Shown here in pieces: positions 1 to 60,327 of a stretch of DNA of 60,327 bases; positions within the stretch are counted from its first letter, which is position 1; every line of letters starts with the position of its first letter. The stretch comes from a virus. A program made the translations under genes and the position numbers. The notes beneath the pieces were generated by a model that had not been told where the DNA came from, did not search any database, and worked only from the letters and a program-made list of their open reading frames with translations. The stretch lies in the IMG/VR virus record IMGVR_UViG_3300008113_010061, positions 1 to 60,327 of that record. The stretch is one strand, 5' to 3'.

Positions 1-177
1 GCCATCGAAGGTGAGACTCACGAATACACCGACATGTATCCTGGCATGGCCAAGACAGCGCGTGACGAAGGTTTTGATGAGATTGCCGATTGGTTTGAGA
101 CTCTGGCCAAGGCAGAACGCAGTCATGCGGGTCGTTTCAAGAAGGCCTTGGATGCCTTTGACGCAGACAACGCATAA
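1..177 (+). CDS. Rubrerythrin, C-terminal part (5' end outside the window)
   Basis: Rubrerythrins are di-iron ferritin-like peroxidases that remove hydrogen peroxide. The visible 58 residues are the last helices of the ferritin-like domain: they open with EGETHEY, continue with the family signature [13 protein letters not shown], and include AERSHAGRF, which carries the Glu-x-x-His iron ligand pair. The protein stops about 12 residues after this helix. Classical rubrerythrins go on into a rubredoxin domain with two CxxC pairs; no such domain is present, so this is the short 'erythrin' form, or one that relies on a separate electron donor. The stop codon TAA is followed after 8 bases by the next start codon. 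A role in protecting the infected cell from oxidative stress is inference. Confidence 0.8.
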
Positions 178-185
178 ATAGTGCA

Positions 186-347
186 ATGTACGCATTAATC
201 GTAACCTTCATCATCTCTGGTACTGTGCATGAAGCACAGTGGCGTAGCTATGAACGGTTCGAGGAATGCTGGGAGGCCGCCACCATCATAGTGCGCGGCC
301 GCCATGACATGATTGCCCGCTGTGTATTGATAGAGCCTGACAAATGA
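186..347 (+). CDS. Small hypothetical protein, 53 aa
   Basis: An open frame of 53 residues begins at an ATG 8 bases after the rubrerythrin stop and ends 3 bases before the next gene, so it fits the tight packing of the region. The first 13 residues (MYALIVTFIISGT) are hydrophobic and could be a short membrane or export segment. The rest is rich in Trp, Glu and Arg (WRSYERFEECWEAA). No Shine-Dalgarno site is obvious. I do not recognise the family. It is too short for codon statistics to settle, but its exact fit between neighbours favours a real gene. Confidence 0.5.
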   Translation: MYALIVTFIISGTVHEAQWRSYERFEECWEAATIIVRGRHDMIARCVLIEPDK

Positions 348-350
348 CGC

Positions 351-1277
351 ATGTTTAATTTTTCTGTGTATAATGCTGCGGGTGTGGAAGTTGATCGCCA
401 CAGCATCAACGATGAATTGACCTATGTCGATGGTCGTGTACATCGAGGCAAGAATTGCTACTACAAGGGTGTGGGTGTGCCTTATACGCAGCATACCCTG
501 GATCGATCTGCAATTCCAGATCTCACCGAGTATGAAGTATTGTGCGACTCCAATCTGATCTACATAGGTCCGGTGGTGAGCAAACGATGCTTTGTTGGAA
601 AAACCGGAGTATTTCAGGAACTCTATCAACCCTTCTATCCAGACTTCATTGGTAGCTGCAGCATCAAAGAAGGGCTCATAGTAATAAATTCACTGACCTT
701 TGAAAAGTCCTCGGTGGAAGTTTTTGACTGCATAGAATTTGATAAACAAAACCAGCAGCACTACTACATACTGGACTACAACTGTGGCAGACGGCATTAT
801 GCTGTGCATGATGGTAAACCACAGGATCTGCGTGAGCTCGTGGATTTTATGCTGCAAAATAATTGGAATTTTCTCTGGGACAAGCAGGCCATCAAAGACA
901 TAACAGCCGATGGTCGTGTCAGTGATGTGGCAGATCTATTTCAGTCCAATGAACTAAAGCATAAACTAGGTACTGTGTATGCTGTATTGTACAGCCTGGG
1001 CAATTTGTATCCTGAAAAATATCAGGAATTTCTGCGGTACATGGATTTGAAACATGAGAGCAATCTATCCTATGTACTGAATTCCCTGCTGATACTACGA
1101 GACAACAATGTGGACATCACACCATTGTTGCCCACAGGTTCTATGTCAGAGAACTACAAGCATACGGTCAGAGAATTTTTACTGCAGGGCAAGAATTGTG
1201 CACACTGTGCCTGCGATTTGTTTAAACATCAGGGCGATCAGGTTCGAGATAAATATTTGGCCGCACTGGAGTTTTAA
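351..1277 (+). CDS. Hypothetical protein, 308 aa
   Basis: A 308-residue soluble-looking protein with no signal peptide or membrane segment. I recognise no domain. It is rich in aromatic residues (many Tyr and Phe), and a cysteine cluster CAHCAC lies at about residues 283-288 and might bind metal or form disulphides. The second half looks helical. It begins 3 bases after the small upstream gene and ends just before the tmRNA acceptor piece, so the tmRNA may be co-transcribed with it. Base composition matches the surrounding phage genes. Function unknown. Confidence 0.65.
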   Translation: MFNFSVYNAAGVEVDRHSINDELTYVDGRVHRGKNCYYKGVGVPYTQHTLDRSAIPDLTEYEVLCDSNLIYIGPVVSKRCFVGKTGVFQELYQPFYPDFIGSCSIKEGLIVINSLTFEKSSVEVFDCIEFDKQNQQHYYILDYNCGRRHYAVHDGKPQDLRELVDFMLQNNWNFLWDKQAIKDITADGRVSDVADLFQSNELKHKLGTVYAVLYSLGNLYPEKYQEFLRYMDLKHESNLSYVLNSLLILRDNNVDITPLLPTGSMSENYKHTVREFLLQGKNCAHCACDLFKHQGDQVRDKYLAALEF

Positions 1278-1281
1278 GATA

Positions 1282-1600
1282 TTGCTGTATGAAGCAACCT
1301 GAAATGGGTTCTGGACGCGGGTTCGACTCCCGCCTGGTCCACCAGAAGTGTTGTTTAGGGTGGTATGTAGGAGTTTAACAAGACTCCGAGGACTGGAATT
1401 CCCGACCTGTGAACAGCAGGACACTTCTGATGGGCCAGACATGGTTTCGACAGGGTCAGGAGTAGGCGAGTGGACAGCACGGTAGGCGATGACCGTAAAT
1501 CAAGCAAATCTATAAATGCAAATGACGAAAGTTATGCATTAGCCGCCTAAACACGGCTTAGGGTTTCGCCGGGTTTCCTCGTAACAGAATAACCCGGCAA
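1282..1600 (+). ncRNA. ssrA: Circularly permuted (two-piece) tmRNA
   Basis: tmRNA with SmpB frees stalled ribosomes and adds a degradation tag. Here the 3' half is encoded first. The acceptor piece holds a T arm (stem GCGGG 1317-1321 with CCCGC 1329-1333, loop TTCGACT), the 3' acceptor strand CTGGTCC (1334-1340) and ACCA (1341-1344). The coding piece starts with GGGCCAG (1432-1438), which pairs with CTGGTCC over 7 bp. The third pair is G-U, the alanine identity element. The tag frame runs from the resume codon GCA (1518) to TAA (1548-1550) and encodes ANDESYALAA. CCTAA (1546-1550) pairs with TTAGG (1558-1562) around the stop, as in helix 5. TCAGG (1456-1460) can pair with CCTGA (1298-1302) as part of helix 2. 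The segment 1345-1431 should be cut out. Permuted tmRNAs are known in alphaproteobacteria, cyanobacteria, some betaproteobacteria and a few phages. The outer ends are estimates. Confidence 0.93.
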
Positions 1601-1607
1601 ATTTTTT
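1568..1607 (+). terminator. Rho-independent terminator after tmRNA
   Basis: GCCGGGTT (1568-1575) pairs perfectly with AACCCGGC (1591-1598) across a 15-base loop and is followed by AATTTTTT. It ends the tmRNA transcript and may also form the 3' end of the mature coding piece. Confidence 0.75.
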
Positions 1608-1614
1608 ATAAATA
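1607..1614 (+). promoter_or_regulatory. T4-type late promoter TATAAATA
   Basis: This is an exact match to the T4 late promoter box read by the gp55 sigma factor with gp33 and the sliding clamp. It follows directly on the tmRNA terminator and precedes pstS-oprP with the same polarity, so it would start a new transcript about 75 bases before pstS. Confidence 0.55.
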
Positions 1615-1620
1615 TATTGG

Positions 1621-1639
1621 CTGGTAATTGAACGGTAAT
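1621..1639 (+). promoter_or_regulatory. Pho-box-like direct repeat upstream of pstS (tentative)
   Basis: CTGGTAAT (1621-1628) and ACGGTAAT (1632-1639) repeat with an 11-bp period, the spacing of PhoB half-sites (CTGTCAT in E. coli). The match in sequence is only partial. Cyanophage pstS genes are known to be under host PhoB control, which is why this is worth noting. Confidence 0.2.
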
Positions 1640-1695
1640 ACGCCTGCGTCTAAATATTATAGTACACAGTTGTGTACCTTTATAAGGGCGCAGTA

Positions 1696-2718
1696 ATGAA
1701 AAACCTACTTATAGCTTTACTATGCTTCACCGGTGTTGCATCAGCTGCTGAATTTACTGGAGCAGGTGCTACTTTTCCTTTTCCCATCTATGCCAAGTGG
1801 GCCGAAGCCTACAAAGCACAAACTGGCATTGGCCTAAACTATCAAAGCATTGGTTCAGGTGGTGGTATCAAACAAATCAAAGCCAGGACTGTTGACTTTG
1901 GTGCCAGCGACATGCCGCTCAAACAAGAAGAATTGGACAAAGAAGGTCTTGTACAATTCCCAGCCATCATCGGTGGTGTTGTTCCAGTATTCAACCTTGA
2001 TGGCATTGATGCTGGTAAACTCAAATTAACACCCGATGTAATTGCCAACATTCATCTTGGAAAAATTACAAAATGGAATGATCGAGCAATTGTTGATTTG
2101 AATCCCGGCGTCAATTTACCTGCTATTCCCATTGTAGTAATTCATCGTGCCGATGGTTCTGGCACCACATTTATCTGGACAAACTTTCTGGGCAAAGCCA
2201 ATGCTGACTTTCAAAAGACAGTAGGTGAAGGCACAGCAGTTAAATGGCCAGTTGGTGTAGGCGGTAAAGGCAACGAAGGTGTGGCTGTTCAAGTACAAAG
2301 ACTTAAAGGTGCTTTTGGTTACGTCGAATATGCCTATGCCAAGCGTAATAAGATTCCCTATGCAGCTGTGAAAAATCGCGACGGCAACTTTGTACAGCCC
2401 AGCGATGATACATTCAAAGCAGCAGCCGCAAATGCAGATTGGAAAAATGCACCAGGCATGTATTTGTTACTCACATGGCAAACAGGCAAGGATGCTTGGC
2501 CAGCCACAGGTGCAAGTTTCATCCTCATGCATCGTCAACAAGCAGACGCGTTAACCGGTCGCGCAGTTCTAAAATTCTTTGATTGGAGTTACCGCAACGG
2601 CGGTCAAATGTCAACTGAACTAGAATATGTTCATATGCCAGCCGATGTCATCAAACTAGTTCAGGACAATTGGAAACGAGACTTCCGTGGTCCAGACAAC
2701 AACCCAATCTGGAAATAA
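1696..2718 (+). CDS. pstS: PstS, periplasmic phosphate-binding protein
   Basis: PstS binds phosphate in the periplasm and hands it to the PstCAB transporter. The chosen start gives a 340-residue precursor with a signal peptide (MKNLLIALLCF..., cleavage likely after ASA at about residue 17). Typical motifs follow in order: GAGATFPFPIY (22-32), SIGSGGG (51-57), DFGASD (67-72) and RADGSGTT (151-158), which supply the phosphate-binding loops. An in-frame start eight codons upstream would spoil the signal peptide. The gene is followed after 9 bases by a phosphate porin gene. PstS is a well-known auxiliary gene of marine T4-like phages and would raise phosphate uptake during infection; no pstCAB is visible here, so it must use the host transporter. 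Confidence 0.92.
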   Translation: MKNLLIALLCFTGVASAAEFTGAGATFPFPIYAKWAEAYKAQTGIGLNYQSIGSGGGIKQIKARTVDFGASDMPLKQEELDKEGLVQFPAIIGGVVPVFNLDGIDAGKLKLTPDVIANIHLGKITKWNDRAIVDLNPGVNLPAIPIVVIHRADGSGTTFIWTNFLGKANADFQKTVGEGTAVKWPVGVGGKGNEGVAVQVQRLKGAFGYVEYAYAKRNKIPYAAVKNRDGNFVQPSDDTFKAAAANADWKNAPGMYLLLTWQTGKDAWPATGASFILMHRQQADALTGRAVLKFFDWSYRNGGQMSTELEYVHMPADVIKLVQDNWKRDFRGPDNNPIWK

Positions 2719-2727
2719 GGAACAGCC

Positions 2728-4134
2728 ATGAAATTATTTAAAATTTTTGCTATTGTGGCGGCCATGGTAGCAACAACCCCAGCGTTGGCCGATGAGTATA
2801 AAGATACACTGAATATTCTCAGAGAGAAGAATGTAATCACTCAACAAGAATATAATGACAAACTCAAGGCCTATGAAGATAGAGAAGAAAATAAAAAGTT
2901 TGCAGAGCAAAGAATCGACAAAGATGTTAGCGATTCAGTCAAATATAGACAAGCAAGAGCAAACGATGGTTCAGTCACAGAAAATGGACTTGGACTCAAA
3001 TCGAAAGATGGGAACAATACAGCACAGTTTACGGGTAGAATTCACATGGACTATCGACACTACACACCAGATTATGGTGTCGGTCAAACCACGGATTCGT
3101 ATCAGAACTTAGCAGAAGTTCGCCGTGCTAGATTTGGTGTTCGCGGTCAGTTTGCCAAAGACTTTAAGTACCAATTGCTGGCCAATTTCGGTGGAAGCGA
3201 TGGCTTTAGTTCTACGTCAAGCACCGCTGACGAAATGTGGGTTAACTATGCTGCAAATCCAGAGATGCAGTTTCAATTTGGTTTGTTCAAAATGCCGTTC
3301 AGTCTTGAACAGTTGACTAGTTCAAACAATCTTGACTTCATGGAACGCAGTCTCATTGGTCAAAATGATACTGAATTTATTCCTGCCAAAGAAACTGGTT
3401 TTATGCTGCACGGCGTACCAAAACCTGGGTTGACCTATGCAGTGGCAGTCAGCCGAGGCAAGTCAAACAAGAGTGCAGAGTTCGATGGACTTGACTACAT
3501 TGGTCGTATAACCACCAACATTGCCGAGCTCACCGGCAGCAAAGCCTATGTTGCACATCTGGGTGCAGCATACAGCACTGGTGAGATCAAGAGCGGTGTT
3601 GCACCAGCCAGTGGCAGAACAGAATCACGTATGCAGTCTGGTTGGTTTACTGGTACTGCGTTGAGTGGTGCTACTACAAGAACACGCCAAGGATTAGAAG
3701 CAGCTGTTGCATATGATGGCCTTAAAATTCAGGGTGAGCAATTCAATTTCAAATATGATCCTTTGTCTGGCAGCGATCAAGAAATTCGAGGTTATTATGT
3801 TCAGGCACTATATAATCTGACCGGCGAATCACATGCATACAAAGACGGTGTGTTTGGCTGGATCAAACCAAACAATCCCATTGACAAAGGCGGTAAAGGT
3901 GCATGGCAAGTTGGTGTGCGCATGAGCGAGTTTGATGCCAGCGACATCAGCGTAGCCACTGGTAAGTCGAATCGTGCTACTGCCATGACCTATGGCATTA
4001 CCTGGTTCTGCACCGACAATCTGCGATTCATGCTTAACTATGTCGACACCAAATTTGACGCACTAGTAGGCAGTTCCGGCAGTCGTGTAAATGGCGAAAA
4101 AGCCATTATGTTTAGAAGTCAGCTGAGTTTTTGA
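2728..4134 (+). CDS. Phosphate-selective porin, OprP/OprO-like
   Basis: This 468-residue precursor has a clear signal peptide (MKLFKIFAIVAAMVATTPALA). A short charged, probably coiled-coil stretch follows (about 25-75, DTLNILREKNVITQQEYNDK), as in the N-termini of OprP/OprO porins. The rest is a repetitive beta-barrel sequence with GRIHMDYRHY, EVRRARFGVRGQF, QFGLFKMPFS and LDFMERS, all typical of the phosphate-selective porin O/P family. The last residue is Phe (RSQLSF), the sorting signal for outer-membrane barrels. An AAGGA site precedes the ATG and pstS lies 9 bases upstream, so the two form an operon. Together they would carry phosphate across the outer membrane and through the periplasm. 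Whether the channel prefers phosphate or polyphosphate cannot be told. A porin gene in a lytic phage is unusual. Confidence 0.85.
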   Translation: MKLFKIFAIVAAMVATTPALADEYKDTLNILREKNVITQQEYNDKLKAYEDREENKKFAEQRIDKDVSDSVKYRQARANDGSVTENGLGLKSKDGNNTAQFTGRIHMDYRHYTPDYGVGQTTDSYQNLAEVRRARFGVRGQFAKDFKYQLLANFGGSDGFSSTSSTADEMWVNYAANPEMQFQFGLFKMPFSLEQLTSSNNLDFMERSLIGQNDTEFIPAKETGFMLHGVPKPGLTYAVAVSRGKSNKSAEFDGLDYIGRITTNIAELTGSKAYVAHLGAAYSTGEIKSGVAPASGRTESRMQSGWFTGTALSGATTRTRQGLEAAVAYDGLKIQGEQFNFKYDPLSGSDQEIRGYYVQALYNLTGESHAYKDGVFGWIKPNNPIDKGGKGAWQVGVRMSEFDASDISVATGKSNRATAMTYGITWFCTDNLRFMLNYVDTKFDALVGSSGSRVNGEKAIMFRSQLSF

Positions 4135-4163
4135 TATATAATTAATGATTTTCATGATGTAAA

Positions 4164-4208
4164 TTCAGGCCCAAACTGTATAGATACTATGCAGGCATTG
4201 GGCCTGAA
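4164..4208 (+). promoter_or_regulatory. Long hairpin in the leader of pqqA
   Basis: TTCAGGCCCAA (4164-4174) pairs perfectly with TTGGGCCTGAA (4198-4208). Inside it, CTGTATAG (4176-4183) pairs with CTATGCAG (4187-4194) apart from one G-U, over an ATA loop. It stands 6 bases before the pqqA Shine-Dalgarno site. No U-run follows, so it is not a normal terminator; it may stabilise the short mRNA or stop decay coming from the porin message. Confidence 0.6.
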
Positions 4209-4225
4209 CAACCTAGGAGAAAACT

Positions 4226-4300
4226 ATGAAGTGGACCACACCCGCAGCTCAAGATATGCGTTTTGGCTTTGAAATCACCATGTATATCGCAAATCGCTAA
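4226..4300 (+). CDS. pqqA: PqqA-like precursor peptide of PQQ
   Basis: This 24-residue peptide starts MKWTTPAAQ and ends FEITMYIANR. PqqA peptides of proteobacteria are 22-29 residues long, start with M(K)W, and carry a Glu and a Tyr three residues apart; the radical SAM enzyme PqqE joins these two side chains and all atoms of the cofactor pyrroloquinoline quinone come from them. Here they are E16 and Y20 in the strongly conserved context FE-[IV]-T-x-Y. The start has a good Shine-Dalgarno site (AGGAGA, 4215-4220) 5 bases before ATG. A hairpin precedes the gene and a promoter-like TTGACA begins right after its stop. No pqqB-E genes are nearby, so the phage would feed extra substrate to host enzymes. 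The short length is the main reason for caution. Confidence 0.8.
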   Translation: MKWTTPAAQDMRFGFEITMYIANR

Positions 4301-4326
4301 TTGACATTCTAGTATAGATATATAAT
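4301..4326 (+). promoter_or_regulatory. sigma70-like promoter after pqqA
   Basis: A perfect TTGACA (4301-4306) starts directly after the pqqA stop codon. An AT-rich stretch with TATAAT (4321-4326) follows, but at 14 bases the spacing is short; AATAAT at 4324-4329 gives a normal 17. It probably drives the 89-aa gene. Confidence 0.4.
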
Positions 4327-4390
4327 AATAGCAGTTGCTGGACCTGTATAAAACCAGCACACATCACTCACAACACAGAAAGGTACCACC

Positions 4391-4660
4391 ATGTCAAATC
4401 TGACACCGTTCGAGATTCGCCTTGAACTTCTAAAAATGGCGAAGGAAATGCTTACCGAAGAGTATTATGGTAAGCGTGATCAAATTAGTCAAGACTGGCA
4501 AGTCAAGGTAGAGTCCGCTAAACTTCACGGACAACAAATACCTGAACACCCAGCACTTCCGCCCTACCCCACAGAAAACGATGTCATTGCCAAGGCACAG
4601 TCCTTGAATGGTTTTGTTTCTAACACACCCTCAGATAAAGTAAGCAAAAAATCTGCCTGA
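4391..4660 (+). CDS. Conserved small protein of T4-like phages, 89 aa
   Basis: The protein starts MSNLTPFEIRLELLKMAKEM and continues with LTEEYYGKRDQ. Small proteins with this N-terminal pattern (LTPFEIRLELLKMA) recur in marine T4-like phages, but their function is unknown to me. The N-terminal 35 residues look like an amphipathic helix; the middle is Pro-rich (PEHPALPPYPTEND) and the end is Lys/Ser-rich. A GAAAGG Shine-Dalgarno site lies just upstream. It has its own promoter-like sequence and a hairpin terminator after it, so it may be a single-gene transcription unit. Confidence 0.75.
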   Translation: MSNLTPFEIRLELLKMAKEMLTEEYYGKRDQISQDWQVKVESAKLHGQQIPEHPALPPYPTENDVIAKAQSLNGFVSNTPSDKVSKKSA

Positions 4661-4670
4661 TTGGGGGAAC

Positions 4671-4693
4671 GGTACGCTTCGGCGTACCTTCTT
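4671..4693 (+). terminator. UUCG hairpin terminator
   Basis: GGTACGC (4671-4677), tetraloop TTCG, GCGTACC (4682-4688), then TTCTT. The perfect 7-bp stem with the very stable UUCG loop and a T-rich tail indicates a rho-independent terminator after the 89-aa gene. Confidence 0.65.
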
Positions 4694-4707
4694 AACAAGG
4701 AGAACTC

Positions 4708-5265
4708 ATGCTGAACAGACACATTGTTCGACGTTTTTTAGTTAGTGCCACGTTATTTTCCGTATTTGTAGCCGGCATCAATACACTGTATCAAACTCAG
4801 GCGCAGGCTCGCATGGCCCAGGAAATCCAAAGCCAACGCATTGCTGCCGAGCGCACCAAAAAGAAATTGGTAGAAGCCAAACTCAATCGCGAAATTACCT
4901 GCATGGCTCGCAACATCTATTTTGAAAGTGCCAGCGAGCCCATCAAGGGCAAGATTGCCGTGGCTCAGGTCACCATGAACAGAGTCAACAGCGGTCAATT
5001 TCCTGCATCGGTCTGCGGTGTTGTACACCAAAAGACTCACTACGAAGGTTTGACTGTATGTCAGTTCAGCTGGGTCTGTGAAGGCAATTTGAAGATTCGC
5101 GCACCGCATCTCTATGAAGAAAGTCTGCGCGTAGCTCGTCGCGTCATGCTGGATGGTGTGCGTCTACCAGAACTGCAGGGTGCCAAATACTTCCATGCTA
5201 CCTATGTACAGCCTGGTTGGAATAAACAACCCAAGGCTCGCATTGGTAACCATATTTTCTATTGA
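4708..5265 (+). CDS. Cell wall hydrolase, SleB family (probable endolysin)
   Basis: SleB-type hydrolases (Hydrolase_2 family) cut peptidoglycan as lytic transglycosylases. In this 185-residue protein the catalytic domain spans about 63-185 and shows the family signatures MARNIYFESASEP (catalytic Glu region), IAVAQVTMNRV, FPASVCGVVHQK, CQFSWVCEG, and a final IGNHIFY. Residues 9-27 are hydrophobic (FLVSATLFSVFVAGI), so it is either a signal-anchor (SAR-type) endolysin that needs no holin pore or a periplasmic lytic enzyme; a helical linker follows (30-60). Start: ATG with AAGGAG 7 bases upstream. A strong promoter overlaps its stop codon. The three-helix holin on the other strand could be its partner in lysis; that is inference. 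Confidence 0.85.
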   Translation: MLNRHIVRRFLVSATLFSVFVAGINTLYQTQAQARMAQEIQSQRIAAERTKKKLVEAKLNREITCMARNIYFESASEPIKGKIAVAQVTMNRVNSGQFPASVCGVVHQKTHYEGLTVCQFSWVCEGNLKIRAPHLYEESLRVARRVMLDGVRLPELQGAKYFHATYVQPGWNKQPKARIGNHIFY

Positions 5266-5290
5266 CAGCTTGTAAAACTTGCCTTATACT
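5262..5290 (+). promoter_or_regulatory. Strong sigma70 promoter
   Basis: TTGACA (5262-5267), 17-base spacer, TATACT (5285-5290). Both boxes fit the host consensus (six of six, five of six) with ideal spacing. The -35 box overlaps the stop codon of the hydrolase gene. It would transcribe the glycosyltransferase-like gene, gp33, gp59 and gp32 early, using unmodified host polymerase. Confidence 0.7.
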
Positions 5291-5354
5291 GATATATAAC
5301 AGTGCAGTGAATGTTGAACTGTATTATTTTAACTGAAACGGAGAATGATTCAAT

Positions 5355-6287
5355 ATGAGTACTAAACTCAAGCCGCCTGTGAAGGCGCCCAGCAAAGTCA
5401 ATCCCCTGTTTGTCAACAAACAGGCCGAAGCGCCCAGACAGAAATCGGTGTTTATTGCTACTCCGATGTTCGGTGGTCAGTGCAACTACATGTACATGAT
5501 CAGCCTGATCAATCTGCTGACCAAGCTAAGTCAGGCTGGCATACCCACCATGTTCGAAGTCGCAGCCAATGAAAGTTTAATTACCAAGGCTCGCAACATC
5601 CTGGTTGAAGGCTTCTTAAAAAGTCAGGCCACGCATTTACTGTTCATCGATGCCGATCTGGGCTTTGATGCCGATGATGTGATTCGCATGATTCAAGCCG
5701 ACAAGGACATCATTGGTGGACAGTATGCCAAGAAGAAAATGAACTGGGATGCTGTTAAACATGTTGTCAGCAGTCGTCCTGACATTCCACCACATGCCAT
5801 CAATGCTGTGATTGCCGAATCCACCTTCAAGCCTGTGGGTGATAGTTTAACCTTTAACATCAATGAACCAGTAGAAGTAGAAAGCATTGCCACTGGTATG
5901 ATGTTGGTTAACCGTCGAGTGTTTACTGAGATGGCGGCACGCATGCCTGATATCCGCATCATCAGCGGCGGTTCAGAAACCATGGATCCAGCCACCATGA
6001 CACGTCGAGCCGATGCTCCGCGCGAAGCTCATGCCTATTTTGATGTCAGCATCGATGAAGCCACGCGTGCCTATACCAGCGAAGACTTTACCTTCTGCAA
6101 ACGCTGGCGACAACTAGGCGGCCAGATTTTCTTGGCACCCTGGACTCGCACAGTACACGTTGGCACCTATGAGTATGTCTGCGATCTCATGGCCACAGCG
6201 CAGTGGATGCAGCCACAGCAACCCCCGCCACCTCCGCAGACTTCGCCTCTTTTTAGCGGAACTGTGCCTCAGGCCAGGGCAGCGTAA
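5355..6287 (+). CDS. Glycosyltransferase-like protein (GT-A fold)
   Basis: This 310-residue protein begins with a basic, disordered stretch. A Rossmann-type start follows (VFIATPMFGGQ, about 32-42), then a helix with LITKARNILVEGFL and the strand-loop LLFIDADLGF (about 95-104). This DxD-like motif would bind the metal and nucleotide-sugar phosphates in GT-A enzymes. SEDFTFCKRWRQLGG (about 237-251) resembles the late ED motif of such enzymes. The C-terminus is Pro-rich (QQPPPPPQ) and looks disordered. Proteins of this kind are common in T4-like environmental phages and may modify DNA, the host surface or virion proteins; the acceptor cannot be told. It follows a strong promoter after about 65 bases and its stop overlaps the next start (TAATG). 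Confidence 0.65.
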   Translation: MSTKLKPPVKAPSKVNPLFVNKQAEAPRQKSVFIATPMFGGQCNYMYMISLINLLTKLSQAGIPTMFEVAANESLITKARNILVEGFLKSQATHLLFIDADLGFDADDVIRMIQADKDIIGGQYAKKKMNWDAVKHVVSSRPDIPPHAINAVIAESTFKPVGDSLTFNINEPVEVESIATGMMLVNRRVFTEMAARMPDIRIISGGSETMDPATMTRRADAPREAHAYFDVSIDEATRAYTSEDFTFCKRWRQLGGQIFLAPWTRTVHVGTYEYVCDLMATAQWMQPQQPPPPPQTSPLFSGTVPQARAA

Positions 6288-6511
6288 TGGGTGGCATCAA
6301 CGATAGAGTTCAGAGTCAGAGTGCCTTGGGTCTGGTGTTGACTGGACCCAATGGCGAAGTCAAGGTTAATAAAAATGTGGATGCACAGGGCGAAAATCTA
6401 ACCAATGAATTTGTTATCACCAAACAATTCAACAGGTGCTGGCTCAGAGTCGTCTGGATCGTATCAGCAGCATGGATACCATCATCAATTACTGCACTGA
6501 AAAAGACATAG
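6287..6511 (+). CDS. gp33: gp33-like late transcription coactivator, N-terminal part (frame broken)
   Basis: In T4, gp33 links RNA polymerase to the sliding clamp and is essential for late transcription. Residues 1-48, ending with TNEFVITKQFN, correspond to the region before the conserved core of gp33. From about 6430 this frame turns into an unrelated tail (RCWLRVVWIV...) while the conserved core continues in the frame one base back, described in the next entry. A -1 change near 6430-6433 would join them into about 109 residues, close to the 112 of T4 gp33. No canonical slippery heptamer is visible, so a single-base deletion in the phage or the assembly is as likely as recoding. The start overlaps the previous stop (TAATG). 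Confidence 0.5.
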   Translation: MGGINDRVQSQSALGLVLTGPNGEVKVNKNVDAQGENLTNEFVITKQFNRCWLRVVWIVSAAWIPSSITALKKT

Positions 6512-6618
6512 ACATTGAAGCCGTGGCTCCCCTGATCAATCCAGTACTCAAAGAACGTATTCGTTTTGAAGCCGAAGAAGCCAACCTTATGAAACGCAGC
6601 GCCCGACTACCACTATGA
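6436..6618 (+). CDS. gp33: gp33-like late transcription coactivator, C-terminal part
   Basis: Residues from ISSMDTIINYC through EAVAPLINPVLKERI to EEANLMKRS align well, segment by segment, with the conserved core of T4 gp33 (MSYLEATTAFL, FAKFIPSGIIEKI, DENLLRPS). The C-terminus RLPL is hydrophobic, as expected for the sliding-clamp-binding end. Only a GTG start without a Shine-Dalgarno site is available in this frame, so the part is probably expressed together with the upstream half. The stop overlaps the gp59 start (ATGA). gene 33 beside gene 59 and near gene 32 matches the T4 order, which supports the call. Confidence 0.6.
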   Translation: MLAQSRLDRISSMDTIINYCTEKDIDIEAVAPLINPVLKERIRFEAEEANLMKRSARLPL

Positions 6619-7214
6619 ACATGACTGAGTTTGAAGCCTACAAGATGTATTTGGCTTTGCGTGCACATTTCCAGACCGACGAATATGATGTGATCAAACA
6701 ACGAGGACGAATCCGAGCCAGCCACAAGAGTTTTGTTGGCTCGGGCAAATCCTTTCAGTTCCTGCAGTTAACCAAGACATATCAGGATGCCGAGATCTGT
6801 GACTTCATGGTGGCTAATTTTACTGCGGGCGATCGCTGGGGCGGTGTGTTCAATGCCGATGCAGCTCGTCAGTATCAGAGCTGGAAACGCAGAGTAGAAA
6901 GTCTGAGATACATATTCACACAGGACCTAGACACACTAACCAATCTGATGGCCGATGAAGGCGCGGATCTGATTAGTTATGCAGCTGGTCAGCATCCACT
7001 GATACTGCGAGCCTACTTTGGCAATCATATCTGTCTAGAGACTGTGGTGATACTGGATGTATTGTTGAACTTCTGCAACGACTATGATCAGACCATGCAG
7101 CGTGTATTCATGTGGCCTGAAACCAGTCGCCTGATACGTAAATATCGACCTTTTTTAAAATTTGACACCGATGCCTTCAGAAAAATCTATGAAGAAAAAT
7201 TCAGACCAGGATGA
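6615..7214 (+). CDS. gp59: gp59 helicase loader
   Basis: gp59 loads the gp41 helicase onto gp32-coated forked DNA and coordinates replication with recombination. The 199-residue length compares with 217 in T4. The N-terminus shows the family pattern AYKMYLALRAHF...YDVIKQRGRIRAS, and FQFLQLTKTYQDAEICDFMVANF, NADAARQYQSWKRRVESLRYIF and LETVVILDVLLNFCNDYD follow the T4 protein. The fold is all-helical. Start: ATG overlapping the gp33 stop; a second ATG two codons later is an alternative. Position between gp33 and gp32 is as in T4 and cyanophages. The 3' end overlaps the next gene by 26 bases. Confidence 0.88.
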   Translation: MNMTEFEAYKMYLALRAHFQTDEYDVIKQRGRIRASHKSFVGSGKSFQFLQLTKTYQDAEICDFMVANFTAGDRWGGVFNADAARQYQSWKRRVESLRYIFTQDLDTLTNLMADEGADLISYAAGQHPLILRAYFGNHICLETVVILDVLLNFCNDYDQTMQRVFMWPETSRLIRKYRPFLKFDTDAFRKIYEEKFRPG

Positions 7215-7437
7215 GTTGTCTCTGGATGATCGTTTAGAAAGACTTGAAGTATCATTTTTAAGATTAGACGCCGATATTAATAACCTGGCCATGATAGTGA
7301 ATGAGCTCAATGAACGGTTGCGCAAGACTCAGGAATTTAGTGTTAAAATTGGTCATGCACAGAACCGCATACACGAGTACATTTCACACTGGCCTTTTGT
7401 CAGAGTAGTCAAGGACCATGGGCAAGACTTTTCGTAA
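7189..7437 (+). CDS. Small coiled-coil protein, 82 aa
   Basis: An acidic and helical protein with heptad spacing (LDDRLERLEVSFLRLDADINNLAMIVNEL is written here only as its pattern: leucines and isoleucines every 3-4 residues over about residues 10-45), so a coiled coil is likely. I place the start at the ATG beginning MKKNSDQDEL, inside the end of gp59; an upstream ATG at 7171 is possible. It ends within the start of the following gene. No family recognised. Its place between genes 59 and 32 suggests a replication-related role, but nothing proves it. Confidence 0.6.
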   Translation: MKKNSDQDELSLDDRLERLEVSFLRLDADINNLAMIVNELNERLRKTQEFSVKIGHAQNRIHEYISHWPFVRVVKDHGQDFS

Positions 7438-7624
7438 CGTCAGAGATGAGAGCCGTAAAGGTATTAAAAATAAAACGGCAACAAGGCTAGAAAAAGCCAT
7501 TGAAAAATACAAGAAACATATATATAATGACGCATCCCCAGTAAATGAGGATGCCGATGATGATGTGTTTGATGACAACATTGATGATGAATCCAACCAT
7601 ACTCGGTTTATACAACGCAAATAA
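7418..7624 (+). CDS. Small hypothetical protein, 68 aa
   Basis: The first half is basic (MGKTFRNVRDESRKGIKNKTATRLEKAIEK in composition: many Lys and Arg) and the second half very acidic (NEDADDDVFDDNIDDES). Such a charge split suggests binding to nucleic acid or to a basic partner, possibly in connection with gp32 just downstream. It overlaps the preceding gene by 20 bases and ends 11 bases before gp32. No family recognised. Confidence 0.6.
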   Translation: MGKTFRNVRDESRKGIKNKTATRLEKAIEKYKKHIYNDASPVNEDADDDVFDDNIDDESNHTRFIQRK

Positions 7625-7635
7625 GGAGCATACAA

Positions 7636-8547
7636 ATGGCATTTAATAGTCTATCCGATCTTAGAAAATCCCGCGGTGGTTTTGACACCCTGATGAAGGA
7701 AGTGGACAAAATCAGTCAACCCGCAGGTGGCGAACGCAAAGAAGATGATCGCTTCTGGCAACCCACAGTCGACAAGGCTGGCAACGGTTATGCTGTCGTT
7801 CGTTTCCTACCTCCTCCCCGTGGTGAAGAACTTCCTTGGGTACGTATCTGGAATCATGGCTTTCAAGGTCCTACTGGCAAGTGGTACATTGAGAATAGCC
7901 TGACCACCATAGGCAAACCTGACCCTGTCAGCGAACTCAACAATGAGCTTTGGAACAGTGGCAGCGAAGCCAACAAGGAAATCGCCCGCAAGCAGAAACG
8001 CCGTCTGAGCTATGTCTGCAACGTCTATGTGGTGTCTGATCCATCTAATCCTAGCAACGAAGGCAAGGTCAAACTGTTCAAGTTTGGCAAAAAGATCTTT
8101 GATAAAATCAAGGATGTAATGCAGCCTCAGTTCCAGGATGAAGAGCCGCTGAATCCTTTTGACTTTTGGAAGGGTGCAGACTTTAAGATCAAGATCCGCA
8201 ATGTCGAGGGTTATCGTAACTATGACAAGTCTGAGTTCGCCAGTGCAGCTGCACTGAGTGACGATGATGCTGAAATTGAGAAGATCTGGTCAGCGGAACA
8301 CAGCCTGTCTGACTTCATGGATGAGCGTCATTTCAAGAGCTATGAAGAACTCAAGCGTAAACTGGAGCAGGTACTGAATGCCGCAGGTGCACCAGCAGTG
8401 CGTGCTGAGAGTGCTGATCTAGATATGCCGCGTGCAGCTGCTAAACCAGCTGCCGCTGTGGCTAAACCAGCACCCAAGGCTGAAGCCGATTTTGATGAGG
8501 ATGATGAAAGTCTAAGCTACTTTGCCAAGTTAGCAGCCGACGATTGA
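7636..8547 (+). CDS. gp32: gp32 single-stranded DNA-binding protein
   Basis: gp32 coats single-stranded DNA in replication, recombination and repair. The 303-residue length matches T4 (301). The N-terminus has the cooperativity region with LRKSRGG; the OB-fold core includes VVRFLPPPRGEELPWVRIWNHGF and GKWYIENSL. The C-terminus has a flexible Ala/Pro linker (about 255-283) and an acidic tail (DFDEDDESLSYF) that recruits partner proteins. T4 gp32 binds zinc with one His and three Cys after this point. The NHGF histidine is kept, but no Cys pair follows IENSL, so the zinc site is lost, as in cyanophage relatives. Start: ATG after AAGGAG. The 3' end overlaps the convergent minus-strand gene by 18 bases. 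Confidence 0.93.
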   Translation: MAFNSLSDLRKSRGGFDTLMKEVDKISQPAGGERKEDDRFWQPTVDKAGNGYAVVRFLPPPRGEELPWVRIWNHGFQGPTGKWYIENSLTTIGKPDPVSELNNELWNSGSEANKEIARKQKRRLSYVCNVYVVSDPSNPSNEGKVKLFKFGKKIFDKIKDVMQPQFQDEEPLNPFDFWKGADFKIKIRNVEGYRNYDKSEFASAAALSDDDAEIEKIWSAEHSLSDFMDERHFKSYEELKRKLEQVLNAAGAPAVRAESADLDMPRAAAKPAAAVAKPAPKAEADFDEDDESLSYFAKLAADD

Positions 8548-10956
8548 TTGTAGCAAATCTTGCTGCAGGGGGACTTCGGTCCCCTTTTTTACCATCATGT
8601 TGTTGGCCGGCGCCGGAGCGGGTGCCGGGGCCGGTGCTGCAGGCTGATTGATCACCACTGGTTTGTTGTTGGCTTCCTTGGCCACAGCATTGGTTTTGCT
8701 CAATCCATCAATTTTTTTGCTTGTCTGGTTAGACGTTTCCATGTAACGTTCTTTGGTCGCCATGTCTAGATTTCTTTGTTCCATGGCATTCATGGGCTCT
8801 GCCGCCATTCTGCCACCGACGTCTTCGCCATATAACTTTACATATTTTTCTTTGCGAGCAACATCCTGTTCCTCGTAGAGCTTTTGATATCTAGGATCTT
8901 TGGTGTAGTCCGTTTCCTTGGCAGCGGGTTTGTCTACAGGTTTAACCGTGGCTACGGGTTTAGGCGCAGGCGCAGGCGCTGTACCTGGTGCTCTGGGCGC
9001 CAAGGCGCGTTGTGCTTCGGGACTCAACGACGACATCCCCCGATTCGGCGCTGCGCCTTGCATGCCGGTCATTGGAGCAGGCGCTGCGCCTTCCATGCCG
9101 GTCATTGGAGCGGCCATGTTGGTGGTTGGCGTTACAGTTGGTTTGTCTTTGTTGGCAAAATATTCAGATTCTTTCTTGATGCGATCTGCTGCGGCCTGGT
9201 TGGCCATGTTGGGTGCTACAAAACCTCCAACCTTTTCTATGCCACGAGCCATGCCAGATTGAGCTTTTTCAAACCAAGACATGCGATTCCAATTGGAATC
9301 ATCGGCCTTGGTATCAAGCTTCAGATCTTCGCCCTTTTCATCTTTACCTACTCCGAGTTTTCCTGCGCCATAGTCTACCAGACGGCTTGCACCATACATG
9401 GCAGCTCCGGCAGCCACAGTAGCACCTGCGGTTGTTCCTAGTGCAGCTCGACCAAGATTTAGTGCGCCTCGACCCGCACTCATTATTCCGCTGCCGGCAC
9501 GTCCCAACAGTCTACCACCGCCGCGCATTATGTCACCTAAACCCAGTCCGCCCCCGGTTTCTTCTTCGGGCTTGGCCGCCGCCGCCATGGGCGCCGGCGT
9601 AGTGGCTGTTACTGTGGGTTTAGGTGGCCAGTCTTTGCCACCACCAGCGCCGGTATTGCCTGCGGACCAACCAGGTCCTCCGGATGCTGGTAACTTCAAC
9701 GGGCCACGTAGATTTACTACTGTGGCGGTGATGTTCATGGCGCCGCTCTTGGGCATGGCCATGGGCTGACCACGACCCGCAGGTACTGGCGTTGGTGATG
9801 CAGCAGTTTGACCGCCGCGACTCTGTGTCAGTGCTTCGGCGCGCGCACCTAGCCTGGCTCGATCTTCTTCTAGTCGATTGCCACCAAAGGTACGATCCAG
9901 AAAGTCACTGCCCAGATTGCTGGCATTTTTAGCATTATAGTCTTCAACCTTGCCACGGAAAAAGTTACCGGCAATTTTAGCTGCGCCGGCAATGCGACCC
10001 ATGCTGACTACTTCGCCTTTCTGAGCCAGTCTGCCTGCTTTACCTAATTCATTGTCCTTGGTTCTGCGTACTGCATTTTCGCCCATGCGCGGATCAAATT
10101 CATAGCCTTCTTTTAATACTTTCTGTTTGCCTGTGAGTGCACTCCAGGCATCACCCAGAGTACCAGCATCGCCACGCGCACCGCTACGAGCTCGATTGCG
10201 TGTATTTTCCAGCACGCCGCCAATTTTGCTCTTGGCTGCAGTATCGCCCGTGGTTTCTAATTCGCCGGCAATCTTGGCCAGCTCTTTGCGTAGCTCTGCA
10301 CTGTCTTTGGCGTCAGAGTCACGCAGTTTAATCAGTGTGTCTTCCAGACGTTGAAATAACTTGATTTGATCGTCCGTGGCATCTTTTAGCAGTTCGTCTT
10401 TCTTCTTGGTCTCGGCCACGAAGCGTTCAAAGGCTTCGGTGTTCTTGGCCATGGTGACTTCTTTGCCTGCACCCTTTTGGTACAGTTCGGCCTTCTCACC
10501 CAAGGTGGCGCCGATGTTGCTAAGTTTGCCGGCACGTTCTTCGCGCTGTGCATTCAGACTTTGTTCTGGTACTTCCTTGGCATCGACATCGATTACATCG
10601 TCACGTTGGCGTAACAGGGGTTTACGTGATGGATTGGGATCCTTGCCTGCAAAGGTCTTGAGATCCTTGCCTGCAAAGGTCTTGAGATCCTTGCGCATTT
10701 CTTTGAGTTCAGTACGCACGTCGCCAAGGGTGACATTTTTAGAATCACCCTTGGGTTTGGTCATGACCTTGACCTGTTCCACAACCTCGGTCTGCTTTTC
10801 CTGAGTTTCAGTGGTAGCTTTGCGCAGCTCTTCGAGCTTGGCAATCTGATCCTCGGCTCGCTTACGCTGTTCCTCGGATAGATTGCTGGCTGTAAGCATT
10901 CGCTGCTGAGCTTCCAGCAGACTTTCCAGACTTAGAGGTTCGGATTTCTTGGCCAT
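8530..10956 (-). CDS. Long helical protein, possible tail tape measure (gp29-like)
   Basis: This 808-residue protein has a charged coiled-coil N-terminus (about 1-90, 150-260), a Gly/Ala-rich hydrophobic stretch near the middle (about 480-545, RAALGTTAGATVAAGAAMYG), and a Pro/Ala-rich, low-complexity C-terminus (PAPAPAPAP). This layout, and its place downstream of gp26 and the gp51-like chaperone, fit a tape measure protein, the ruler that sets tail length and ends in the baseplate hub (gp29 in T4, 590 aa). Sequence identity to gp29 cannot be claimed by eye. It contains an in-frame duplication of DLKTFAGK and a repeat of PMTGMxGAAP. Its last codons contain the gp32 terminator in antisense. 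Start: ATG with AAAGAG upstream. Alternative: another internal virion or scaffold protein. Confidence 0.5.
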   Translation of the reverse strand: MAKKSEPLSLESLLEAQQRMLTASNLSEEQRKRAEDQIAKLEELRKATTETQEKQTEVVEQVKVMTKPKGDSKNVTLGDVRTELKEMRKDLKTFAGKDLKTFAGKDPNPSRKPLLRQRDDVIDVDAKEVPEQSLNAQREERAGKLSNIGATLGEKAELYQKGAGKEVTMAKNTEAFERFVAETKKKDELLKDATDDQIKLFQRLEDTLIKLRDSDAKDSAELRKELAKIAGELETTGDTAAKSKIGGVLENTRNRARSGARGDAGTLGDAWSALTGKQKVLKEGYEFDPRMGENAVRRTKDNELGKAGRLAQKGEVVSMGRIAGAAKIAGNFFRGKVEDYNAKNASNLGSDFLDRTFGGNRLEEDRARLGARAEALTQSRGGQTAASPTPVPAGRGQPMAMPKSGAMNITATVVNLRGPLKLPASGGPGWSAGNTGAGGGKDWPPKPTVTATTPAPMAAAAKPEEETGGGLGLGDIMRGGGRLLGRAGSGIMSAGRGALNLGRAALGTTAGATVAAGAAMYGASRLVDYGAGKLGVGKDEKGEDLKLDTKADDSNWNRMSWFEKAQSGMARGIEKVGGFVAPNMANQAAADRIKKESEYFANKDKPTVTPTTNMAAPMTGMEGAAPAPMTGMQGAAPNRGMSSLSPEAQRALAPRAPGTAPAPAPKPVATVKPVDKPAAKETDYTKDPRYQKLYEEQDVARKEKYVKLYGEDVGGRMAAEPMNAMEQRNLDMATKERYMETSNQTSKKIDGLSKTNAVAKEANNKPVVINQPAAPAPAPAPAPANNMMVKKGTEVPLQQDLLQSIVGC
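8569..8590 (+). terminator. Terminator of the gp32 transcript, inside the convergent gene
   Basis: GGGGAC (8569-8574), TTCG loop, GTCCCC (8579-8584), TTTTTT (8585-8590): a textbook rho-independent terminator for the plus strand. It lies inside the final codons of the minus-strand 808-aa gene, where it is read as KKGTEVP. On the minus strand no U-run follows, so it acts in one direction only. Confidence 0.88.
10641..10688. repeat. 24-bp tandem duplication
   Basis: Two exact 24-base units (10641-10664 and 10665-10688) are followed by a partial third (CCTTGC). On the minus strand each adds DLKTFAGK to the 808-aa protein, in frame. It looks recent. Confidence 0.85.
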
Positions 10957-10959
10957 GGT

Positions 10960-11289
10960 TTACTCTTTGGGTGTGTATACTCGGTTGTCATCATCGTCCT
11001 TGCTGGTGGCCGATGTCTCGGTTACAGCAATCTTTTCCTTGGTGCGACCATAGGCCGACACACCCAACACACCGCCCATGGCAATATGGAAGAAGCCTCC
11101 ATTCTGCAGCGTTATGGGCACCCATTGACGAAACGCATCATTGGCTGCTTCGGTCTCCCAGAATTGTACTAGGGTGAACAGGACCGGAAAAATTACAAAG
11201 TCTGCCAAGCAACAGACCATGTACATCCAGCCCATGGCAGGACGCCATTTATTCTGCATCCAATCTTCTTTAGTAGTTCCAGCTGCCAT
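10960..11289 (-). CDS. Three-helix holin (GTA/HP1-type 3TM)
   Basis: This 109-residue protein starts MAAGTTKEDWMQNKWRPAM, with a strong Shine-Dalgarno site (AAGGAGG) upstream; I prefer this to an earlier in-frame ATG 28 codons upstream, which lacks one and would overlap the gp51-like frame. Two clear membrane segments (about 20-42, MGWMYMVCCLADFVIFPVLF; and about 70-88, GGFFHIAMGGVLGVSAYG) and a weaker one between them fit the 3TM holin family first seen in gene transfer agents and HP1-like phages. The motif KWRP(A/L) before the first helix is typical. The end is acidic (SKDDDDN). It would open the inner membrane at lysis. Its place inside a tail-assembly cluster is odd. Start codon overlaps the preceding stop (TAATG). 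Confidence 0.75.
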   Translation of the reverse strand: MAAGTTKEDWMQNKWRPAMGWMYMVCCLADFVIFPVLFTLVQFWETEAANDAFRQWVPITLQNGGFFHIAMGGVLGVSAYGRTKEKIAVTETSATSKDDDDNRVYTPKE

Positions 11290-11477
11290 TATCGGCCTCC
11301 TTGTTGTTGTAAACGTTGATTTTCTTCTTCTAAGTGATTTACCAACAACATAATATAGATCTCCCTTTCCCACGGCATCATGTCTTCCAATTCAGACAAG
11401 CTATACTTATGATACTGCATTAAATTGAAGTTTGTCTGATAGTAACTAAACAAACTTTCATGAGAAAGGACTAGGCG
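11289..11477 (-). CDS. gp51-like tail/baseplate assembly protein, -1 frame extension of gp26
   Basis: The reading frame one base back from gp26 stays open for 62 codons past the gp26 stop and codes for a helical segment with YHKYSLSELEDMMPWEREIY and LEEENQRLQQQ. Short proteins of this pattern follow gp26 in marine T4-like phages and are called gp51 (baseplate hub assembly), although T4 gp51 itself is much longer. No start codon with a ribosome-binding site is found: the only ATG is 19 codons in and has none. The frame can be reached from gp26 at the slippery site 11483-11477, giving a fusion of about 292 residues. This resembles the G/GT tail assembly chaperones of lambda, which help fold the tape measure. 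The stop overlaps the holin start by one base. Confidence 0.7.
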   Translation of the reverse strand, partial: RLVLSHESLFSYYQTNFNLMQYHKYSLSELEDMMPWEREIYIMLLVNHLEEENQRLQQQGGR

Positions 11478-12166
11478 AAAAAACTGTTCATACCCTCCAT
11501 GACGACTTCATTGTGTTTTCCGCATTCCTTACAGTCCCACGCCATGTCATGTCGCAACACGGGCATGGTAACAAAGAAGTTTTCTAGACGGTCCAGTGTA
11601 GCTGGGTTTAAATTTTCTACAAATTCTACGAGTTCGGCTACACTGTAATCCTGGGCAGCAATGCGTTCATCGCCTTCCCAGATGCTGTCTATGCTGCCGG
11701 CAATCAAATTAATGATGCTGTCTATGTTGGATTCTGCCTGCATGGTGCTAAGATCCGTCAGCGTGGGATACCGCATCTCAATGCTGACATTGTTGTCAAC
11801 ATCTATGGTTTTACTGTGTTCTGGTTTGCGATCTACTTTGACTGAAGTCACATCCAGCTTGGCATCCTGCTTGGCTTCACAGCTGCAGGTCAGAACTATG
11901 TTGACAGTTTCTCCTACGCTGTGCGCGCGAATATTTAAGAACAAAAATTCAGCGTCAAAAGCCGGTAATTTTTCTGCATTGACTTTGCCAAAGGTACAGG
12001 CGTGTATAACTTCGTTGAGTGCAGAAATTTGCTGATCAGCACCGCCATTGGTGGCCATGAGCAGCAGTTTTTGTTCTTTGACTAAAAATGGACGAAACTC
12101 TATCCGTTCGCCAGTGCTGGGCAATTCAATTCGATGCTTGGGTGTTGTAAGCAATGGTAAAGACAT
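11471..12166 (-). CDS. gp26: gp26 baseplate hub subunit / tail chaperone
   Basis: This 231-residue protein matches the T4 gp26 family (208 aa in T4). It opens LPLLTTPKHRIELPSTG, then IEFRPFLVKEQKLLLMA, the most conserved block of the family, followed by ALNEVIHACTFGKVN and the hydrophobic FLFLNIRAHSVGE. Cysteine pairs CSC (about residues 106-108) and CKEC (about 214-217) may bind zinc. T4 gp26 takes part in assembly of the central hub; homologues are also seen as tail chaperones. Start: ATG after AAGGAG. The downstream gp51-like frame appears to be reached by frameshift at its 3' end. It lies between gp54 and the holin on the minus strand. Confidence 0.8.
   Translation of the reverse strand: MSLPLLTTPKHRIELPSTGERIEFRPFLVKEQKLLLMATNGGADQQISALNEVIHACTFGKVNAEKLPAFDAEFLFLNIRAHSVGETVNIVLTCSCEAKQDAKLDVTSVKVDRKPEHSKTIDVDNNVSIEMRYPTLTDLSTMQAESNIDSIINLIAGSIDSIWEGDERIAAQDYSVAELVEFVENLNPATLDRLENFFVTMPVLRHDMAWDCKECGKHNEVVMEGMNSFFA
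11477..11483 (-). other. Candidate -1 ribosomal frameshift site U_UUU_UUC
   Basis: On the minus strand the gp26 gene ends AGT TTT TTC GCC TAG. The heptamer T TTT TTC has the X XXY YYZ form in the correct frame, two codons before the stop. A -1 slip leads straight into the 62-codon gp51-like frame. Confidence 0.65.
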
Positions 12167-12184
12167 TCAATTCTCCTTGGTGTG

Positions 12185-12961
12185 TTATACTTTCAATGCC
12201 GCGCGAGCGTTTGAACTAAGTCGACTACTATCTATTCGATTGTTGTTTGCTGTACCGCGCGAATTTCTGCTGCCCGCCACCTGTTGAGTTCTCGGTGTAT
12301 CTGATGGTGGCTGATTGCTGGTGGTCATGCTCATGCTTCGCCAGCGTCGATAGCACAATGTAACCGACATTTTAGTAACCTGATTGGTCATGTCATAGCC
12401 CAGACTAATGGGGTTGATGGCTATGGGAAATACATCCTCAAACACTGCGGTATAGTGTGCTCGATCATCTTCATCCAACTGTGTAATGGTCAGGCCCTGA
12501 CACATGTAGTTTTCAGGATAATGCACACAACCAGTGAACCGTCCAGTACGCACAACAACGCCGTCGACCCAGATGTCAAAAAATTCTTTTACAGTATACC
12601 ATTTGTCTAGCGCAAAGGTCATGCTAAGATTGTCGCCGCCGTAGTCTGCGCCTATGGGATGAAAACTAGGTGGTCCAAAAATTTGTTGTCTGGTGGTGAT
12701 GATGCGCGTGGGCGGCAACGACACCTGTTCACAGAATACGCTGAGTCTGGCGCCGATGCGACTGCTTATGGAATTCTGTGTTCGATATCTGCCGCCACTG
12801 GTCTTCAGACTCAGCGACTCATCTACACTGAATTGTTGCACGCAGGCCGGCACGGTAAAATTAACTTCATAGCGATTGGGCTTAGCCATGCCACGATCAG
12901 ATATCTCAGCCATGATGTCACTCAAACCATACTGCGCTTTGGGCATTAATTGATATGCCAT
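12185..12961 (-). CDS. gp54: gp54-like baseplate tail-tube initiator
   Basis: In T4, gp54 caps the baseplate hub and starts polymerisation of the gp19 tail tube. This 258-residue protein shows tube-type features also seen in gp19: NRYEVNFTVP at the start, LSVFCEQVSLPPTRIITTRQ, IFGPPSFHPIGADYGG and LSMTFALDKWYTVKEFFDIWVDG, then YTAVFEDVFPIAINPISLGY. These are the strands of the tail-tube fold. The C-terminal 45 residues are Ser/Asn/Arg-rich and look disordered. T4 gp54 has 320 residues. gp48, its usual partner, is the first gene on the opposite strand. Start: ATG after GGAAAG. Moderate confidence on the exact gp number; the tube fold is clearer. Confidence 0.65.
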   Translation of the reverse strand: MAYQLMPKAQYGLSDIMAEISDRGMAKPNRYEVNFTVPACVQQFSVDESLSLKTSGGRYRTQNSISSRIGARLSVFCEQVSLPPTRIITTRQQIFGPPSFHPIGADYGGDNLSMTFALDKWYTVKEFFDIWVDGVVVRTGRFTGCVHYPENYMCQGLTITQLDEDDRAHYTAVFEDVFPIAINPISLGYDMTNQVTKMSVTLCYRRWRSMSMTTSNQPPSDTPRTQQVAGSRNSRGTANNNRIDSSRLSSNARAALKV

Positions 12962-12970
12962 GTTCTTTCC

Positions 12971-13543
12971 TTAGATGTGTTTTCTGCTGTCTCGCCAGAC
13001 AGTCTGGGTTGCTGCGCCCTGGAATCGTTCTATGGGCATCATGCTGGCTGCCAACCATTGATCATGTGGTATGTCCATGAAACGACTCTTGACATGGTCT
13101 GTTAAGTAATGCTTAACACAGGCACCCACGCCGGGAAACTTTGATCCTGAATTTAAGATGTTCCAGCTGATCTGCGCACGCATGCGTGGATCGTTGTGAC
13201 GATGTGTAACTTCCAGCAAGGCGCCCATGAGTCTGAATCTAATACCATAGGGCAGATAGTGCAGGTTCAGTCCATAGAAGCCGCCCTTGATGGACCTAAA
13301 GGGAAACACCAAGGGCATCTGATCCCAGTAGGGCAGAGTGTCCTTGTGCTTGGCATCGTACATGAACAGATATAGCCCACCAGGATATACACGACTGCGC
13401 AGGCCTGCAGATCCACTCATCATGCCAGTAACGTTGCTGTTCAGTCCCCGCAGATTCTTAACCTGAGTCTGATACCAGTTTACGCTGCGCTGCACATCGC
13501 CGGCGCGTACGGTGAGTTCTCTGAAGGGATTATAGGTTGCCAT
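12971..13543 (-). CDS. gp2: gp2-like DNA end protector
   Basis: T4 gp2 binds the ends of packaged DNA and shields them from host RecBCD nuclease after injection. This 190-residue protein (274 in T4) carries the recurrent pattern LYLFMYDAKHKDTLPYWDQMPLVFPF followed by GGFYGLNLHYLPYGIRFRLM, which I know from gp2 homologues of cyanophages. WNIL and HDQWLAASMMPIERF lie near the C-terminus. The start chosen gives MATYNPFREL and leaves four bases after the gp4 stop; a slightly earlier ATG overlaps gp4. Neighbourhood with gp4 is as in T4, where genes 2 and 4 are adjacent. Confidence 0.6.
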   Translation of the reverse strand: MATYNPFRELTVRAGDVQRSVNWYQTQVKNLRGLNSNVTGMMSGSAGLRSRVYPGGLYLFMYDAKHKDTLPYWDQMPLVFPFRSIKGGFYGLNLHYLPYGIRFRLMGALLEVTHRHNDPRMRAQISWNILNSGSKFPGVGACVKHYLTDHVKSRFMDIPHDQWLAASMMPIERFQGAATQTVWRDSRKHI

Positions 13544-13547
13544 GATA

Positions 13548-14000
13548 TTATTTATCAAGATTCAAATCGTTTTCCGTAAGTATCATGAACTGCCAGCCCC
13601 GATTCTCGCAGTATTCCGTAGCCGACTTCCACTTGCTTTGATTCACGCCCCAGGTACGAACTTCTTCGATGAAACGTGGAGTGATGCGCGCTGGCTTTTT
13701 GGGCTGCTGCACAAACTTGGCTGGTTTGATTTCTATGAGATAGCGTTGTTCATTGCCATCTCGGTTGCGTATCTTGACATAGAAATCCACGAAATATCTG
13801 TGTATTCTTTGGTCTACGGGCGATAAATAAGGTATAATGATCTCTTCGCTACCCCATTCCAGCACAGCGGAATTGTTGTCGCACCATTTCATGAACTTCA
13901 ATTCCCACAGACTGCGATAAACAATCTGTGTGGGATCGCCAATGTACTTCTTGGCATTGATGATGCGATAACGTCCTTTGTAGGTCTGGCGAGTGTACAT
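13548..14000 (-). CDS. gp4: gp4 head completion protein (PD-(D/E)XK nuclease-like)
   Basis: gp4 (also called gp50/65) finishes the filled head so a tail can join. The start at MYTRQTYKGRY gives exactly 150 residues, the T4 length. Sequence features: YRSLWELKFMKWCD, then VDFYVKI and YLIEIKP with D72, E90 and K92 forming a D-x(n)-ExK nuclease motif like that of TnsA-type enzymes; the end GWQFMILTEND matches the family. It is the first gene of the minus-strand cluster, about 30 bases downstream of a late-promoter box, and diverges from gp48 with only 31 bases between the start codons. Confidence 0.85.
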   Translation of the reverse strand: MYTRQTYKGRYRIINAKKYIGDPTQIVYRSLWELKFMKWCDNNSAVLEWGSEEIIIPYLSPVDQRIHRYFVDFYVKIRNRDGNEQRYLIEIKPAKFVQQPKKPARITPRFIEEVRTWGVNQSKWKSATEYCENRGWQFMILTENDLNLDK

Positions 14001-14026
14001 AGAAATATAAAAACACGGAGTAAAAC

Positions 14027-14034
14027 TATTTATG
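14027..14034 (-). promoter_or_regulatory. Late promoter for the minus-strand cluster
   Basis: The minus strand reads CATAAATA here, one base off the T4 late consensus. It points toward gp4 with about 27 bases to the start codon and is the only promoter-like sequence for the six-gene cluster. It overlaps the gp48 start codon on the plus strand. Confidence 0.5.
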
Positions 14035-15231
14035 GCTGATACCAACGCTCAAGGCGGTTCTAAGAATGGTATTTTTAGTGCTGACCGAGCCAATGCAACC
14101 GAGTTCAATGCCCAGGGTGGTGTGGTGCGCACACCCGAAGGTCAACTGTTTAAATACAATGTTAAACAACATGTCTATCCAGAAAAAACCGGAGACGCAA
14201 ACGCTGGCCCGGATCTGCAGCACTTTTTGGTATTCTACATCAATGTTCGTGGCAAGAGTAAATTTAAAAAAGACTATAAAACCGTAGAAATTCAGACCGG
14301 CGCTGAACAACGCATGGATCCCAAACGTGTGGGCGAAGCCACCAATGGAATATTGACCGTAGGTGCTGTGGCTGCAGGAGCTAAAATGGGTGCCAGTGCC
14401 ACCAGTAAACTAACTGGATTGTTTGCTAAAAATGTTCCCAGTTCTGTGCGTGCTCTTGGCACCTTGGGTGGTCTAATTGCTGGAGGTACAGCTGGCGCAG
14501 TAGCAGCCAATTATTTTGAGCCCGACAAGACATTTCGTACCAGCACTGCCATTATGTTGGCAGTACAGGAACGGCCCAGTGTATCCTATGGTGTGAATTA
14601 TCAACAACAGGACATGGGCAGCCTGGCTGGATTTATAGCCGGTGGTTCGTCAGCAGTGGACAGCGGCTACAAGGAAGCCGGCGGCGAAGCCATGCGCGCT
14701 ATGTTGCTCAACGTGGCTCAGATTCCCGCCGGCATAACCAATGCCATAGGTGCCACGGATCTGGATATAAAAGCTCTGGCCAGCATAGGTACCGGTACAG
14801 CCATGAACCCTTTCCGCGAACAGGTATTTAAAAGTGTGGACCCTCGTACCTTTGATTTTAATTATAAATTTGTTCCTCGATCTTTGCAAGAATCTAGAAA
14901 TGTCTGGGAGATTATCGAAGAATTTAAATTTCACATGCATCCAGAATTGGCTGGCGGCGGTTTGTTCTACATCTATCCCAGCACCTTCAACATAGAATAT
15001 TATTTCAGCGGAGATATGAACCATACTGTGCACCGAATCAGCACCTGTGTGCTGCAAAACATGACAGTGGACTACGGTGGTCAGCAGTTCGCCAGTCTGG
15101 TACCAGCCAAAGGATTGGATGGGTCAAATCCAAAGAAAAACATAACAAGTTATCCTGCTGAAGTCAACATGAAACTTAGATTCGTTGAATTGGAAACTTT
15201 GACCAAAGAACGCATAAACAAGGGATATTAA
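14032..15231 (+). CDS. gp48: gp48 baseplate tail-tube cap
   Basis: gp48 binds the hub and, with gp54, is the platform for tube growth. This 399-residue protein (364 in T4) has a Gly/Ala-rich hydrophobic middle (about 100-165) and a tube-fold C-terminal half: NPFREQVFKSVDPRTFDFNYKF, EEFKFHMHPEL, FYIYPSTFNIEYYF and CVLQNMTVDYGG. These strings are characteristic of gp48 homologues in T4-like phages. Start: ATG with CACGGAG upstream. It leads a long plus-strand baseplate operon and is divergent to gp4. Confidence 0.85.
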   Translation: MADTNAQGGSKNGIFSADRANATEFNAQGGVVRTPEGQLFKYNVKQHVYPEKTGDANAGPDLQHFLVFYINVRGKSKFKKDYKTVEIQTGAEQRMDPKRVGEATNGILTVGAVAAGAKMGASATSKLTGLFAKNVPSSVRALGTLGGLIAGGTAGAVAANYFEPDKTFRTSTAIMLAVQERPSVSYGVNYQQQDMGSLAGFIAGGSSAVDSGYKEAGGEAMRAMLLNVAQIPAGITNAIGATDLDIKALASIGTGTAMNPFREQVFKSVDPRTFDFNYKFVPRSLQESRNVWEIIEEFKFHMHPELAGGGLFYIYPSTFNIEYYFSGDMNHTVHRISTCVLQNMTVDYGGQQFASLVPAKGLDGSNPKKNITSYPAEVNMKLRFVELETLTKERINKGY

Positions 15232-15232
15232 T

Positions 15233-15736
15233 ATGTATTTTAAATCATTTCCAGCAGTAAACTATAGTCTGGACGGTGGTAAAACTACATTTTCCATGAC
15301 CGATATCTTTAGACGCGTACGAGTTTTTGATGAAAATTTACTAACCAGTACCTTCTATGACGACTATGATATCCTGGATGGAGAAACACCGGAAATTGTA
15401 GCCGATAAATTCTACAATGAAAGTTATTATCATTGGGTCATACTGCTGACCAACGAAATAATTGATCCCAGATTTGATTGGCCATTAAGCAATCCCGATC
15501 TTAGAACCTTTATACGACGTAAATACGACATTGAAAATGTCGATGAAACAAAACACTACATCAACGATGATGGCGATGTGGTGCATAGCAGCTATGCTGG
15601 AACCAAGTACCCCATAAGTTATTTTCAATATGAAGAAGAGATCAATGAAGCCAAACGGCGCATCAGTGTTATCAAACCACAATTTTTGCCAACCTTTGTC
15701 AATAGTTTTACTGGAAGTATAAATGGCCAACGATAA
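15233..15736 (+). CDS. gp53: gp53 baseplate wedge protein
   Basis: gp53 joins neighbouring baseplate wedges around the hub. This 167-residue protein starts MYFKSFPAVNYSLDGGK and continues with TDIFRRVRV, YDDYDILDGETPEIVADKFY and YYHWVILLTNEIIDP. The last two form a LysM-like motif as in T4 gp53 (196 aa) and its many relatives. The C-terminal half is acidic and ends FTGSINGQR. It starts 1 base after the gp48 stop and overlaps the next gene by 14 bases. Confidence 0.9.
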   Translation: MYFKSFPAVNYSLDGGKTTFSMTDIFRRVRVFDENLLTSTFYDDYDILDGETPEIVADKFYNESYYHWVILLTNEIIDPRFDWPLSNPDLRTFIRRKYDIENVDETKHYINDDGDVVHSSYAGTKYPISYFQYEEEINEAKRRISVIKPQFLPTFVNSFTGSINGQR

Positions 15737-17069
15737 TAAGGATGGCGTTCAAACCGCTGGTGATGTAAAAGTTGAAGAAGCTATTATTGTCAAAGACAAC
15801 AACGAGCAGCTTGATATTCGACAGCTCATAGCAGAAATCAACATTTTTGAAGACATGTTTAAAAATGGTTTGTATGGCAACATCATGTTGATCGATGCCG
15901 GTAATTTTGCCAGCAGGTTTCCCATTGTTGGCAATGAATACATTAAATTGAAAATTGTCACACCTGGCCTGCCACAGATAATTTACAAGACCTTCAAAGT
16001 CTACAGCATCACGGATCGCATGGTGCTCAAGGATACTGGAACACAAAGTTATCTGCTGCACTTTTGCAGCATTGAATTGTTCATTGACATGCTGGTGCCA
16101 GTGTACTCCCACTACAAGGGTCCGGTGTCCAAGATTGTGCAGGACATCTACAAAGAGCGGCTGGCAGTGCCACGCGTGGGCGGCAACGAAGAAGATTTTA
16201 CGCCATTGATCGTTGTTGGTGAAGCCGACAATGAAATATCGTTTACCAGTCCGGGTTGGCATGCCACACACTGCATCAACTGGTTGGCCAGTCGATCCTT
16301 GCCGCAGGGATTGAAATCGCCGGCATACTTGTTCTATGAAACAACCCAGGCATTTTATTTCGCCAACATTGAACGCATAATTGAAATGGCAGTAAATGAT
16401 AAGTCCATATACTATGAATATAACTACGTACCCAACAACCTTTCTGCGGATCAGCAGGGCAACTATGTAAAAGACGTGGAAAAGGAATATAGAAAGATTG
16501 AAGAGTTAGAGATTGTTGAAACCTTCAATGCCTTTAAAAATACCAACAATGGTTATTATGCCAATCGTCTGGTTACCCTGGACGTTATATCTAAAAAATA
16601 TGAGATAATTGATTACGATCACGTTGCCAGCTATGGTGAATATAAACATCTAGAAGACATTTCCAAGTCTGGAGCACTGGCTCCATTCAACAGCACTACA
16701 TTACGCGGCCCTAGTAGTTTAACGCAGTTTTATCCCAAACACGCAAAATTATTCAATGACGCAGAAACCAATGCCAATGATATCATAGATAAAACTCTGC
16801 CCCGCAGAATCAGTACTTTGAATGAGCTGGGCAATTTCAAGATGGTGATCACCGTACCAGGTCGCACCGATGCTGAGGTTGGCAGCATAGTCTACATAAC
16901 CTATCCAGATGCACAGCCCAAGGATCAGAGCGATAAAGCCAAGACTGGTGAAGATCCGTTGTTCAGTGGATTTTATCTGGTGACTGCCATACGGCATAAA
17001 ATAACATTGATTAAACACATGATGATCATGGAAGTTGTAAAAGACTCGTATCGCAAGGAAAAAACATGA
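15723..17069 (+). CDS. gp27: gp27-like baseplate hub protein
   Basis: This 448-residue protein sits between gp53 and gp5 and has hub features: IRQLIAEINIFEDMF, LYGNIMLIDAGN, FPIVGNEYIKLKIVTP and YKTFKVYSITDR, then YLLHFCSIELFIDM. This is the standard start of gp27-type hub proteins, which form the trimeric torus that holds the gp5 spike. The end, PLFSGFYLVTAIRHKI, matches the second tube-like barrel of such hubs. T4 gp27 has 391 residues. The gene overlaps both neighbours (gp53 by 14 bases, gp5 by 4), a sign of translational coupling. Confidence 0.75.
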   Translation: MANDNKDGVQTAGDVKVEEAIIVKDNNEQLDIRQLIAEINIFEDMFKNGLYGNIMLIDAGNFASRFPIVGNEYIKLKIVTPGLPQIIYKTFKVYSITDRMVLKDTGTQSYLLHFCSIELFIDMLVPVYSHYKGPVSKIVQDIYKERLAVPRVGGNEEDFTPLIVVGEADNEISFTSPGWHATHCINWLASRSLPQGLKSPAYLFYETTQAFYFANIERIIEMAVNDKSIYYEYNYVPNNLSADQQGNYVKDVEKEYRKIEELEIVETFNAFKNTNNGYYANRLVTLDVISKKYEIIDYDHVASYGEYKHLEDISKSGALAPFNSTTLRGPSSLTQFYPKHAKLFNDAETNANDIIDKTLPRRISTLNELGNFKMVITVPGRTDAEVGSIVYITYPDAQPKDQSDKAKTGEDPLFSGFYLVTAIRHKITLIKHMMIMEVVKDSYRKEKT

Positions 17070-19855
17070 ATGATAATATTTTTGGTCGTGACGGATTTTA
17101 TTGGTGGATTGGTGTGGTTGAAGATCGCAACGACCCAGAAAAAATAGGTCGTTGCCGTGTACGCATTCTGGGCTATCATATTGATAACAAGGATACCCTG
17201 CCCACCGCAGATCTGCCCTGGGCCATACCCATGCAGAACATCAACAGCGCTGGCATCAGCGGCAAGGGCAGCGCACCTGTAGGACCCTTGGAAGGCAGCT
17301 GGGTCGTAGGTTTTTTCCTGGATGGTAAAGACAAACAACAGCCCATGATCATGGGCACCATGGGAGGTCTGCCCGACAAAACCACAGGGTGTGCCACTCA
17401 AGAAACCAACACCGCAAACAATAGTTCCAATGTACTGCGTGATGGTGGTGGCAATGTGGTTAACGACGGCAGTGGTAATCCTGTGCGTACTGATCAGGGT
17501 ACTGCGGTTCCAGCCCAACCTGCTCCTACCAATCAAAAGATTCAAGAGAATCTGGAAAAAATAGTTTTGGCCTGTAAAAAGCAGGGCATAACCAATCATT
17601 ATTTCGTGGCAGCTGTCATTGCCAATGCGCTCAAAGAAGCCGGCGGCAAAACCATAGCTGAATTCAGTTATCGAGGCACAGACTATGCTAATCTGAAAGT
17701 CATTTTTGGTGGTCTGAGATTAAGTAAACATACTCCAGAAGAGTGGGAAAACGAGATTAGAAAAGACGACATACGATTTTTTGATCTCATGTATGGTCTG
17801 ACCTGTGCAGATCGAAGCAAGCCCGAAGGTTTCAAACACTTTGCAGTTGGTGACGGATTCAAGTATCGTGGGCGTGGCTTCATACAATTTACTGGCAAGA
17901 GTTTATACAGCCGTCTAAGTCAGATTGCCTATGGCGATGAAAGATACGTCAAAAATCCTGATCTGTTGCTGGACCCCGAAAACGCAGCCCAGGCTACTGC
18001 AGCCTTTATGAAACTCAGCATACAATCTGGTACAGCCATGCGGCTCACCGGAGTAAGTTATCCGCCGACATCGCAGGCCAATGCCGACCTGCTGGTCACC
18101 AGCATGGTGGCGGGCGGTGGAGATGTGCGTAAGTATGAACAGGGAAGAAAAATTCTGGCCAAAGTTAATGGTTATTCACCCAACTATACCGTGGGTGCTA
18201 GCCCTGGTGGTGTACGCGTAGCTGAACTGCTGGGTCAACCCGGAGGCACACCTCCCAATGATGTCAAACCCAATACTGCGCAGCCTGATCCACAGACCAC
18301 ACCGCCCACAGAAAGTCTGAACGATCCACGTCTGGGCAACCCACCGGCTTTTTCAGATCCCAACAGTGTGTATCCCAAGTGTGATTATACTGACAGACCC
18401 GACACCAATAAACTAGCCACGGGCGATACCGAAGGCACCATAGTTGAATCCAAGAATCGAGACCGCAGTCTAGGCATAAACAAAGCCAATGGTGGTAGCT
18501 GGGATGAACCAGATTCGGCATACTGTGCACAATATCCGCACAACCATGTCATTGAAAGTGAAAGTGGCCATGTCATAGAAATGGATGATACGCCAGAACG
18601 TCAGCGACTACACATCTATCATCGCGCCGGAACCTTTGTAGAAATTGACCAAAACGGCACCTGGGCGCAACGAGTCAAGGGCGATTACTACGGGGTGTTT
18701 ATTCGCAACAATCGAGTCTACATCAAGGGCGACTATGATGTCACAGTGGACAATGCCACGCGCATACGAGCCAACGATGTACTAGAAATCGAAGTTGCCG
18801 GCAAAACCACCATCAATGTTAAAAACGATGCCAACATCAACGTAGCTGGCAGTCTCAAGGCTCATGCCAAAAATATCTACATGGAGGCTGACACCGATGT
18901 TCACATCAAGGCTGGCAGCAACATGTATCTGCAGGCCGGACAGGCCATGAACATCAAGTCTGGTGGTGGCATGGCGCTGGATGGCAGCAGAATAGATCTC
19001 AATGATGGCGTAGCCGTGGCTGCTACTGCCACGGGACTTGGCACCTTGGAAACTGCGGTGCCCACGAACAATCCGCTGACTGATTTAGATCGCCCAACCT
19101 GCGACAAGGCCATAGAAGAACGTAGCTCAGGTGATGCTGGCGAAAATCCACAAAAACAAGAAGAAGATGTAAAGACTGGTAAAAAGACTCAGGAACAAGT
19201 TGATCGTGGCAAGGAAATTGCTCAGGCTGGGTGTAAACGATCTGATACCAAGGTTCCCATCATTGTTCCACCCGCACCATATAAAACCGGAGAGTTTGCA
19301 AATTATCGCGAAACACCGATGAGCATACAACTCAGTGCCAATTTCAATCTTTTAACTCTGGCAGAATGTGGCAGCAGCAGCAAGACCGACAACAGAAGAT
19401 TCTGGGCCAGTGCACCAGGAACTCTGGGCAACGGTTTAACCAAGTCGCAGCTGTTGGACAATCTGCGTGGTCTGTGCGTCAATGTCTTGGAACCCATTAA
19501 ACGTCGTTTCCCACAGATGTATTTGACCAGCTGTCTGAGATTTGGTCCCAAGGAAGCACAACACGGCGAGGGACTGGCAGCAGACATGCAGTTTGGTGGC
19601 GGACTGGCTGCACCGCAGTTGTATGATGCAGCCCTATGGATTCGCGACAACGTAGCCTATGATCAATTGTTGTTGGAATATGGTACCTTCGGTGGTGTAT
19701 TCCAGGGCTGGGTACACTGCAGTTTTAATCCCCGTGGCAATCGAGGCGTAGAAGGGCGTAACGGTTATCCCAAGGTAGCAACCTTCATGGATCACAACAT
19801 TGCACGCGGAGCTGACGGTAAACAGAAACTCTATTTGTGTGATTTAAGTCGATGA
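17066..19855 (+). CDS. gp5: gp5 spike with GH19-like and M15-peptidase-like domains
   Basis: gp5 is the cell-puncturing spike. This form has 929 residues (575 in T4). Domains in order: OB fold (about 4-103, GFYWWIGVVEDRNDPEKIGR); a GH19 chitinase/lysozyme-like domain (about 158-375) with KEAGG (Glu191 probably catalytic) and YRGRGFIQFTG (268-278); a linker; a beta-helix needle of short repeats (about 490-650, e.g. HVIEMDD, YIKGDYDVTV, KAGSNMYLQ); and a C-terminal domain (about 750-929) with TSCLRFGP, QHGEGLAADM (H833, D840) and WVHCSF (H884), the zinc ligands of M15 D,D-/L,D-peptidases. T4 has one GH24 lysozyme here. Two different cutting activities, on glycan and on peptide, are therefore likely. 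Start overlaps the hub gene (ATGA). Confidence 0.9.
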   Translation: MNDNIFGRDGFYWWIGVVEDRNDPEKIGRCRVRILGYHIDNKDTLPTADLPWAIPMQNINSAGISGKGSAPVGPLEGSWVVGFFLDGKDKQQPMIMGTMGGLPDKTTGCATQETNTANNSSNVLRDGGGNVVNDGSGNPVRTDQGTAVPAQPAPTNQKIQENLEKIVLACKKQGITNHYFVAAVIANALKEAGGKTIAEFSYRGTDYANLKVIFGGLRLSKHTPEEWENEIRKDDIRFFDLMYGLTCADRSKPEGFKHFAVGDGFKYRGRGFIQFTGKSLYSRLSQIAYGDERYVKNPDLLLDPENAAQATAAFMKLSIQSGTAMRLTGVSYPPTSQANADLLVTSMVAGGGDVRKYEQGRKILAKVNGYSPNYTVGASPGGVRVAELLGQPGGTPPNDVKPNTAQPDPQTTPPTESLNDPRLGNPPAFSDPNSVYPKCDYTDRPDTNKLATGDTEGTIVESKNRDRSLGINKANGGSWDEPDSAYCAQYPHNHVIESESGHVIEMDDTPERQRLHIYHRAGTFVEIDQNGTWAQRVKGDYYGVFIRNNRVYIKGDYDVTVDNATRIRANDVLEIEVAGKTTINVKNDANINVAGSLKAHAKNIYMEADTDVHIKAGSNMYLQAGQAMNIKSGGGMALDGSRIDLNDGVAVAATATGLGTLETAVPTNNPLTDLDRPTCDKAIEERSSGDAGENPQKQEEDVKTGKKTQEQVDRGKEIAQAGCKRSDTKVPIIVPPAPYKTGEFANYRETPMSIQLSANFNLLTLAECGSSSKTDNRRFWASAPGTLGNGLTKSQLLDNLRGLCVNVLEPIKRRFPQMYLTSCLRFGPKEAQHGEGLAADMQFGGGLAAPQLYDAALWIRDNVAYDQLLLEYGTFGGVFQGWVHCSFNPRGNRGVEGRNGYPKVATFMDHNIARGADGKQKLYLCDLSR

Positions 19856-20055
19856 AATCGGAATTTGTACTCATGGTCAACGGCGAACTGCGCAGCTATG
19901 AGCGCTGGGAAGACATACCTGAAAAATTTGATCATGTCATTAAATTTAAACCATACTTACCCGAACCACCACATACTGCGGAACAGCATGCGGAAATTGA
20001 AAACTGGATGCCCAGATTTCAGGAACTCATGCAGCGTGAACGCAGTCAACAATAA
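19852..20055 (+). CDS. Conserved small protein of T4-like phages, 67 aa
   Basis: The protein contains FVLMVNGELRSYERWEDIPEKF and FKPYLPEPPHTAEQHAEIE. Small proteins with the pattern DIP..FDHVIKF.P..PEPPHT occur next to the spike gene in marine T4-like phages; their role is unknown. It overlaps the gp5 stop (ATGA) and precedes the PAAR gene by 11 bases, so it may help spike assembly. Confidence 0.7.
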   Translation: MKSEFVLMVNGELRSYERWEDIPEKFDHVIKFKPYLPEPPHTAEQHAEIENWMPRFQELMQRERSQQ

Positions 20056-20066
20056 CAGGACACAAC

Positions 20067-20357
20067 ATGCCAGCTGCTGCTAGAATTGGTGACGCCGATC
20101 TTGTACATTGTTCATTGCCGCATCGAGCCGAGGGATCGCCCACGGTGTTTGTCAATGGCATTGCCTGGAGTCGTCAGGGCGATAACAATGATCCACATTT
20201 ATTTCCCGGTGCTGTTTGTCCTAATCATCAGGCGTCCATAGCCGTGGGTTCTACCACGGTGTTCATCAACGGCAAGGGTGCGGGTCGCATCGGCGACGCC
20301 ATAACGGCCTGTACTGCGGTGGCAGAAGGTTCACCTAATGTGTTCTGCGGAGGATAA
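20067..20357 (+). CDS. PAAR-motif spike tip protein (gp5.4-like)
   Basis: PAAR proteins cap the spike with a sharp zinc-stabilised cone. The 96 residues start MPAAARIGDADLVHC and show the alternating PAAR strands: GSPTVFVNGIAWSRQGD, GSTTVFINGKGAGRIGDAI and EGSPNVFCGG. Zinc ligands are probably among H14, C15, H19, H44, C51, H54 and C82. T4 gp5.4 has 97 residues. Start: ATG with AGGA 8 bases upstream. The place between gp5 and gp25 is as expected. Confidence 0.9.
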   Translation: MPAAARIGDADLVHCSLPHRAEGSPTVFVNGIAWSRQGDNNDPHLFPGAVCPNHQASIAVGSTTVFINGKGAGRIGDAITACTAVAEGSPNVFCGG

Positions 20358-20365
20358 ATAATAAA

Positions 20366-20755
20366 ATGGCACGAGGATCTCGAACTTTTTCTGACCTAGA
20401 TGCGGCATTTACATTGACGCCGCGTAGTCGCGATGTGGCTAACAAGACTGACGACAATGCCATACGCGGAGCTCTGCGCAATCTGATTCACACCAAGCAT
20501 TATGAACGACCCTTTGCTCCGGAACTTGGGTGTCAGATACACAATCTGTTGTTTGAACCCAATGATTTTTTCACCAGAAACATAGCAGAACGCATCATAC
20601 GCGATGCCATAACCAAGTTTGAACCCCGCGTAGAATTGATTGAAGTTTCAGTATACAGCACCGATGCCAATGAGTTGTTCATACAAATAGAATACAAGAT
20701 ACGCAACACCAATCAGCCCGGTGTCTTTACAACAACATTTACCCGAGTACGATAA
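20366..20755 (+). CDS. gp25: gp25 baseplate wedge (sheath initiator)
   Basis: gp25 resembles a sheath handshake domain and primes assembly of the gp18 sheath. The 129-residue length compares with 132 in T4. Features: FSDLDAAFTLTPRSRDVANKTDDNAIRGALRNLI, HYERPFAPELGC and FEPNDFFTRNIAERIIRDAI, the most conserved block, with the EPR of FEPRVELIEVSV, the signature of GPW/gp25 proteins. Its stop overlaps the gp6 start (TAATG). Confidence 0.95.
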   Translation: MARGSRTFSDLDAAFTLTPRSRDVANKTDDNAIRGALRNLIHTKHYERPFAPELGCQIHNLLFEPNDFFTRNIAERIIRDAITKFEPRVELIEVSVYSTDANELFIQIEYKIRNTNQPGVFTTTFTRVR

Positions 20756-22602
20756 TGGCCAACGTCAGAGTAACCGAACTAGATTTTGATACCATCAAAT
20801 CAAATCTTAAAGAATTTTTAAGATCCCAGAGCGCCTTTACTGACTATGATTTCGATGCCAGCAACCTGAGCGTGCTGCTGGATCTGTTGGCCTACAACAC
20901 GCACTATAATGCCATATTGGCCAACATGGTGAGCAATGAAATGTTCATTGACACTGCGGTCAAACGAGCCAGTGTGGTGAGCCTGGCCAAACAATTAGGC
21001 TATACTCCGCGCAGCGTACGCAGTGCCGAAGCTCTCATAGACATTACCCTGCAGAATGTACCCAATACACCGAACTTTGTAACTCTGGAACGCTACAAAC
21101 TGTTCAATACTGTGGTGGATGGAACCACGCTGACATTCTACAATGTCGATTCCTATGTTGCCACACCTTTGGATGGTGTGTATAATTTTGAAAATGTCAA
21201 GATATATCAGGGTCGGCAGTTAGAATATTTCTACACCATAGGTGCCAACAACACGCCGGCCAATAAATTTGTTATACCCAATCAGGGTGTTGATACACGC
21301 ACCATCCAGGTTGCAGTACAGTATTCTGGCACCAGCAGTTACAGCGAAAGCTACAGCACAGTGGACAACATAGTAGGCGTTGGACCCACATCTACGGTGT
21401 ATTTCCTGCAGGAAAACACCGAAGGTTTTTATGAAATTTATTTTGGTGACGATGTTGTTGGTCGCAATCTAGATGCTGGCGACATTGTGCGTATTTCCTA
21501 TATTGTCAGCGATGGAGCTGCCGGCAATGTAGCCGGCAACATTGCCTTGAATTGGACCACCACCACCATAGCCGGAGAAAATACCGTAGACCGCAGCGTC
21601 AGCACGGTGAGCAAACCCGTGGGTGGCAGTGATCGTGAAACTGCCGACGACATCAGATTCAATGCCATATCAGCTTTTACATCGCAGAACCGCGCGGTAA
21701 CAGATCTGGACTACATCAACTTGGTGCTAAGACAGGTGCCGGCAGCGCGCAGCGTAAATGTCTGGGGCGGTGAGAAAAACGTGCCGCCAGAGTACGGCAT
21801 TGTGTATGTCAGCATTGCCCCCAAGACTGGTTATGTGCTGACCGACGACGAAAAGACGCGCATCATACGCGATATTCTGCAGCCGCACAGTCTGGTGACC
21901 ATGCGTCATGCCTTTGTGGATCCAATCTATACCTATATTTCATTTGACGTAACCCTGCGTTATACCACAGCCGGAACCAATCGCAGTGCACAACAGATCA
22001 GTACATTGGTCAATGATAAAATCAATAGTTTTGTCGAAGCCAATCTGCGTCAGTTCACCAAGGTGTTCTATGAATCACAGCTGCATGAACAGATCATGGA
22101 TGTAGATGACAGCCTACTGAGCGTCAACATCATCAAGCGTCTGCAGAAACGCATAACTGCCAATCTTGATGATGTAACTTTTTCTGGTACGTTACAGTAT
22201 CCAGTAAAAATTGTTCCAGGCAGCATACGCAGTACTCGCTTTGTAACCTCCAAGGAAAGTGTCATATATACTGTGGAGCTCCGCGATTTACCCAACACCA
22301 TGCCGCCGAGCCAGTCTGGTGTAGGAACTCTGCAGTTAATCAACATGTCAGACAACAGCACGATCTACGACAACATCGGATCAGTGAATTATGCCACCGG
22401 AGCAGTTTCAATCACCAACATGGAAATTGTAGGCTATGTTGGAGGACTAAACAACGTAAGAATTAGCATTGAACAGCAAGAAGACGATGACGATATCCGC
22501 CCAACCTACAACGAGGTATTGTTGTTAGACGACTCCAGTGCAAACTCTGTGGCCAACCTAGACAATGGTATTGTTATTGACACCATAGGAATCAATACAT
22601 GA
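20755..22602 (+). CDS. gp6: gp6 baseplate wedge protein
   Basis: gp6 dimers form the inner ring of the baseplate and drive its change of shape on contact with the cell. The 615 residues compare with 660 in T4. The start VRVTELDFDTIKSNLKEFL...FTDYDFDASNLSVLLDLLAYNTHYNA is diagnostic. Further blocks: EMFIDTAVKRASVVSLAKQLGYTPR, YFGDDVVGRNLDAGD, and the baseplate J-like NRAVTDLDYINLVLRQVPAARSVNVWGGE. The stop overlaps the next start (ATGA), keeping gp25-gp6-gp7 coupled. Confidence 0.95.
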   Translation: MANVRVTELDFDTIKSNLKEFLRSQSAFTDYDFDASNLSVLLDLLAYNTHYNAILANMVSNEMFIDTAVKRASVVSLAKQLGYTPRSVRSAEALIDITLQNVPNTPNFVTLERYKLFNTVVDGTTLTFYNVDSYVATPLDGVYNFENVKIYQGRQLEYFYTIGANNTPANKFVIPNQGVDTRTIQVAVQYSGTSSYSESYSTVDNIVGVGPTSTVYFLQENTEGFYEIYFGDDVVGRNLDAGDIVRISYIVSDGAAGNVAGNIALNWTTTTIAGENTVDRSVSTVSKPVGGSDRETADDIRFNAISAFTSQNRAVTDLDYINLVLRQVPAARSVNVWGGEKNVPPEYGIVYVSIAPKTGYVLTDDEKTRIIRDILQPHSLVTMRHAFVDPIYTYISFDVTLRYTTAGTNRSAQQISTLVNDKINSFVEANLRQFTKVFYESQLHEQIMDVDDSLLSVNIIKRLQKRITANLDDVTFSGTLQYPVKIVPGSIRSTRFVTSKESVIYTVELRDLPNTMPPSQSGVGTLQLINMSDNSTIYDNIGSVNYATGAVSITNMEIVGYVGGLNNVRISIEQQEDDDDIRPTYNEVLLLDDSSANSVANLDNGIVIDTIGINT

Positions 22603-25600
22603 CTCTAGACAAAAGAATTTCGGATCTGCTGCCAACGCAGGTACCTGACTACGTACAGGAATTTTATCCGCTGTTTGTCATCTTTGTTACCAAATATTTT
22701 GAATGGTTGGAACAGACCGGCAACCCACAGGAAATAATCCAGAACATACAGCTGGATGTGGACATCGACACCACAGCCACCAGTCTGGCCACAAAATTCA
22801 TGGCCATGTATGCACCAGACTTGCCGCAGACTTCGGAGCTGGATCGCAGCATACTGGTGAAACATTTCCGAGATTTCTATGTAAGCAAGGGCAGCGAAGA
22901 AAGTTATCGATATTTTTTCCGTGCATTTTTCAATGACGAAATTGCCATTACTCTGCCTGGCGATCGACTGTTTAAATCATCCAATGCCGATTGGTATGTA
23001 GAAAAGACGCTGCGAGTCAATGCAGTAACTGGCAACCCCAGACTCATGGAGTCCGCGGAAATCATCGGCACTAGCAGCAACGCTACTGCCATAGTCGAAG
23101 AAGTTGTAAACAGCTACGGAGGCTGGGACATACGTCTGCAGAATCGCAGCGTAGTTGGTGAATTCCATAGCTCAGAAACCATTACTGCCATACACTATGA
23201 TCATGTAGAAAACACCAGCAGTCAGATCACAGTCTTAAACACCAAGCCTCTGCAGATCTTGCCGGGGCGCCAGCGTGGCAATGACAGTCTGCTGAGCGCA
23301 GATCAGATCATACAGGACAGCTTTTATTGGCAAAAATTTAGCTATGTTGTGCGTACTCGCATCGATCTGAGTCGTTGGCAAGACGCTGTGCTGGAACAAC
23401 TGCATCCTTCGGGTCGCAATCTGTTCGGTGAACTCATTGTAGACAACAGCACCAGCATGACCGTGAGTTCGGTGACGCAGTTTTCACAGTCCAACGCCAT
23501 AGAATCCGAAGTACGTCTGTTTACTTCGTCTACAAGTTTTTATTTGGTGCCGGGTGTTACCTGGGATCGCCTGGCCAATGGTAGAACCGGCACCAGTGCT
23601 ACGGTTACTGCGGAATCTGTGGTCTATGATGCTAGTTATACCTATGCCGGAGAAAATGTTACCTTTGCTCTGCAGGGCATCACCGACGCCGGCGAAGTTC
23701 TGGAAGAAACCATAACCTATACCAGCATTACTGGAACTGTGAGCGTCAATGTAACCACCAGCGTAACAACTACTAGTCGAGACATTGTAAGCTACAGCAT
23801 GCCAGTGACCAGCATTACCGGTACCATCAGTGCCAGCACTGCGGATGTTAGTTCTACAATTACTCTTACCGGTGTATCAACACTGTTTACCGCAGAGATT
23901 GAACCCACCAATGTCTGGCGACGTGTTACGGGTCAGGATGCAGGTCTAAATCCCATCTACGAATACAACACCTCGGTGCTCACCATACGTCAATTGGCCG
24001 TAACTGGCACAGCAACCTTGGTCGCACAGACACCGGTGGCACCAGATTATCTCTTGTACGTCAGTGGCATTGGAACACGCTTCAGATCTGATCTGTTGGT
24101 GAACACAGAAACCACTGCTCCTATTGTGGAGGCAGGGCAGCCCGAACCTTTGCTGTATCTAGACAATTACATACTTAGTGGTGACATCACCTTCACCAGC
24201 GGCAGCACCAGCGTAGTGGGTGTGAATTCTCAGTTCTCAGAGATTAGTCAGCTGTCAACATCTACATTGACTGTAATCAAACCCCTGCAGGGTCTGTTTA
24301 CTCAGGTCAGTTCAGTGCCGGGTCTGGCTACTGCTTTCTATGAAATCAGTCCTAGCCAGGCAGGTCTAATAACATCAATTTCTGGCACCACCCTGTCTTT
24401 CAGCGCAACCACCAGCAATGCGTCGTCGGTAAACACTGCAGCTCAATCAGCGTTTGGCACAGATCGTGCCTGGCGCATCGACATACCCACACCGTTTCCT
24501 GTGCAGCTTTTGACAACATCTACCAACACGCTCTATGTACATGCCAGTGGATTCATAGCCAGCGACACCAGCGCGCCATCGCACTATTCATCGGTATCAA
24601 CTTTTCAAACATTTAGACCATTTACCGGACCCTATGTTGGTGTGTATCCAAATTATTTAAACAATCTGGCATCGGTGCACTGGGGGACTCAGGGGTCTGC
24701 ACCCAATCGTTATTTCACCATACACTACAATGGTAGTTACAGTCGCAGTGCTCTAAGCCCCAATCCAACACTCTATTTTTATACTAGCATGACTCTGCGG
24801 GGTGCGGCCGGTGCGGCGGGCGGTGGTACTCTGGGAGCAGCCAAGTCTCGCACCAGCGGCGTCACCACCAATGGATACTATGAAATCACCATGCCCTGGG
24901 GCGTGTACTTTGGCGGTACGTCGTACAGTAAAATCTACGTATCACACAACAGTCGTGTGGCTTTTGGAAACTGGATAGCCTATGACAGTTCGCAGACCAT
25001 AACTCGCAATGGTTACATATATGGCATCATACCACATCTGGATCTGTGCAACTATGCCAACATAGCTGGATCTTATAACGACTCTATTTACTACAATGTT
25101 ACATCGGTGAGCGCAGTATATTATAATACCTTTGGTACAGCGCCTGAACGCACATTTGTTGTGCGTTTTGAAGGCGATCATCAGAGCGGAGCCTTGGTGC
25201 GGGTAATCTGGGAACTAGAATTTCAAGAAAGTTACCCCGGTGATATTAACATAAATTTTGGACATCCTGCGCAGACCACAGCCAATACCTACCCAAACCT
25301 AGGCAGCATCGGTGTTAGTACAATTCAGTGGGGTGAGGCCAACGCCGGCGGTGGGTGGACTGCCAGCTACAGTGGCCTGTATACTCAGCATGCTGACTAT
25401 GTATTCGACAGCAGTGGTGCCTCAATTATTGCACCAGTTACTTCGAATATGGTGCAGACCGATGGCGGAGCCAATACCACGTTCAGTATTGGTAATTTAG
25501 ATGTGCAGACCGATAATCCACGGGGTGCAATGAAATGGGAAATGAGTTTTCCAGAAAACAGTGCCAGCCCCACCATACTGCGCACTGGTTTGATAAGAAA

Positions 25601-28460
25601 ACGACTGGGTACTCTTGCAGCATATACACCCACCACCTTCCCTACTCCAAGCTTTAAAATATATGGCAGCAGTGCCGGCACAAGTTATAATCCAAGCTGG
25701 GAATGGAGCGAAGCACCAGTAACTTCGGCTCCGTCTTCGTTGGTTTGGCACAATCCAGCAACGGTTGTAGATAGTTCAACTGCCACAGTACAATTTACAA
25801 AAATTCCGCCAAATTCTCAGCTGGATGCGCCCATACCACACACCAGTGGTCTGGTGTTGCTGCGCGCACATACCCAGTGGCGTACATCATCTATCGTGGC
25901 CACGGCCAGCAGTGTCAGTACATTCCTAGAACTAGGCGTCAACAGCAGCAATTATCCTGCGGGTGGATTTGTGCCTGGATCCCTGGCCTGCGATACCAGC
26001 ACAGGTCTGCTGGCCAGATTTCCACAGGATGGCTACAATGCCACGGCCAACAACACCAATCCCAATCCCTGCATACCCATAGGATCTCGGCCGGCCAACT
26101 ATGTCTACAGTAGGACTTATGTGTCAAAGGGGGCCTACTATACCTATAATACAACGTCGACTGCGGGGCTGTTGTTTGCCTATGGCAGCAGTGCCAGCAC
26201 ACACAGCAGATTTGTGCAGAGTGTGCCTACCTTTGGCAGAACTCATACCACTAGCATAAGATTTTTAGTAGGCACAGGCAACACCACCGATCCCAACACC
26301 AACAGTCCCTACTACAGTCAATTGAATCAAGCAACCTCGGGTCAGGATCTGGAACTTTGGTATCAGACCGGCGATGATCCACAGCCACCCACCAACGGTG
26401 TCAGTCCCAGCACACTGGGCTGGACTCGTCAACAGGTTTTATTCACCGGAGGCAGCAGCACTGGCTTTACTGCGGGTGGTGTGGTTTCCACCAAAACTGC
26501 TACAATAACCACGGCATCCGATACATCGCTGAGCTGGCTAATCTGGCAGAAAAGTTTCACCGGCACCGGCACCACCAGCAACACCAGTCTCAGCAATTAT
26601 CTGCTGACCTACTGGGCCGTGTCGTCAACCATGACCGCTACGGGCAGCAACAGCAGCAACACGGCGCTGTATTTTGCTGGCAATCGTCTGCAGGTAGGCA
26701 GTGGCAGCGTGGTGCGCATACCCAATCGCACCACCAAGGCTGGCGCAACAGTGCTGGAGGATTTCTATGTTGCAGAAAATCCCAGACTACGTTCCGTCAA
26801 TGGCGATGCCTATCTGGTGCTGCGACCAGTAGCCACGGTGACGTCGGTGCCCTATGTTGCCAGCATCAACAACTGGTTTACCAGCGCGGTCACCAGCTAT
26901 GGAATCTACAATGTAGCTTTGTCCAACATACCAGTGTACCTGGTGGAAACACGCACCATCAACAACATTGCCAATGAAACCACGCTTACTGTAACCACAG
27001 CCTGGAGCAGCACCAGCAATCGAAGCTGGGCTACGCAGGCCAGCGGCTACAGTACCCGAGTGTTTGCCATCAACAGCGTGGCCTCGGATACTGGTCTGAG
27101 TCTGCGCGCACTGGCTCAGGCAAGTTCGCGCTATCTACCACCGGTGGTTTCACTAACCACGGCCAGTACCCTGCTGGCCGATCGTAGATTCAGCGTGGTC
27201 AGCATTGCCAACGACACCACCATTACTGTGAGCGGCGGTGGTGTCTACACCAACATAACCGACAAAACTGCGACCTTTGCACGTCGTGAAACCGGCATCG
27301 AAGGCTACACAATAACTGGTTTTCACAATGGCAGCAATTTAACAGCCAACACCACCTGGGTTAGCTCGGGGCTGCCCGGTACGGATTATCTGGGCAACAA
27401 CTACGGTACAGACCTGAGTCGTCTTACTGTGACCATAGGCAACAGCAGCTTTACTGTGGTGCGGGTGGTAAACAACACCACCATACTGGTCACTGGCAGC
27501 GCAATTACATCGAACTTCTGGGATACCAGCATGGTGTCGCGTTTCCCTGCAGCCAGCAGTCAGATCATCATTACAGGCACTGGCACCAAATTCTTGGCAT
27601 CGTCGGTAACAACCACGGGCGCCACTGCCGTCACCACCACCACCGAAGAAGTCACTGAGTATGACAATGACGACCGTCGTACTGGTTACTTGTCCATCAA
27701 TGGTCAGGTATTCAGCATTGTTGACATATCATCGGATACAGTGCTGGTGGCCAGTGGCAACGCTGTTACTGCGGCAATTTCCGGAGCCGCCGGCGAAGCG
27801 TTTCGACGAGTGCGTACGGGTGCCACAGGACGTCAGCTGGTCAATCCTGGCGGTGCCAGTTTTGATAAGTTTGGTGCCAACATCACCAACGACGATACCC
27901 TGGTGGTGCAGGATCCCAATGTGGACTTTGCACTGGTGCGCGAATTATATCATACTACTTCGGTGTTGGCGCTGGGATCCAGTACACTGATTCTCAACAC
28001 CAGCATCAGTCTCAGCACAGGCAGCAGCGTAATATTATTGGTGACCTGGATCAAGGATCTGAACATTGATGTCAGCACAGAAACCTACAATGCACTCAAC
28101 ATCACTGCATCGTCCACCGGCACGTTTATTGCGAATTTCAGCGATGAAATACAGCGCAACCATCGTGACATTGCTGTGGGTCGCAGTCTGATGTATTCTA
28201 AATCTGTGTATCTGACCAGCAGCAACAGCATCACCAGCACCAATGTAGTGGCGCATGGCGACACCACGGGAACCGCAGTATGGAACTGGACGCCCAGCAA
28301 CATAGCTCGTCCTGGTACCTACAGCAGATTTTCTGCTGTGCTGAGCAGCAGTTCGGCAACCAGCATGACCATCTATGTCAAGGTCGCCGGCGACGTCAGC
28401 AGTACCTGGAATACAGGTAGTCTGGACTTTTTAAATATTACGGTGATAGGCGCGACTTAA
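22599..28460 (+). CDS. gp7: gp7-like baseplate wedge protein with very large adhesin-like extension
   Basis: gp7 starts wedge assembly (1032 aa in T4); here it has 1953. The first 300 or so residues match the gp7 start of marine T4-like phages: VPDYVQEFYPLFVIFVTKYFEWLEQ, SILVKHFRDFYVSKGSEESYRYFFRAFF. The rest is Ser/Thr/Asn-rich beta sequence like that of tail fibres. It contains repeats of the type GxxTxF...V (GVSTLF about 423, GIGTRF about 490, GVNSQF about 541, GTGTKF about 1660) and a nidogen-like beta domain at about 760-940 (ITMPWGVYFGG, IYVSHNSRVAFGNW, RTFVVRFEGDH, DININFG). The extension may bind sugars or form arms. Overlaps gp6 by 4 bases; a late promoter follows the stop. Confidence 0.7.
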   Translation: MTLDKRISDLLPTQVPDYVQEFYPLFVIFVTKYFEWLEQTGNPQEIIQNIQLDVDIDTTATSLATKFMAMYAPDLPQTSELDRSILVKHFRDFYVSKGSEESYRYFFRAFFNDEIAITLPGDRLFKSSNADWYVEKTLRVNAVTGNPRLMESAEIIGTSSNATAIVEEVVNSYGGWDIRLQNRSVVGEFHSSETITAIHYDHVENTSSQITVLNTKPLQILPGRQRGNDSLLSADQIIQDSFYWQKFSYVVRTRIDLSRWQDAVLEQLHPSGRNLFGELIVDNSTSMTVSSVTQFSQSNAIESEVRLFTSSTSFYLVPGVTWDRLANGRTGTSATVTAESVVYDASYTYAGENVTFALQGITDAGEVLEETITYTSITGTVSVNVTTSVTTTSRDIVSYSMPVTSITGTISASTADVSSTITLTGVSTLFTAEIEPTNVWRRVTGQDAGLNPIYEYNTSVLTIRQLAVTGTATLVAQTPVAPDYLLYVSGIGTRFRSDLLVNTETTAPIVEAGQPEPLLYLDNYILSGDITFTSGSTSVVGVNSQFSEISQLSTSTLTVIKPLQGLFTQVSSVPGLATAFYEISPSQAGLITSISGTTLSFSATTSNASSVNTAAQSAFGTDRAWRIDIPTPFPVQLLTTSTNTLYVHASGFIASDTSAPSHYSSVSTFQTFRPFTGPYVGVYPNYLNNLASVHWGTQGSAPNRYFTIHYNGSYSRSALSPNPTLYFYTSMTLRGAAGAAGGGTLGAAKSRTSGVTTNGYYEITMPWGVYFGGTSYSKIYVSHNSRVAFGNWIAYDSSQTITRNGYIYGIIPHLDLCNYANIAGSYNDSIYYNVTSVSAVYYNTFGTAPERTFVVRFEGDHQSGALVRVIWELEFQESYPGDININFGHPAQTTANTYPNLGSIGVSTIQWGEANAGGGWTASYSGLYTQHADYVFDSSGASIIAPVTSNMVQTDGGANTTFSIGNLDVQTDNPRGAMKWEMSFPENSASPTILRTGLIRKRLGTLAAYTPTTFPTPSFKIYGSSAGTSYNPSWEWSEAPVTSAPSSLVWHNPATVVDSSTATVQFTKIPPNSQLDAPIPHTSGLVLLRAHTQWRTSSIVATASSVSTFLELGVNSSNYPAGGFVPGSLACDTSTGLLARFPQDGYNATANNTNPNPCIPIGSRPANYVYSRTYVSKGAYYTYNTTSTAGLLFAYGSSASTHSRFVQSVPTFGRTHTTSIRFLVGTGNTTDPNTNSPYYSQLNQATSGQDLELWYQTGDDPQPPTNGVSPSTLGWTRQQVLFTGGSSTGFTAGGVVSTKTATITTASDTSLSWLIWQKSFTGTGTTSNTSLSNYLLTYWAVSSTMTATGSNSSNTALYFAGNRLQVGSGSVVRIPNRTTKAGATVLEDFYVAENPRLRSVNGDAYLVLRPVATVTSVPYVASINNWFTSAVTSYGIYNVALSNIPVYLVETRTINNIANETTLTVTTAWSSTSNRSWATQASGYSTRVFAINSVASDTGLSLRALAQASSRYLPPVVSLTTASTLLADRRFSVVSIANDTTITVSGGGVYTNITDKTATFARRETGIEGYTITGFHNGSNLTANTTWVSSGLPGTDYLGNNYGTDLSRLTVTIGNSSFTVVRVVNNTTILVTGSAITSNFWDTSMVSRFPAASSQIIITGTGTKFLASSVTTTGATAVTTTTEEVTEYDNDDRRTGYLSINGQVFSIVDISSDTVLVASGNAVTAAISGAAGEAFRRVRTGATGRQLVNPGGASFDKFGANITNDDTLVVQDPNVDFALVRELYHTTSVLALGSSTLILNTSISLSTGSSVILLVTWIKDLNIDVSTETYNALNITASSTGTFIANFSDEIQRNHRDIAVGRSLMYSKSVYLTSSNSITSTNVVAHGDTTGTAVWNWTPSNIARPGTYSRFSAVLSSSSATSMTIYVKVAGDVSSTWNTGSLDFLNITVIGAT

Positions 28461-28463
28461 ACC

Positions 28464-28471
28464 GATAAATA
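28464..28471 (+). promoter_or_regulatory. Late promoter-like GATAAATA before gp8
   Basis: One base differs from TATAAATA. It lies 26 bases before the gp8 ATG, with AAGGA in between, so the expected transcript would carry a short leader with a ribosome-binding site. Confidence 0.45.
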
Positions 28472-28496
28472 AACTAGTACAATTCAAGGATTTAAC

Positions 28497-29930
28497 ATGG
28501 CCATAGTAACCAGCAAATTTCGCGTAGCCGCAGCCAGTGGATTCGCCACTAGATTTGCCACGGACAGCATCTACATGGTGCTGGGACGCCCACAGAGCTG
28601 GGACAACGCACTGAGTGCAAACTTTATAGCACAGAGCGGTCAGACCACCAGCGATACTGCGCCGCCCACACCCACAGACAACTATCTAAACGAGCACAAC
28701 GTCTGGCGCGATGCCATGGCTGCTGTGCGGGTAACTGCGGGCGATATACGACTCTGTACTGTGAGAAACACCTGGATCAGCGGTACACGCTATGACATGT
28801 ATCGCCACGACATCGGCCCAAATCAGAGCACAGCCACGGGTAAGTACAATCTCAGCGAAAGCAACATGATTGTCTACAACACTGGCAACAGTTCGGTGTA
28901 CAAGTGTTTGTACAACGGCAGCAACGCTGCCTATACTACAGGCATTGTCAGCACCAACGCGCCAACTTCTACGAGCTTTACTCCGCAGACTACGGCCGAC
29001 GGCTATATCTGGAAGTTCATGTACACCATTACTGCAGGTGACGCAGATTTCGTTACTGCCAACTACATACCAGTACCCACCAACACCAGTTCGGTGAGCA
29101 ATCGTCTGGGCATAGATGTTATACTGGTCACCAATGGCGGAAGCTATGGTAGCAATCCTTCGGTGATTGTCTATGGCGATGGTACCGGAGTAACTGCTAC
29201 TGCCACCACCAGCGCAGGTGCCATCACCAAGGTCACCGTAACCAATGCCGGCGAAGGATACACCTGGGCCAAGATTGTGTTCAGTGCCACCACCATAACA
29301 ACAAACGCCAGTGCCATAGCCATCATTGCACCCGCTGGCGGACATGCCAGCAACCTGGCATCAGAATGCAACGCACACAACGTCATGATTGTGGGATCGG
29401 CACAGAGCTATCAGGGCAGCGACATACCAGTGAATCAGGATTTCCGCACTGTAGGCTTGGTAAAAAATCCCGTGGTGTATCAAACATCGTCGGCGGCCTT
29501 CACCACTACTACGGTAAGTGTGGCCGATACTGTGCGCATTGCTCGCACACTAGTGATGACCAGCTCAGCTACAACGGCACCGGCCAACGACATTGTGCTG
29601 AGCAACACCACTGGTGCCAGTGTACTGGCAGTTTTTCAGAGTTCCACCACCACCAATCTGCAGTTTATTCAACCCATAGCTTCAGACACCAGTGTGATCA
29701 GTTCCACTGAATTGGCACGCATTGATAGCTCCACTACACTGCGTCTCAAGCAGTTCAGCGCAGGTCAGGTCATTACTGGCACAGGCTACAGCGAAGCCAT
29801 CAGCAGCGTAACCAGCATTGCACCTGAACTACAACACTACAGCGGTGAGTTGTTGTATCTGGATTATCGTGCACCCGTAACACGTAATTTAAATCAAAAC
29901 GAGAAAATAAATATCGTCGTTAATTTCTAA
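28497..29930 (+). CDS. gp8: gp8 baseplate wedge protein
   Basis: The 477 residues compare with 334 in T4. The N-terminus IVTSKFRVAAASGFATRFATDSIYMVLGRPQSW, then NEHNVWRDAMAAVRVTAGD, YDMYRHDI, MIVYNTGNSSVYKCLYN and TTADGYIWKFMYTI are all typical of gp8 from cyanophages and pelagiphages. Extra length comes from a Gly/Thr-rich insert (about 225-300, YGDGTGVTATATTSAGA) and an extra beta domain (about 330-430). The end, LLYLDYRAPVTRNLNQNEKI, is the conserved gp8 end. It follows gp7 in the T4 order. Confidence 0.85.
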   Translation: MAIVTSKFRVAAASGFATRFATDSIYMVLGRPQSWDNALSANFIAQSGQTTSDTAPPTPTDNYLNEHNVWRDAMAAVRVTAGDIRLCTVRNTWISGTRYDMYRHDIGPNQSTATGKYNLSESNMIVYNTGNSSVYKCLYNGSNAAYTTGIVSTNAPTSTSFTPQTTADGYIWKFMYTITAGDADFVTANYIPVPTNTSSVSNRLGIDVILVTNGGSYGSNPSVIVYGDGTGVTATATTSAGAITKVTVTNAGEGYTWAKIVFSATTITTNASAIAIIAPAGGHASNLASECNAHNVMIVGSAQSYQGSDIPVNQDFRTVGLVKNPVVYQTSSAAFTTTTVSVADTVRIARTLVMTSSATTAPANDIVLSNTTGASVLAVFQSSTTTNLQFIQPIASDTSVISSTELARIDSSTTLRLKQFSAGQVITGTGYSEAISSVTSIAPELQHYSGELLYLDYRAPVTRNLNQNEKINIVVNF

Positions 29931-29946
29931 GACGCAAAGGTAAAAC

Positions 29947-32900
29947 ATGGATTTCAATCAGGCACCGTATTTCGACGACTTCGATGAAGACAAACAGTAC
30001 TACAAGGTACTGTTCAAGCCCGGTGTAGCTGTTCAGACGCGTGAGCTCAACCAGCTGCAAACCATACTGCAGAATCAGGTCACCAAATTTGGTAATCACG
30101 TATTCAAAGACGGCAGCATGGTCATTCCTGGCCAGGTCAACTACAACGACAAGGTAAGCTATGTCAAGCTGGCCAGCACCAATCTGCTGGGCGAAGACCT
30201 AGGTTTCTTAGAAGATCAAATTTTGACCAGCAACGTCAACGAAGAAGCCGCAGTCGAAGCCACGGTAATTAAAGCCATACCTGCCACAGACGCTGGCGAT
30301 CCCATAACCCTGATTGTGGTTTATACACGGGGGTATCAGGACACCGCAGGCAACGATTTCAGAACATTCACCGCAGGCGCCACACTGTATGTCAAAGGCA
30401 ACATTAGCTACAGTGTAACTGCGCAGGGTGGCGACAACATTACTGGACCCAGTGCCGTGGCCGCGCAACAACCCGGCGTGTATTATCTCGGCGGTTATTT
30501 TGTCACAGTACCCAAGACAGTTGTGGTGGTGCAAAAATATGTCACCAGCACCGCAGTAATAAATGCCAAGATTGGTATTGTCTACACCGAAGAAATTGTT
30601 ACCTATGAAGACGATAACACGCTGTTGGACAATGCTGCAGGAACAACCAACGTAGCCGCTCCGGGTGCGGATCGCTATAAAATCAACACTGACTTTGTGA
30701 TGCTGGGACTGGAAGAAAGTCGGGAAAATTTCTTTGAACTGATTCGCATTGAATCTGGTGTACTGCAGCAGATCATCAATGCTTCGCAGTACAACATCTT
30801 GGAAGAAGCTCTGGCCGAACGTACCTATGATGAAAGTGGAAACTATGTAGTCAAAGATTTTAGTTTTGAAGTACGTGAAAGTCGCAACAACGATCGCGGC
30901 ACCTGGTTGCCCAACACTGGATATCTGGTCAACGACTACATTGTTGCCTACAGCGGTACTACTGCGCGCTATTTTACCTGTGTTCAGTCTGGTATCACCG
31001 CCGGTGGCACTGAACCAGCACTGCTGCAACTTGTGGACGAATCACAGAGCGTAGTCGATGGATCGGTGCGCTGGAGATATTCAAAACGTGATCAGCTGGT
31101 AAACAACCGCGGATACTATGACGTAGGCACCAGCGTGACTTCGCTGGGCAACAGCAGTCAGTTAGTTTTGTCTTTTGGTCCGGGCCGTGCCTATATTCGT
31201 GGATTCAAAGTAGACAAATTGGCTGCTACCACGCTCAACATCAACAAGTCTCGGGAAACAGCCACGGAAAATAATCGCATCATTGCCACCAACATCGGTA
31301 ACTATGCCTTTTTTGATCCCAATGAAACACTGGGCATGGTGGATGTCAGCACCGGGCCCGAAGTGGAATTCTATGATCGCATCATTGGCGACAACACCGT
31401 GCCCCTGGGTTATGGTAACAAGGTCGGTGTTGGAAGACTCTTGTATGTAGACAACGGAGTACAGGGTACCTTCCGCATAGGTTTTGACAACATACGCATG
31501 AACCTAGGCAAGGTCTTTGAGCGCGATGCCAACATGATGATTGTTCCTGATCCAGCTGGAACGTTGCTAAACAAATCATATCAACACTCTGGACTGGTGC
31601 GTTACTTTGGTCCGGCCAGTGGCACCAGCGGCTATGTACAGCTCAGCGGTGCAGTGCAGGTACTGCCCAATCTTAGTTCGGCCAACGATCCCAATAATCA
31701 GCTCAATGGCTATGGCGCAGAAGGCAGTACATTGTATTTTGGACAGGGTGGTAATCGCAGCGCGCTTTGGCAAAGTTGGAACAACAACACCAGCACCAAC
31801 ACCAGCTACAATACAATAACCGGATTTGCCTACAATGCCAGCACAGGATTTACTGCCTGGGCCTTTGCCAGCGCCACCATGGTTCTGCGCGGCGTAAATA
31901 CTGCATTTACCAAGGAGTTGCTGATTGGTGAAACTGTGACCATACAGACCAGCAGCAACACAGTCAGCAGTTGGATCGTAACTGCGATCGCCAATGACAC
32001 CACAGCCACTATTTCTGGTGGGCCAGTATTCAATCAATACACCACCACAGGCTGGAGCTCTTTCCATGGTGGTACCATAAACAGTACGGAAACCACCGGT
32101 GTGCTGCGGTCCGGTGGTACCAGTGCGGGAACCTATACAAGTTCCGCTTTGAGTGGATTTACCATAACAGCGGTTGCTCCGTTTAGTGCCAACAACGGAT
32201 CGTATGTATACAATATTGCTAAAACCTCTGGTGTGGGTGCTTATGGCAATTTTAGTTCACAGCTGAGCATTGGCAGCATCATTGCTTTCTGTGCGATAGA
32301 TACCGGTATTCCCTGGACTGGTAACGCACTCGCTGCCGGTGTTACTGGTCAACCCTATGCGCAGTTTGTTGAATCCACAGTCTGTCCAATCAATGGCTAT
32401 ACCTTTAGTTCGGCATCCACCAGCTATGGCCTGCGTACTCAGCAATGGACCTATCAAAATGCCGGTGGTACGTCTAGCGTGGCCGGCAACATAAGTTCCT
32501 ACATGGTCATTGGTTGGGGTGATGTCAGTGTCAACAACAACGGCTTGACGATAGCAGGCCCATCACTTGTTGGAACTTTGTCTACAGCGTCTGGTATGGT
32601 GGTGTTGCTGCGCGGTACTGATAGTAATCCCGTAAAATCTGGCAGCATTGCGGGATCGCCGGCAGCCATTACAAGAACTGCCAGATCCGATGTTAGCACC
32701 AGTGCTTATGTCAGAGTCACAGCCGGTACGTTGTTTGGCATTGGCACCAGCAATGCTGTGAATACTCCGTCAAGACTGCAGACTGAAACACGAAACAATC
32801 AGCAGATTTATTTGGATACTGCTACACAGAACAATGCCACTACAATACAGCGCATCTCCACAGAAAATCGTGCACTGTTGTCTTTTTCAGCCACCAGCGC

Positions 32901-35900
32901 AGCAACCAATCTTACAGCCTGGACCAGTCAGAGTTTGATCAATGGATCTACCAGCACACTGCTGGGAGTTACATATGGTACCTGGTACAGTGGTGTGGCT
33001 GCTAGTTTTGCCAGCGAAGTATTTGATAGTTTTGCTCTGGGCATCAATACTCGACGTCTGTCGGGTCTGTACAAGTTACAGGACTACAACGGCAGTACTG
33101 GTACTGCGACAGTGCATACTGCGCTGCGCATCACTGGCGATAGCACTGCTAAATTTACACAGGAATTGCGTGAAAATGATCTGGTAAAAATCAACGATAA
33201 TCGAATTTTTATTACCCACATCAGCAGCAACAACGTTGCCTATGGCATCAGCATGGATGGCAGCATTACTGGCAGCAACGCAGATTTTCCCATGCTGAGA
33301 ATCAGCAATAAACTTGTTGGTACAGAATACAATAGTTTAGTTTTCAAGGTCGCTGATGCGCTTACCGATCTGCGCGACAACAGTTACTATGTGTACAAGA
33401 CCGAACAAATCGATGGTGTGTTGAATCAAAGCGCAGTTACCATTACTTTGGCTGGACCCACGGGTTCATTGAATGGCGAACAACTGTTCAGCACCAATCC
33501 TTCGGCCTTCATAGTAGCAGAAAATACTGTGAACAGTCTGGCCACACCGGCCACGGTCATAGCCGTCAATGTTGGCGCCACTGCCTCAGAATATGTACTT
33601 ACTGTAGATTCACCATTCCAAAGCAATCGGGTGCGTGTTGTTTATCCTGTGCTGCATGCAGCAGCCAATGGCAATGTACTGGGCGGTGTAAAATCCAAGA
33701 CCTTGATCTATGATCAAGCCGATGAATTTTTAAACAGCTCAGTGGCATCACGCACTATTTTGACTCTCACCAATTCTGATGTGTATCGTGTAAACAAAAT
33801 AATGATGGCTACGGGATTTGTAGAATCCTGGACTCCGGCAGTGCAGGCCACGGCCGTGGACATCACCACCAAGTATGCGTTTAGAGCCAATCAGACCAAC
33901 AATTATTATGGTCTTTCGTTCTTGACGATAAATGCTGGCCAGGCATTGCCCAGCGGCAGCGTCAAAGTTTGGTATGATTACTTTGAACATGGTCTGGGCG
34001 ATTTCTTTAGTTTAGCTAGTTATAGCCCACTGCAGGTTCCACGTGAGAACATGCCAGAGTACAACGGCACTCCACTGAGCGATGTTTTGGATTTCCGCTC
34101 ACGCATAGATCCTGATACCAATCTGTTGATTGGCAACAGTGTGCCAAAATTTGATTCAAACTTCATAACCGATCTATCCTATTATCTGCGACGCAAAGAA
34201 TCTGTATTGTTGGATCGTCGCGGAAGATTCTATAATGTTACTTCGGCATCGGCATTGGCGCCACGAGAGCCCGAGATATCAAAATCTACGGATAGCCTGA
34301 CCATGTATCAGCTGACTCTGCAGCCATATACAACACCGCCAGATCCTAAAAACATCAGCATAGTTAAAAAAGAATATCAACGCTACACCATGCGAGACAT
34401 TGGTGACATGAATCGACGTCTAACTTCCTTGGAAGAAATCAGTGCGTTGAATTTGTTGGAAGTTAAAACTAAGAATTTACAGGTTCGCGACAACGCTGAT
34501 CCCACTCTGGAGCGTTACAAGACTGGATTCTTTGTTGATAGCTTTAAACTCAGCGAAGATTATTCCGACGATGACATGGATACAGATTTTACCAAGGATT
34601 CTGGAGATCCAACTCTGTATCCTTCGGCTGTAATTCGTGATTTCGATCTCATGGAGAAGATTAATTTTACTGGTGCAGTAATTACTGGTATAGAACAAGA
34701 GCCTATTATAGCAGCTCGAGCCCTGGATAATTATCGAATTACTGGTGAAACCATAACCTTGGACTACACCACCAGCACCATACTGCAACAAACCATGGCC
34801 ACAACTTCCATTGCGGTGGCACCGTTCCTGCAGGCCAATTTCATCGGAAATCTGGAGCTCATACCCGACAGCGACATCTGGACCACAACAGTGACCAATG
34901 AAAATGCGGTCAACAGTGGTCGTGATCTGTTTACACAGGAACAGTTCAATGCTGCAGTACGTGGACGACGTGTTAACGTTACATATTTCCAAGTAGCTCA
35001 GAACGCAGGATTTAATTCCACCAACGTGCAACAAAATGTCTATCCCTTTATGCGTGCCAACACCATAGTTTTGCGCGCTTCGGGATTGCTGCCCAACACC
35101 AAACACTACGTATTCCTGGACGAGGAGCCCCTGGGTGAATATGTTACTGGTGCCATGCGTTTCAAGTTCGACAGCATGCCGGTCTTGGATTTCTCAATTT
35201 CCGTGGCAGACCGCAATCAATGGGCCAAATGGCGTGGCATAGATGAGTTTCAATGGACCACCAGAGAAGAACTAAGAACTGTTTGGGGGTGGAGAAGCTC
35301 AGGTAAATTTGGTCCTAGCCATTGGGGCGCATGGCAAGAAAAAGTAAAAATAAATTATCTCAAGGCCGTAGAACCGCGTCGAGATGCCGAAGAACTTGCT
35401 CTGCCCAATTCAGCTTTTGGCAACGGTTATCGTAAAAGTTTTGAGCGCGGACGTTCTGTGTATCATTACAATGGCAGTGCCTATGTGGGCAGTGCTGTGG
35501 CCATGTATCAGAAAGGCACTACACTGTACTGTGTAAATGCTCGTGGCAGCATGAGCCGCGCCTTCATGAAGAGTCGACCCTTGGTCAATGGTCGACGCGG
35601 TTATACCTATCCCAATGTTTTTTATGTCGCCGTGGATCAAAACGATCCCAAGTTAATCTCACAACAAGTGTTTCTTGATGAAATGCAGACCAGTGACGAT
35701 GAGGGCAATTTATACAGCGACAATGACGGTGTTATCGTGGCATTGTTTGACATGCCCAACAATGCTCTGAAGAAATTCCTTGGTGGTGACAGAACAATTC
35801 GCATCAGCGATACGCTGGAACCCGATGATGCCATCAGCATCGCCGAAGCCACGTATACATCCAAGGGCATACAGATCACTGTTACACGCAGCTATGAAAC

Positions 35901-37959
35901 CGCAAGATCCTTCAGTGTACGAGCTGTAGATCCTATTGCACAAAGTTTTAAAATTCCCGACAATTTCACCAGCGGTGCATTTGTTACTGATGTGGATTTG
36001 TATTTCCAGAAAAAACCATCAACACAGAGCTTGCCAGTCAGTGTAGAAATTCGTGTATGTGATGCCACAGGACGACCCGACGGATCGGGCGAAATGGTAC
36101 CGGGATCAGAAACTCATTTGCTACCAGAACAGGTCAATGTCGATGCCACTACGGGACGTACGCCTACAAAGTTTACTTTTAAAAATCCTGTGTATCTGTT
36201 GCCCAACAAGAACTATGCCATGGTTGTGCGCACTGACAGCATAAACTATCGTGTATGGACTGCCACTCTGGGGCAGGTAGATCTCAGCACTTCTACCGCC
36301 AGCAGAACCTATAACAAACAGGCACTGCTGGGCAGTTTCTTCAAGTCACAGGATGGCACACTGTGGAGCGAAGATCAGCTCACAGATTTAAAATTTAGGT
36401 TGAATCGTGCAGTATTTACACAGGAGCTAGGAACTGTCAAGGTGGTTAACAAAGTGTTGCCTGGCGAAATCATCAGAGATGAACCATTGATGTTGGTGCA
36501 CGGCAGCAACAAGATACGTGTAACACACATAAATCATGGTCATGCACCCGGAGATAAAGTTCGGTTGGCTAGTCGTTACTGGGCCAGTCAGTATGCTCTG
36601 AATACTTCAGTTGCTATTTTTGGCATACCAGTCACTGAAATTTTTGGTGCTGCTGTAAGTACCGACGACATCATCCTTGATTCAGATACACCATTGACAA
36701 TCAGCACCAACGATGTTATTACACAGGACAGTTATGTCGTGCAGGTAACCACGCCAGCCAATCTAGGTGCGGGTGCCATCACTGGCATTACTGCGGTGCA
36801 GACCGGTGGTGATGATGTTCGAGCTACCTATAACCAGCTGTATCATACAGTCACAGTTGGTGGTAAAGTTCAGGCAGTGCAGGGTACTACACTGAGGTTT
36901 GAAGCTGGCCAGACCGGTGGATTTACCTATGACTCCACTTTGCCCGATGTCACCGGTGAGGTCTACGAAAGATCCTTGCAGACTGTGGACGTCAACAATG
37001 TAAACTTCATGGACGATCCCAAGATTGTGCTGAGCGGCGTCAATGAATTCTATCGAGCCAAAGGCGGTCTGGTGGCGCAGGTAGAGTCCGGCGGGGTTGA
37101 AACAACCTGGAAAGAAAGCTTTGCAGGAACGTTCACCATGAGTACTGACAACGATGCCGTAAGCCCTGCCATAGATCTGAGCACCCTGAGTGTACAGACA
37201 CACCAGTGGCGCCTGGACAATCCAACACGAGCCAATCGTCTGCCAACTACATTGCCGGCAGTGGGAACAGCGTTTACTGGATCTACACAGTTTGTGGACT
37301 ACGAAGAAACCATTGTTGGTGATACCACAATTGCATTCGATGCCGAAACCAATTCATTGATCAGCACTACACCATTGCTGTTCCAGAATTTTGCTGCAGG
37401 CCTGTATGTTGTAGTTTCTGGTAGCAACATAGCTGCAAACAACAGCACCAGTACTGGTGTGCGGGTTGTTAGCATCAATGATACTGCTACTGAAATGGTG
37501 TTGGACGCAGATTTGTCCAACCGTGGTCCAGGCGATGCCATCACCATATATCAGATACGAGATTTTGTCGATGAACGCAGCTATGGTCCGGCATCTGCCA
37601 ACAGCAAGTACATTAGTCGTCGAGTCAATCTAGAAAATCCTGCGACCAGCATTAAAATGCTGATCGATGCCAACATACCCAGCGCGGCCAGCTTCGATGT
37701 ATACTACAAGGTTGGTTCGGCCACTGAAAGATTTGAGACACAACCCTGGTCGCAGTTCACCAATTTACCTAACTACAACAAAGAAGACCGACGCGGAATC
37801 TTCAGCGAAATCGAAGTCAACATCACAGATTTTGATGACGATGGTAATGCCAAGGACCTGCCAGAGTTTACTTCGTTCCAGGTCAAAATAGTGATGCGAA
37901 GCACCAATGGCGCCCGATTCCCATCGTTTAGAAATCTGAGAATAATTGCACATGCTTAA
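29947..37959 (+). CDS. Giant baseplate/tail structural protein, DUF4815-type, 2670 aa
   Basis: The start FNQAPYFDDFDEDKQYYKVLFKPGVAVQTRELNQLQTILQNQV is written only in part as its signature (YFDDFDEDKQYYKVLF); it is the start of DUF4815 proteins, which occur next to gp8 in cyanophages and other T4-like phages. The C-terminal 800 or so residues (AQSFKIPDNFTSGAFVTDVDLYF, NPVYLLPNKNYAMVVRTD) are the other conserved part. Between them lie inserts: a WLPNTGYLVNDYIVAYSG module at about 317-380 of a type common in phage fibres; a GVNTAF repeat near 648; and Ser/Thr-rich beta sequence to about 1200. It probably forms long spokes or short fibres at the baseplate edge. Size makes it the longest gene in the window; composition is uniform along it. 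Confidence 0.7.
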   Translation: MDFNQAPYFDDFDEDKQYYKVLFKPGVAVQTRELNQLQTILQNQVTKFGNHVFKDGSMVIPGQVNYNDKVSYVKLASTNLLGEDLGFLEDQILTSNVNEEAAVEATVIKAIPATDAGDPITLIVVYTRGYQDTAGNDFRTFTAGATLYVKGNISYSVTAQGGDNITGPSAVAAQQPGVYYLGGYFVTVPKTVVVVQKYVTSTAVINAKIGIVYTEEIVTYEDDNTLLDNAAGTTNVAAPGADRYKINTDFVMLGLEESRENFFELIRIESGVLQQIINASQYNILEEALAERTYDESGNYVVKDFSFEVRESRNNDRGTWLPNTGYLVNDYIVAYSGTTARYFTCVQSGITAGGTEPALLQLVDESQSVVDGSVRWRYSKRDQLVNNRGYYDVGTSVTSLGNSSQLVLSFGPGRAYIRGFKVDKLAATTLNINKSRETATENNRIIATNIGNYAFFDPNETLGMVDVSTGPEVEFYDRIIGDNTVPLGYGNKVGVGRLLYVDNGVQGTFRIGFDNIRMNLGKVFERDANMMIVPDPAGTLLNKSYQHSGLVRYFGPASGTSGYVQLSGAVQVLPNLSSANDPNNQLNGYGAEGSTLYFGQGGNRSALWQSWNNNTSTNTSYNTITGFAYNASTGFTAWAFASATMVLRGVNTAFTKELLIGETVTIQTSSNTVSSWIVTAIANDTTATISGGPVFNQYTTTGWSSFHGGTINSTETTGVLRSGGTSAGTYTSSALSGFTITAVAPFSANNGSYVYNIAKTSGVGAYGNFSSQLSIGSIIAFCAIDTGIPWTGNALAAGVTGQPYAQFVESTVCPINGYTFSSASTSYGLRTQQWTYQNAGGTSSVAGNISSYMVIGWGDVSVNNNGLTIAGPSLVGTLSTASGMVVLLRGTDSNPVKSGSIAGSPAAITRTARSDVSTSAYVRVTAGTLFGIGTSNAVNTPSRLQTETRNNQQIYLDTATQNNATTIQRISTENRALLSFSATSAATNLTAWTSQSLINGSTSTLLGVTYGTWYSGVAASFASEVFDSFALGINTRRLSGLYKLQDYNGSTGTATVHTALRITGDSTAKFTQELRENDLVKINDNRIFITHISSNNVAYGISMDGSITGSNADFPMLRISNKLVGTEYNSLVFKVADALTDLRDNSYYVYKTEQIDGVLNQSAVTITLAGPTGSLNGEQLFSTNPSAFIVAENTVNSLATPATVIAVNVGATASEYVLTVDSPFQSNRVRVVYPVLHAAANGNVLGGVKSKTLIYDQADEFLNSSVASRTILTLTNSDVYRVNKIMMATGFVESWTPAVQATAVDITTKYAFRANQTNNYYGLSFLTINAGQALPSGSVKVWYDYFEHGLGDFFSLASYSPLQVPRENMPEYNGTPLSDVLDFRSRIDPDTNLLIGNSVPKFDSNFITDLSYYLRRKESVLLDRRGRFYNVTSASALAPREPEISKSTDSLTMYQLTLQPYTTPPDPKNISIVKKEYQRYTMRDIGDMNRRLTSLEEISALNLLEVKTKNLQVRDNADPTLERYKTGFFVDSFKLSEDYSDDDMDTDFTKDSGDPTLYPSAVIRDFDLMEKINFTGAVITGIEQEPIIAARALDNYRITGETITLDYTTSTILQQTMATTSIAVAPFLQANFIGNLELIPDSDIWTTTVTNENAVNSGRDLFTQEQFNAAVRGRRVNVTYFQVAQNAGFNSTNVQQNVYPFMRANTIVLRASGLLPNTKHYVFLDEEPLGEYVTGAMRFKFDSMPVLDFSISVADRNQWAKWRGIDEFQWTTREELRTVWGWRSSGKFGPSHWGAWQEKVKINYLKAVEPRRDAEELALPNSAFGNGYRKSFERGRSVYHYNGSAYVGSAVAMYQKGTTLYCVNARGSMSRAFMKSRPLVNGRRGYTYPNVFYVAVDQNDPKLISQQVFLDEMQTSDDEGNLYSDNDGVIVALFDMPNNALKKFLGGDRTIRISDTLEPDDAISIAEATYTSKGIQITVTRSYETARSFSVRAVDPIAQSFKIPDNFTSGAFVTDVDLYFQKKPSTQSLPVSVEIRVCDATGRPDGSGEMVPGSETHLLPEQVNVDATTGRTPTKFTFKNPVYLLPNKNYAMVVRTDSINYRVWTATLGQVDLSTSTASRTYNKQALLGSFFKSQDGTLWSEDQLTDLKFRLNRAVFTQELGTVKVVNKVLPGEIIRDEPLMLVHGSNKIRVTHINHGHAPGDKVRLASRYWASQYALNTSVAIFGIPVTEIFGAAVSTDDIILDSDTPLTISTNDVITQDSYVVQVTTPANLGAGAITGITAVQTGGDDVRATYNQLYHTVTVGGKVQAVQGTTLRFEAGQTGGFTYDSTLPDVTGEVYERSLQTVDVNNVNFMDDPKIVLSGVNEFYRAKGGLVAQVESGGVETTWKESFAGTFTMSTDNDAVSPAIDLSTLSVQTHQWRLDNPTRANRLPTTLPAVGTAFTGSTQFVDYEETIVGDTTIAFDAETNSLISTTPLLFQNFAAGLYVVVSGSNIAANNSTSTGVRVVSINDTATEMVLDADLSNRGPGDAITIYQIRDFVDERSYGPASANSKYISRRVNLENPATSIKMLIDANIPSAASFDVYYKVGSATERFETQPWSQFTNLPNYNKEDRRGIFSEIEVNITDFDDDGNAKDLPEFTSFQVKIVMRSTNGARFPSFRNLRIIAHA

Positions 37960-38179
37960 TAAAAAAGTTCACATTGCCGATCATGCGGATCTGCGCCGCG
38001 AAGTGTACAGCGGCGCAGTCATCAACGTTGATTCTGAGAGCTATGAAAAATATCTTAAAATAAAAAATAGTCGGCATCAACAACAGGAACGCATTGGCAC
38101 CATGGAAACCAGAATAAATAACATGGAGGCAGACATTGCCGACATAAAAACATTGTTGTACCGACTGCTGGAAAAATAA
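37952..38179 (+). CDS. Small coiled-coil protein, 75 aa
   Basis: I take the ATG at MLNKKVHIADHADL as start; it overlaps the giant gene by 8 bases. The C-terminal half (RIGTMETRINNMEADIADIKTLLYRLLEK as a pattern of hydrophobics every 3-4 residues) is a clear short coiled coil, probably a trimer. Such small proteins follow the DUF4815 gene in related phages and may be chaperones or fibre linkers. Confidence 0.65.
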   Translation: MLNKKVHIADHADLRREVYSGAVINVDSESYEKYLKIKNSRHQQQERIGTMETRINNMEADIADIKTLLYRLLEK

Positions 38180-38182
38180 CCC

Positions 38183-38521
38183 ATGGCCATAACTACAAAT
38201 CTAACCATAGATCAGGGTGCAGATTTTGAAGCCGTAATTAAATTATACAGCACCAACACCGAACCCCTGAACCTCACCAACTATGGTGCCGTGGCTCAGG
38301 TTCGACGCAGTTATGACAGTACATCGTCCAGCGCGGCGTTTGCTGTCAGCATGCCCATACCCAGCAACGGTGAACTGGTTTTAACCATGGCCAGCACCAC
38401 CAGCGCTGCGTTAAAATACGGGAGATATGTCTACGATGTACTGATCACCAACAGTTCCACGGGCACCAAGACCCGGGCTGTTGAGGGTATAGTAACCGTG
38501 ACGCCACGCGTCACCAGATGA
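38183..38521 (+). CDS. Small virion-type beta protein, 112 aa
   Basis: The start ITTNLTIDQGADFEAVIKLY and the strand pattern LNLTNYGAVAQVRRSYDS, GELVLTMAS, ALKYGRYVYDVLIT and VEGIVTVTPRVTR match a small beta-sandwich family often found near fibres of T4-like phages; it resembles the N-terminal domain of BppU-type baseplate proteins. Three bases separate it from the gene before and seven from the fibre gene after. Probably a fibre attachment or decoration protein. Confidence 0.65.
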   Translation: MAITTNLTIDQGADFEAVIKLYSTNTEPLNLTNYGAVAQVRRSYDSTSSSAAFAVSMPIPSNGELVLTMASTTSAALKYGRYVYDVLITNSSTGTKTRAVEGIVTVTPRVTR

Positions 38522-38528
38522 CGCGAAC

Positions 38529-40907
38529 ATGGCAAAAATCAATCGCATAATCCGCAGTAGTTCAAGTCTGGTCACTCTAGCCGAGCTTCAGAGCGGCTCA
38601 GAATTATTCACCAAAACCACGATTAGAAAAACTCAGATCACACCTGAGTTGACGGGTACGGCTGCGCTGGTAAAACGTGCCGAAGTTATACGCCGTGTCA
38701 TTGATCGCATTGTCTACAACGACACCGTCAGTGGTGCGCAGGTATTTGCCGACTATCTGTTGCCCACAGACAGCGCCCTGCTGTTGTTTATTCGTGGTAG
38801 ATTTGTTGACGATGCACTGAATACAGCAGACAATTTGAGATCATTGTTCAACAAACAACCTGCAGATTCACTGGGTCTGCAGGACATCATCACAATTATA
38901 AAAATTTCGGAAAGATTTTTTCAACACAGTATCTTACCGCAGAGTCAGACTACACTGAGATTAGACAAATCGCAGTCCGAACTCGTCGGCATCGCAGATC
39001 AAACAACATTTAACGTAAATCTAGGTTTAACAGATCAGCTGTTCATGGCAGACATCGTCGCCATGGCATTAAATTACAGTTTTCAAGAAATTCTTGGGCT
39101 AGATGATGTTGCTAGATTGGATGTAGTCAAATCTCTGCAACATGATTTAAATGTACAAGAAGTCGCAGTATTGTATTATGCAAAGAATCTAATCGATGTT
39201 CTTGCAGCAGTTGATACCAAAATACTGGATATAACGCAGTTAAAAACCGATGTCGTGGACCTGCAGGATGCACAAAATACTGCGGTTGCATTGAATAAAA
39301 ATCACACAGTATTCGCAACCGATGCAGCTGCACAATCGGTTTCATTGACAAAATTCGATGATGCAATTTTAAGTGAGTTTGTTGGCCTCGATGTTTTTAA
39401 GTCAGTATCAGAAGCCACCACCGTATTTGATGCTGCGCGCAATCTGTTGGCCAAGTTCTTTGCCGAAGACATCATACCCGTGGACCTGGCCGGTGTGTTC
39501 GATGGTATAACCTATTACTATGGACTGTCGCGTGCCCTCAACGTTGCCGTAGGTGATGAATATCGCGCTGCAGTAACCTATCTGCGCAGTCTCGAAGATA
39601 CTGCATTGATATCAGATGTAGTTTCAAATTTAGTATCCAAGCAGTTTAGTCATGCTGTGTCGGTCACAGATGTGTTGGTGACCCTGCTGGCTCGAGGAAT
39701 ACGATTCGAAGAACAACTAAGCATAAACGATGTTCAACGCTTGAATGTTATAAAACTGCTGGTCGATGATCAATCCTTGTTGGATGTCAAGAGCCTGGCA
39801 TCAACTAAAACACTGGCAGATGATAACAACATAAACGATGTTCTGCAGCTAATCCTTGGCGTGTTCAGAACACTGGCAGATGATAACACTGTATCCGACA
39901 TTGCCAAGTTAAGTATAGTTACAGGCAGAACAATACAAGACAGCAGCGACATACTGGATGCCAAGAGCCTGGCATCAACTAAAACACTGGCAGATGATAA
40001 CAACATAAACGATGTTCTGCGACTAACTGCTAGTGTTAGCAGAACACTGGAAGATTCTAGTGCGACTGCAGATACCACAGCCAAGAACATTGGCAAACGT
40101 ATCATACGTAGTGATCAGCTGAGCGAAGCCATAGGATCGCTGACGCAGTCCAGCGGCGTATTCACCAACAGCAACATCTATGACAGCAGCACCAGCATTG
40201 TCATCAGCGCAGCCGGCACTGGACTAGGAACCAGTGGTGGATTTCCCACCTGGAGTCATTTTAGATTTGCCAGTGCCACACCCAGAATACTGACCAGCGA
40301 TCCCATAGATTTTACCAAGTATCCTAGAATTGATTTTCTCTACGTTGTTGGCAATAGTTCCAACGGCGGAGAAAGTCCCGACACCAATGAAGATTTAATT
40401 CTTGAATATTTTCACGTAACCAATGGCTGGACCACTGCAGTAACCATACATGCCGGCGGCGTTGTTGCCAACAACAATGCTCGCCGCGGCTGGACTCCGT
40501 TTAGTTTTAATCTTGCCGCCACTACATCGGGTCTGGTTTCCAATGTCACCAGATTCCGAATACGCCAGAATCTTGCCACCAGTAGCTTAGATAACTACGG
40601 CATCGCCAATCTCACTCTGCGTGGCGGTGAATTTGCACTGCCTCAGGACTACGAAATATTCAGCATGACCAAGTTGTTGCGAGAAACCGCAACACCTGCA
40701 GACAACATACGCAGAGTTTTTGGTACCATCAAGATCTTTACCGAACTATCCATTGTTACGGATAATAGCGTTAAAACTCTGAATAAGGCCATAGCAGATC
40801 CGGCCCTGTCTCAGGATTATGAAATATTCAATCTCACCAAGTTGTTGCGAGAAACCGCAACACCTGCAGACATACAGCGCAGTGCTGAGTCGTGCACACA
40901 AAGTTAG
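38529..40907 (+). CDS. Repetitive tail fibre protein, N-terminal part (frame ends early)
   Basis: The 792 residues consist mostly of a loose repeat of the type xLxDxxxxxDxxxxxxKxL, with Asp at regular places (TLADDNNINDVL occurs twice in full). Such Asp-spaced repeats suggest an extended fibre shaft. At about residues 540-700 there is a jelly-roll-like domain (GGFPTWSHFRF ... LDNYGIANLTL) that recurs in two neighbouring genes. The frame ends 35 bases after a 37-base direct repeat, giving a short unrelated end (RSAESCTQS). The next frame continues with the same kind of repeat, so this is probably one fibre gene of about 1680 residues split by a frame change near 40872. Alternatively, it is a natural truncation. 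Confidence 0.6.
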   Translation: MAKINRIIRSSSSLVTLAELQSGSELFTKTTIRKTQITPELTGTAALVKRAEVIRRVIDRIVYNDTVSGAQVFADYLLPTDSALLLFIRGRFVDDALNTADNLRSLFNKQPADSLGLQDIITIIKISERFFQHSILPQSQTTLRLDKSQSELVGIADQTTFNVNLGLTDQLFMADIVAMALNYSFQEILGLDDVARLDVVKSLQHDLNVQEVAVLYYAKNLIDVLAAVDTKILDITQLKTDVVDLQDAQNTAVALNKNHTVFATDAAAQSVSLTKFDDAILSEFVGLDVFKSVSEATTVFDAARNLLAKFFAEDIIPVDLAGVFDGITYYYGLSRALNVAVGDEYRAAVTYLRSLEDTALISDVVSNLVSKQFSHAVSVTDVLVTLLARGIRFEEQLSINDVQRLNVIKLLVDDQSLLDVKSLASTKTLADDNNINDVLQLILGVFRTLADDNTVSDIAKLSIVTGRTIQDSSDILDAKSLASTKTLADDNNINDVLRLTASVSRTLEDSSATADTTAKNIGKRIIRSDQLSEAIGSLTQSSGVFTNSNIYDSSTSIVISAAGTGLGTSGGFPTWSHFRFASATPRILTSDPIDFTKYPRIDFLYVVGNSSNGGESPDTNEDLILEYFHVTNGWTTAVTIHAGGVVANNNARRGWTPFSFNLAATTSGLVSNVTRFRIRQNLATSSLDNYGIANLTLRGGEFALPQDYEIFSMTKLLRETATPADNIRRVFGTIKIFTELSIVTDNSVKTLNKAIADPALSQDYEIFNLTKLLRETATPADIQRSAESCTQS
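39788..40020. repeat. 59-bp exact direct repeat in fibre gene
   Basis: Copies at 39788-39846 and 39962-40020 are identical over 59 bases and begin 174 bases apart, in frame (58 codons). They encode KSLASTKTLADDNNINDVL in both places. Exact identity at DNA level indicates a recent duplication or gene conversion. Confidence 0.9.
40668..40872. repeat. 37-bp exact direct repeat ending at the fibre frame change
   Basis: Copies at 40668-40704 and 40836-40872 are identical and encode TKLLRETATPAD. The reading frame of the fibre gene changes right after the second copy. Confidence 0.9.
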
Positions 40908-43572
40908 TATTAGCGATGTCATAGCCAAGTATTTGTCCATACAGCTGCGCAGCACAGACATCACAGTGCTGGATGAAATATCAGTACTTAACTTAAGAGG
41001 TCGGGGTGTAACCGATGACCAGACCCTCGCAGATCTCTACAGCCTGTCCATTGTTAAAACCATTGACAGTACGGTAAATACTGCAGATAGTTTCGCCAAA
41101 TCCTTGGGATTGATTGTTTCCGAACTAGTAGATTTTTATCAGCCTAACAATCTTGCACCGCTGACAGAAGGCACAACTTCCAATGTACAGTATGTCACAG
41201 GATTTGCTCTCACCAGCTATGGTACCGTGGCCACTCTGGGAAGTCAGGTCTGTGTTCTGGTGCGTGCATCCGACGATACCAGCGTAGGATATCGATCCAC
41301 TGATCGTGGTCTGACCTGGTCAACCCAGGATTTTGTTACCTATGATTCTAGCACTAGTACAACAAACTCTCTGGTGTTTGTGCATCAACAAACATCGGAT
41401 CGAGTCACCAGTGTAGCCCTGCTGCATCCGTTGTATTCAATACAAACTTCTACGGATTTTGGTGCAACCTGGAGTTCTGTTACTGATAGCTGGACTGGTC
41501 AAAATTTGGATACCGGGTTCTATGCCCCAGTATGGGATCAGGGACGGGGTGCATTTTTTGCCTGGGCAAGAATTTTCGTCACTGCCACCAAGGCTAGCCC
41601 AGCTCAATATAACTGGCGACATGTTTATTCTTCGGGTGCCACCACACAGGCTGGTACACGCTGGAGTCGGGGCAACACCCTTGTTGACAACTCTGGAACG
41701 AATTATTTTCCCTACGGCTCGGCATCGGGCATACCCAGCAGCACCAGCATACCATCTACACTGCTTGTGTTGGGCACTGGTGATGTATATGCCTATCAGG
41801 GCAACAGTCCCTCTATTGCCACCTCTGGCGTACTGGTTCAAACACTGACGTTTTCACAACCAGAAGTGTACAGTACGAACTGGATGGCTTTTGGTAACGG
41901 CATGTTTGTTGTTCTGGATGCCAACGGCAGAGTGCACCGAAGCACCAGCATAACAACCTGGAACACCGTAAATCTGCCTGGTAACAACAACACCGATACA
42001 CATGGTGTGGTCTGGGACACTGGTCTGCAGCAATTTGTAATATCCGCTGGTGGCAAAGGCGAAGGTCTTAGTGCCGATAAAATTGTACCGACATTTTATT
42101 TTAGTGCCGATGCCATAAACTGGACCAGCTCATACTCCAGATATTCCAATGTGCGGTATGCCAAGAGTGGAACTGAGATAAACGCAAAGTTTGCAGCATT
42201 CTCGGGTGAATATTCCACCGGCACCAGTGTGTTGATAGCATTCACAACCGAGACCAGCACAACCAGCATCATACGTACTGAGATGTATGCTGGCACAACA
42301 TTGTACAGAGATGCAACACCGCGCGGTTCCAACCAACCATCGGCCATGCGCTACGATGTTGCGCTCAGCGCCAAGCGTGGCGTGGCCGGCACAGTACAGC
42401 TCAAGACCATACAGACCACCAATCAGTATTCTTCGGTGTTTGTGACACGCAGCAGCGCCGACACTGATCTGGTGGGCAGCATAGACATATTGAAAAAAGA
42501 TCCGGCATTGCAGAAATCCGACATCCTTGTTACAGCCGATGCCGAAAGATTTTCCAGCACGACGATTAAACGTGAAACTGTGCCAGTGTTGTTAGGCGGC
42601 GTTGGTACACGACGCATAGGCAGTGCAGTATCTTCACTAGTGGGAATATATTTTGCCGAGAGTCTTGAAAATTTAGACTACATTAATCAATATAATGCTG
42701 CTACCACAACTCTCATCATTAACAACAGCCTCATTTGGGATACAGGCATAGGGGTGTACATAACTTCAGCGGGCGTAGGCACAAACCAATTCAATGGATT
42801 TCCCACTTACACACATTATCGTTTTGATACCACAGTAACTCGTGTGCTGACCAGCAAAATTAGCCTTCCAGCCAATACTGTTACCATACGATTTTTAAAA
42901 ATACGTGGTTCTAACTTCAACGGCGGTGACGCCACTGAGGCTAGCGATAACCTAATATTAGACTTTCTAAGTTCCAATGGCACCTGGATACAATGGACTG
43001 TGGTACATGCAGGCAATGATACCGGCTCAGCCAACTCCTGGGTACAGACCAGCATCACCAGGACCTTTGCCGAACCCGCAAAATTTAGATTCAGAGGCAC
43101 AGCACTTGGTGGTTTTAATATTGATAACTATGGAGTAACCAATGTAGAGGTGTATCAGGCTCCTGGAGACATAGTACCAACGCCATATGGAACCTATGGA
43201 AGTATTCCAATCTATGGCGGCAACGTGGAAGTTAGCGAAGTCGCCAAGGATGTGGATCTGCTTATGGCGCGGGGCGTCGCTGGGTCTGTGGATCTCAAGA
43301 CACAGGACGCTGTGCAGTCCGTGCCCAATGTGTATCTACAGTCGTCGGTCACAGTTACCCGCACCAGTCGAGATCGCGACGAAGTCGGCGCCGTGGACCT
43401 GTTTCGCAGAGTCTATGGTACGCAGCAACGGCTCGCAGAAAATTCCGGTGATCTTGACCCGTTTGGAAATATAAATACCATGGTCAGTAATGGATCTTTA
43501 CGCATGACAGACTACGTTGACATAGAATACCTGGAAAATGACTATGTTGGCGCATCGCGTTCGTTTTCTTAA
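40819..43572 (+). CDS. Tail fibre protein, C-terminal part, with Asp-box propeller
   Basis: The frame is open for 917 codons, but its first 18 or so residues are only the shifted reading of the previous gene. Fibre-like sequence starts at about residue 20 (AVLSRAHKVSISDVIAKYL) and continues the shaft repeat. Residues about 150-480 hold two perfect Asp boxes, STDRGLTW (160-167) and STDFGATW (211-218), and weaker ones (STSITTW, SADAINW), as in sialidase-type beta-propellers. A jelly-roll domain like those of the neighbours lies at about 625-785 (NGFPTYTHYRF ... DNYGVTNVEVY). RGVAG(T/S)V(Q/D)LKT occurs twice around it. No start with a ribosome-binding site exists near the beginning of the shaft, which supports a broken gene or recoding. 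Probably the receptor-binding end. Confidence 0.6.
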   Translation: MKYSISPSCCEKPQHLQTYSAVLSRAHKVSISDVIAKYLSIQLRSTDITVLDEISVLNLRGRGVTDDQTLADLYSLSIVKTIDSTVNTADSFAKSLGLIVSELVDFYQPNNLAPLTEGTTSNVQYVTGFALTSYGTVATLGSQVCVLVRASDDTSVGYRSTDRGLTWSTQDFVTYDSSTSTTNSLVFVHQQTSDRVTSVALLHPLYSIQTSTDFGATWSSVTDSWTGQNLDTGFYAPVWDQGRGAFFAWARIFVTATKASPAQYNWRHVYSSGATTQAGTRWSRGNTLVDNSGTNYFPYGSASGIPSSTSIPSTLLVLGTGDVYAYQGNSPSIATSGVLVQTLTFSQPEVYSTNWMAFGNGMFVVLDANGRVHRSTSITTWNTVNLPGNNNTDTHGVVWDTGLQQFVISAGGKGEGLSADKIVPTFYFSADAINWTSSYSRYSNVRYAKSGTEINAKFAAFSGEYSTGTSVLIAFTTETSTTSIIRTEMYAGTTLYRDATPRGSNQPSAMRYDVALSAKRGVAGTVQLKTIQTTNQYSSVFVTRSSADTDLVGSIDILKKDPALQKSDILVTADAERFSSTTIKRETVPVLLGGVGTRRIGSAVSSLVGIYFAESLENLDYINQYNAATTTLIINNSLIWDTGIGVYITSAGVGTNQFNGFPTYTHYRFDTTVTRVLTSKISLPANTVTIRFLKIRGSNFNGGDATEASDNLILDFLSSNGTWIQWTVVHAGNDTGSANSWVQTSITRTFAEPAKFRFRGTALGGFNIDNYGVTNVEVYQAPGDIVPTPYGTYGSIPIYGGNVEVSEVAKDVDLLMARGVAGSVDLKTQDAVQSVPNVYLQSSVTVTRTSRDRDEVGAVDLFRRVYGTQQRLAENSGDLDPFGNINTMVSNGSLRMTDYVDIEYLENDYVGASRSFS

Positions 43573-43586
43573 ATAAGGAGCACCAA

Positions 43587-44123
43587 ATGTTCAATTACGA
43601 AGAAACTCAAAAACTTCGTGGTAGCGTTGATATCAAACTCTTCGGCCCCGACGGTAACATCAAAGAAAGTCGCTACATACCCAACCTGGTTGTTCAATCC
43701 GGTAAAACTTTCATTGCTGTGCGCATGCTGGGCACCGGTGGAGCATCGGCGCGTGACACCAGTACCTTGACTAGCTGCATGTCGCACATGGGCATAGGTA
43801 CCAGCACCGTAGCAGCCGCTACATCGGATACCAGCCTGACTGCCGAGGTTGTGGTCGGCGGCGATATCTCAGCCTATAGCCGTGCATCAATTACCACCAG
43901 CAGCAACTCCACCGGCATTGTTACCTATGTGGCTACGTTTAGTACCAACAATCCGCAGCGCACCAACACCAGCAATACTACTGCGATTACCGAGGCTGGT
44001 ATTTTCAACAGCAGTAATACACAGTCCACCGGTGGTACCATGCTTTGCCGCACAACCTTTAACGCTGTTAACAAGGGTAACGACGATACACTGCAGATCA
44101 CCTGGACCATTACAATCTCCTAA
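43587..44123 (+). CDS. Tail fibre-associated beta protein, 178 aa
   Basis: The start FNYEETQKLRGSVDIKLFGPDGNIKESRYIPNLVV is of a kind seen in many phage fibre-linked proteins, where a conserved segment (VVQSGKTFIAVRMLG, then MSHMGIGTS and EAGIFNSS) is followed by a beta-sandwich. It probably sits at the tip of, or decorates, a fibre. Start: ATG after AAGGAG, 14 bases after the previous stop. No enzyme motif. Confidence 0.6.
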   Translation: MFNYEETQKLRGSVDIKLFGPDGNIKESRYIPNLVVQSGKTFIAVRMLGTGGASARDTSTLTSCMSHMGIGTSTVAAATSDTSLTAEVVVGGDISAYSRASITTSSNSTGIVTYVATFSTNNPQRTNTSNTTAITEAGIFNSSNTQSTGGTMLCRTTFNAVNKGNDDTLQITWTITIS

Positions 44124-44141
44124 TCATAATGGGGCAGCCGC

Positions 44142-45338
44142 ATGGCCAGTATAACACTGCGAATCGACAAGGGCTCGCCGCTTACCAACAGTGAACTCGA
44201 TGACAACTTCCGCCAGCTCAATTTATTAAAGGTTGAGCTCGGCGGTGATCTAGGCGGCGCCACCAGTGCGCCCGTCGTCACCAAACTGCGTGGCAACGCA
44301 GTAAGCTCATTAACGCCCACTACAGGCCAGGTTTTGACCTGGGGTGGCGCGTCATGGATTCCTGCAGCAAACACTACGTATTTTGATTACAACAGCACGA
44401 CATCTGATACCAGCATAGCCAGTCTCACCAGTTCAGTTGGAGCGTTTGGTCAATATTGGTTCAGCAGCAGTGCCATATGGTATTCAGCACTCAGTGTTAC
44501 AGTGCAATCGCCAGGTAATGGAATCAGCACACTTGGAGGATTTACTGAGTTTGAACATTTTAGATTTGAAGGTCTGGGGCAGGTTTGGCTTACCAGCAAG
44601 CAACTTAATTTTTCTAATGCAAAATATATTTCTTTTTACTACATTGCTGGTGATAACAACAATGGCGGCGGCACACCGGATTCATACGATGAAAGTTTAA
44701 TACTACAATACAATACCACAGGCAATACCTGGGTAACGGCTGAAACAGTTCGATATGGATTTGTTGATGGCAATGATCCCAACTACGCAGCTGCAACTGC
44801 TTTTACCTGGCGTAGTTTTGTCTATGACATACCCATAGTAGCACGAACAAGTTCCACCAGAATTCGACTGCTACGACCCAATTCTGGTGCTACCAATGAT
44901 GCAAACTACGGTGTTGCGGATGTACGCATCTACACCGTAAATACACAATCATCTACGCTGACTGTGCAGTCCACACAGACCATATTGGACGACATCAGCA
45001 ATCAGTTCAACAATGTGCAGCAAATATTCCCGCTTCGTGATGACCAGGTAGCCATCATCGAAGGTGTGAACTACACCGACAATAAAGATTTCACAGTCAG
45101 CATCGGAGGAAGAAACTATCGTGCGGCTGTTCCACAAACCACTACGCTGGGGCCATGGATCGTTGATTATACAGCTGAACCCACCTATACCTACAAGGTT
45201 GCGGGCAGCAGAATTATATTTTATCGTGGCATTGAAAATCGTCAGACTGCAGAAATACGGATAAATAATCGATCCGTAAGAAGACAGAAGCGCAAACGCT
45301 ACCCATTTTCAGCCAACAGCATAGTCCTAGGAGATTGA
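44142..45338 (+). CDS. Tail fibre protein with jelly-roll domain, 398 aa
   Basis: The N-terminus SITLRIDKGSPLTNSELDDNFRQLN carries the LTNSELDDNFxxLN motif found at the start of many T4-like phage fibres, where it makes the attachment helix. A short linker (LTPTTGQVLTWGGASWIP) is followed by the jelly-roll domain shared with the two genes upstream (about 85-270: GGFTEFEHFRF, NNGGGTPDSYDESLILQY, ANYGVADVRIY). The C-terminus is basic (RRQKRKRY). It begins 18 bases after the preceding stop. Confidence 0.65.
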   Translation: MASITLRIDKGSPLTNSELDDNFRQLNLLKVELGGDLGGATSAPVVTKLRGNAVSSLTPTTGQVLTWGGASWIPAANTTYFDYNSTTSDTSIASLTSSVGAFGQYWFSSSAIWYSALSVTVQSPGNGISTLGGFTEFEHFRFEGLGQVWLTSKQLNFSNAKYISFYYIAGDNNNGGGTPDSYDESLILQYNTTGNTWVTAETVRYGFVDGNDPNYAAATAFTWRSFVYDIPIVARTSSTRIRLLRPNSGATNDANYGVADVRIYTVNTQSSTLTVQSTQTILDDISNQFNNVQQIFPLRDDQVAIIEGVNYTDNKDFTVSIGGRNYRAAVPQTTTLGPWIVDYTAEPTYTYKVAGSRIIFYRGIENRQTAEIRINNRSVRRQKRKRYPFSANSIVLGD

Positions 45339-45341
45339 TTC

Positions 45342-48278
45342 ATGGCGAAACGCATAGTAAGTGAATATTATACATTCAATCCAACAACCAAGACTGTTAC
45401 GATACCCAATCGTATCATTCCCAGGGAGCATCTGCTGCTGGTTGTAAACACCACCAGCAACACTGTACTCTATAATTTTAGTGATCCAGATCTGACGCTG
45501 ACCAGCTATACCGTGCCTTATAGTTCCACAGGCACGCAGTTTGTATTGAACTACAACACCGGCAGCATGAGCGCATCTGATCCCATAATGATCATGGAGG
45601 ATGTGCCAGCGGATCAAATTCAGTTCGATGAAACTGTGAACGATCCCACCAACAAGATTCGTGTGTCGGCTCCAGAAAGCCTGATTGACACCGACTTTGA
45701 ATATGGACTGCAGCCCATTAAATGGGAGAGCCTGAGTCTGCTGCAGAACATGCCGGCATTTTACTACAAAGCCGGTGCAGGTACACTGAACCTAACCACC
45801 GGTGGCATCAGCGGTGGCAATCAGACGCCACGCTCCATCATGACGGTCACCACCGTTGGCAGTCACGGAGTTGTTACTGGCGATCTGGTCAATGTCAGCT
45901 ACACTACAAACAGCGATGCCGAGGGTGTGTTTGCTGTAGTGAGTTCCACGGCCACAACCTTTGGCTATATTGCCAAGGGTCAGATCAACGGCAGTGTATA
46001 TCAAAGTTCCACGATTGTGCAGGCCGGATTTAACTATGATATCAGCGGCGTGCCCATGCGGTTTGTTGTAGCATCAGTGGTGTCAGACAATGCTACCTCC
46101 AACAATGCCGTAACCACGGGCAGCGTAATCACAGTAAACACCACCGGCAAACATGGACTCATGCCTGGCGCGCCTATTTTGGTCAACTCAGCAACCACTG
46201 TAACCATCAACGGAAACTGGAGTGTGTATGACGTGCCCTCGGCTACATCGTTCAGATATGTAACCACCAACATACAGACAGGTACCGCCTCGCCAACTGC
46301 GGGCAATCTGAGCGTCATGCCACGTCCCGAAGGAAACTTCATACATCGACCCAGCGACGGTGGCGTGCTGATCAGCACAGTAAACATACAAGAAGGTGTG
46401 ACGGCCATACGTCAGACTCGACGTTATTTCCGTTATCAGTCAGGCAAGGGCCTGGCCATGAGCACCGGTACTAAATTTACTCCACATTTTGACATCAACA
46501 CCATAACCTCGGTGGGCACTTCGGTTACTCTTACTGCGCAGCAGCTTCCTGGCATTACCTCGGGAGTCAGCATTGTGGTTGAAAACGTCGAAGTAAATCG
46601 TGGCGCCACCGACATCTACAATGGCACATTTACTGTGACCAATGTTGCAAGTTTTACCACAGGTCGTGTCATAACCTACAATGCTGCCGGCAGCAGTACT
46701 GACACCAGTCCCGGGGGCACCAATGCTCAGCTGGTGATAAAAAACTGGAAAGGCGCTGTAAGCCGTACTGGTATGTTTGACGCGCAGAATGGTTTCTTCT
46801 ATGAGTACGATGGTGCTACGCTGTTTGCCGTACGCCGACACAGCATTAAAGAGCTCATGGGCACTATAACCGCCACCAGCGGATCAACCACCATAACTGG
46901 TGTCAACACCAAGTTTCACAAACAATTAACAGCTGGCGATTACGTTGTAATTCGCGGTCAAAGTTATCAGGTTGTCAGCATTGATACTGCCACCAGCATG
47001 GAAGTCAGCCCAGCCTATCGTGCAGCCACAGCCAGTGGTCTGAGAATCAACGTCACGCAGGACATCAAGATTCCACAGAGTTCCTGGAACTTGGATCGTT
47101 GTGATGGCACTGGGCCCAGTGGTTATAATCTAGACATTGGCAAGATGCAGATGTGCTACATTGACTATACCTGGTATGGTGCGGGTTTTGTGCGTTTTGG
47201 ATTCCGAATGACCAATGGCAATGTTATTTACGCACACAAGATAGCCAACAACAATGTAAACAATCAGGCCTATATGCGCAGCGGTAACCTGCCGGCGCGC
47301 TATGAAGTCAGCAATCTGGGACCATACTCTAAATTGGTGTCGGGCAGCACGGCCACCGCAGGGCAAAACTTACTTAGCAGCGACACCACCATGGTGATTG
47401 AAGATGCTGAATATTGGCCCGCTAGCGGTAAAATTTTAGTTCAACAGGGCGCCAATGTTGAAGTCATGAGCTACGGCAGCAAGGCACAGAACTCCAGCAT
47501 TACTGGAACCTGGAATCTCATAGGTCTGGATCGCCGAGCTGCAGGTGGTAGTACCAGTAATTTAACTTTTATTCCTACAGAATTTGATGGTGGTGTGCTT
47601 GGTACTAGTTCTCAGTGCAGCATAACCTACATTGACTGTAACTGTGCGCCCACCATACAACACTGGGGTACCAGCGTGATCATGGATGGTGGTTATGACG
47701 ATGACCGCAGCATTGTATTTGCCTATGCACGTCTGACATCCTTGACCACCATTGCTGCCAACACCAGCGTTGCCGTACTGAGCATACGTCTCGCACCCAG
47801 CGTGGACAACAGTATCGCCGGTGCTTTTGGTACCAAAGAAGTAATTAACCGCATGCAGCTACAGATGCGCAGCATGGGCCTGGTGTGCAATACATCGGTG
47901 CAGGTTCTGGGTATTCTTAATCCAAGTTCGTTTGGTGGAAGCACTGCGCCAGTGTTCCCAGCTAGCTGGAGTTATACCAGCATTGTTACTCAGATTGGTG
48001 CAGGCAGCCTGGCACAGATCATTGATCATACTGGTAACACAACAACTGTGACTGGCGGTGAACAAATTTTTGGTTTCGTTACTGGTTCCGGTGGTGACAC
48101 CTATGACATTAGCAACGTTCGCGATCTGGGTGCCAGCATCGTCAGTGGCGATGGTAGTGCCAAGACACCGGGATTTCCCAATGGACCAGACATGCTGACC
48201 ATTGTGTTGCGAAATGCCAACGCTGGTCCAGCTGTTGTCACCAACATGCGTCTAAGCTGGACCGAAGCACAGGCCTAA
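45342..48278 (+). CDS. Large virion structural protein, 978 aa
   Basis: The N-terminal part (about 1-135: VSEYYTFNPTTKTVTIPNRIIPREHLLLV, LTSYTVPYSSTGTQFVLNY, SLIDTDFEYGLQPIKWESLSL) matches a structural protein conserved among marine T4-like phages near the neck genes. TVGSHGVVTGDLVNV and TTGKHGLMPGAPILV are two copies of a short repeat. At about 505-560 stands the GVNTKFHKQLTAGDYVVI module seen in other proteins of this window. The C-terminal half is beta-rich (YTWYGAGFVRFGF, YMRSGNLPARYEVSN). It may be a fibre, collar or whisker component. It begins 3 bases after the previous stop and is followed after 9 bases by gp13. Confidence 0.65.
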   Translation: MAKRIVSEYYTFNPTTKTVTIPNRIIPREHLLLVVNTTSNTVLYNFSDPDLTLTSYTVPYSSTGTQFVLNYNTGSMSASDPIMIMEDVPADQIQFDETVNDPTNKIRVSAPESLIDTDFEYGLQPIKWESLSLLQNMPAFYYKAGAGTLNLTTGGISGGNQTPRSIMTVTTVGSHGVVTGDLVNVSYTTNSDAEGVFAVVSSTATTFGYIAKGQINGSVYQSSTIVQAGFNYDISGVPMRFVVASVVSDNATSNNAVTTGSVITVNTTGKHGLMPGAPILVNSATTVTINGNWSVYDVPSATSFRYVTTNIQTGTASPTAGNLSVMPRPEGNFIHRPSDGGVLISTVNIQEGVTAIRQTRRYFRYQSGKGLAMSTGTKFTPHFDINTITSVGTSVTLTAQQLPGITSGVSIVVENVEVNRGATDIYNGTFTVTNVASFTTGRVITYNAAGSSTDTSPGGTNAQLVIKNWKGAVSRTGMFDAQNGFFYEYDGATLFAVRRHSIKELMGTITATSGSTTITGVNTKFHKQLTAGDYVVIRGQSYQVVSIDTATSMEVSPAYRAATASGLRINVTQDIKIPQSSWNLDRCDGTGPSGYNLDIGKMQMCYIDYTWYGAGFVRFGFRMTNGNVIYAHKIANNNVNNQAYMRSGNLPARYEVSNLGPYSKLVSGSTATAGQNLLSSDTTMVIEDAEYWPASGKILVQQGANVEVMSYGSKAQNSSITGTWNLIGLDRRAAGGSTSNLTFIPTEFDGGVLGTSSQCSITYIDCNCAPTIQHWGTSVIMDGGYDDDRSIVFAYARLTSLTTIAANTSVAVLSIRLAPSVDNSIAGAFGTKEVINRMQLQMRSMGLVCNTSVQVLGILNPSSFGGSTAPVFPASWSYTSIVTQIGAGSLAQIIDHTGNTTTVTGGEQIFGFVTGSGGDTYDISNVRDLGASIVSGDGSAKTPGFPNGPDMLTIVLRNANAGPAVVTNMRLSWTEAQA

Positions 48279-48287
48279 GGAGCAGAC

Positions 48288-49031
48288 ATGGCAGTATCTA
48301 GCAGACAAGGACTTATTGACTATTGCTTGCGTGAGCTCGGTCATCCTGTGGTGGAAATCAACGTCGATGACGATCAAGTTTCGGATCGCATCGACGAAGC
48401 ATTTCAGTTCTATCAGGATTACCACTATGATGCCGTGGAGCGGGTATACCTGAAACATCTGGTTACCAGCAGCAATCAGACCAATGCCTACATTGATCTA
48501 GACGATAGCATCATAGGCGTAGTGCGCATCCTGCCCTTCAGTGCCATCAACACTGGCCAGGCCTACATGTGGGACATACGCTATCAGCTGCGTCTCAACG
48601 ATATGTTTGATTTGTTGAACACGTCGATCATCTACTATGAGCAGGTCAAACAACAACTAGCGTTGATTGATCAGCTGCTGGTGGGTAGCAAGAGTTTCCG
48701 TTTCCAGCGTCACATGAATCGACTCTACATTGACATGGGCTGGACCACGGACATCACCGAAGGTGAGTACATCATTGTGGAAGCCTACAAGATACTGGAT
48801 CCCAACACCTATACCGACGTCTACAATGATCGTTTCTTAAAACGCTATGCCACAGCGCTGATCAAACGTCAATGGGGCGCCAACCTTAAAAAGTTCGAAG
48901 GCATACAGATGCCCGGCGGTGTGACCTTGAACGGTCAGAAGATCTATGACGAAGCCATGGCTGAAATTCAGACCTTGGAAGTAGAAATGCAGAGCAGCTA
49001 TGTCGAGCCTCCAAACTTCATGATGGGATAA
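48288..49031 (+). CDS. gp13: gp13 neck protein
   Basis: gp13 and gp14 form the neck that seals the packaged head and joins it to the tail. The 247 residues compare with 309 in T4. Typical features: SRQGLIDYCLRELGHPVVEINVDDDQVSDRIDEAFQFYQDYHYD, the most conserved start of the family, then VVRILPF, YQLRLNDMF and KRYATALIKRQWGANLKKF, with MPGGVTLNGQKIYDEA near the end. AAGGAG precedes the ATG. Confidence 0.93.
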   Translation: MAVSSRQGLIDYCLRELGHPVVEINVDDDQVSDRIDEAFQFYQDYHYDAVERVYLKHLVTSSNQTNAYIDLDDSIIGVVRILPFSAINTGQAYMWDIRYQLRLNDMFDLLNTSIIYYEQVKQQLALIDQLLVGSKSFRFQRHMNRLYIDMGWTTDITEGEYIIVEAYKILDPNTYTDVYNDRFLKRYATALIKRQWGANLKKFEGIQMPGGVTLNGQKIYDEAMAEIQTLEVEMQSSYVEPPNFMMG

Positions 49032-49034
49032 TAC

Positions 49035-49805
49035 ATGGCCACCAACTTCTATTTTCAGAGTGGTGTGCCTGGAGGCCGTACCAGCGAACAACGCCTCATA
49101 GAAAATTTAATCACAGAAAGCATCAAGATCTATGGTTTTGATGTCTACTACCTGCCCCGCACCGAAGTCAATGAAGATACCTTCTTTGCCGATGATGCTC
49201 TGAGCAAGTTTGACAATGCCTTGCCCCTGGAAATGTATCTGGAGAATGTCGACGGTTTCGGCGGCGAAGGCGAGCTCATGAGTAAATTTGGCATCGAGCT
49301 GCGTGAAACCGCTACCTTTGTGCTGGTGCGCGGTCGCTGGGACGATGTTGTTGGCAAGGGCCGCGGCAGTCTGATACCCCTGCCTAATCGTCCAGCCGAA
49401 GGTGATTTAATTTATCTGCCCTTGACCCGCAGTTATTTTGAAATTAAAAAGGTAGAAACCAAGGACCCATTTTACCAGCTGGGCAAGCTCTATGTCTACA
49501 AACTCTACTGTGAACTCTATCAGTACAGCTCAGAGCGTTTCGATACCGGCATAGCCGAAGTCGACAGCATAGAAGATCAGCTGAGCCAGGACACCGATCT
49601 CTATGGATTGGTGTTAGAAACTGGAGATCGTCTGCTGTTGGATACACCGGCCTGGCTGGATGCTGATGCTGGTCAACTGTTGTTCGAAGGTTATACCGTC
49701 AAAGGCCAGGATGCACTCAGCGACAATCTGGACTTCAATGCCGAAGCTCTGGACATACTGGACTTCTCAACCATCAACCCTTTTGGTGAAGTGGCCACAC
49801 GATAA
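49035..49805 (+). CDS. gp14: gp14 neck protein
   Basis: The 256-residue length equals that of T4 gp14. The start NFYFQSGVPGGRTSEQRLIENLITESIKIYGFDVYYLPR, then EDTFFADDALSKFDNALPLEMYLENVDGFGGEGELMSKFG and PFYQLGKLYVYKLYCELYQYSSE, are diagnostic. It follows gp13 by 3 bases; its stop overlaps the gp15 start (TAATG). Confidence 0.95.
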   Translation: MATNFYFQSGVPGGRTSEQRLIENLITESIKIYGFDVYYLPRTEVNEDTFFADDALSKFDNALPLEMYLENVDGFGGEGELMSKFGIELRETATFVLVRGRWDDVVGKGRGSLIPLPNRPAEGDLIYLPLTRSYFEIKKVETKDPFYQLGKLYVYKLYCELYQYSSERFDTGIAEVDSIEDQLSQDTDLYGLVLETGDRLLLDTPAWLDADAGQLLFEGYTVKGQDALSDNLDFNAEALDILDFSTINPFGEVATR

Positions 49806-50563
49806 TGTTTGAAAACAAAGTATTCTATCACAGCATAACACGCAAAGCCATCATAGCCTTTGGCGTAATGTTCAACAATCTGCAGATACGACGCCGAGAT
49901 GCCAGCGGCAACGTGGTGCAGAGTCTGCGTGTACCCTTGGCCTATGCACCCAAGAACAAAATGCTGACTCGCATAGCACAGTTGCCCGATGCCGACATTG
50001 CACGTCAACAGGTGCAGCTGCCCAGACTCAGCTTTGAAGTCATAGCCTTTGAATACGATGGCGCTCGTAAAATCAACAACATGAATCCCACCAGTGCCAC
50101 AGTAAGTCAAACTCAGGCCAAGCGAGTCTACGGACCCACGCCCTATAACCTGACTGTGAATCTCTATGCCTATGCTAAAAATCAAGACGATGGGCTGCAG
50201 ATTTTTGAACAGATTGCGCCTGCGTTCAATCCTGATTTCAATGTCACAGTAAACTACATACCTGAGTTAAACATCAAACATGATCTGCCCATCATTTTAA
50301 ACAGTGTAAGTTTTCAAGACGACTTCGAAGGAGAAATACAGAATCGTCGGGTAATACTCTGGACCTATACTTTTACTTTGAAGCTCTACTACTACGGACC
50401 CATAGAGCGTCAGACCATAATTCGCAGCGCCGTGGCCAACATCTTCAATGATCCCAACCTGGAGCAACAATTGGCTAAATATACCGAAACCACAGACCCT
50501 GTGGACGCGTTGCCATCCGATGACTTTGACTTTATTGGCACCACCGACGAAAGCACTTATTAA
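49805..50563 (+). CDS. gp15: gp15 tail sheath stabiliser / tail completion protein
   Basis: gp15 caps the finished tail and joins it to the neck. The 252 residues compare with 272 in T4. Features: YHSITRKAIIAFGVMFNNLQI, RVPLAYAPKNKMLTRI, LPRLSFEVIAFEYDGARKINNM and YGPTPYNLTVNLYAYAKNQDDGLQIFEQIAPAFNPDF, all typical. Its order after gp13-gp14 is that of T4. In T4 the next gene is 16; here a fibre gene intervenes. Confidence 0.95.
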   Translation: MFENKVFYHSITRKAIIAFGVMFNNLQIRRRDASGNVVQSLRVPLAYAPKNKMLTRIAQLPDADIARQQVQLPRLSFEVIAFEYDGARKINNMNPTSATVSQTQAKRVYGPTPYNLTVNLYAYAKNQDDGLQIFEQIAPAFNPDFNVTVNYIPELNIKHDLPIILNSVSFQDDFEGEIQNRRVILWTYTFTLKLYYYGPIERQTIIRSAVANIFNDPNLEQQLAKYTETTDPVDALPSDDFDFIGTTDESTY

Positions 50564-50576
50564 ATAGGACACACCC

Positions 50577-52412
50577 ATGTCATTACAATTAATTAATCTT
50601 GGTACACCCAACAACAACGACGGCGACAGTCTGTACGCAGGCGGTGCCAAGATCAATTCTAATTTCACTGAGATTTACACACAGCTGGCCGGAGGGGCTA
50701 CCAATGCTCTGCGCATCGATGTTGGATCGTCAGGCTTTATTGGTTCGCCAGTCACCGGCGATGTGTTGGGCTGGAGTCCATTCAACGCCAAATTTATTCC
50801 CAGTTCCAGCACCATGTTGAAAACACTGGCTGGCAATGGTAGTTCAGTGCTGATTTTAACCAACAACACCGGCAAGGCCGGCACCGACGAAGAATATACA
50901 GGCACGCCCAATGCCTTGGAATTGTCGATCAATGGACGTCGGCTCTGGAATTTCTATGCGTCTACCACAGGATCAACGGCCAATACACGGGGTACCTGGC
51001 TCATAGGCATGGGCAATCCTGGTGCTACTAGCCTGGCCATCAGCACCCGCGGAGTAACTGTTGCTGGTGTAGAGGGACTGACAATTTGTCGTCAGGCCAA
51101 CGAAGATGATACGGTAAGCAGTCTGTTGCTGAGTTCAGGTTCGTCGGGCATAATTCTGTATCAGACGCCCCTCATCAACAGCACAAACTACAAACCACCA
51201 TCGGACAGCAGTGGTGCAGTAGTACACAGCGGGTTTGTACAAGAAGCCATATCCAGACGTGAGTTTGCCTATGGCACCAGCACCATAACTGGTGCACAGG
51301 CTCTGGCCGGCGGCGGAAGCCTGGCCACTAATCGCGAACTCTACATGAACATGAACTATGTGCGTGGCTGGATCAACGGACTAAGCTACAATTTTCGCGG
51401 TGCCAGCGATGCACTTGTAGTACAACCTGGATCTGCAGCACACTATAGTTTTAGCACCACAGGCGCTACTGTGATCAACAGCAACGATGTATCGGCCTTT
51501 GTCGCAGTAAGCAGTGAACTGGTGCGTATTTTTGATAATACTGCTGCCTGGGCATTCAACAATACTCAGGCCTGCCTGGACACCATAGTTGCCGCTACCT
51601 GGTACTATGTGTTTCTAATCTGTGAAGGTACTACGGGTGCGCCAGATTTTGTGGTGTCCAACAGTGCCAGTTATACAACAACTCAGGCAAAATTAAACGC
51701 TGCCAGCGGCGGCAGTGCCTATGAAGTGGTGCGACGATTGGGCTGCCTGAGAACAAGTTTTGGCAACATTGATCCCATGCCGTTCGTCACCATGGCTGAT
51801 GCCGGAGGAAATTTAAAATTTTCCTATGCACATCCTGGCATGGCATTTAACTACAGCAGTTCTGCGGCATTCATTGGACCCACTACTGCAGGGTCTGCAG
51901 GCAGCACTACGAGTTTTGTAGTAACCACCCAAACCACGTTGCCATTTCCACCTATTCGAGGATTGATCAGCAGTTCCACTGCTACTACTGCCAGTGTGGC
52001 ATTGTTTAGTTCAGTACTGGTGCGCTGGATTCCACCCATGCCGGGCATCACTGCCGACATCAATGTTGTGCATATTTCAACCGTAGTAACCAATCATGTG
52101 GCCTTCTTTGGTGAGCCCTGGGCCAGTTCTGCCGCATTTACCTATGCCGTAGATGCCGCAGGTCAGACACCACCTACACAGATCATCAGAGAAAATGTAG
52201 CCAACGTAACTTCGGTGCATGCACGAATTTTGTCTATATCACCAGGCAATGATATAATTTCCGATGCACAGGTGGCAGGCACCGCAGTGTGGGACAGCAC
52301 TTCGGGCACCAATCTGCGGTATGTGGTGGTCAATCAGGCAGCTGGCAACACCTCACTGCAGACGCCCACAGCCTTGGGTTTCGATGTTCGGAGCTTTACA
52401 ATTGCAAGATAA
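50577..52412 (+). CDS. Fibre-like structural protein inserted between gp15 and gp16
   Basis: The N-terminus LQLINLGTPNNNDGDSLYAGGAKINSNFTEIYTQL is a well-known phage fibre start: NDGDSL..A..KINxNFxE(I/L)Y, which attaches the fibre to a virion. The remaining 570 residues are Ser/Thr/Ala-rich beta sequence with no enzyme motif that I can see. The final 140 residues (RWIPPMPGITADINVVHISTVV ...) look like a globular tip. Because it lies among neck and terminase genes it could form a head, collar or side-tail fibre. The gp16 start lies within its last codons. Confidence 0.65.
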   Translation: MSLQLINLGTPNNNDGDSLYAGGAKINSNFTEIYTQLAGGATNALRIDVGSSGFIGSPVTGDVLGWSPFNAKFIPSSSTMLKTLAGNGSSVLILTNNTGKAGTDEEYTGTPNALELSINGRRLWNFYASTTGSTANTRGTWLIGMGNPGATSLAISTRGVTVAGVEGLTICRQANEDDTVSSLLLSSGSSGIILYQTPLINSTNYKPPSDSSGAVVHSGFVQEAISRREFAYGTSTITGAQALAGGGSLATNRELYMNMNYVRGWINGLSYNFRGASDALVVQPGSAAHYSFSTTGATVINSNDVSAFVAVSSELVRIFDNTAAWAFNNTQACLDTIVAATWYYVFLICEGTTGAPDFVVSNSASYTTTQAKLNAASGGSAYEVVRRLGCLRTSFGNIDPMPFVTMADAGGNLKFSYAHPGMAFNYSSSAAFIGPTTAGSAGSTTSFVVTTQTTLPFPPIRGLISSSTATTASVALFSSVLVRWIPPMPGITADINVVHISTVVTNHVAFFGEPWASSAAFTYAVDAAGQTPPTQIIRENVANVTSVHARILSISPGNDIISDAQVAGTAVWDSTSGTNLRYVVVNQAAGNTSLQTPTALGFDVRSFTIAR

Positions 52413-52842
52413 AAACGTATTTGCTGCTTTGGACAGCAAATTTAACACACCGGCATCAACTCTGCCTGTTAACATTGATGCAGGCCTGCCGGTGGCCACC
52501 AAGGTTGAAGACGACTTTGACCAGGCACGCAATACCCTGCGCAATCTCATCACCAAGGGCGAGGCTGCGCTGGATGGCATGATGGATGTAGCCCGACAGA
52601 GCGACCATCCTCGTGCCTATGAAGTAACTGGGCAGCTCATCAAGACCGTGGCCGAGACTGCCAAGGATCTGCTGGCACTGCAGAAGGCGCGCAGGGATCT
52701 GCAGGACCCCGAAGAAAATAAACCACAGCAGATTGGCACACAGAACAACATAGTGTTTGCGGGTTCCACCAATGAATTGCTCAAGGCGCTGAGAGCCAAG
52801 AATGAAAATATAATCGATGCTGATTCGCAGAAATCGTCCTAG
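52384..52842 (+). CDS. gp16: gp16 terminase small subunit
   Basis: gp16 recognises phage DNA and regulates the gp17 motor. From the ATG at MFGALQLQDKNVF it has 152 residues (164 in T4); an upstream extension of the frame lies inside the fibre gene and is not protein-like. Family features: DDFDQARNTLRNLITKGEAALDGMMDVARQSDHPRAYEVTGQLIKTVAETAKDLL, written here only as its landmarks DHPRAYEVTGQLIKTV and NNIVFAGSTNELLKAL. It overlaps the previous gene by 29 bases and gp17 by 26. Confidence 0.88.
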   Translation: MFGALQLQDKNVFAALDSKFNTPASTLPVNIDAGLPVATKVEDDFDQARNTLRNLITKGEAALDGMMDVARQSDHPRAYEVTGQLIKTVAETAKDLLALQKARRDLQDPEENKPQQIGTQNNIVFAGSTNELLKALRAKNENIIDADSQKSS

Positions 52843-54502
52843 CTACAACGGCAACAGCAATCTAAAGCAGATTGGATTTGCCTTTGACTTTGAACCCTGG
52901 CACATCGAAGAAATTGCGCACTGCATCGACGATCCCATATACTTCATAGAGAGCTACTGCAAGATTGTGAGCCTGGATCGAGGCCTAGTGCCCTTCAAGC
53001 TCTATGAATGTCAAAAAGAAAAAGTCAACGTCATATTGAACAACCGCAAGGTTATATTGATGGAAGGACGTCAGCAGGGCAAGACCATTACGTCGGCGGC
53101 CTGCATTCTGTGGTACACCTTATTCCAGGACAACAAGACCGTAGCCATACTAGCCAACAAGGCTGCAGCGGCTCGTGAAGTCATGAGCCGTTATCAGGCC
53201 ATGTATGAAAATCTGCCTCTGTGGTTACAACAGGGTGTGAAGGAATGGAACAAGGGCAGCATAGAATTGGAGAACGGTTCAAAGGTATTTACTGCGGCCA
53301 CAGCGGCATCGGGTATCCGCGGTAAGTCCGTGAACTGGTTGTACATCGACGAAGCCGCCATCATACCCAACAACATAGCCGAAGAGTTCTTCACAGCCAC
53401 CTATCCAACCATCATGGCCGGTGAGACCACCAAGGTGCTGATGAGTTCAACACCCCTGGGCTACAATCACTTCTGGAAGTTCTGGAACGATGCCGAGCAG
53501 GGACTCAACGATTTTGTGCGTCTGTTCATACCCTATACTTCCATACCTGGCCGCGATGAACGCTGGGCCAACGAACAAAAAGGCGTGCTGGGCGAAGTTA
53601 AATTTACTCAGGAGGTGCTGTGCAACTTCCTAGGCTCCAGCTATACCCTGCTGGATGCCGACACACTGGGTCGCATGAGCCCCAAGAAACCCATCTATAC
53701 CTCGGGCAATCTGGATGTCTATGCCGAGCCTGTGCGTCAAGAAGTCGATGCCGCGGGCAAGGTTATTACACCTGCGGGCAACTACTGCGTGGTGGTGGAC
53801 ACCAGCCGTGGCGTGGGCGGAGACTACAGCGCCTTTGTAGTCATAGACATTACTTCGGCTCCCTACACAGTAGTGGCCAAGTATCGTGACAACAAGATTG
53901 CGCCCATGCTGTATCCCAGCATCATACATACAGTAGCGCGTAACTACAACAATGCCTATGTTCTGGTGGAAATCAATGACAATGGTCAGCAGATAGCCGA
54001 CATTTTATACCACGAAATGGAGTATGAAAATCTGCTGTGGTGTAATCGCGATGGCACCAAGGGACAGGTTGTCAGTGGTGGCTTTGCAGGCCGCACAGTT
54101 CAGCCCGGCGTGCGCACCGACAAAAAGGTCAAACGCATAGGCTGCAGCCAGCTCAAGACTCTGGTGGAAGGGCAACGACTGCTGGTCTGGGATCGTGACA
54201 TCATTTCGGAATTCTCAACCTTTGTGGAAGTCAAGGACAGCTATGCTGCCGACGAAGGTTACCACGATGATCTGGTGATGCCCCTGGTGCTGTTTGGTTG
54301 GCTGACCACCAACCCATACTTTCGCGACATGACCAATCTGAATATTCGCGAAAACATGTTTGAAAATCAGATTCGACAGATAGAAGACGAACTCACACCA
54401 TTTGGTTTTATCGACGATGGGCGTGAGGCTGAAAAACCCGAACAGTTCATGGAAGCCGGAGATCTCTGGACTGTTCAAAAATCTTCAACAAACTGGCTCT
54501 AA
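52817..54502 (+). CDS. gp17: gp17 terminase large subunit (packaging ATPase and nuclease)
   Basis: gp17 pumps DNA into the prohead and cuts the concatemer. It has 561 residues (610 in T4). The ATPase has Walker A GRQQGKT (84-90), Walker B WLYIDE (174-179) with the catalytic Glu, and coupling motif SSTP (210-213). The RNase H-like nuclease has VVVDTSRGVGGDYS (metal-binding Asp), LVEINDNGQQIAD and EGYHDDLVM. T4 Walker A reads SRQLGKT, so the unusual form with Gln is kept. Start: ATG overlapping gp16. A late promoter follows the stop. Confidence 0.96.
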   Translation: MLIRRNRPSYNGNSNLKQIGFAFDFEPWHIEEIAHCIDDPIYFIESYCKIVSLDRGLVPFKLYECQKEKVNVILNNRKVILMEGRQQGKTITSAACILWYTLFQDNKTVAILANKAAAAREVMSRYQAMYENLPLWLQQGVKEWNKGSIELENGSKVFTAATAASGIRGKSVNWLYIDEAAIIPNNIAEEFFTATYPTIMAGETTKVLMSSTPLGYNHFWKFWNDAEQGLNDFVRLFIPYTSIPGRDERWANEQKGVLGEVKFTQEVLCNFLGSSYTLLDADTLGRMSPKKPIYTSGNLDVYAEPVRQEVDAAGKVITPAGNYCVVVDTSRGVGGDYSAFVVIDITSAPYTVVAKYRDNKIAPMLYPSIIHTVARNYNNAYVLVEINDNGQQIADILYHEMEYENLLWCNRDGTKGQVVSGGFAGRTVQPGVRTDKKVKRIGCSQLKTLVEGQRLLVWDRDIISEFSTFVEVKDSYAADEGYHDDLVMPLVLFGWLTTNPYFRDMTNLNIRENMFENQIRQIEDELTPFGFIDDGREAEKPEQFMEAGDLWTVQKSSTNWL

Positions 54503-54513
54503 ATTAGGGAACA

Positions 54514-54521
54514 TATAAATA
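54514..54521 (+). promoter_or_regulatory. T4-type late promoter before the sheath gene
   Basis: An exact TATAAATA stands in the 74-base gap between gp17 and gp18, with about 55 bases to the gp18 ATG and AAGGAG in between. It would give the strong late expression needed for sheath and tube. Confidence 0.7.
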
Positions 54522-54576
54522 AAGATGATCCCGAAATTCCTGGTTCAACGTTGAAGGTTTATACAAGGAGATTACC

Positions 54577-56352
54577 ATGCCTTTTCAAGTTTCGCCTAAC
54601 GTACTAGTCCAAGAGCGCGACGTTAGCCTATTTGTTCCACAGGTTGCCACTACTGCGGGCGCCTTTGTAGGACACTTTAACTGGGGCCCAGCCGAAGAAT
54701 TTGTCACCATTGACAGTGAAAAAACACTGTATGAAATCTTTGGCAAGCCCGATACTAACACTTTTAAATACTGGTTTACTGCTGCCAACTTCCTAAGCTA
54801 CGGCAACAACCTGCAGGTAAATCGAATAGCTGACAGTGCTTCTCGCAACAGCGTGGCTCAGGGCACATCTGTATTAGTTAAAAATGATGACAACTATGAC
54901 GGTGTTGCAGGTTATACTGCGCCTTCCATGAGTGGTACTGAATACGTAGCTCGTTATCCTGGCATACTGGGTAACAATCTTAAGGTCAGCGTCTGTGACT
55001 ACAACAGTTATCAGTTCAGTTCTAATTTAAGCAGCACATCCACAATATTCACTACTGGTGCTACAATTCAGGCACCGGGTCTGACTCGTCCTGCACCCGT
55101 AGAAAGCCGTCCCAGCACTACACGATATGCCATAGAAAAAGCTGCTACTACCAGTGGCACCATCATCTATGATGAAATTCATGTCGTGGTTGTAGACGAA
55201 GACGGTGGCATTACTGGTGTTGCAGGTACAATTCTAGAAAATCATCAGGGTCTGAGCAAGGGCAGCGATGCACGTTCAACCGACGGCACCAGTTTGTTCT
55301 ACAAAACCTACATCAATCAAAACAGTGCCTGGTTGCGTTATGGCAGCAAGACTGCATTGACCACCAGCAGCTCAGCACAATCCGTAACCTGGGAAAGCGC
55401 AGTACCCACCGACGGCACCGGCTTCAATGTCATGAGCCAGGTTCAGACTCGCAGTTTCAGCGGCGGTGAAGATGTTACGCCTACCGATGGATTACTGCAG
55501 ACACAGTATGTCAAACTTGCCAACGGCGAACTGTTTGATGTTAGTCTGATTCCAGTTGTTGGTGTCAGCGCCGACAACAACACTGCTCGTTTTGTTGTAG
55601 ACAACGTAGCCGAAGTTCGTCGCGATTGCCTGGTATTTGTAAGCCCAACTTCAGCCAGTCTGCTGACAGCCACCGCAATTGTCAATGATCGCATTACAAA
55701 CTTCAACAAAGACTCGACATTTGCTGTCATGGACAGTGGTTGGAAATATCAGTATGATCGCTACAACGATGTGTACCGCTATGTACCCATGTGCGGCGAT
55801 ACTGCTGGTATTTGTGTGCGCACCGATGAAACCACCGAACCCTGGTACAGCCCCGGCGGTTATACACGCGGTCAGGTCAAGAATTTGGTTAAATTAAACT
55901 TCAGTCCCAACAAGACCGATCGTGACAACCTGTATCGCAATCAGATCAATCCAGTTGTTACACAACCTGGTCTGGGTACTGTGCTGTTCGGCGACAAGAC
56001 CTGCACACAGAAGCCCAGCGCTTTTGACCGCATCAATGTACGCCGTCTGTTCATTGTTCTGGAAAAAGCCATTGCCACAGCAGCCAAGTTCCAGCTGTTT
56101 GAGTTCAACGATGGATTTACCCGTGCACAGTTTGTGAGCCTGGTTGAGCCCTTCCTGCGTGACGTACAGGGCCGTCGTGGCATCACTGACTTCCGTGTTG
56201 TCTGTGATGAGACCAACAACACTGGCGAAGTCATTGACCGCAACGAGTTCATAGCCGACATTTACATCAAGCCCAACAAGTCCATCAACTTCATCACTCT
56301 GAACTTCATAGCAACACGCAGTGGTGTGAGTTTTGAAGAAGTTGGTGCTTAA
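54577..56352 (+). CDS. gp18: gp18 tail sheath protein
   Basis: gp18 forms the contractile sheath. The 591 residues compare with 659 in T4. Diagnostic parts: SPNVLVQERDVSLFVPQVATTAGAFVGHFNWGP, EFVTIDSEKTLYEIFGKP, YARYPGILGNN-like EYVARYPGILGNNLKV, and the conserved C-terminal handshake region KPSAFDRINVRRLFIVLEKAI, FEFNDGFTRAQFVSLVEPFLRDVQGRRGI, ending GVSFEEVGA. Start: ATG after AAGGAG. Confidence 0.97.
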   Translation: MPFQVSPNVLVQERDVSLFVPQVATTAGAFVGHFNWGPAEEFVTIDSEKTLYEIFGKPDTNTFKYWFTAANFLSYGNNLQVNRIADSASRNSVAQGTSVLVKNDDNYDGVAGYTAPSMSGTEYVARYPGILGNNLKVSVCDYNSYQFSSNLSSTSTIFTTGATIQAPGLTRPAPVESRPSTTRYAIEKAATTSGTIIYDEIHVVVVDEDGGITGVAGTILENHQGLSKGSDARSTDGTSLFYKTYINQNSAWLRYGSKTALTTSSSAQSVTWESAVPTDGTGFNVMSQVQTRSFSGGEDVTPTDGLLQTQYVKLANGELFDVSLIPVVGVSADNNTARFVVDNVAEVRRDCLVFVSPTSASLLTATAIVNDRITNFNKDSTFAVMDSGWKYQYDRYNDVYRYVPMCGDTAGICVRTDETTEPWYSPGGYTRGQVKNLVKLNFSPNKTDRDNLYRNQINPVVTQPGLGTVLFGDKTCTQKPSAFDRINVRRLFIVLEKAIATAAKFQLFEFNDGFTRAQFVSLVEPFLRDVQGRRGITDFRVVCDETNNTGEVIDRNEFIADIYIKPNKSINFITLNFIATRSGVSFEEVGA

Positions 56353-56377
56353 TAGGTTTTTAACAGGAGAATAAAAA

Positions 56378-56986
56378 ATGGCAGAAAGATCAATTTTTAA
56401 CGTTGATCAGTTTAAAGCCGCAATGGTTGGCGGCGGTGCACGCGCCAACCAGTTTTTTGTAGCATTAAACTTTCCTAATTATGTACCCACCGGCGGAGCA
56501 GCCACACCCCAGGCAGCGTTTCTATGCAGTGCTACAAGTCTGCCGGGCAGCGTAGTCAATCCCACCATTGTGCAGTATCGTGGTCGTGAGGTTAAATTTG
56601 CCGGCGAGCGTACCTTTGCTCCCTGGTCAGTAACCATCATGAACGATGTCAGCTTCAATATTCGCAACAGTTTAGAAGCCTGGATGAATGGCATGAATGG
56701 CCTGGTAAACAACAATGGTATCACCAATCCACGCGAATATCAGGTTAACTTGTCAGTAACACAGCTGGATCGCAACAATAATCCGCTGAAGATCTACACC
56801 CTGGCCAGCGCCTTCCCTGTGGATCTCAGTGAAATTGCACTGAGTTATGGCGACAATGACACCATTGAAACCTATACCTGCACATTCCAGTTCCAGCACT
56901 TTACCACAGCATTGAGTGGAGCGCTGAGCGTTGGCAGTATTGTAAACAACACCATTGGAGCAGGTCGCGGTCTTTTAGGCATTTAA
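56378..56986 (+). CDS. gp19: gp19 tail tube protein
   Basis: gp19 builds the inner tube. The 202 residues compare with 163 in T4. Features: RANQFFVALNFPNYV, FLCSATSLPGSVVNPTIVQYRGREVKFAGERTFAPWSVTIMND, and YTCTFQFQHFTT. It follows the sheath gene by 25 bases with AGGAGA before the ATG. Related in fold to gp48 and gp54. Confidence 0.95.
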   Translation: MAERSIFNVDQFKAAMVGGGARANQFFVALNFPNYVPTGGAATPQAAFLCSATSLPGSVVNPTIVQYRGREVKFAGERTFAPWSVTIMNDVSFNIRNSLEAWMNGMNGLVNNNGITNPREYQVNLSVTQLDRNNNPLKIYTLASAFPVDLSEIALSYGDNDTIETYTCTFQFQHFTTALSGALSVGSIVNNTIGAGRGLLGI

Positions 56987-57005
56987 TTTTTGATAGGAAT
57001 CAGGC

Positions 57006-58652
57006 ATGGCCGATCTTACATTATTTGGTTACACTATTCAGAAAAAGCAGGCCGAGGCTCCTAAACAGAGCTTCGTGCCTCCTACTGATGACGACGGTGC
57101 CACCACCGTCAACGTCAGCGGGTTCTACAACACCTACATTGACATTGACGTCATTGCCAAGTCTGAAAATGATTTAATCAGCAGATATCGCGATGCATCC
57201 AACTATCCAGACTGTGACAGTGCCATAGAAGACATTGTCAACGAAGCCGTGGCAGCGCAAGACGATGAAGCCGTGGTCAAGCTGGATCTGGAAAAAGTGG
57301 AACTTAGCAAGAGTGTCAAGAATTTAATCGAAGAAGAATTCGACACCATACTTAACCTGCTGGATTTTAACAGCAAGGCTCATGATATTTTTAAGCGCTG
57401 GTACATCGACGGCCGCATCTATTATCACAAGATTGTCAATACCAGCAACCCCAAGCAGGGTATACAAGAACTTCGCTACATTGATCCCCGTAAGATCAAA
57501 AAAGTACGCAAGGTAGAAAAGAAAAAAGACCAGGCCACGGGCGTGGAATTCATCACCGGTGTAGAAGAATTTTTTATCTACAACGAAAAGGGATTGATTG
57601 CCACCGTGCCCAGCACAGCCAATGCGTCACAGGGTCTGAGAATTGCACCCGACAGCATCACCTATTGCACCAGCGGATTGCTGGATCTGGATCGCAACAT
57701 GGTGCTGAGTCATCTGAATAAAGCCATTAAGACTGTGAATCAGCTGCGCATGGTGGAAGACAGTCTGGTGATCTACCGCATGACACGTGCACCAGAACGC
57801 AGAATTTTCTACATCGACGTTGGTAACCTGCCCAAGGCCAAGGCCGAGCAGTATGTCAAGTCAATCATGAACCAGTATCGCAACAAGGTTACCTATGATG
57901 CCAGCACTGGTGAGATTCGCGATGAAAAGAAGACCATGAGCATGTTGGAAGACTTCTGGATGCCACGTCGCGAAGGCGGCAAAGGCACGGAAATCACCAC
58001 GCTGGATGGCGGACAGAATCTGGGCGAGATCAACGACATCAATTACTTCCAGAACAAACTATATCAATCGTTGAACGTGCCACTGAGCCGCATGAAGCCC
58101 GAGACAGGCATGAACTTTGGTCGCCAGGCCGAGATTACCCGAGACGAATTAAAGTTTGCCAAGTTTATTAGTCGTGTTCGTAAAAAGTTTACCGAACTGT
58201 TCGACGACCTGCTGAAGACTCAGCTGGTGCTGAAAGGCATCATGAAGGCCGACGAATGGGACAAGATCAGAGAAGATATTTACTATGAGTTTACCCAGGA
58301 CGCCTACATAGCCGAGGCCAAGGAAAGCGAGATTATGCGCAACCGCCTGGATCTGTTGAACAGCATCAACAACTATGTTGGCACATACTTTAGTCGCGAA
58401 TATGTCTATGACAAGATTCTGCACATGACCGACGAAGAAGTCGAAGACATGAAGGCCGACATTGCCAATGATACTGATCTGCAGCAACAAATGGCTGCAC
58501 AGCAGGCCGGGCCTGGCGCCGAACAGGCAGCTGCCATGAGTCGGGAAGTATCAACGCAGCAGCCCGCGCCCTATAACCCCGAGAACCCAGTAGTTGAAAT
58601 GGTTCCAGCCGCTATAAATAACATCATGGAACTTAGAAAGGTTAAACTATGA
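57006..58652 (+). CDS. gp20: gp20 portal protein
   Basis: gp20 is the 12-subunit ring through which DNA enters the head. The 548 residues compare with 524 in T4. Landmarks: DLISRYRDASNYPDCDSAIEDIVNEAV, FKRWYIDGRIYYHKI, ELRYIDPRKIKKVRKV, RAPERRIFYIDVGNLPKAKAEQYV, MLEDFWMPRREGGKGTEITTL and NVPLSRMKPE, all of which are the standard markers used for gp20 in environmental surveys. The end is Gln/Pro-rich. Overlaps the next gene by 4 bases. Confidence 0.97.
   Translation: MADLTLFGYTIQKKQAEAPKQSFVPPTDDDGATTVNVSGFYNTYIDIDVIAKSENDLISRYRDASNYPDCDSAIEDIVNEAVAAQDDEAVVKLDLEKVELSKSVKNLIEEEFDTILNLLDFNSKAHDIFKRWYIDGRIYYHKIVNTSNPKQGIQELRYIDPRKIKKVRKVEKKKDQATGVEFITGVEEFFIYNEKGLIATVPSTANASQGLRIAPDSITYCTSGLLDLDRNMVLSHLNKAIKTVNQLRMVEDSLVIYRMTRAPERRIFYIDVGNLPKAKAEQYVKSIMNQYRNKVTYDASTGEIRDEKKTMSMLEDFWMPRREGGKGTEITTLDGGQNLGEINDINYFQNKLYQSLNVPLSRMKPETGMNFGRQAEITRDELKFAKFISRVRKKFTELFDDLLKTQLVLKGIMKADEWDKIREDIYYEFTQDAYIAEAKESEIMRNRLDLLNSINNYVGTYFSREYVYDKILHMTDEEVEDMKADIANDTDLQQQMAAQQAGPGAEQAAAMSREVSTQQPAPYNPENPVVEMVPAAINNIMELRKVKL
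58613..58620 (+). promoter_or_regulatory. Late promoter inside the end of gp20
   Basis: An exact TATAAATA lies in the last codons of gp20, 29 bases before the ATG of the following small gene, with GAAAGG between. It would start a transcript for the prohead core genes. Confidence 0.55.
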
Positions 58653-58831
58653 ACCACTCAGAATTGATTCGCGACATGCTGGACAATATTCACACCGACA
58701 GCAATGCCGAAGCACAGCAGAATTTTTCTGATCTGATCAGCATGAAGTTGACCGATGCCTTGGATCAGCGTAAGATGGAAATTGCACAACAAATAGGAGC
58801 ACACAATGTCAGCGTTCAAGCAGATTCGTGA
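58649..58831 (+). CDS. Small protein between portal and protease, 60 aa (gp67-like position)
   Basis: Acidic and helical (SELIRDMLDNIHTDS, FSDLISMKLTDALDQRKMEIAQQI). T4 has the small prohead core genes 67 and 68 at this position; sequence alone does not prove homology, but related marine phages carry the pattern DxxxxKLxDALDxRK here. It overlaps gp20 (ATGA) and the next gene by 26 bases. Confidence 0.6.
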   Translation: MNHSELIRDMLDNIHTDSNAEAQQNFSDLISMKLTDALDQRKMEIAQQIGAHNVSVQADS

Positions 58832-59006
58832 AGCTGCCAAGTACAACGAATACGCCATAGGCATGGCTGCAGCCAAGAAAAAATACGGCTATGGCCCTGG
58901 CCCTGCTCAGGACCTGCCCAAGAAAGTAATCATGAAGGGGCATGAGATTGCCAAAAAGATCAAGGCCAATGAAAGCTTTGATCACCTTCTAGTAGACGAG
59001 GAATAA
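58806..59006 (+). CDS. Small basic protein, 66 aa (prohead region)
   Basis: Starts MSAFKQIREAAKYNEYAIG, after AGGAG. Lys-rich, with KKKYGYGPGPAQDLPKK and a C-terminal helix. It may be a small head or core protein at the place of T4 gp68; no family recognised. It ends one base before the next start. Confidence 0.6.
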   Translation: MSAFKQIREAAKYNEYAIGMAAAKKKYGYGPGPAQDLPKKVIMKGHEIAKKIKANESFDHLLVDEE

Positions 59007-59007
59007 C

Positions 59008-59403
59008 ATGGCCATAACCAAGACACTAATTAAAAATGACCACATGCGGGCCATACTGCATCTGGTGGCGTCGGCCGCGGCTGACACCACCAGCGTTGCT
59101 CTCACAGATTTTTTACGAGATGGTAGAGAAACCTCCAGCGGTGCGCTCAATGTAAGCATTGCCGCAGCCTACTGCAATGTAGTGGACGCAGTCAGCGGAG
59201 TAACCGTCAAGCGCGGCAGTTCAGGCACAGTGGTGCTGGACATGCATGGCGCCAGCGATTTTCCCAGCGCCAATCAAATACCAGCACTGGACATCGGACG
59301 CACCAGCAGCATCGATGTTACCTTCAATGTGCCAGGCATGTTGATACTGGATCTGCGCAAGGGCGATGGTTTCAGCAGCACACAGACCAACGTTGGAGTA
59401 TAA
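59008..59403 (+). CDS. Hypothetical beta-rich protein, 131 aa, beside gp21
   Basis: Composition and pattern suggest a small beta protein (ALTDFLRDG, GALNVSIAAAYCNVVDAVSGVTVKRG, SSIDVTFNVPGMLILDL). It could be a head decoration or core protein; T4 has no counterpart at this place that I can match. Start: ATG with GAGGA upstream; the stop lies one base before the gp21 ATG. Confidence 0.55.
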   Translation: MAITKTLIKNDHMRAILHLVASAAADTTSVALTDFLRDGRETSSGALNVSIAAAYCNVVDAVSGVTVKRGSSGTVVLDMHGASDFPSANQIPALDIGRTSSIDVTFNVPGMLILDLRKGDGFSSTQTNVGV

Positions 59404-59404
59404 T

Positions 59405-60064
59405 ATGAAACTCATTACAGAGACAGTACAAGAGGTTCGTTACCTCACAGAGAAAAAAGAAGATGGTGGCAAAAGTTACTTCATCGAAGGTCCGTTCCTG
59501 CAGACTGAAATAGCCAATAGAAATGGACGCATTTACTCAAAGCCAGTTATGGAGCGTGAAGTAAATCGCTACATCAAAGAATATGTAGAAACCAAGCGTG
59601 CCTTTGGTGAGCTTGGACATCCCGATGGTCCTGGCATCAACCTGGACCGTGTTAGTCACATGATCACCAGTCTCAAGGAAGACGGCAACAACTACATTGG
59701 CCGTGCCAAGATCATGACCGAGACTCCCATGGGACGCATTGTAAAGAATTTGATCGACGAGGGCGCACAGCTAGGTGTATCAAGCCGTGGCATGGGTAGC
59801 CTGAAGATGAACAAAGAAGGTGTCAACGAAGTTCAAGACGATTTTTATTTGGCAACCGCTGGCGACATCGTAGCTGATCCCAGTGCTCCTGATGCCTTTG
59901 TTCGTGGCATCATGGAAGGCAAAGAATGGATGATGGTTGAGGGACGTTGGATGGAACGCGAATCTGAACAGGCGCGTCGCATCATTACCCAGACTCGATC
60001 AGCTGATTTGCAGGAAACTCAGATGCGTGTATTCAATGAGTTCATGCGCCGTCTATCGAATTAA
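59405..60064 (+). CDS. gp21: gp21 prohead protease
   Basis: gp21 cuts the scaffold and core proteins as the head matures. The start at MKLITETVQEVRYLTE gives 219 residues (212 in T4). Family motifs: YFIEGPFLQTEIANRNGRIYSKPVMEREV, FGELGHPDGPGINLDRVSH (H72 catalytic), and LGVSSRGMGS (catalytic Ser at 126 or 127). An upstream in-frame start lies within the previous gene and lacks a ribosome-binding site. Confidence 0.96.
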   Translation: MKLITETVQEVRYLTEKKEDGGKSYFIEGPFLQTEIANRNGRIYSKPVMEREVNRYIKEYVETKRAFGELGHPDGPGINLDRVSHMITSLKEDGNNYIGRAKIMTETPMGRIVKNLIDEGAQLGVSSRGMGSLKMNKEGVNEVQDDFYLATAGDIVADPSAPDAFVRGIMEGKEWMMVEGRWMERESEQARRIITQTRSADLQETQMRVFNEFMRRLSN

Positions 60065-60071
60065 GTTTTTT

Positions 60072-60079
60072 TATAAATA
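60072..60079 (+). promoter_or_regulatory. T4-type late promoter before gp22
   Basis: An exact TATAAATA preceded by a T-run, 27 bases before the gp22 ATG, with TAGGAGA between. It would drive the scaffold and probably the following major capsid gene outside the window. Confidence 0.7.
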
Positions 60080-60105
60080 ATACGAACCCGTTTTAGGAGA
60101 TACTA

Positions 60106-60327
60106 ATGTCACTAGAAACCAAAATCCGCGAGCTGATGGAGCAAAAGAAAGCCAAGGCGCTTAATGAAGCCGCAGCTGGCAAGAGCGACGATGGCGAAGG
60201 CATGAACTCGCACATGCAGGGCGACAGTCAAAAGGCAACCTACACTGAGATTGATCCTCACAGTGGTCAGGCCATTGTCAAGACTGACGACAGCATCAAG
60301 AAGCCAGCCGGCGAAACCAGCAATCCA
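60106..60327 (+). CDS. gp22: gp22-like prohead scaffold protein, N-terminal part (3' end outside the window)
   Basis: The first 74 residues are visible (MSLETKIRELMEQKKAKALNE; a very charged helix followed by a polar stretch with GEGMNSHMQGDSQ). Place, directly after the gp21 protease and its own late promoter, and composition fit the main scaffold gp22, which fills the prohead and is digested by gp21. Good ribosome-binding site. Confidence 0.75.
   Translation, partial: MSLETKIRELMEQKKAKALNEAAAGKSDDGEGMNSHMQGDSQKATYTEIDPHSGQAIVKTDDSIKKPAGETSNP

Follow-up and report, generated by a model that had tools for sequence, protein, structure and literature searches.

A circularly permuted tmRNA gene of a T4-like aquatic phage contains an intervening sequence (IVS) that, on comparison of many related genes, is well supported as a structured module exchanged among phage tmRNA genes independently of the mature RNA. 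We consider it probable that the locus encodes an intact beta-type two-piece tmRNA with an exchangeable structured IVS, which is processed and perhaps selected.

A permuted tmRNA gene in a T4-like phage

The window analysed here is the whole of IMG/VR record IMGVR_UViG_3300008113_010061 (60,327 bases), which is classed as a virus. Judged by its gene content, the fragment is part of a T4-like myovirus genome, with gp32, gp59, tail sheath, tube, portal, large terminase, head protease and baseplate genes. A second IMG/VR contig with the tmRNA gene, 3300008110_000442, is 99.7 % identical to the window over 4.5 kb.

ARAGORN called a permuted tmRNA at positions 1283 to ~1600 on the plus strand, confirming the gene that a preliminary description had placed at 1282–1600, and returned the same tag, ANDESYALAA. 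A covariance search, which that description had proposed as a check, passed the cut-offs by a wide margin: the gene scored 145 bits with Rfam model RF01850 (beta_tmRNA; E 2e-44, gathering cut-off 84) and 139.9 bits with RF04321 (tmRNA_permuted; cut-off 47). The alpha_tmRNA model gave only 61.9 bits against 145 for the beta model, identifying the gene as beta type; the cyano model was not scored separately, but cmscan retains the best-scoring model of a clan. The G-U third acceptor pair, T loop, resume codon and helix around the tag stop, all named earlier, can be read directly, and the cuts predicted near 1344 and 1432 coincide with the CCA end and the acceptor 5′ start in the sequence, in the absence of end mapping. 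As far as its sequence can tell, the locus is a circularly permuted, betaproteobacterial-type tmRNA gene with all sequence features intact, as follows.

1283–1344, +: acceptor piece, 5′ end approximate (Rfam RF04321/RF01850 alignments, ARAGORN, direct reading)
1284–1288 with 1474–1478, +: inter-piece helix GCTGT/ACAGC (direct reading)
1317–1333, +: T arm GCGGG-TTCGACT-CCCGC (direct reading)
1334–1340, +: acceptor 3′ strand CTGGTCC (direct reading)
1341 and 1342–1344, +: A73, then the encoded CCA (direct reading)
1345–1431, +: IVS of 87 nt between CCA and GGG
1432–1600, +: coding (mRNA-like) piece, 3′ end approximate (ARAGORN, Rfam)
1432–1438, +: acceptor 5′ strand GGGCCAG, start of the coding piece (direct reading)
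1518, +: resume codon GCA, with UAAAU just before it (direct reading)
1518–1547, +: tag frame ANDESYALAA, stop TAA at 1548–1550 (ARAGORN, direct reading)
Around the tag stop, +: helix AGCCG/CGGCT (direct reading)
1568–1607, +: 3′ hairpin GCCGGGTT/AACCCGGC (1568–1598) plus T-run (direct reading, fold)

The acceptor stem forms 7/7 pairs across the IVS, including the alanine identity pair G3.U70 (1434/1338). The 3′ hairpin and T-run are probably the last helix of the coding piece and a terminator; the loop of 15 exceeds what the terminator scan accepts. Processing into two pieces is inferred from the permuted gene order, as no end-mapping data are available.

In gene order, G3.U70 acceptor stem, T loop, TTCGAC motif, resume codon GCA, ANDE...ALAA tag and a hairpin IVS with a 3′ UGAU, the gene resembles the betaproteobacterial two-piece tmRNA (RF01850/RF04321). 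It differs in being phage-borne, in the length of its IVS (87 nt against a median of 32 in the cellular genes compared) and in sharing that IVS with diverged tmRNAs.

The IVS is a branched hairpin on a conserved basal helix

The preliminary description did not mention the unusual IVS. Positions 1345–1431 are predicted to form a branched hairpin (−25.4 kcal/mol), in which a basal helix (1345–1351/1421–1427) extends the acceptor stem, with ACCA facing the 3′ UGAU, and carries the inner branched hairpins. Across 83 distinct viral genes the basal helix is 97 % paired in register, against 29–61 % when the register is shifted, and at some positions all six standard pair types occur; a formal count on 27 of these genes gave 92 % paired and a covariation of 0.569, compared with 0.127 for shuffled rows (0/500). 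A C.A mismatch adjoins the discriminator base in 81 of the 83 genes. Since bacterial permuted genes have comparable helices and UGAU-like ends, the basal helix appears to be a general feature of permuted tmRNA precursors.

Once the basal helix is removed, the IVS cores fold on average only slightly more stably than shuffled sequences (mean z −0.6). A ribozyme or riboswitch identity was ruled out, no Rfam match being found at E below 5; the search of 1345–1431 for Rfam riboswitches, ribozymes or sRNAs returned a single match at chance level (E 5.3). The IVS is longer in phages, with a median of 72 nt versus 28.5 in alphaproteobacteria and 32 in beta cells (p 5e-7).

Identical IVSs occupy diverged tmRNA genes

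The core of the window IVS was searched in IMG/VR as a bare DNA pattern, without tmRNA features, and matched 22 contigs besides the window, one of them (L126) a near-identical twin. ARAGORN finds a permuted tmRNA around the module in 21 of the 22; in L321, where the flank is lost at the contig end, the sequence begins with ACCA and runs into a tmRNA coding piece. In all copies the 87-nt module spans exactly CCA to GGG, with at least 93 % identity, while the recipient tmRNAs differ in acceptor stems, T arms and tags (ANDESYALAA, ANEEVYALAA, ANEDRFALAA, ANDERYALAA, ANDAFYGEERLAA, ANDNSYRMAA and others). Across 11 different backgrounds, mean identity is 0.78 for the mature RNA (minimum 0.65) and 0.98 for the IVS; the upstream 300 bases are 0.57–0.63 identical, compared with 0.93–1.00 for the IVS. 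Seven positions vary within the family and the fold is intact at each. Two pairs change from G-C to A-U on both sides, one via G.U, and one U.G becomes U-A, but with two pairs, seven distinct sequences and 23/500 shuffles the evidence for compensatory change is suggestive, not conclusive.

The converse arrangement, different IVSs in near-identical surroundings, was also observed. L221 and L226 encode the same tag and have flanks 93.5–98.6 % identical over 3 kb, yet their IVSs (134 and 67 nt) are only 0.39 identical; for L112 and L103 the flanks agree at 95–97.5 % and the IVSs at 0.34. L021 and L327 share a tag and a near-identical mature RNA, one with a 59-nt IVS family and the other with the window module, and the difference is limited to the segment between CCA and GGG, which is the IVS. 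Between L083 and L075, the exchanged tract includes the T arm and acceptor as well as the IVS.

Among 151 phage genes we distinguished 75 IVS families at 80 % identity, 18 of which occur in at least two diverged tmRNAs; L093 and L134 were mis-registered and left out of the extracted gene set. At mature identities of at least 0.7, mature and IVS identity have a rank correlation of 0.10 in phages and 0.43 in alphaproteobacteria. Beta cells likewise show no correlation in this range (rho 0.09, n 32, from only 12 cells), and this small sample indicates fast IVS change without sharing. Pairs below 0.95 mature identity with an IVS identity of at least 0.8 numbered 50 in phages and 0 in cells, and no IVS exchange was seen among 33 to 36 cellular genes. 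Assembly chimeras were rejected as the cause of the swaps: the acceptor strands agree across the IVS in every gene counted, and different metagenomes yielded several of the identical IVSs. The presence of one IVS in diverged genes proves exchange but not function; frequent recombination in the conserved tmRNA flanks could shuffle neutral spacers.

Core-only searches with two further families bore out this pattern and gave 15 contigs for family 3, all in tmRNAs, and nine for family 2. In two of the nine (L333 and L334), the family 2 module, with 12-pair arms of its own, immediately follows the CCA of a tRNA-Lys; no tmRNA was matched in the L333 record. Two other families have members located between the CCA of an upstream tRNA and the tmRNA 5′ end (L041 and L011/L069). 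Inverted repeats with an 8-pair helix directly after the CCA of tRNAs were found at 4.1 % in these phages, against 0.7 % in shuffled sequence, an enrichment partly due to neighbouring tRNA acceptor stems. Four IVSs (L112, L221, L090 and L100) contain a small ORF with a Shine–Dalgarno sequence, starting 11–14 bases into the IVS; the L221 peptide has CxC and CCxxC motifs.

Cargo in the IVS has been reported in isolated cases, one permuted tmRNA with an intact tRNA-Ala and another with a repetitive element (PMC11915505). Unlike these, the phage slot is recurrent and exchangeable. No description of IVS exchange was found in the literature on the ssrA genes of phages Mosig and Melnitz. As far as the literature found can show, the exchangeable IVS module appears to be undescribed; priority is unsure, as key papers on betaproteobacterial two-piece tmRNAs were not covered.

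A syntenic lineage of phage tmRNA genes

That phages carry two-piece tmRNAs was correctly stated in the preliminary description, but not that they are few: of the 133 unique phage tmRNA structures in a 2021 survey, 53 are of this kind, with aquatic phages accounting for 50 (PMC9004378), and one strict sequence pattern retrieved 69 viral contigs with permuted tmRNA genes. Known examples are the pelagimyophage Mosig and the methylophage Melnitz, which the window gene resembles as a two-piece tmRNA of a phage with a late transcription accessory gene downstream, inferred in the window from position alone (PMC9004378). In Mosig, the annotated SsrA is followed by this gene, with gp59 further downstream. 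The Melnitz gene is described as alphaproteobacterial in type (PMC9004378), unlike the beta-type gene of the window.

For an unbiased sample, loci were collected with gp32 as anchor, independently of the tmRNA. A tmRNA was present in 18 of 80 such loci, and in 7 of the 21 with at least 7 kb of upstream sequence; all 18 are permuted, on the same strand and upstream of gp59–gp32. This position, which the window shares, is kept in a large group of T4-like phages. The beta model outscored the alpha model in 26/26 records scored with both. G3.U70 is invariant across the 83 distinct viral genes, next to stem positions that take as many as five pair types. Of 84 viral tags, 77 end in AA, the pattern expected if tagged proteins are still degraded.

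SmpB was absent from 24 of the 25 records searched, the window record included, so the host protein is probably used, a dependence that we assume. The single exception is L093, a 105-kb viral record in which SmpB (PF01668, 149 bits) lies ~2 kb from a permuted tmRNA (the two at 290–715 and 2870–3247), with a T4-type RNA ligase nearby; this phage has both trans-translation partners. The isolated Synechococcus phage BUCT-ZZ01 (L001:4802-5220; ON615601.1) has a beta-type permuted tmRNA with the tag ANDETFSMALAA and a 111-nt IVS, unannotated in its record; its host is Synechococcus elongatus.

In Burkholderiales the permuted form is patchy, with 4 of 150 genomes above the RF01850 cut-off. One Burkholderiales genome (G156, contigs C15 and C54) combines a standard tmRNA (230 bits) with a permuted copy, the latter on a contig of 128 kb that may itself be a phage or plasmid. 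With alphaproteobacteria as the root of a 156-column tree, the phage genes look paraphyletic to beta cells, and marine phage genes with ANDN-type tags fall between the alphaproteobacterial and beta-type tmRNAs. These are weakly supported hints that phages may have carried the permuted gene between bacterial classes. A phage origin of the betaproteobacterial permuted ssrA is left unsettled by the uneven support and short alignment, and remains a lead.

Alternative explanations

The sharing of IVSs could reflect nothing more than homologous recombination in the conserved flanks (T loop, acceptor and CCA on one side, GGG...TTCGAC on the other), with the discarded IVS itself being junk. T4-like phages recombine intensely, the flanks beside swapped IVSs are often identical for 30–60 bases per side, and the mature segments of these tmRNAs also look mosaic. 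We nevertheless think a neutral spacer rather unlikely. Family 2 is found after the tRNA-Lys CCA in L333 and L334 without tmRNA flanks; identical IVSs are bordered on either side by acceptor stems that differ, so that exchange tracts often stop only a few bases from CCA and GGG; the fold of the window IVS family survives every substitution; and phage IVSs exceed cellular ones in length. The occurrence of one family both after a tRNA-Lys CCA and as a tmRNA IVS, the cassettes of other families between a tRNA CCA and the tmRNA 5′ end, and the enrichment of post-CCA inverted repeats would also be compatible with mobile, MITE-like hairpins that insert 3′ of the CCA ends of tRNA-like genes, the permuted junction being one such site. 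This seems improbable to us, as no transposase, target duplication or within-genome multicopy amplification was seen and, unlike transposon terminal repeats, the arms vary while the cores are constant.

Shuffled stem-loop cassettes are known in T4-like phages: according to papers that cite the original work (PMC4503421, PMC3950731), PeSLs (Arbiol 2010, Comeau 2014) are promoter-terminator stem-loops between protein genes, tied to modular shuffling of T4-like genomes. The window module shares the stem-loop form and the association with shuffling, but a scan of the IVS and its surroundings found no promoter-like hexamers (0 sites) and, on the plus strand, no terminator T-run, and the module lies inside an RNA gene; measured against the PeSL criteria of an early promoter plus a stem-loop terminator, which it fails, a regulatory cassette of this type is scarcely credible. 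The tmRNA itself might have been captured recently from a present betaproteobacterial host, given that the cellular genes closest to it, from Advenella and two small Burkholderiales genomes, encode the same tag and are 82–88 % identical over ~110–130 bases. However, the window clusters in trees with phage genes L105 and L092 (support 100 in one tree), apart from cells; many diverged phages have a tmRNA at this locus; the tag is encoded in 67 viral contigs; and the beta-type gene of the Synechococcus phage means that the type does not name the host, which together with the spread of the tag among viruses also rules out host assignment from either. Recent capture is thus very unlikely and, going by the tree grouping, shared locus and beta fit, the window gene is a further member of a known tmRNA type.

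A proposed route from precursor to cargo

We return to an intact two-piece tmRNA with an exchangeable IVS. The mechanism proposed here rests on sequence alone; without RNA data, processing and expression are inferred, as is the stability of the IVS after release. The precursor would probably share a transcript with the upstream gene. The basal helix, in which ACCA lies opposite UGAU with a single conserved C.A mismatch, would cover the CCA end and keep the two halves joined. By analogy with established tmRNA biology, RNase P would then cleave before G1432 and 3′ nucleases would free the CCA at 1344; less certainly, the IVS may be set free as a small folded RNA. The mature two-piece RNA would be charged with alanine via G3.U70, work with host SmpB, rescue stalled ribosomes and append a degradable tag, as is likewise established for tmRNA. 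Because any insert with pairing ends would be removed, the slot could tolerate cargo in the form of structured RNAs or small ORFs. Such cargo would be swapped by recombination between co-infecting phages and, in the least certain step, may be under selection rather than neutral.

A wider hypothesis, which we offer only tentatively, is that the post-CCA slot of phage tRNA and permuted tmRNA genes is a dock for diverse exchangeable RNA cassettes released during infection, a new kind of mobile RNA-level cargo in T4-like phages, and that the two-piece tmRNA is kept partly as its carrier. Phage tmRNAs are known but have been treated as curiosities acquired from hosts; here they emerge as a phage gene lineage that is long-lived and syntenic, always permuted in our sample. 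The part of the tmRNA thought to be waste is the part that moves, with its fold kept, and is exchanged much more readily than the rescue RNA. Should the IVS be functional cargo, it would represent a hidden route by which phages could deploy small RNAs or micro-proteins tied to ribosome rescue. This may be one reason why phages keep the permuted form, as it alone offers a slot that tRNA-processing enzymes cut out.

Genes surrounding the tmRNA

Three neighbouring features of the window are listed here.

351–1277, +: upstream ORF of 308 aa, no family match, stopping 5 bases before the tmRNA
4391–4660, +: conserved ORF of 89 aa, downstream of the tmRNA in many relatives (synteny)
6615–8547, +: gp59 helicase loader and gp32 single-strand DNA binding protein, the conserved anchor downstream of the tmRNA

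A scan of 1000–1800 found no sigma-70-like promoter, making co-transcription of the tmRNA with the upstream ORF likely. The 89-aa ORF occupies the same place as the late transcription accessory gene that follows SsrA in phage Mosig. It has no match in PHROG, Pfam or PDB, and we did not assign it as gp33, for which position alone agrees.

Between the tmRNA and the 89-aa gene, the window encodes a PstS and a porin. The region directly 3′ of the tmRNA (1696–4134) contains a phosphate-binding PstS (phrog_5385, PF12849) beside a phosphate-selective porin O/P (PF07396, 168 bits), possibly a phage phosphate-uptake pair. In L105, the counterparts of window 1275–1598 and 4177–7958 are only ~600 bases apart, a gap too short for the pair to lie between them. 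Between the terminator-like tmRNA hairpin and PstS, positions 1607–1614 (TATAAATA) match the T4-type late promoter consensus.

Follow-up and report, generated by a model that had tools for sequence, protein, structure and literature searches.

The 60,327-base stretch analysed here, referred to below as the window, is the whole of the virus contig IMGVR_UViG_3300008113_010061 (48% GC) and carries, within the genome of a T4-like phage of freshwater bacteria, a stand-alone gene for PqqA, the precursor peptide of PQQ. The phage gene is probably a working one that is expressed as extra substrate for the PQQ pathway of the host: its peptide would be translated, processed by the PqqD and PqqE of the host, and raise PQQ to the benefit of the phage. 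The evidence comes from the identity of the peptide, from the locus and signals that surround it, from selection among related viral genes, and from the recurrence of single pqqA copies in unrelated phages.

A PqqA Gene of 24 Codons

The gene (4226–4300, +) runs from an ATG at 4226 to a TAA at 4298–4300, i.e., 24 codons and a stop, and translates as MKWTTPAAQDMRFGFEITMYIANR. This peptide matches the Pfam PqqA family PF08042 with 38.9 bits (E = 7.8e-10, cut-off 21.1) and the NCBIfam equivalog TIGR02107 with 39.1 bits (E = 4.8e-10, cut-off 20). Because both profiles are spanned end to end, a chance match is excluded, and the frame is confirmed, as far as sequence can tell, as a true PqqA gene. 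This was the outcome of a profile search proposed in the original prediction, which had recognized PqqA by its length, its N-terminus, and the placement of Glu16, Thr18, and Tyr20. The Glu-x3-Tyr cross-link pair of the family is present, with Glu16 encoded at 4271–4273 and Tyr20 at 4283–4285; the numbering is that of the pair cross-linked by PqqE in M. extorquens (Methylorubrum) (PMC10906245). PqqA genes typically code for about 22–29 amino acids and have their own ribosome-binding site. The window peptide has 24, and the strong ribosome-binding site noticed at the outset corresponds to a Shine-Dalgarno AGGAG at 4215–4219 (+), 6 nt ahead of the ATG. Adjacency to pqqBCDE is not found in the 60-kb record. 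Such adjacency is customary for pqqA and not a defining trait, so that its absence does not disqualify the gene, and solitary pqqA copies are common in Methylophilaceae (PMC4109929). An antisense ORF that is longer than pqqA (4187–4360, −) overlaps it in the window.

Phage, Cargo Locus, and Host

The type of the phage is marked by a T4-type portal, gp20 (57006–58652, +; phrog_213, 693 bits; tblastn), by which the nearest cultured relative is Melnitz (55.5%, tblastn). The contig also contains gp32 (phrog_224, 389 bits), gp59 (PF08993/PF08994), the gp18 sheath (PF17482/PF22671), and the gp21 protease, all T4-type, as well as a terminase, and these agree with the T4-like setting first assigned to it. 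Since portal, gp32, gp59, sheath, and terminase share the contig with pqqA, the latter lies inside a phage genome and is not contaminating host DNA. Nor is it an assembly accident, because contigs from other metagenomes (L091, L109/L282) share both the gene and its flanks; this also answers positively the suggestion that viral contigs be searched for the gene at the matching place. In another record (L018), the T4-type portal gene (contig positions 18851–20368, −) crosses one in-frame TAA, for which a frame error, an intron or intein border, and stop recoding are candidate causes.

The pqqA gene occupies a variable cargo locus, bordered on the left by a tmRNA and on the right by a gene coding for 89 amino acids. 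The tmRNA (1232–1641, +; RF01850, 145 bits; ARAGORN 1252–1641) is permuted, two-piece, and of betaproteobacterial type, whereas that of Melnitz is reported as alphaproteobacterial-type. Its tag peptide is ANDESYALAA. Remnants of tmRNA-like minus-strand ORFs in relatives suggest that a tmRNA is common at this border. The 89-aa protein, MSNLTPFEIRLELLKMA... (4391–4660, +), gave no match in family profile searches; it is conserved in the clade, with 281 relatives in viral contigs, and is a core gene of the T4-like clade of the window. Further downstream, a cell-wall hydrolase (4708–5265, +; PF07486, 90 bits) is a neighbor kept with pqqA in 30 loci. The locus also holds a phage auxiliary gene for a PstS-like phosphate-binding protein (1696–2718, +; phrog_5385, 215 bits; PF12849) and a gene for a phosphate-selective porin O/P (2728–4134, +; PF07396, 168.5 bits), which together (1696–4134, +) form a phage-borne two-gene phosphate-uptake set for periplasm and outer membrane.

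Among 70 relatives that have the 89-aa gene and adequate upstream sequence, an intact pqqA lies upstream in 17 and other genes take its place in 53, one of which (L358) has a pqqA more than 10 kb off in its record. No decayed copies were seen among the 70. Hence, pqqA is an accessory gene, gained and lost as a unit, and, having no place at this locus in 53 of 70 relatives, it is non-essential. This absence counts against a supply of substrate by the phage. The position of pqqA in a variable locus beside phosphate-uptake genes points to nutrient-limited infection, and it would also suit a cargo for host adaptation with no role for PQQ dehydrogenases in a short lytic cycle. Such a cargo could act in slow infection, in pseudolysogeny, or in starved cells, or could provide PQQ as an antioxidant, PQQ being redox-active. 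This alternative is unlikely, although not so unlikely as to be passed over; the recurrent hosts argue against it, as they are methylotrophs, whose main energy enzyme is PQQ-dependent.

As for the host of this phage, the bacterial PqqA peptides nearest to that of the window belong to Burkholderiales, e.g., Rhodoferax MKWEKPAASDMRFGFEITMYIANR and Comamonadaceae MKWQTPAASDMRFGFEITMYIANR, with a best identity of 88%. In phages whose hosts are known Methylophilaceae, the C-terminus of PqqA reads VMNK, VLNK, or IMTR, and Lys2 is absent from most of the peptides. Given the nearest peptides, the betaproteobacterial tmRNA, and the 48% GC, a betaproteobacterium that makes PQQ is the probable host. The original prediction of a PQQ-making host is thus retained; its further suggestion of methylotrophy is no more than a possibility, the peptide being closest to Rhodoferax and Comamonadaceae.

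Expression Signals around pqqA

Of 122 related pqqA genes from phages, 119 have a Shine-Dalgarno core at most 18 nt upstream of the start. In the window, a long hairpin, TTCAGGCCCAA...TTGGGCCTGAA (4164–4208, +), stands immediately 5′ of the ribosome-binding site (fold −29.5 kcal/mol; z = −4.6 versus 200 shuffles, the stretch folded being 4130–4230). Only this longer stretch is stabler than its shuffles, the predicted mRNA from 4178 onward being no stabler than expected from them. Relatives of the clade have a hairpin between a TATAAT-like element and the Shine-Dalgarno, and the inner arm CAGGC/GCCTG (4192–4196/4202–4206) of the window hairpin is found at the place of this 5′ UTR hairpin, of which the window has a version lengthened to 45 bases. 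Within a set of eight sequences, all 8 pairs of the relatives' hairpin are retained, with 11 cells altered on both sides; no shuffle matched this covariation, and slid versions were only 19–67% paired. Stems of at least 6 pairs occur in 14 of 16 relatives (4.4 expected). The likely role of the hairpin would be to stabilize a short abundant mRNA.

A candidate −10 element of the pqqA promoter is TATAGATA (4179–4186, +), at the same spot as TATAATC/TATAGATA in relatives; consensus promoter scoring upstream of pqqA gave no strong match. A strong sigma70-like promoter, TTGACA-17-AATAAT (4301–4329, +; 11 of 12 consensus bases), starts just past the pqqA stop and leads into the next gene. The upstream motif TTAATGATTTTC, present in some relatives, occurs once in the window, which is about chance level, and was set aside; a looser form of it lies within 250 nt at 20 of 122 loci.

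Spread and Selection among Viral Contigs

Viral contigs were searched with a DNA pattern that fixes MKW..P.....R[hydrophobic]G[hydrophobic] and leaves Glu16, Thr18, Tyr20, and the C-terminus free, as an earlier pattern with Glu and Tyr fixed was unusable for assessing their conservation. The viral collection contains at least 121 such short frames, of which at least 120 are PqqA; the exception among the 121 listed (L130) is a 22-aa chance frame. Among the matches listed, Glu16 is present in 120 of 120 PqqA frames and so is Tyr20, and both are also found in all 17 pqqA genes identified by synteny. The original prediction had held that changes of either residue in relatives would speak against it, and the 120 frames listed show none. 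The mean pN/pS is 0.32 over 96 distinct pqqA genes, with a value of 0.185 among the 40 that share the window's type, and one contig (L054) codes for a peptide identical to that of the window with 8 synonymous differences. Judged by these substitutions, purifying selection acts on the phage PqqA peptide; auxiliary metabolic genes are expected to be kept by selection, and a pN/pS of 0.185–0.32 places phage pqqA among them in this respect.

The same data bear on whether the phage peptide is a decoy or inhibitor, as had also been suggested at the outset, which would occupy PqqD and PqqE productlessly so that host PQQ falls. PqqD binds the leader of PqqA with high affinity (Kd 0.39 µM; PMC10906245), and a dead peptide could compete. 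Loss of Glu16 or Tyr20 would then pay, yet both persist in every phage PqqA frame listed, and the whole core of the peptide is under purifying selection; the decoy thus finds no support and is very improbable. Equally hard to credit is passenger DNA, i.e., a functionless host fragment picked up by chance. Genes of 24 codons are easily acquired and many close relatives lack pqqA, but the reading is already largely refuted by selection (pN/pS 0.19–0.32), and ribosome-binding sites in 119 of 122 genes, a covarying 5′ hairpin, and the presence of the gene in unrelated phage lineages also contradict it.

The record named "Acinetobacter phage MD-2021a" (CAKLQF020000010.1, L260) was rejected as phage evidence, since it contains a polyphosphate kinase and a bacterial pqqABCDE operon and is probably a mislabelled host contig.

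Single Copies without the PQQ Enzymes

Each of 50 pqqA-bearing virus records (16–372 kb, window included) has exactly one pqqA. Profile searches of these 50 records gave no PqqE above cut-off, and neither PQQ alcohol dehydrogenase nor PqqD was found in any of them, the window included; PqqC was absent from the 50 as well, by a search that had no positive control and carries lower weight. The PqqE search works, as all 16 genomes of PQQ-making bacteria to which it was applied yielded the protein. The records are mostly fragments, so that PQQ genes elsewhere are possible for individual ones. The earlier remark that no PQQ enzymes are encoded nearby extends, for PqqE, PqqC, PqqD, and PQQ alcohol dehydrogenase, to the entire 60-kb record, which itself probably covers only part of a larger genome. 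Weak radical-SAM matches (17–34 bits) in 4 of the 50 records might hint at a precursor of some other modified peptide, processed by phage enzymes, but they are below cut-off, none is near pqqA and none in the window, and the sequence is ordinary PqqA, termini included, which makes this the least credible of the alternatives.

The 50 records do not come from one lineage. Their T4-type portals form two groups (about 680–700 and 350–380 bits), one record has a T7-like portal, and in further records the capsid and portal genes next to pqqA are unrelated ones. Named phages with pqqA are the Methylophilales phages Melnitz (four isolates), Venkman, MEP301, MEP401, MEP402, and P19250A, and the podovirus ctXG6705; they include a 141-kb Kyanoviridae phage, 35–39-kb phages, and Zobellviridae. 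Melnitz is a Kyanoviridae phage on the OM43 methylotroph H5P1. All nine cultured Methylophilales phage records reached by search, a set that leaves MEP431–434 aside, carry pqqA, and they represent several unrelated lineages. In the named-phage collection, the Pelagibacter phage Mosig, a T4-like relative, and many T7-like Pelagibacter phages gave no pqqA match.

In the records of named phages, pqqA is either unannotated or hidden under an antisense "hypothetical protein." The latter is the case for Melnitz (MZ577097, 76100–76195, −), where pqqA was overlooked because the antisense ORF is annotated instead. In the publications that describe MEP301, MEP401, and Melnitz, the main text makes no mention of pqqA. 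On balance, we lean slightly toward regarding stand-alone pqqA as a convergent and widespread signature of phages on PQQ-dependent bacteria. Several unrelated lineages would each have taken only the component that is stoichiometrically consumed, keeping PQQ dehydrogenases loaded after host shut-off, and the gene would have been missed through its 24-codon size and antisense ORF calls.

Probable Supply of a Consumed Precursor

PqqA is consumed in the making of PQQ, one peptide per PQQ, from which Glu16 and Tyr20 are excised, while the pathway enzymes are reused. These enzymes have been termed "reusable elements" (PMC9851590). When infection halts host expression, the PqqB–F proteins would persist and the pool of PqqA would be drained first. 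A phage gene of 24 codons may then restore PQQ flux by supplying the peptide alone, and the PQQ-dependent periplasmic alcohol and sugar dehydrogenases, with their electron flow, would thereby be sustained until lysis. In keeping with this, hosts carry several pqqA copies and one pqqE: Methylophilaceae have 3–12 pqqA copies for a single pqqBCDE set (PMC4109929), and Burkholderiales genomes of 1.3–1.4 Mb mostly have three, some larger ones 6–8, with one PqqE. In Methylosinus, pqqA transcript reaches about 11,900–13,900 versus about 165 for pqqE, i.e., about 70–80 times more (PMC3615186).

The genuine PqqA sequence, its invariant reactive residues, selection, single stand-alone copies, and expression signals all favor substrate supply. 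The original idea that extra precursor leads to more PQQ is the best reading; with it stand the stand-alone PqqA, the T4-like phage, and the PQQ-making host, and the decoy falls away, with the methylotrophic host no more than possible. Two published cases set bounds to this model. The Lake Baikal phage with pqqA also had a methanol dehydrogenase, and supply of the peptide only is thus not the sole arrangement (PMC7678222). In Gluconobacter, as cited in PMC7936290, overexpressing pqqB alone raised PQQ more than did pqqA alone; therefore, PqqA is not always limiting.

If substrate supply is correct, phages that infect methylotrophs or other PQQ users act on alcohol oxidation at its cheapest point, the consumed precursor and not the enzymes, and a simple rule would describe which host gene is acquired by a phage, namely the one for the component that gets consumed. 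Pairs of host and pqqA-bearing phage are available in culture (Melnitz and Venkman, both on OM43 strain H5P1, MEP301, MEP401, and P19250A). The growth medium of H5P1 contains 1 nM PQQ (PMC9004378), which could mask a benefit of pqqA. Phage pqqA could also be used as a virome marker for PQQ-making hosts, and it exemplifies genes of fewer than 30 codons that escape annotation.

Comparison with Known Systems

Phage pqqA as a kind has been known since 2020, when Coutinho et al. named PqqA in the Lake Baikal contig VP_266, T4-like and assigned to Methylophilaceae, and suggested that it serves the supply of PQQ (PMC7678222). Viral pqqA, pqqE, and pqqD also appear in a reservoir study of 2026 (PMC13188868). 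The part that appears to be new is the breadth and convergence of phage pqqA. In the literature searched, with most subscription journals outside its scope, no prior report was found of this breadth, of the strict stand-alone pattern, of pqqA in cultured methylotroph phages, or of the consumed-substrate rule.

VP_266 resembles the window in that a T4-like phage on betaproteobacteria that use PQQ carries a gene for PqqA. It differs in GC (35% versus 48%) and in having a methanol dehydrogenase on the contig and radical-SAM genes in a partner contig, whereas in the window, as in 49 other records, PqqA is accompanied by neither PqqE nor a PQQ alcohol dehydrogenase. The multiple pqqA copies of Methylophilaceae include solitary extras located apart from pqqBCDE, in line with an increased substrate dose (PMC4109929); these are chromosomal, whereas that of the window is phage-borne. 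The cultured Methylophilales phages share with the window a single stand-alone PqqA of about 23–24 amino acids in which Glu and Tyr are retained. Their peptides are mostly without Lys2 (MWT...) and end in VMNK, whereas that of the window, MKW...IANR, is Comamonadaceae-like.

Cyanophage psbA offers an example of a phage that replaces the host component spent fastest, in that case D1, a protein that is damaged and turned over. The likeness to phage pqqA would be functional only: D1 turns over whereas PqqA is consumed, and the sequences are unrelated.

Follow-up and report, generated by a model that had tools for sequence, protein, structure and literature searches.

The window, by which we mean the whole stretch of DNA analysed, is a virus record of 60,327 bases. 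The genes of interest lie on its minus strand in the order tube, chaperone, (holin-like), long protein, and the features discussed below are as follows.

12185..12961, minus strand: tail tube-like or baseplate tube initiator-like gene, immediately 5' of gp26 (phrog_45 tail tube, E 2e-31)
11471..12166, minus strand: gp26 gene, zero-frame product TAC-N of 231 aa (PF12322, E 9e-62; phrog_150; model pLDDT 92.5; N-domain like HK97 gp13, Z 7.6)
11493..11497, minus strand: Shine-Dalgarno (SD)-like GAGGG, presumed stimulator, 9 nt 5' of the heptamer (GAG codon and anti-SD duplex tests)
11477..11483, minus strand: slippery heptamer U_UUU_UUC (X_XXY_YYZ phase; U_UUU_UUN in phase at 101/101 distinct junctions)
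11471..11473, minus strand: zero-frame stop TAG of gp26 (read from the sequence)
11289..11477, minus strand: -1 frame segment of 62 codons plus TAA, gp51-like, the putative C-terminal domain of TAC-NC (phrog_634, E 1e-28; aligned to the C-terminus of T4 gp51)
10960..11289, minus strand: following gene, for a small holin-like membrane protein, with an ATG that overlaps the -1 TAA (PF11351 GTA_holin_3TM, E 9e-7; phrog_3427 holin)
8530..10956, minus strand: low-complexity protein of 808 aa in the tape measure position (synteny only)

Read on the minus strand from 12166 to 11471, the gp26 ORF ends in AAC AGT TTT TTC GCC TAG. A sequence-only reading of this DNA had already remarked that the gene ends on an in-frame U_UUU_UUC, and the heptamer (11483-11477) is indeed in the X_XXY_YYZ phase. 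The same reading placed it two codons before the stop, which holds only if the stop itself is counted, as one sense codon (GCC) separates the two. Following a slip, the -1 frame would read CGC CTA GTC... and is open for 62 codons (11477-11292), as described earlier; also as described, it ends on the start of the next gene, its TAA (11291-11289) overlapping the ATG (11289-11287). The predicted fused product has 230 + 62 = 292 aa, so the earlier arithmetic stands. The heptamer occurs 15 times in the window against 8.9 expected. Since the heptamer alone is not rare, its conserved position is what counts.

The gp26 protein of the window belongs to the T4 gp26 family, matching PF12322 T4_baseplate at E 9e-62 with 209 bits against a cut-off of 24.5. 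The match to phrog_150 ('baseplate hub') spans gp26 and runs on into the -1 segment, and phrog_634 ('baseplate hub assembly catalyst') matches the -1 segment itself (E 1e-28). The structure of gp26 is predicted with a pLDDT of 92.5. In VIA, the top match of this model is the HK97 tail assembly chaperone gp13 (Z 7.6, rmsd 3.7, 83 aligned, residues 1-84), a middling Z that is below the Z 8 mark, and the second match has Z 5.2. This predicted resemblance of the N-domain to gp13 is used as supporting evidence only. Foldseek of the gp26 model against the PDB returned nothing significant, and neither a sequence profile search of the PDB nor a search of NCBIfam gave a match. Downstream, the 808 aa protein has no convincing family match in profile searches that would confirm by sequence its identity as tape measure; the gene at its position in the pelagiphage HTVC008M matches tape measure families, and synteny suggests the same role for the 808 aa protein. 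The holin-like gene (10960-11289, minus strand) sits between the chaperone gene and this presumed tape measure gene. As a separate observation, the middle of the -1 segment of HTVC008M (L082:6700-6887) differs from that of all relatives, ETYYDLIFKMTIYKSFVTL vs NYYKTNFALMQHHKYSL, as if by two compensating frame changes or sequencing errors.

Alignment of the gp26-gp51 junctions of related phages, which the sequence-only reading had proposed, finds a heptamer-type site in phase throughout: U_UUU_UUN lies near the gp26 stop at all 101 distinct junctions examined, drawn from Kyanoviridae, several Straboviridae, Pootjesviridae and unclassified T4-like phages. Among the junctions having enough flank, it is 0-2 codons 5' of the stop in 98 of 100. 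In the first-pass IMG/VR relatives (32-41% identity), both the site at this distance and the -1 segment are conserved (80/80 for each). Isolates with the site include the pelagiphages HTVC008M and Mosig, the Methylophilales phage Melnitz, the cyanophages S-SM2, P-SSM7 and BUCT-ZZ01, Straboviridae S13 and AsFcp_4, vibriophage K575, Rhizobium phage RHph_I9, Variovorax phage V45v66 and Pseudoalteromonas phage XG4. Scans for gp26 using the Rhizobium I9 and Pseudoalteromonas XG4 queries brought in only one extra locus. At all 101 junctions a T-ending codon is followed by TTT and then by TTN, and synonyms of these codons are common elsewhere in the same genes. The chance of this fixed pattern, given the codon usage of the same genes, is log10 P -42 by a naive calculation uncorrected for relatedness. 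On this comparison of sequences, conservation of the slip site is not a matter of chance.

A second conserved signal is the SD-like GAGGG upstream of the heptamer. E. coli dnaX has a known stimulatory SD at this kind of spacing. Simple presence of an SD motif is uninformative here (0.94 vs 0.93 in controls), and because the controls are also high, duplex energy and a GAG codon test were applied instead. GAG is found at the Glu position of the element in 58 of 81 cases vs 17.9 expected from each genome's own usage. Over the relatives, the anti-SD duplex has an energy of -7.19 vs -5.20 in synonymous controls (z -15), and the windows flanking the element give z -2.5 to +1.6 in the same test. By both measures the SD-like element is conserved beyond what the protein requires. 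The RNA 12-90 nt 3' of the slip site is more stable than synonymous controls by z -1.6, the distal control window giving +0.2, and RNAalifold on 95 fixed-register sequences found no shared downstream hairpin or pseudoknot. The SD-like element and the slip site together make a concrete, testable candidate for a recoding signal in abundant marine viruses.

The view of most databases is that gp51 is a separate small protein with its own start inside or after gp26, in which case the T run would be merely Phe codons. It is so annotated in HTVC008M, S-SM2, Melnitz, Mosig and P-SSM7, with starts at varied internal codons, and some other genome annotations leave the gp51 stretch empty. Starts are indeed available in places: TAATG overlaps supply one in phage PH4 and some vibriophages, some possible start codon for the -1 segment is present at 29 of the 101 junctions, and in the window the -1 ORF has TTG at 11453 as its first listed ATG, GTG or TTG. 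However, the other 72 junctions have none of the three from the upstream -1 stop to six codons past the slip site, that is, ahead of the conserved part. Codon 20 or 21 is the usual place of the first ATG, and the conserved stretch LSHDSL-NYYKTNF is located before it. Differences there, by -1-frame codon position, are 0.34/0.27/0.52, mostly in the third position, so the substitution pattern in this alignment is of the coding type. The first internal ATG, moreover, is without an SD, its mean duplex energy being +0.86 vs -6.4 at gp26 starts and -1.1 at random sites. These results bear out the earlier impression that the -1 frame is conserved and lacks a usable start. The T run and the GAG codon are also fixed more than the protein needs, and T4 gp51 is no small protein but a gp26-like one of full length. 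An independently started gp51 is accordingly a very improbable account of these junctions.

In principle it could be RNA polymerase, not the ribosome, that slips on the T run and so gives access to the second frame, since such a run is found each time and extends to eight T in some relatives. Most runs, however, have only six T. Polymerase slippage would need neither an SD-like element, which at its fixed spacing acts on ribosomes, nor a run in fixed phase with the codons, and both count against it; we consider it hardly credible. Poly-T runs in metagenomic contigs are also common error sites, so what is really one fused gene might appear to change frame through an error of assembly or sequencing. 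The same arrangement is seen at the 101 distinct junctions, isolate genomes included, and its conservation in independent isolates leads us to reject such an error, the probability of which is next to nil.

We therefore favor a programmed -1 frameshift: with a probability of roughly 0.92, the gene is a T4-like tail assembly chaperone gene that makes a lambda G/GT-type pair (TAC-N/TAC-NC) in this way. The sequence-only reading had proposed that a -1 frameshift joins gp26 to the gp51-like segment in a layout like that of lambda G/GT, and the comparative support for this is strong. We infer that the frameshift occurs, and likewise how often it does so and what the short and long forms do. The majority of ribosomes would continue to the gp26 stop and produce the 231 aa TAC-N. 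A minority would move one base back on U_UUU_UUC, stimulated by the SD-like GAGGG 9 nt upstream, and produce the 292 aa TAC-NC, the gp51-like segment forming its C-terminal helical domain. If the pair works as lambda gpG/gpGT does, the short and the long form would each bind the tape measure protein, with the C-terminal extension recruiting tube or hub subunits. T4 would instead obtain the counterparts of these two forms from its separate paralogous genes 26 and 51.

In T4, genes 26 and 51 are separate and divergently transcribed, and the T run is absent from the end of gene 26. T4 gp26 is homologous to the zero-frame product of the window, and T4 gp51 aligns with the predicted fused product near end-to-end across the slip site (hhalign 96.7%, E 4e-10; HMMER E 7e-13). 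T4 gp26 and gp51 both match PF12322 and are thus paralogues. Since gp51 resembles the fused product and is a paralogue of gp26, T4 has two genes, without a slip site, where the window virus would have one gene with a slip site. The frameshift proposed here is consequently not one of T4 gp26 itself. The T4 gp51-type model (pLDDT 87.5) has extra C-terminal helices where the -1 segment aligns; its VIA list contains no chaperone, and gp26 proteins are among its structural matches within viral proteins. With T4 gp51 as the query, a single-sequence search, which could miss diverged copies, found it in T4 and 44RR and gave no match in the other 15 records.

In some phages, namely Ackermannviridae and the vibriophages K446 and K476, the -1 frame encodes the C-domain but there is no T6 run. 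In K446, K476 and PH4, gp26 and the C-domain cistron are joined by a TAATG stop-start overlap, and to judge from this overlap in place of a slip site, their C-domain may be a separate protein. More generally, Ackermannviridae and some vibriophages seem to produce the C-domain on its own, which means that not every phage needs the fusion. In Vi01, SP1 and FKP10, the gp51-like -1 cistron lies just past the gp26 stop, with neither a T6 run nor an ATG, GTG or TTG, and has an ATT exactly at the place of the ATG in PH4's TAATG; an AUU start, or an unusual slip at ATT_TTC, is possible. The cistron is unannotated in Vi01 and SP1. It is a tentative proposal, to which we give somewhat less than even odds, that the frameshift is ancestral in T4-like hub chaperones along with a conserved internal SD stimulator, and that it later gave way to gene duplication (26 + 51) in Tevenvirinae and to a stop-start overlap, which releases the C-domain as its own protein, in Ackermannviridae and some vibriophages. 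If so, one chaperone pair would have three expression solutions, the stop-start type being without any fused form.

Tail assembly chaperone genes of T4-like phages have been identified before (Vladimirov, Gautam & Davidson, 2022). One later paper cites that work for poly-T slippery sequences within T4-like TAC-N genes (PMC12846349), and another for T4-like phages that have one short and one longer fused gene in place of frameshifting (PMC10885494). At the family level, a frameshifted chaperone arrangement thus appears to have been described already, as far as the citing papers convey it, and the earlier impression that no such frameshift had been described is not borne out. Literature searches turned up no direct description of a gp26/gp51 frameshift, the prior work being reached only by way of citations; in the texts consulted we found neither the SD-like element nor a cross-family survey, although both may be in Vladimirov et al. 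(2022). The present results support the T4 hub chaperones gp26 and gp51 as counterparts of lambda gpG/gpGT. They also imply that the public genome records of cyanophages and pelagiphages, and of phages of Aeromonas, Cronobacter and Salmonella, truncate the gp51 part or leave it out.

One of the closest known systems is that of Vladimirov et al. (2022), which, as cited, concerns the same genes, T4-like hub chaperones with poly-T slippery sequences. HK97 gp13 (PDB 2ob9) resembles the predicted fold of the gp26 N-terminal domain at the Z, rmsd and aligned length given above, but the identity is 7% and gp26 is longer by about 145 residues. The likeness to lambda gpG/gpGT lies in the scheme and not in any demonstrated sequence relationship. 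The scheme is that of a chaperone gene with a -1 slip close to its end, from which a short and a long form arise. The heptamers differ, that of lambda being G_GGA_AAG. The gene layouts would be similar as well: in lambda, the chaperone gene lies between the tube and tape measure genes (PMC5009743), whereas in the window the chaperone gene is separated from the presumed tape measure gene by a holin-like gene.

Follow-up and report, generated by a model that had tools for sequence, protein, structure and literature searches.

A T4-like phage spike protein with predicted GH19 and M15 peptidoglycan-cutting domains

Background

The spike of phage T4, formed by gp5 and the PAAR protein gp5.4, brings together an OB fold, an inner glycan-cutting domain, a trimeric beta-helix stem and a PAAR tip. 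To our knowledge, little has been learned of how T4-like phages get through the cell wall when their hosts are uncultured bacteria of fresh water or the sea. In T4, the gp5 chain ends with its stem, at residue 575 (PMC4576200). Dual cutting of glycan and peptide by way of a contractile machine has been tested experimentally for TseP, a T6SS effector of Aeromonas dhakensis; this protein is secreted on VgrG2 and pairs its glycan-cutting domain with an amidase, not with an M15 peptidase (PMC11893102). Among phages, the gp5-related protein CBB_250 of the RaK2-like phage CBB combines an OB fold with a predicted peptidase domain, as does the protein described here, but that domain is of the M23 type, lies mid-protein and is of uncertain function (PMC5259590). 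In a survey of jumbo phages, the PAAR proteins of phages are described as carrying no fused effector domain (PMC7824862), and gp67 is the sole lysin-like gene reported for Methylophilales phage Melnitz (PMC9004378). Our own literature search, with many subscription papers outside its reach, found no description of a gp5 spike with both GH19 and M15 domains, nor of a PAAR-M15 fusion.

Here we consider a gp5 gene in a 60,327-nucleotide stretch of DNA from a freshwater T4-like phage (IMG/VR record IMGVR_UViG_3300008113_010061, positions 1 to 60,327), hereafter the window. It is predicted to share the common layout of the T4 spike, with two differences: a GH19 domain replaces the GH24 lysozyme, and a linker followed by an M15 domain is added beyond the stem. 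The closest named counterpart is gp5 of phage BUCT-ZZ01 (ON615601), aligned with 98% coverage and having the same OB-GH19-stem-M15 order; it differs in having only 29% identity and a cyanobacterial host, Synechococcus elongatus, and it is annotated merely as 'baseplate hub subunit'.

The spike gene and its neighbours

The gene and its surroundings are laid out as follows.

17066..19855, + strand: gp5-type central spike protein, whole ORF (929 aa; ATG at 17066, stop at 19855)
17066..17410, + strand: OB-fold domain, residues ~1-115
17543..18181, + strand: predicted GH19 endolysin-type domain, residues ~160-372
18356..19015, + strand: predicted triple-stranded beta-helix stem, residues ~431-650, limits approximate
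19028..19300, + strand: linker, residues ~655-745, the interval separating stem from M15 fold in the alignment
19313..19852, + strand: predicted M15 (LAS/hedgehog-fold) zinc-peptidase domain, residues ~750-929
19852..20055, + strand: 67-aa ORF between gp5 and PAAR (PHROG 24555, unknown function, E 3.8e-14)
20067..20357, + strand: standalone PAAR tip protein, 96 aa, with no fused enzyme (Pfam PAAR_motif E 5e-13; PHROG 281 E 1.7e-23)
20366..20755, + strand: gp25-type baseplate wedge protein (Pfam GPW_gp25 E 8.7e-19)

The 929-aa ORF is, judging from its sequence, a T4 gp5-type central spike, as the first-pass annotation of this interval had proposed, made of an OB fold, a GH19 domain, a stem, a long linker and a C-terminal M15 domain. 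It matches PHROG 430 (baseplate hub and tail lysozyme) with E 6.8e-81, and its N-terminus matches Gp5_OB (PF06714) with E 8.8e-19, better than the curated cut-off, while residues 10-154 align with T4 gp5 itself (PDB 1k28, E 1.4e-33). Relatives of this protein are 71-100% identical to it. The stem assignment draws on PHROG 27932, which covers residues 482-634, on matches to further gp5-type PHROG profiles and on the strong conservation of the segment among gp5 relatives; the phiKZ spike domain (6p20) gives a weak match there, with E 0.38. The gene adjoins PAAR and the gp25/gp6 baseplate genes, a place typical of T4 gp5-type spikes.

The predicted inner glycan-cutting domain

After the OB fold, where T4 has its GH24 lysozyme, GH24 models find no match anywhere in the 929 residues, and both sequence and fold point instead to GH19, in keeping with what had been suggested earlier. 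Taken alone, the domain retrieves by phmmer the PDB chains 8p8e (E 7.8e-8) and 4ok7, the SPN1S endolysin (E 1.7e-5). The Pfam GH19 model PF00182 finds no match in the window gp5; it matches a relative of the same architecture with E 3.6e-7. The AlphaFold model of the domain (pLDDT 87, pTM 0.85) is matched at Z 14.5-15.2 by TseP (8xcl), 8p8e and 4ok7, TseP standing at Z 15.2 with a GH19-like lysozyme fold, and at Z about 9-10 by plant GH19 chitinases. The GH19 motif GRG-x-IQ-x-T is present as YRGRGFIQFTG, and the predicted catalytic residues E191, E199 and T276, whose roles are assigned by homology, are conserved. Between relatives dN/dS of this domain is 0.12-0.18, with dS near saturation.

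The C-terminal M15 domain

The domain that follows the linker matches PHROG 894 (endolysin) with E 1.7e-8. Pfam PF08291 (Peptidase_M15_3) finds no match in it, and matches 11 of 14 aligned relatives at E up to 0.1, the best at 6.6e-19. Scans of the whole protein and of its parts with Pfam and NCBIfam name neither M15 nor GH19 in the window protein itself; what supports both assignments is profile matches, relatives and fold comparisons. Run as a single sequence against PDB chains, the M15 domain has no match; a profile search with it yields weak matches only, hedgehog first, with VanY and YodJ lower. Its AlphaFold model is of good quality (pLDDT 89.6, pTM 0.88). Compared with the PDB by Foldseek, the model gives nothing significant, unrelated folds ranking first, and the M15 match comes from a second structural aligner, for which 1LBU, an M15 enzyme, is best (Z 10.1, 3.1 A, 122 residues). 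Hedgehogs come next at Z about 7, then VldE, LysECD7, ChiX, MepA, VanXY, VanY and LdcB. The zinc triad H833/D840/H884 (H-x6-D ... H), named already in the first-pass annotation, is invariant in 56 relatives, a set that takes in free M15 endolysins, and so are R825, D866, Q867, E871 and W882. Both the M15 fold and its zinc site are thus present.

At the last zinc ligand, the HxH or ExxH motif that most characterised M15 enzymes have, and that marks the 1LBU and VanX subtype, is absent, the sequence reading GWVH at 881-884, and for this reason we do not place the domain in that subtype. YcbK also does without HxH and ExxH (PMC3927764), but activity is not assured. One could imagine that only one domain of the spike works as an enzyme during entry and that the M15 domain is a zinc protein that has degenerated, serving to bind peptidoglycan or to assist stem folding and PAAR docking, in the manner of hedgehog, which has the same fold and for which no peptidase activity had been proven as of PMC4102407. 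Phage pf16, which keeps the M15 domain on a gp5 with no detected inner enzyme, would fit such a structural role. We nevertheless consider this unlikely, as a structural role would need no zinc site, whereas the zinc ligands, R825 and E871 are all invariant in the 56 relatives. In the profile alignment E871 stands opposite the zinc-site glutamate of sonic hedgehog, whose E177 is a putative catalytic residue (PMC4102407), and E871 probably takes the role of the missing motif. Selection also speaks against degeneracy: dN/dS of the M15 domain between relatives is about 0.09-0.11, with dS near saturation, so that purifying selection acts on the two predicted enzymes alike, at least as strongly on M15 as on GH19. 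That both predicted enzyme domains cut peptidoglycan is plausible.

A probable two-enzyme spike on entry

The reading that we favour, and hold to be probable, is that gp5 serves a T4-like phage with a contractile tail as its central spike and acts as a two-enzyme drill on entry. By analogy with T4 gp5, three copies would make the spike beneath the tail tube, and contraction of the sheath would drive it, with its PAAR tip, across the outer membrane. Once in the periplasm, the GH19 domain, which takes the place of the lysozyme of T4, would cut glycan strands, and the M15 domain, on its long linker past the stem end and beside the PAAR tip, would cut stem-peptide or cross-link bonds, the two together making a hole for the tube. 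Proximity to the PAAR tip, also part of the earlier proposal, is the most likely place for the M15 domain, because the same family is fused to PAAR elsewhere and no locus was seen with M15 on both gp5 and PAAR; here the standalone PAAR gene lies downstream, beyond the 67-aa ORF. Like TseP, this spike would combine two peptidoglycan-cutting activities, here predicted, in a contractile machine.

A role of the gp5 M15 domain in lysis from within, rather than in entry, is possible given that the relatives nearest to this domain outside spikes are free proteins bearing the annotation peptidase M15 or endolysin and that PHROG 894 is an endolysin family. The window, however, carries lysis genes of its own:

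4708-5265: separate Hydrolase_2-type endolysin
10960-11373: holin gene

Furthermore, the M15 domains carried by spikes group together in the tree, separate from the free M15 endolysins (SH-aLRT 100), and one gp5 trimer per virion would presumably supply too little enzyme. We give this role hardly any credence.

The pairing of GH19 with M15 had also been proposed to suit a particular host wall, a proposal that found no support, since the architecture spans probable betaproteobacterial and cyanobacterial hosts: the window carries a permuted tmRNA of betaproteobacterial type, which makes a host of that class probable for its phage, and BUCT-ZZ01 has the same pair with Synechococcus elongatus. In the inner position, moreover, GH19, VgrG3-like, VanY-like and phage tail lysozyme modules freely replace one another. 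We found no specific support for adaptation to one wall type, and regard it as very unlikely.

M15 carriers and partners across phages

The OB-GH19-stem-M15 order is not unique to the window, being found in cyanophage BUCT-ZZ01 and in several metagenomic phages. In other T4-like phages the M15 domain is borne either by gp5 or by the PAAR tip protein, and the inner slot of M15-bearing spikes holds GH19, a VgrG3-like muramidase, a phage tail lysozyme, a VanY-like domain or nothing. As named examples, Caulobacter phage Cr30, Melnitz and pf16 have gp5 systems with the same C-terminal M15 family, but the inner slot of Cr30 is occupied by Phage_lysozyme2, and in Melnitz a separate OB gene carries a weak VanY-like domain. 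The same family stands at the spike tip of PA5oct-like, Aura-like, Milchi and Vibrio phages, fused to PAAR rather than to gp5; in Milchi and the Vibrio phages the OB-bearing gene is without M15. PAAR fusions were counted from confirmed PAAR-M15 cases only, because many M15 carriers of 250-400 aa have no confirmable PAAR N-terminus; two of that class, L051 and L052, were rejected as fusions, being stem fragments.

On the M15 tree we count four changes of carrier (free, gp5, PAAR), two per carrier being forced by well-supported branches; a single origin of the PAAR-M15 fusions is not rejected by the tree test (p-AU 0.20). With a tip enzyme whose partners are exchangeable in related phages, two-cut entry by the spike looks recurring and little described. 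We would suggest tentatively, at somewhat less than even confidence, that the spike-tip M15 lineage keeps its place while carrier and inner partner change, that cutting two kinds of bond is a general entry strategy of environmental T4-like phages, and that phage PAAR proteins carry enzymes as those of the T6SS do. A two-enzyme spike and a recurring tip peptidase with exchangeable partners make the entry step testable domain by domain, and spikes are a source of predicted peptidoglycan enzymes overlooked in present annotation, examples being the label of BUCT-ZZ01 gp5, the sole lysin-like gene reported for Melnitz and the unfused PAAR proteins of the jumbo-phage survey.

Searched for photosystem genes, a 167-kb relative showed no more than one match below threshold. 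Searched against bacterial genomes, the full gp5 found no relative, and the M15 domain retrieved mostly free proteins of less than 200 aa. One gp5-type OB-GH19-M15 protein was among these bacterial matches (L190), on a contig binned as Erysipelotrichaceae that is probably a phage contig.

Architecture of the spike protein

Two ORFs, on the same strand, come first:
17066-19855, + strand: gp5-type spike ORF, 929 residues
19852-20055, + strand: 67-residue ORF between gp5 and PAAR (PHROG 24555, a phage family)

The spike gene is housed in a T4-like baseplate cluster, with gp53-like and hub genes upstream and the 67-residue ORF, a PAAR protein, gp25 and gp6 downstream; tail sheath, portal and prohead protease genes are found farther along the window. 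A Gp5 OB domain (PF06714, E 8.8e-19) opens its product, which also has a match (E 6.8e-81) to PHROG 430, the family annotated baseplate hub and tail lysozyme. The inner slot after the OB fold, which a GH24 lysozyme holds in T4 gp5 (for its domain limits and the gp5.4 tip, see PMC4576200), is filled by residues ~160-372, which match phage GH19 endolysins with solved structures (8p8e, E 7.8e-8; SPN1S endolysin 4ok7, E 1.7e-5, by sequence search). The Pfam GH19 model misses the protein but hits L033 (E 3.6e-7), a relative with the same four-part architecture of OB fold, GH19 domain, stem and C-terminal M15 domain. An AlphaFold model of the domain, made from 43 relatives (pLDDT 87, pTM 0.85), best matches the lysozyme domain of the T6SS effector TseP (Z 15.2), 8p8e (14.6) and 4ok7 (14.5), plant GH19 chitinases ranking next (Z ~9-10). 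E191, E199 and T276, the latter inside a YRGRGFIQFTG motif, are conserved; we take their counterparts in the SPN1S endolysin to be E49, E58 and T113. The two glutamates correspond to the TseP pair, the second of which is needed for activity (PMC11893102).

The first-pass annotation had placed an M15-type peptidase, with H833, D840 and H884, at the C-terminus, and the translated ORF has these residues at these positions. The domain (residues ~750-929) is 31-40% identical to gp5 C-termini or PAAR-fused domains of cultured phages, and ~30% to free pelagiphage proteins annotated peptidase M15. R825, H833, D840, D866, Q867, E871, W882 and H884 are invariant across 56 relatives (residue = alignment position + 740). 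Foldseek alone did not place LAS-group structures first for the model (pLDDT 89.6, pTM 0.88), so the fold call rests on a second-look aligner together with sequence conservation. That aligner ranks the Streptomyces albus Zn D-Ala-D-Ala peptidase, 1LBU, highest (Z 10.1, 122 residues aligned); hedgehog domains come next (Z ~7), and after them VldE, LysECD7, ChiX, MepA, VanXY, VanY and LdcB, all of the LAS group, as is 1LBU. The M15 fold and its zinc site are thus present, as had been claimed. The last zinc ligand lies within GWVH, with neither the HxH of 1LBU nor the ExxH of VanX, as is also the case in Klebsiella YcbK (PMC3927764). Because E871 is invariant and profile comparison aligns it to a glutamate at the sonic hedgehog zinc site, the putative catalytic E177 (PMC4102407), we propose that it acts as general base.

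Against L111 and L007, relatives ~75% identical to the window, dN/dS is ~0.09-0.11 for the M15 domain and 0.12-0.18 for the GH19 domain, like the stem, ratios that are only rough because dS is high. Both domains are clearly kept by selection.

A proposed role in entry

By analogy with T4, three gp5 chains would build the spike, PAAR would cap it, and contraction would push the PAAR-tipped spike through the outer membrane. Glycan strands would then be the target of the GH19 domain, and peptide bonds that of the tethered M15 domain. TseP is a tested precedent for two kinds of cut made with one contractile machine (PMC11893102). Lysis genes are also present:
4708-5265: Hydrolase_2-type cell wall hydrolase, the endolysin (E 1.7e-25)
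10960-11373: GTA_holin_3TM-type holin (E 2e-8)
That the window has this separate pair, its genes ~6 kb apart, speaks for gp5 acting in entry.

Known gp5-like spikes include ones bearing other inner enzymes and one that may carry an M23 peptidase (PMC5259590). In a literature search of incomplete coverage, we found no published account of GH19 plus M15 on gp5, nor of PAAR-M15 fusions; database labels of such proteins read 'Protein Gp5, N-terminal OB-fold domain containing protein' or 'Peptidase M15A, C-terminal'.

Distribution of the architecture and of M15 carriers

The four-part architecture is not unique to the window. BUCT-ZZ01, a Synechococcus elongatus phage, has the same domain order over 98% of the length, at 29% identity. 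The metagenomic loci L005-L009 belong to the lineage of the window; at a greater distance, the architecture also occurs in L033 and L095. In L044 and L045, OB-GH19 and stem-M15 are two adjoining genes. Such a split, into an OB gene (which may or may not include an inner domain) and a gene for stem plus M15, also occurs in L002 (Methylophilales phage Melnitz), L028, L032, L049, L058, L079 and L104, and recalls the cleavage of T4 gp5 protein; PhiW-14 is split differently, into an OB gene and a GH19 plus stem gene. A contig from an Erysipelotrichaceae genome bin (L190, DITO01000076.1), probably a misbinned phage contig, also encodes an OB-GH19-M15 phage spike.

Among the best 80 of >500 loci from an M15-alignment search, together with cultured phages, M15 has three settings: the end of gp5 or of the stem gene, proteins of 250-400 residues (those checkable start with PAAR), and free. 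These loci are best matches to a spike-derived query, and their frequencies are not population estimates. Loci with M15 on gp5, where the genes that follow can be seen, usually have PAAR as a plain gene of its own (window, L007, L009, Caulobacter phage Cr30, Melnitz, L047, L058, L089, L104); when M15 is fused to PAAR and the OB gene is visible, the latter is without M15 (Vibrio 1.244, 207E48.1, Milchi, L041, L068). No locus seen has M15 on both. The inner slot of M15-bearing spikes varies: besides GH19, it holds a VgrG3-like muramidase (L049, L050, L058, L079, L104; E 7e-45 to 6e-55), Phage_lysozyme2 in Cr30 (E 5.5e-29), or, in Pseudomonas phage pf16, no detected enzyme domain. The Melnitz OB gene (L002:2977-4038) has a weak VanY-type peptidase match, below cut-off (E 1.2e-4), and its stem gene carries an M15 domain; gp67 is the only lysin-like gene reported for this phage (PMC9004378).

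In the M15 tree, one branch (SH-aLRT 100) splits spike-borne domains from free proteins. When only confirmed carrier labels are used, it takes four changes to account for the three settings, and strong branches force two for each carrier. As the test does not reject one common origin for the PAAR fusions (p-AU 0.20), switching of M15 between gp5 and PAAR is suggested, not proven.

Host and phosphate-related genes

Four features bear on the host and on phosphate:
1232-1641, + strand: permuted tmRNA gene (Rfam RF01850, betaproteobacterial family; 145 bits, E 2e-44), tag ANDESYALAA
1672-2718: PstS-like binding protein, adjoining the porin gene
2728-4134, + strand: outer-membrane porin, phosphate-selective Porin_O_P family (E 3.5e-49)
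351-1277, + strand: ORF weakly similar to alkaline phosphatase (E 0.0046)

The tmRNA type hints at a betaproteobacterial host; the type can differ from the host's group, and that of Melnitz, whose host is OM43, is alphaproteobacterial (PMC9004378). It had been suggested that the pair of activities may suit a particular host wall. The host of BUCT-ZZ01 is a cyanobacterium; that phages of such different hosts share one pair, and that related phages have many, speaks against a fit to one particular wall.

A search of 50,697 phage records (E 1e-5) gave no match to the Porin_O_P protein, and a phosphate uptake pair carried by a phage would be unusual. The 351-1277 ORF, which adjoins the tmRNA and phosphate genes, has a single relative among phage records, a Synechococcus phage S-CREM1 protein annotated as hypothetical (44% identity).
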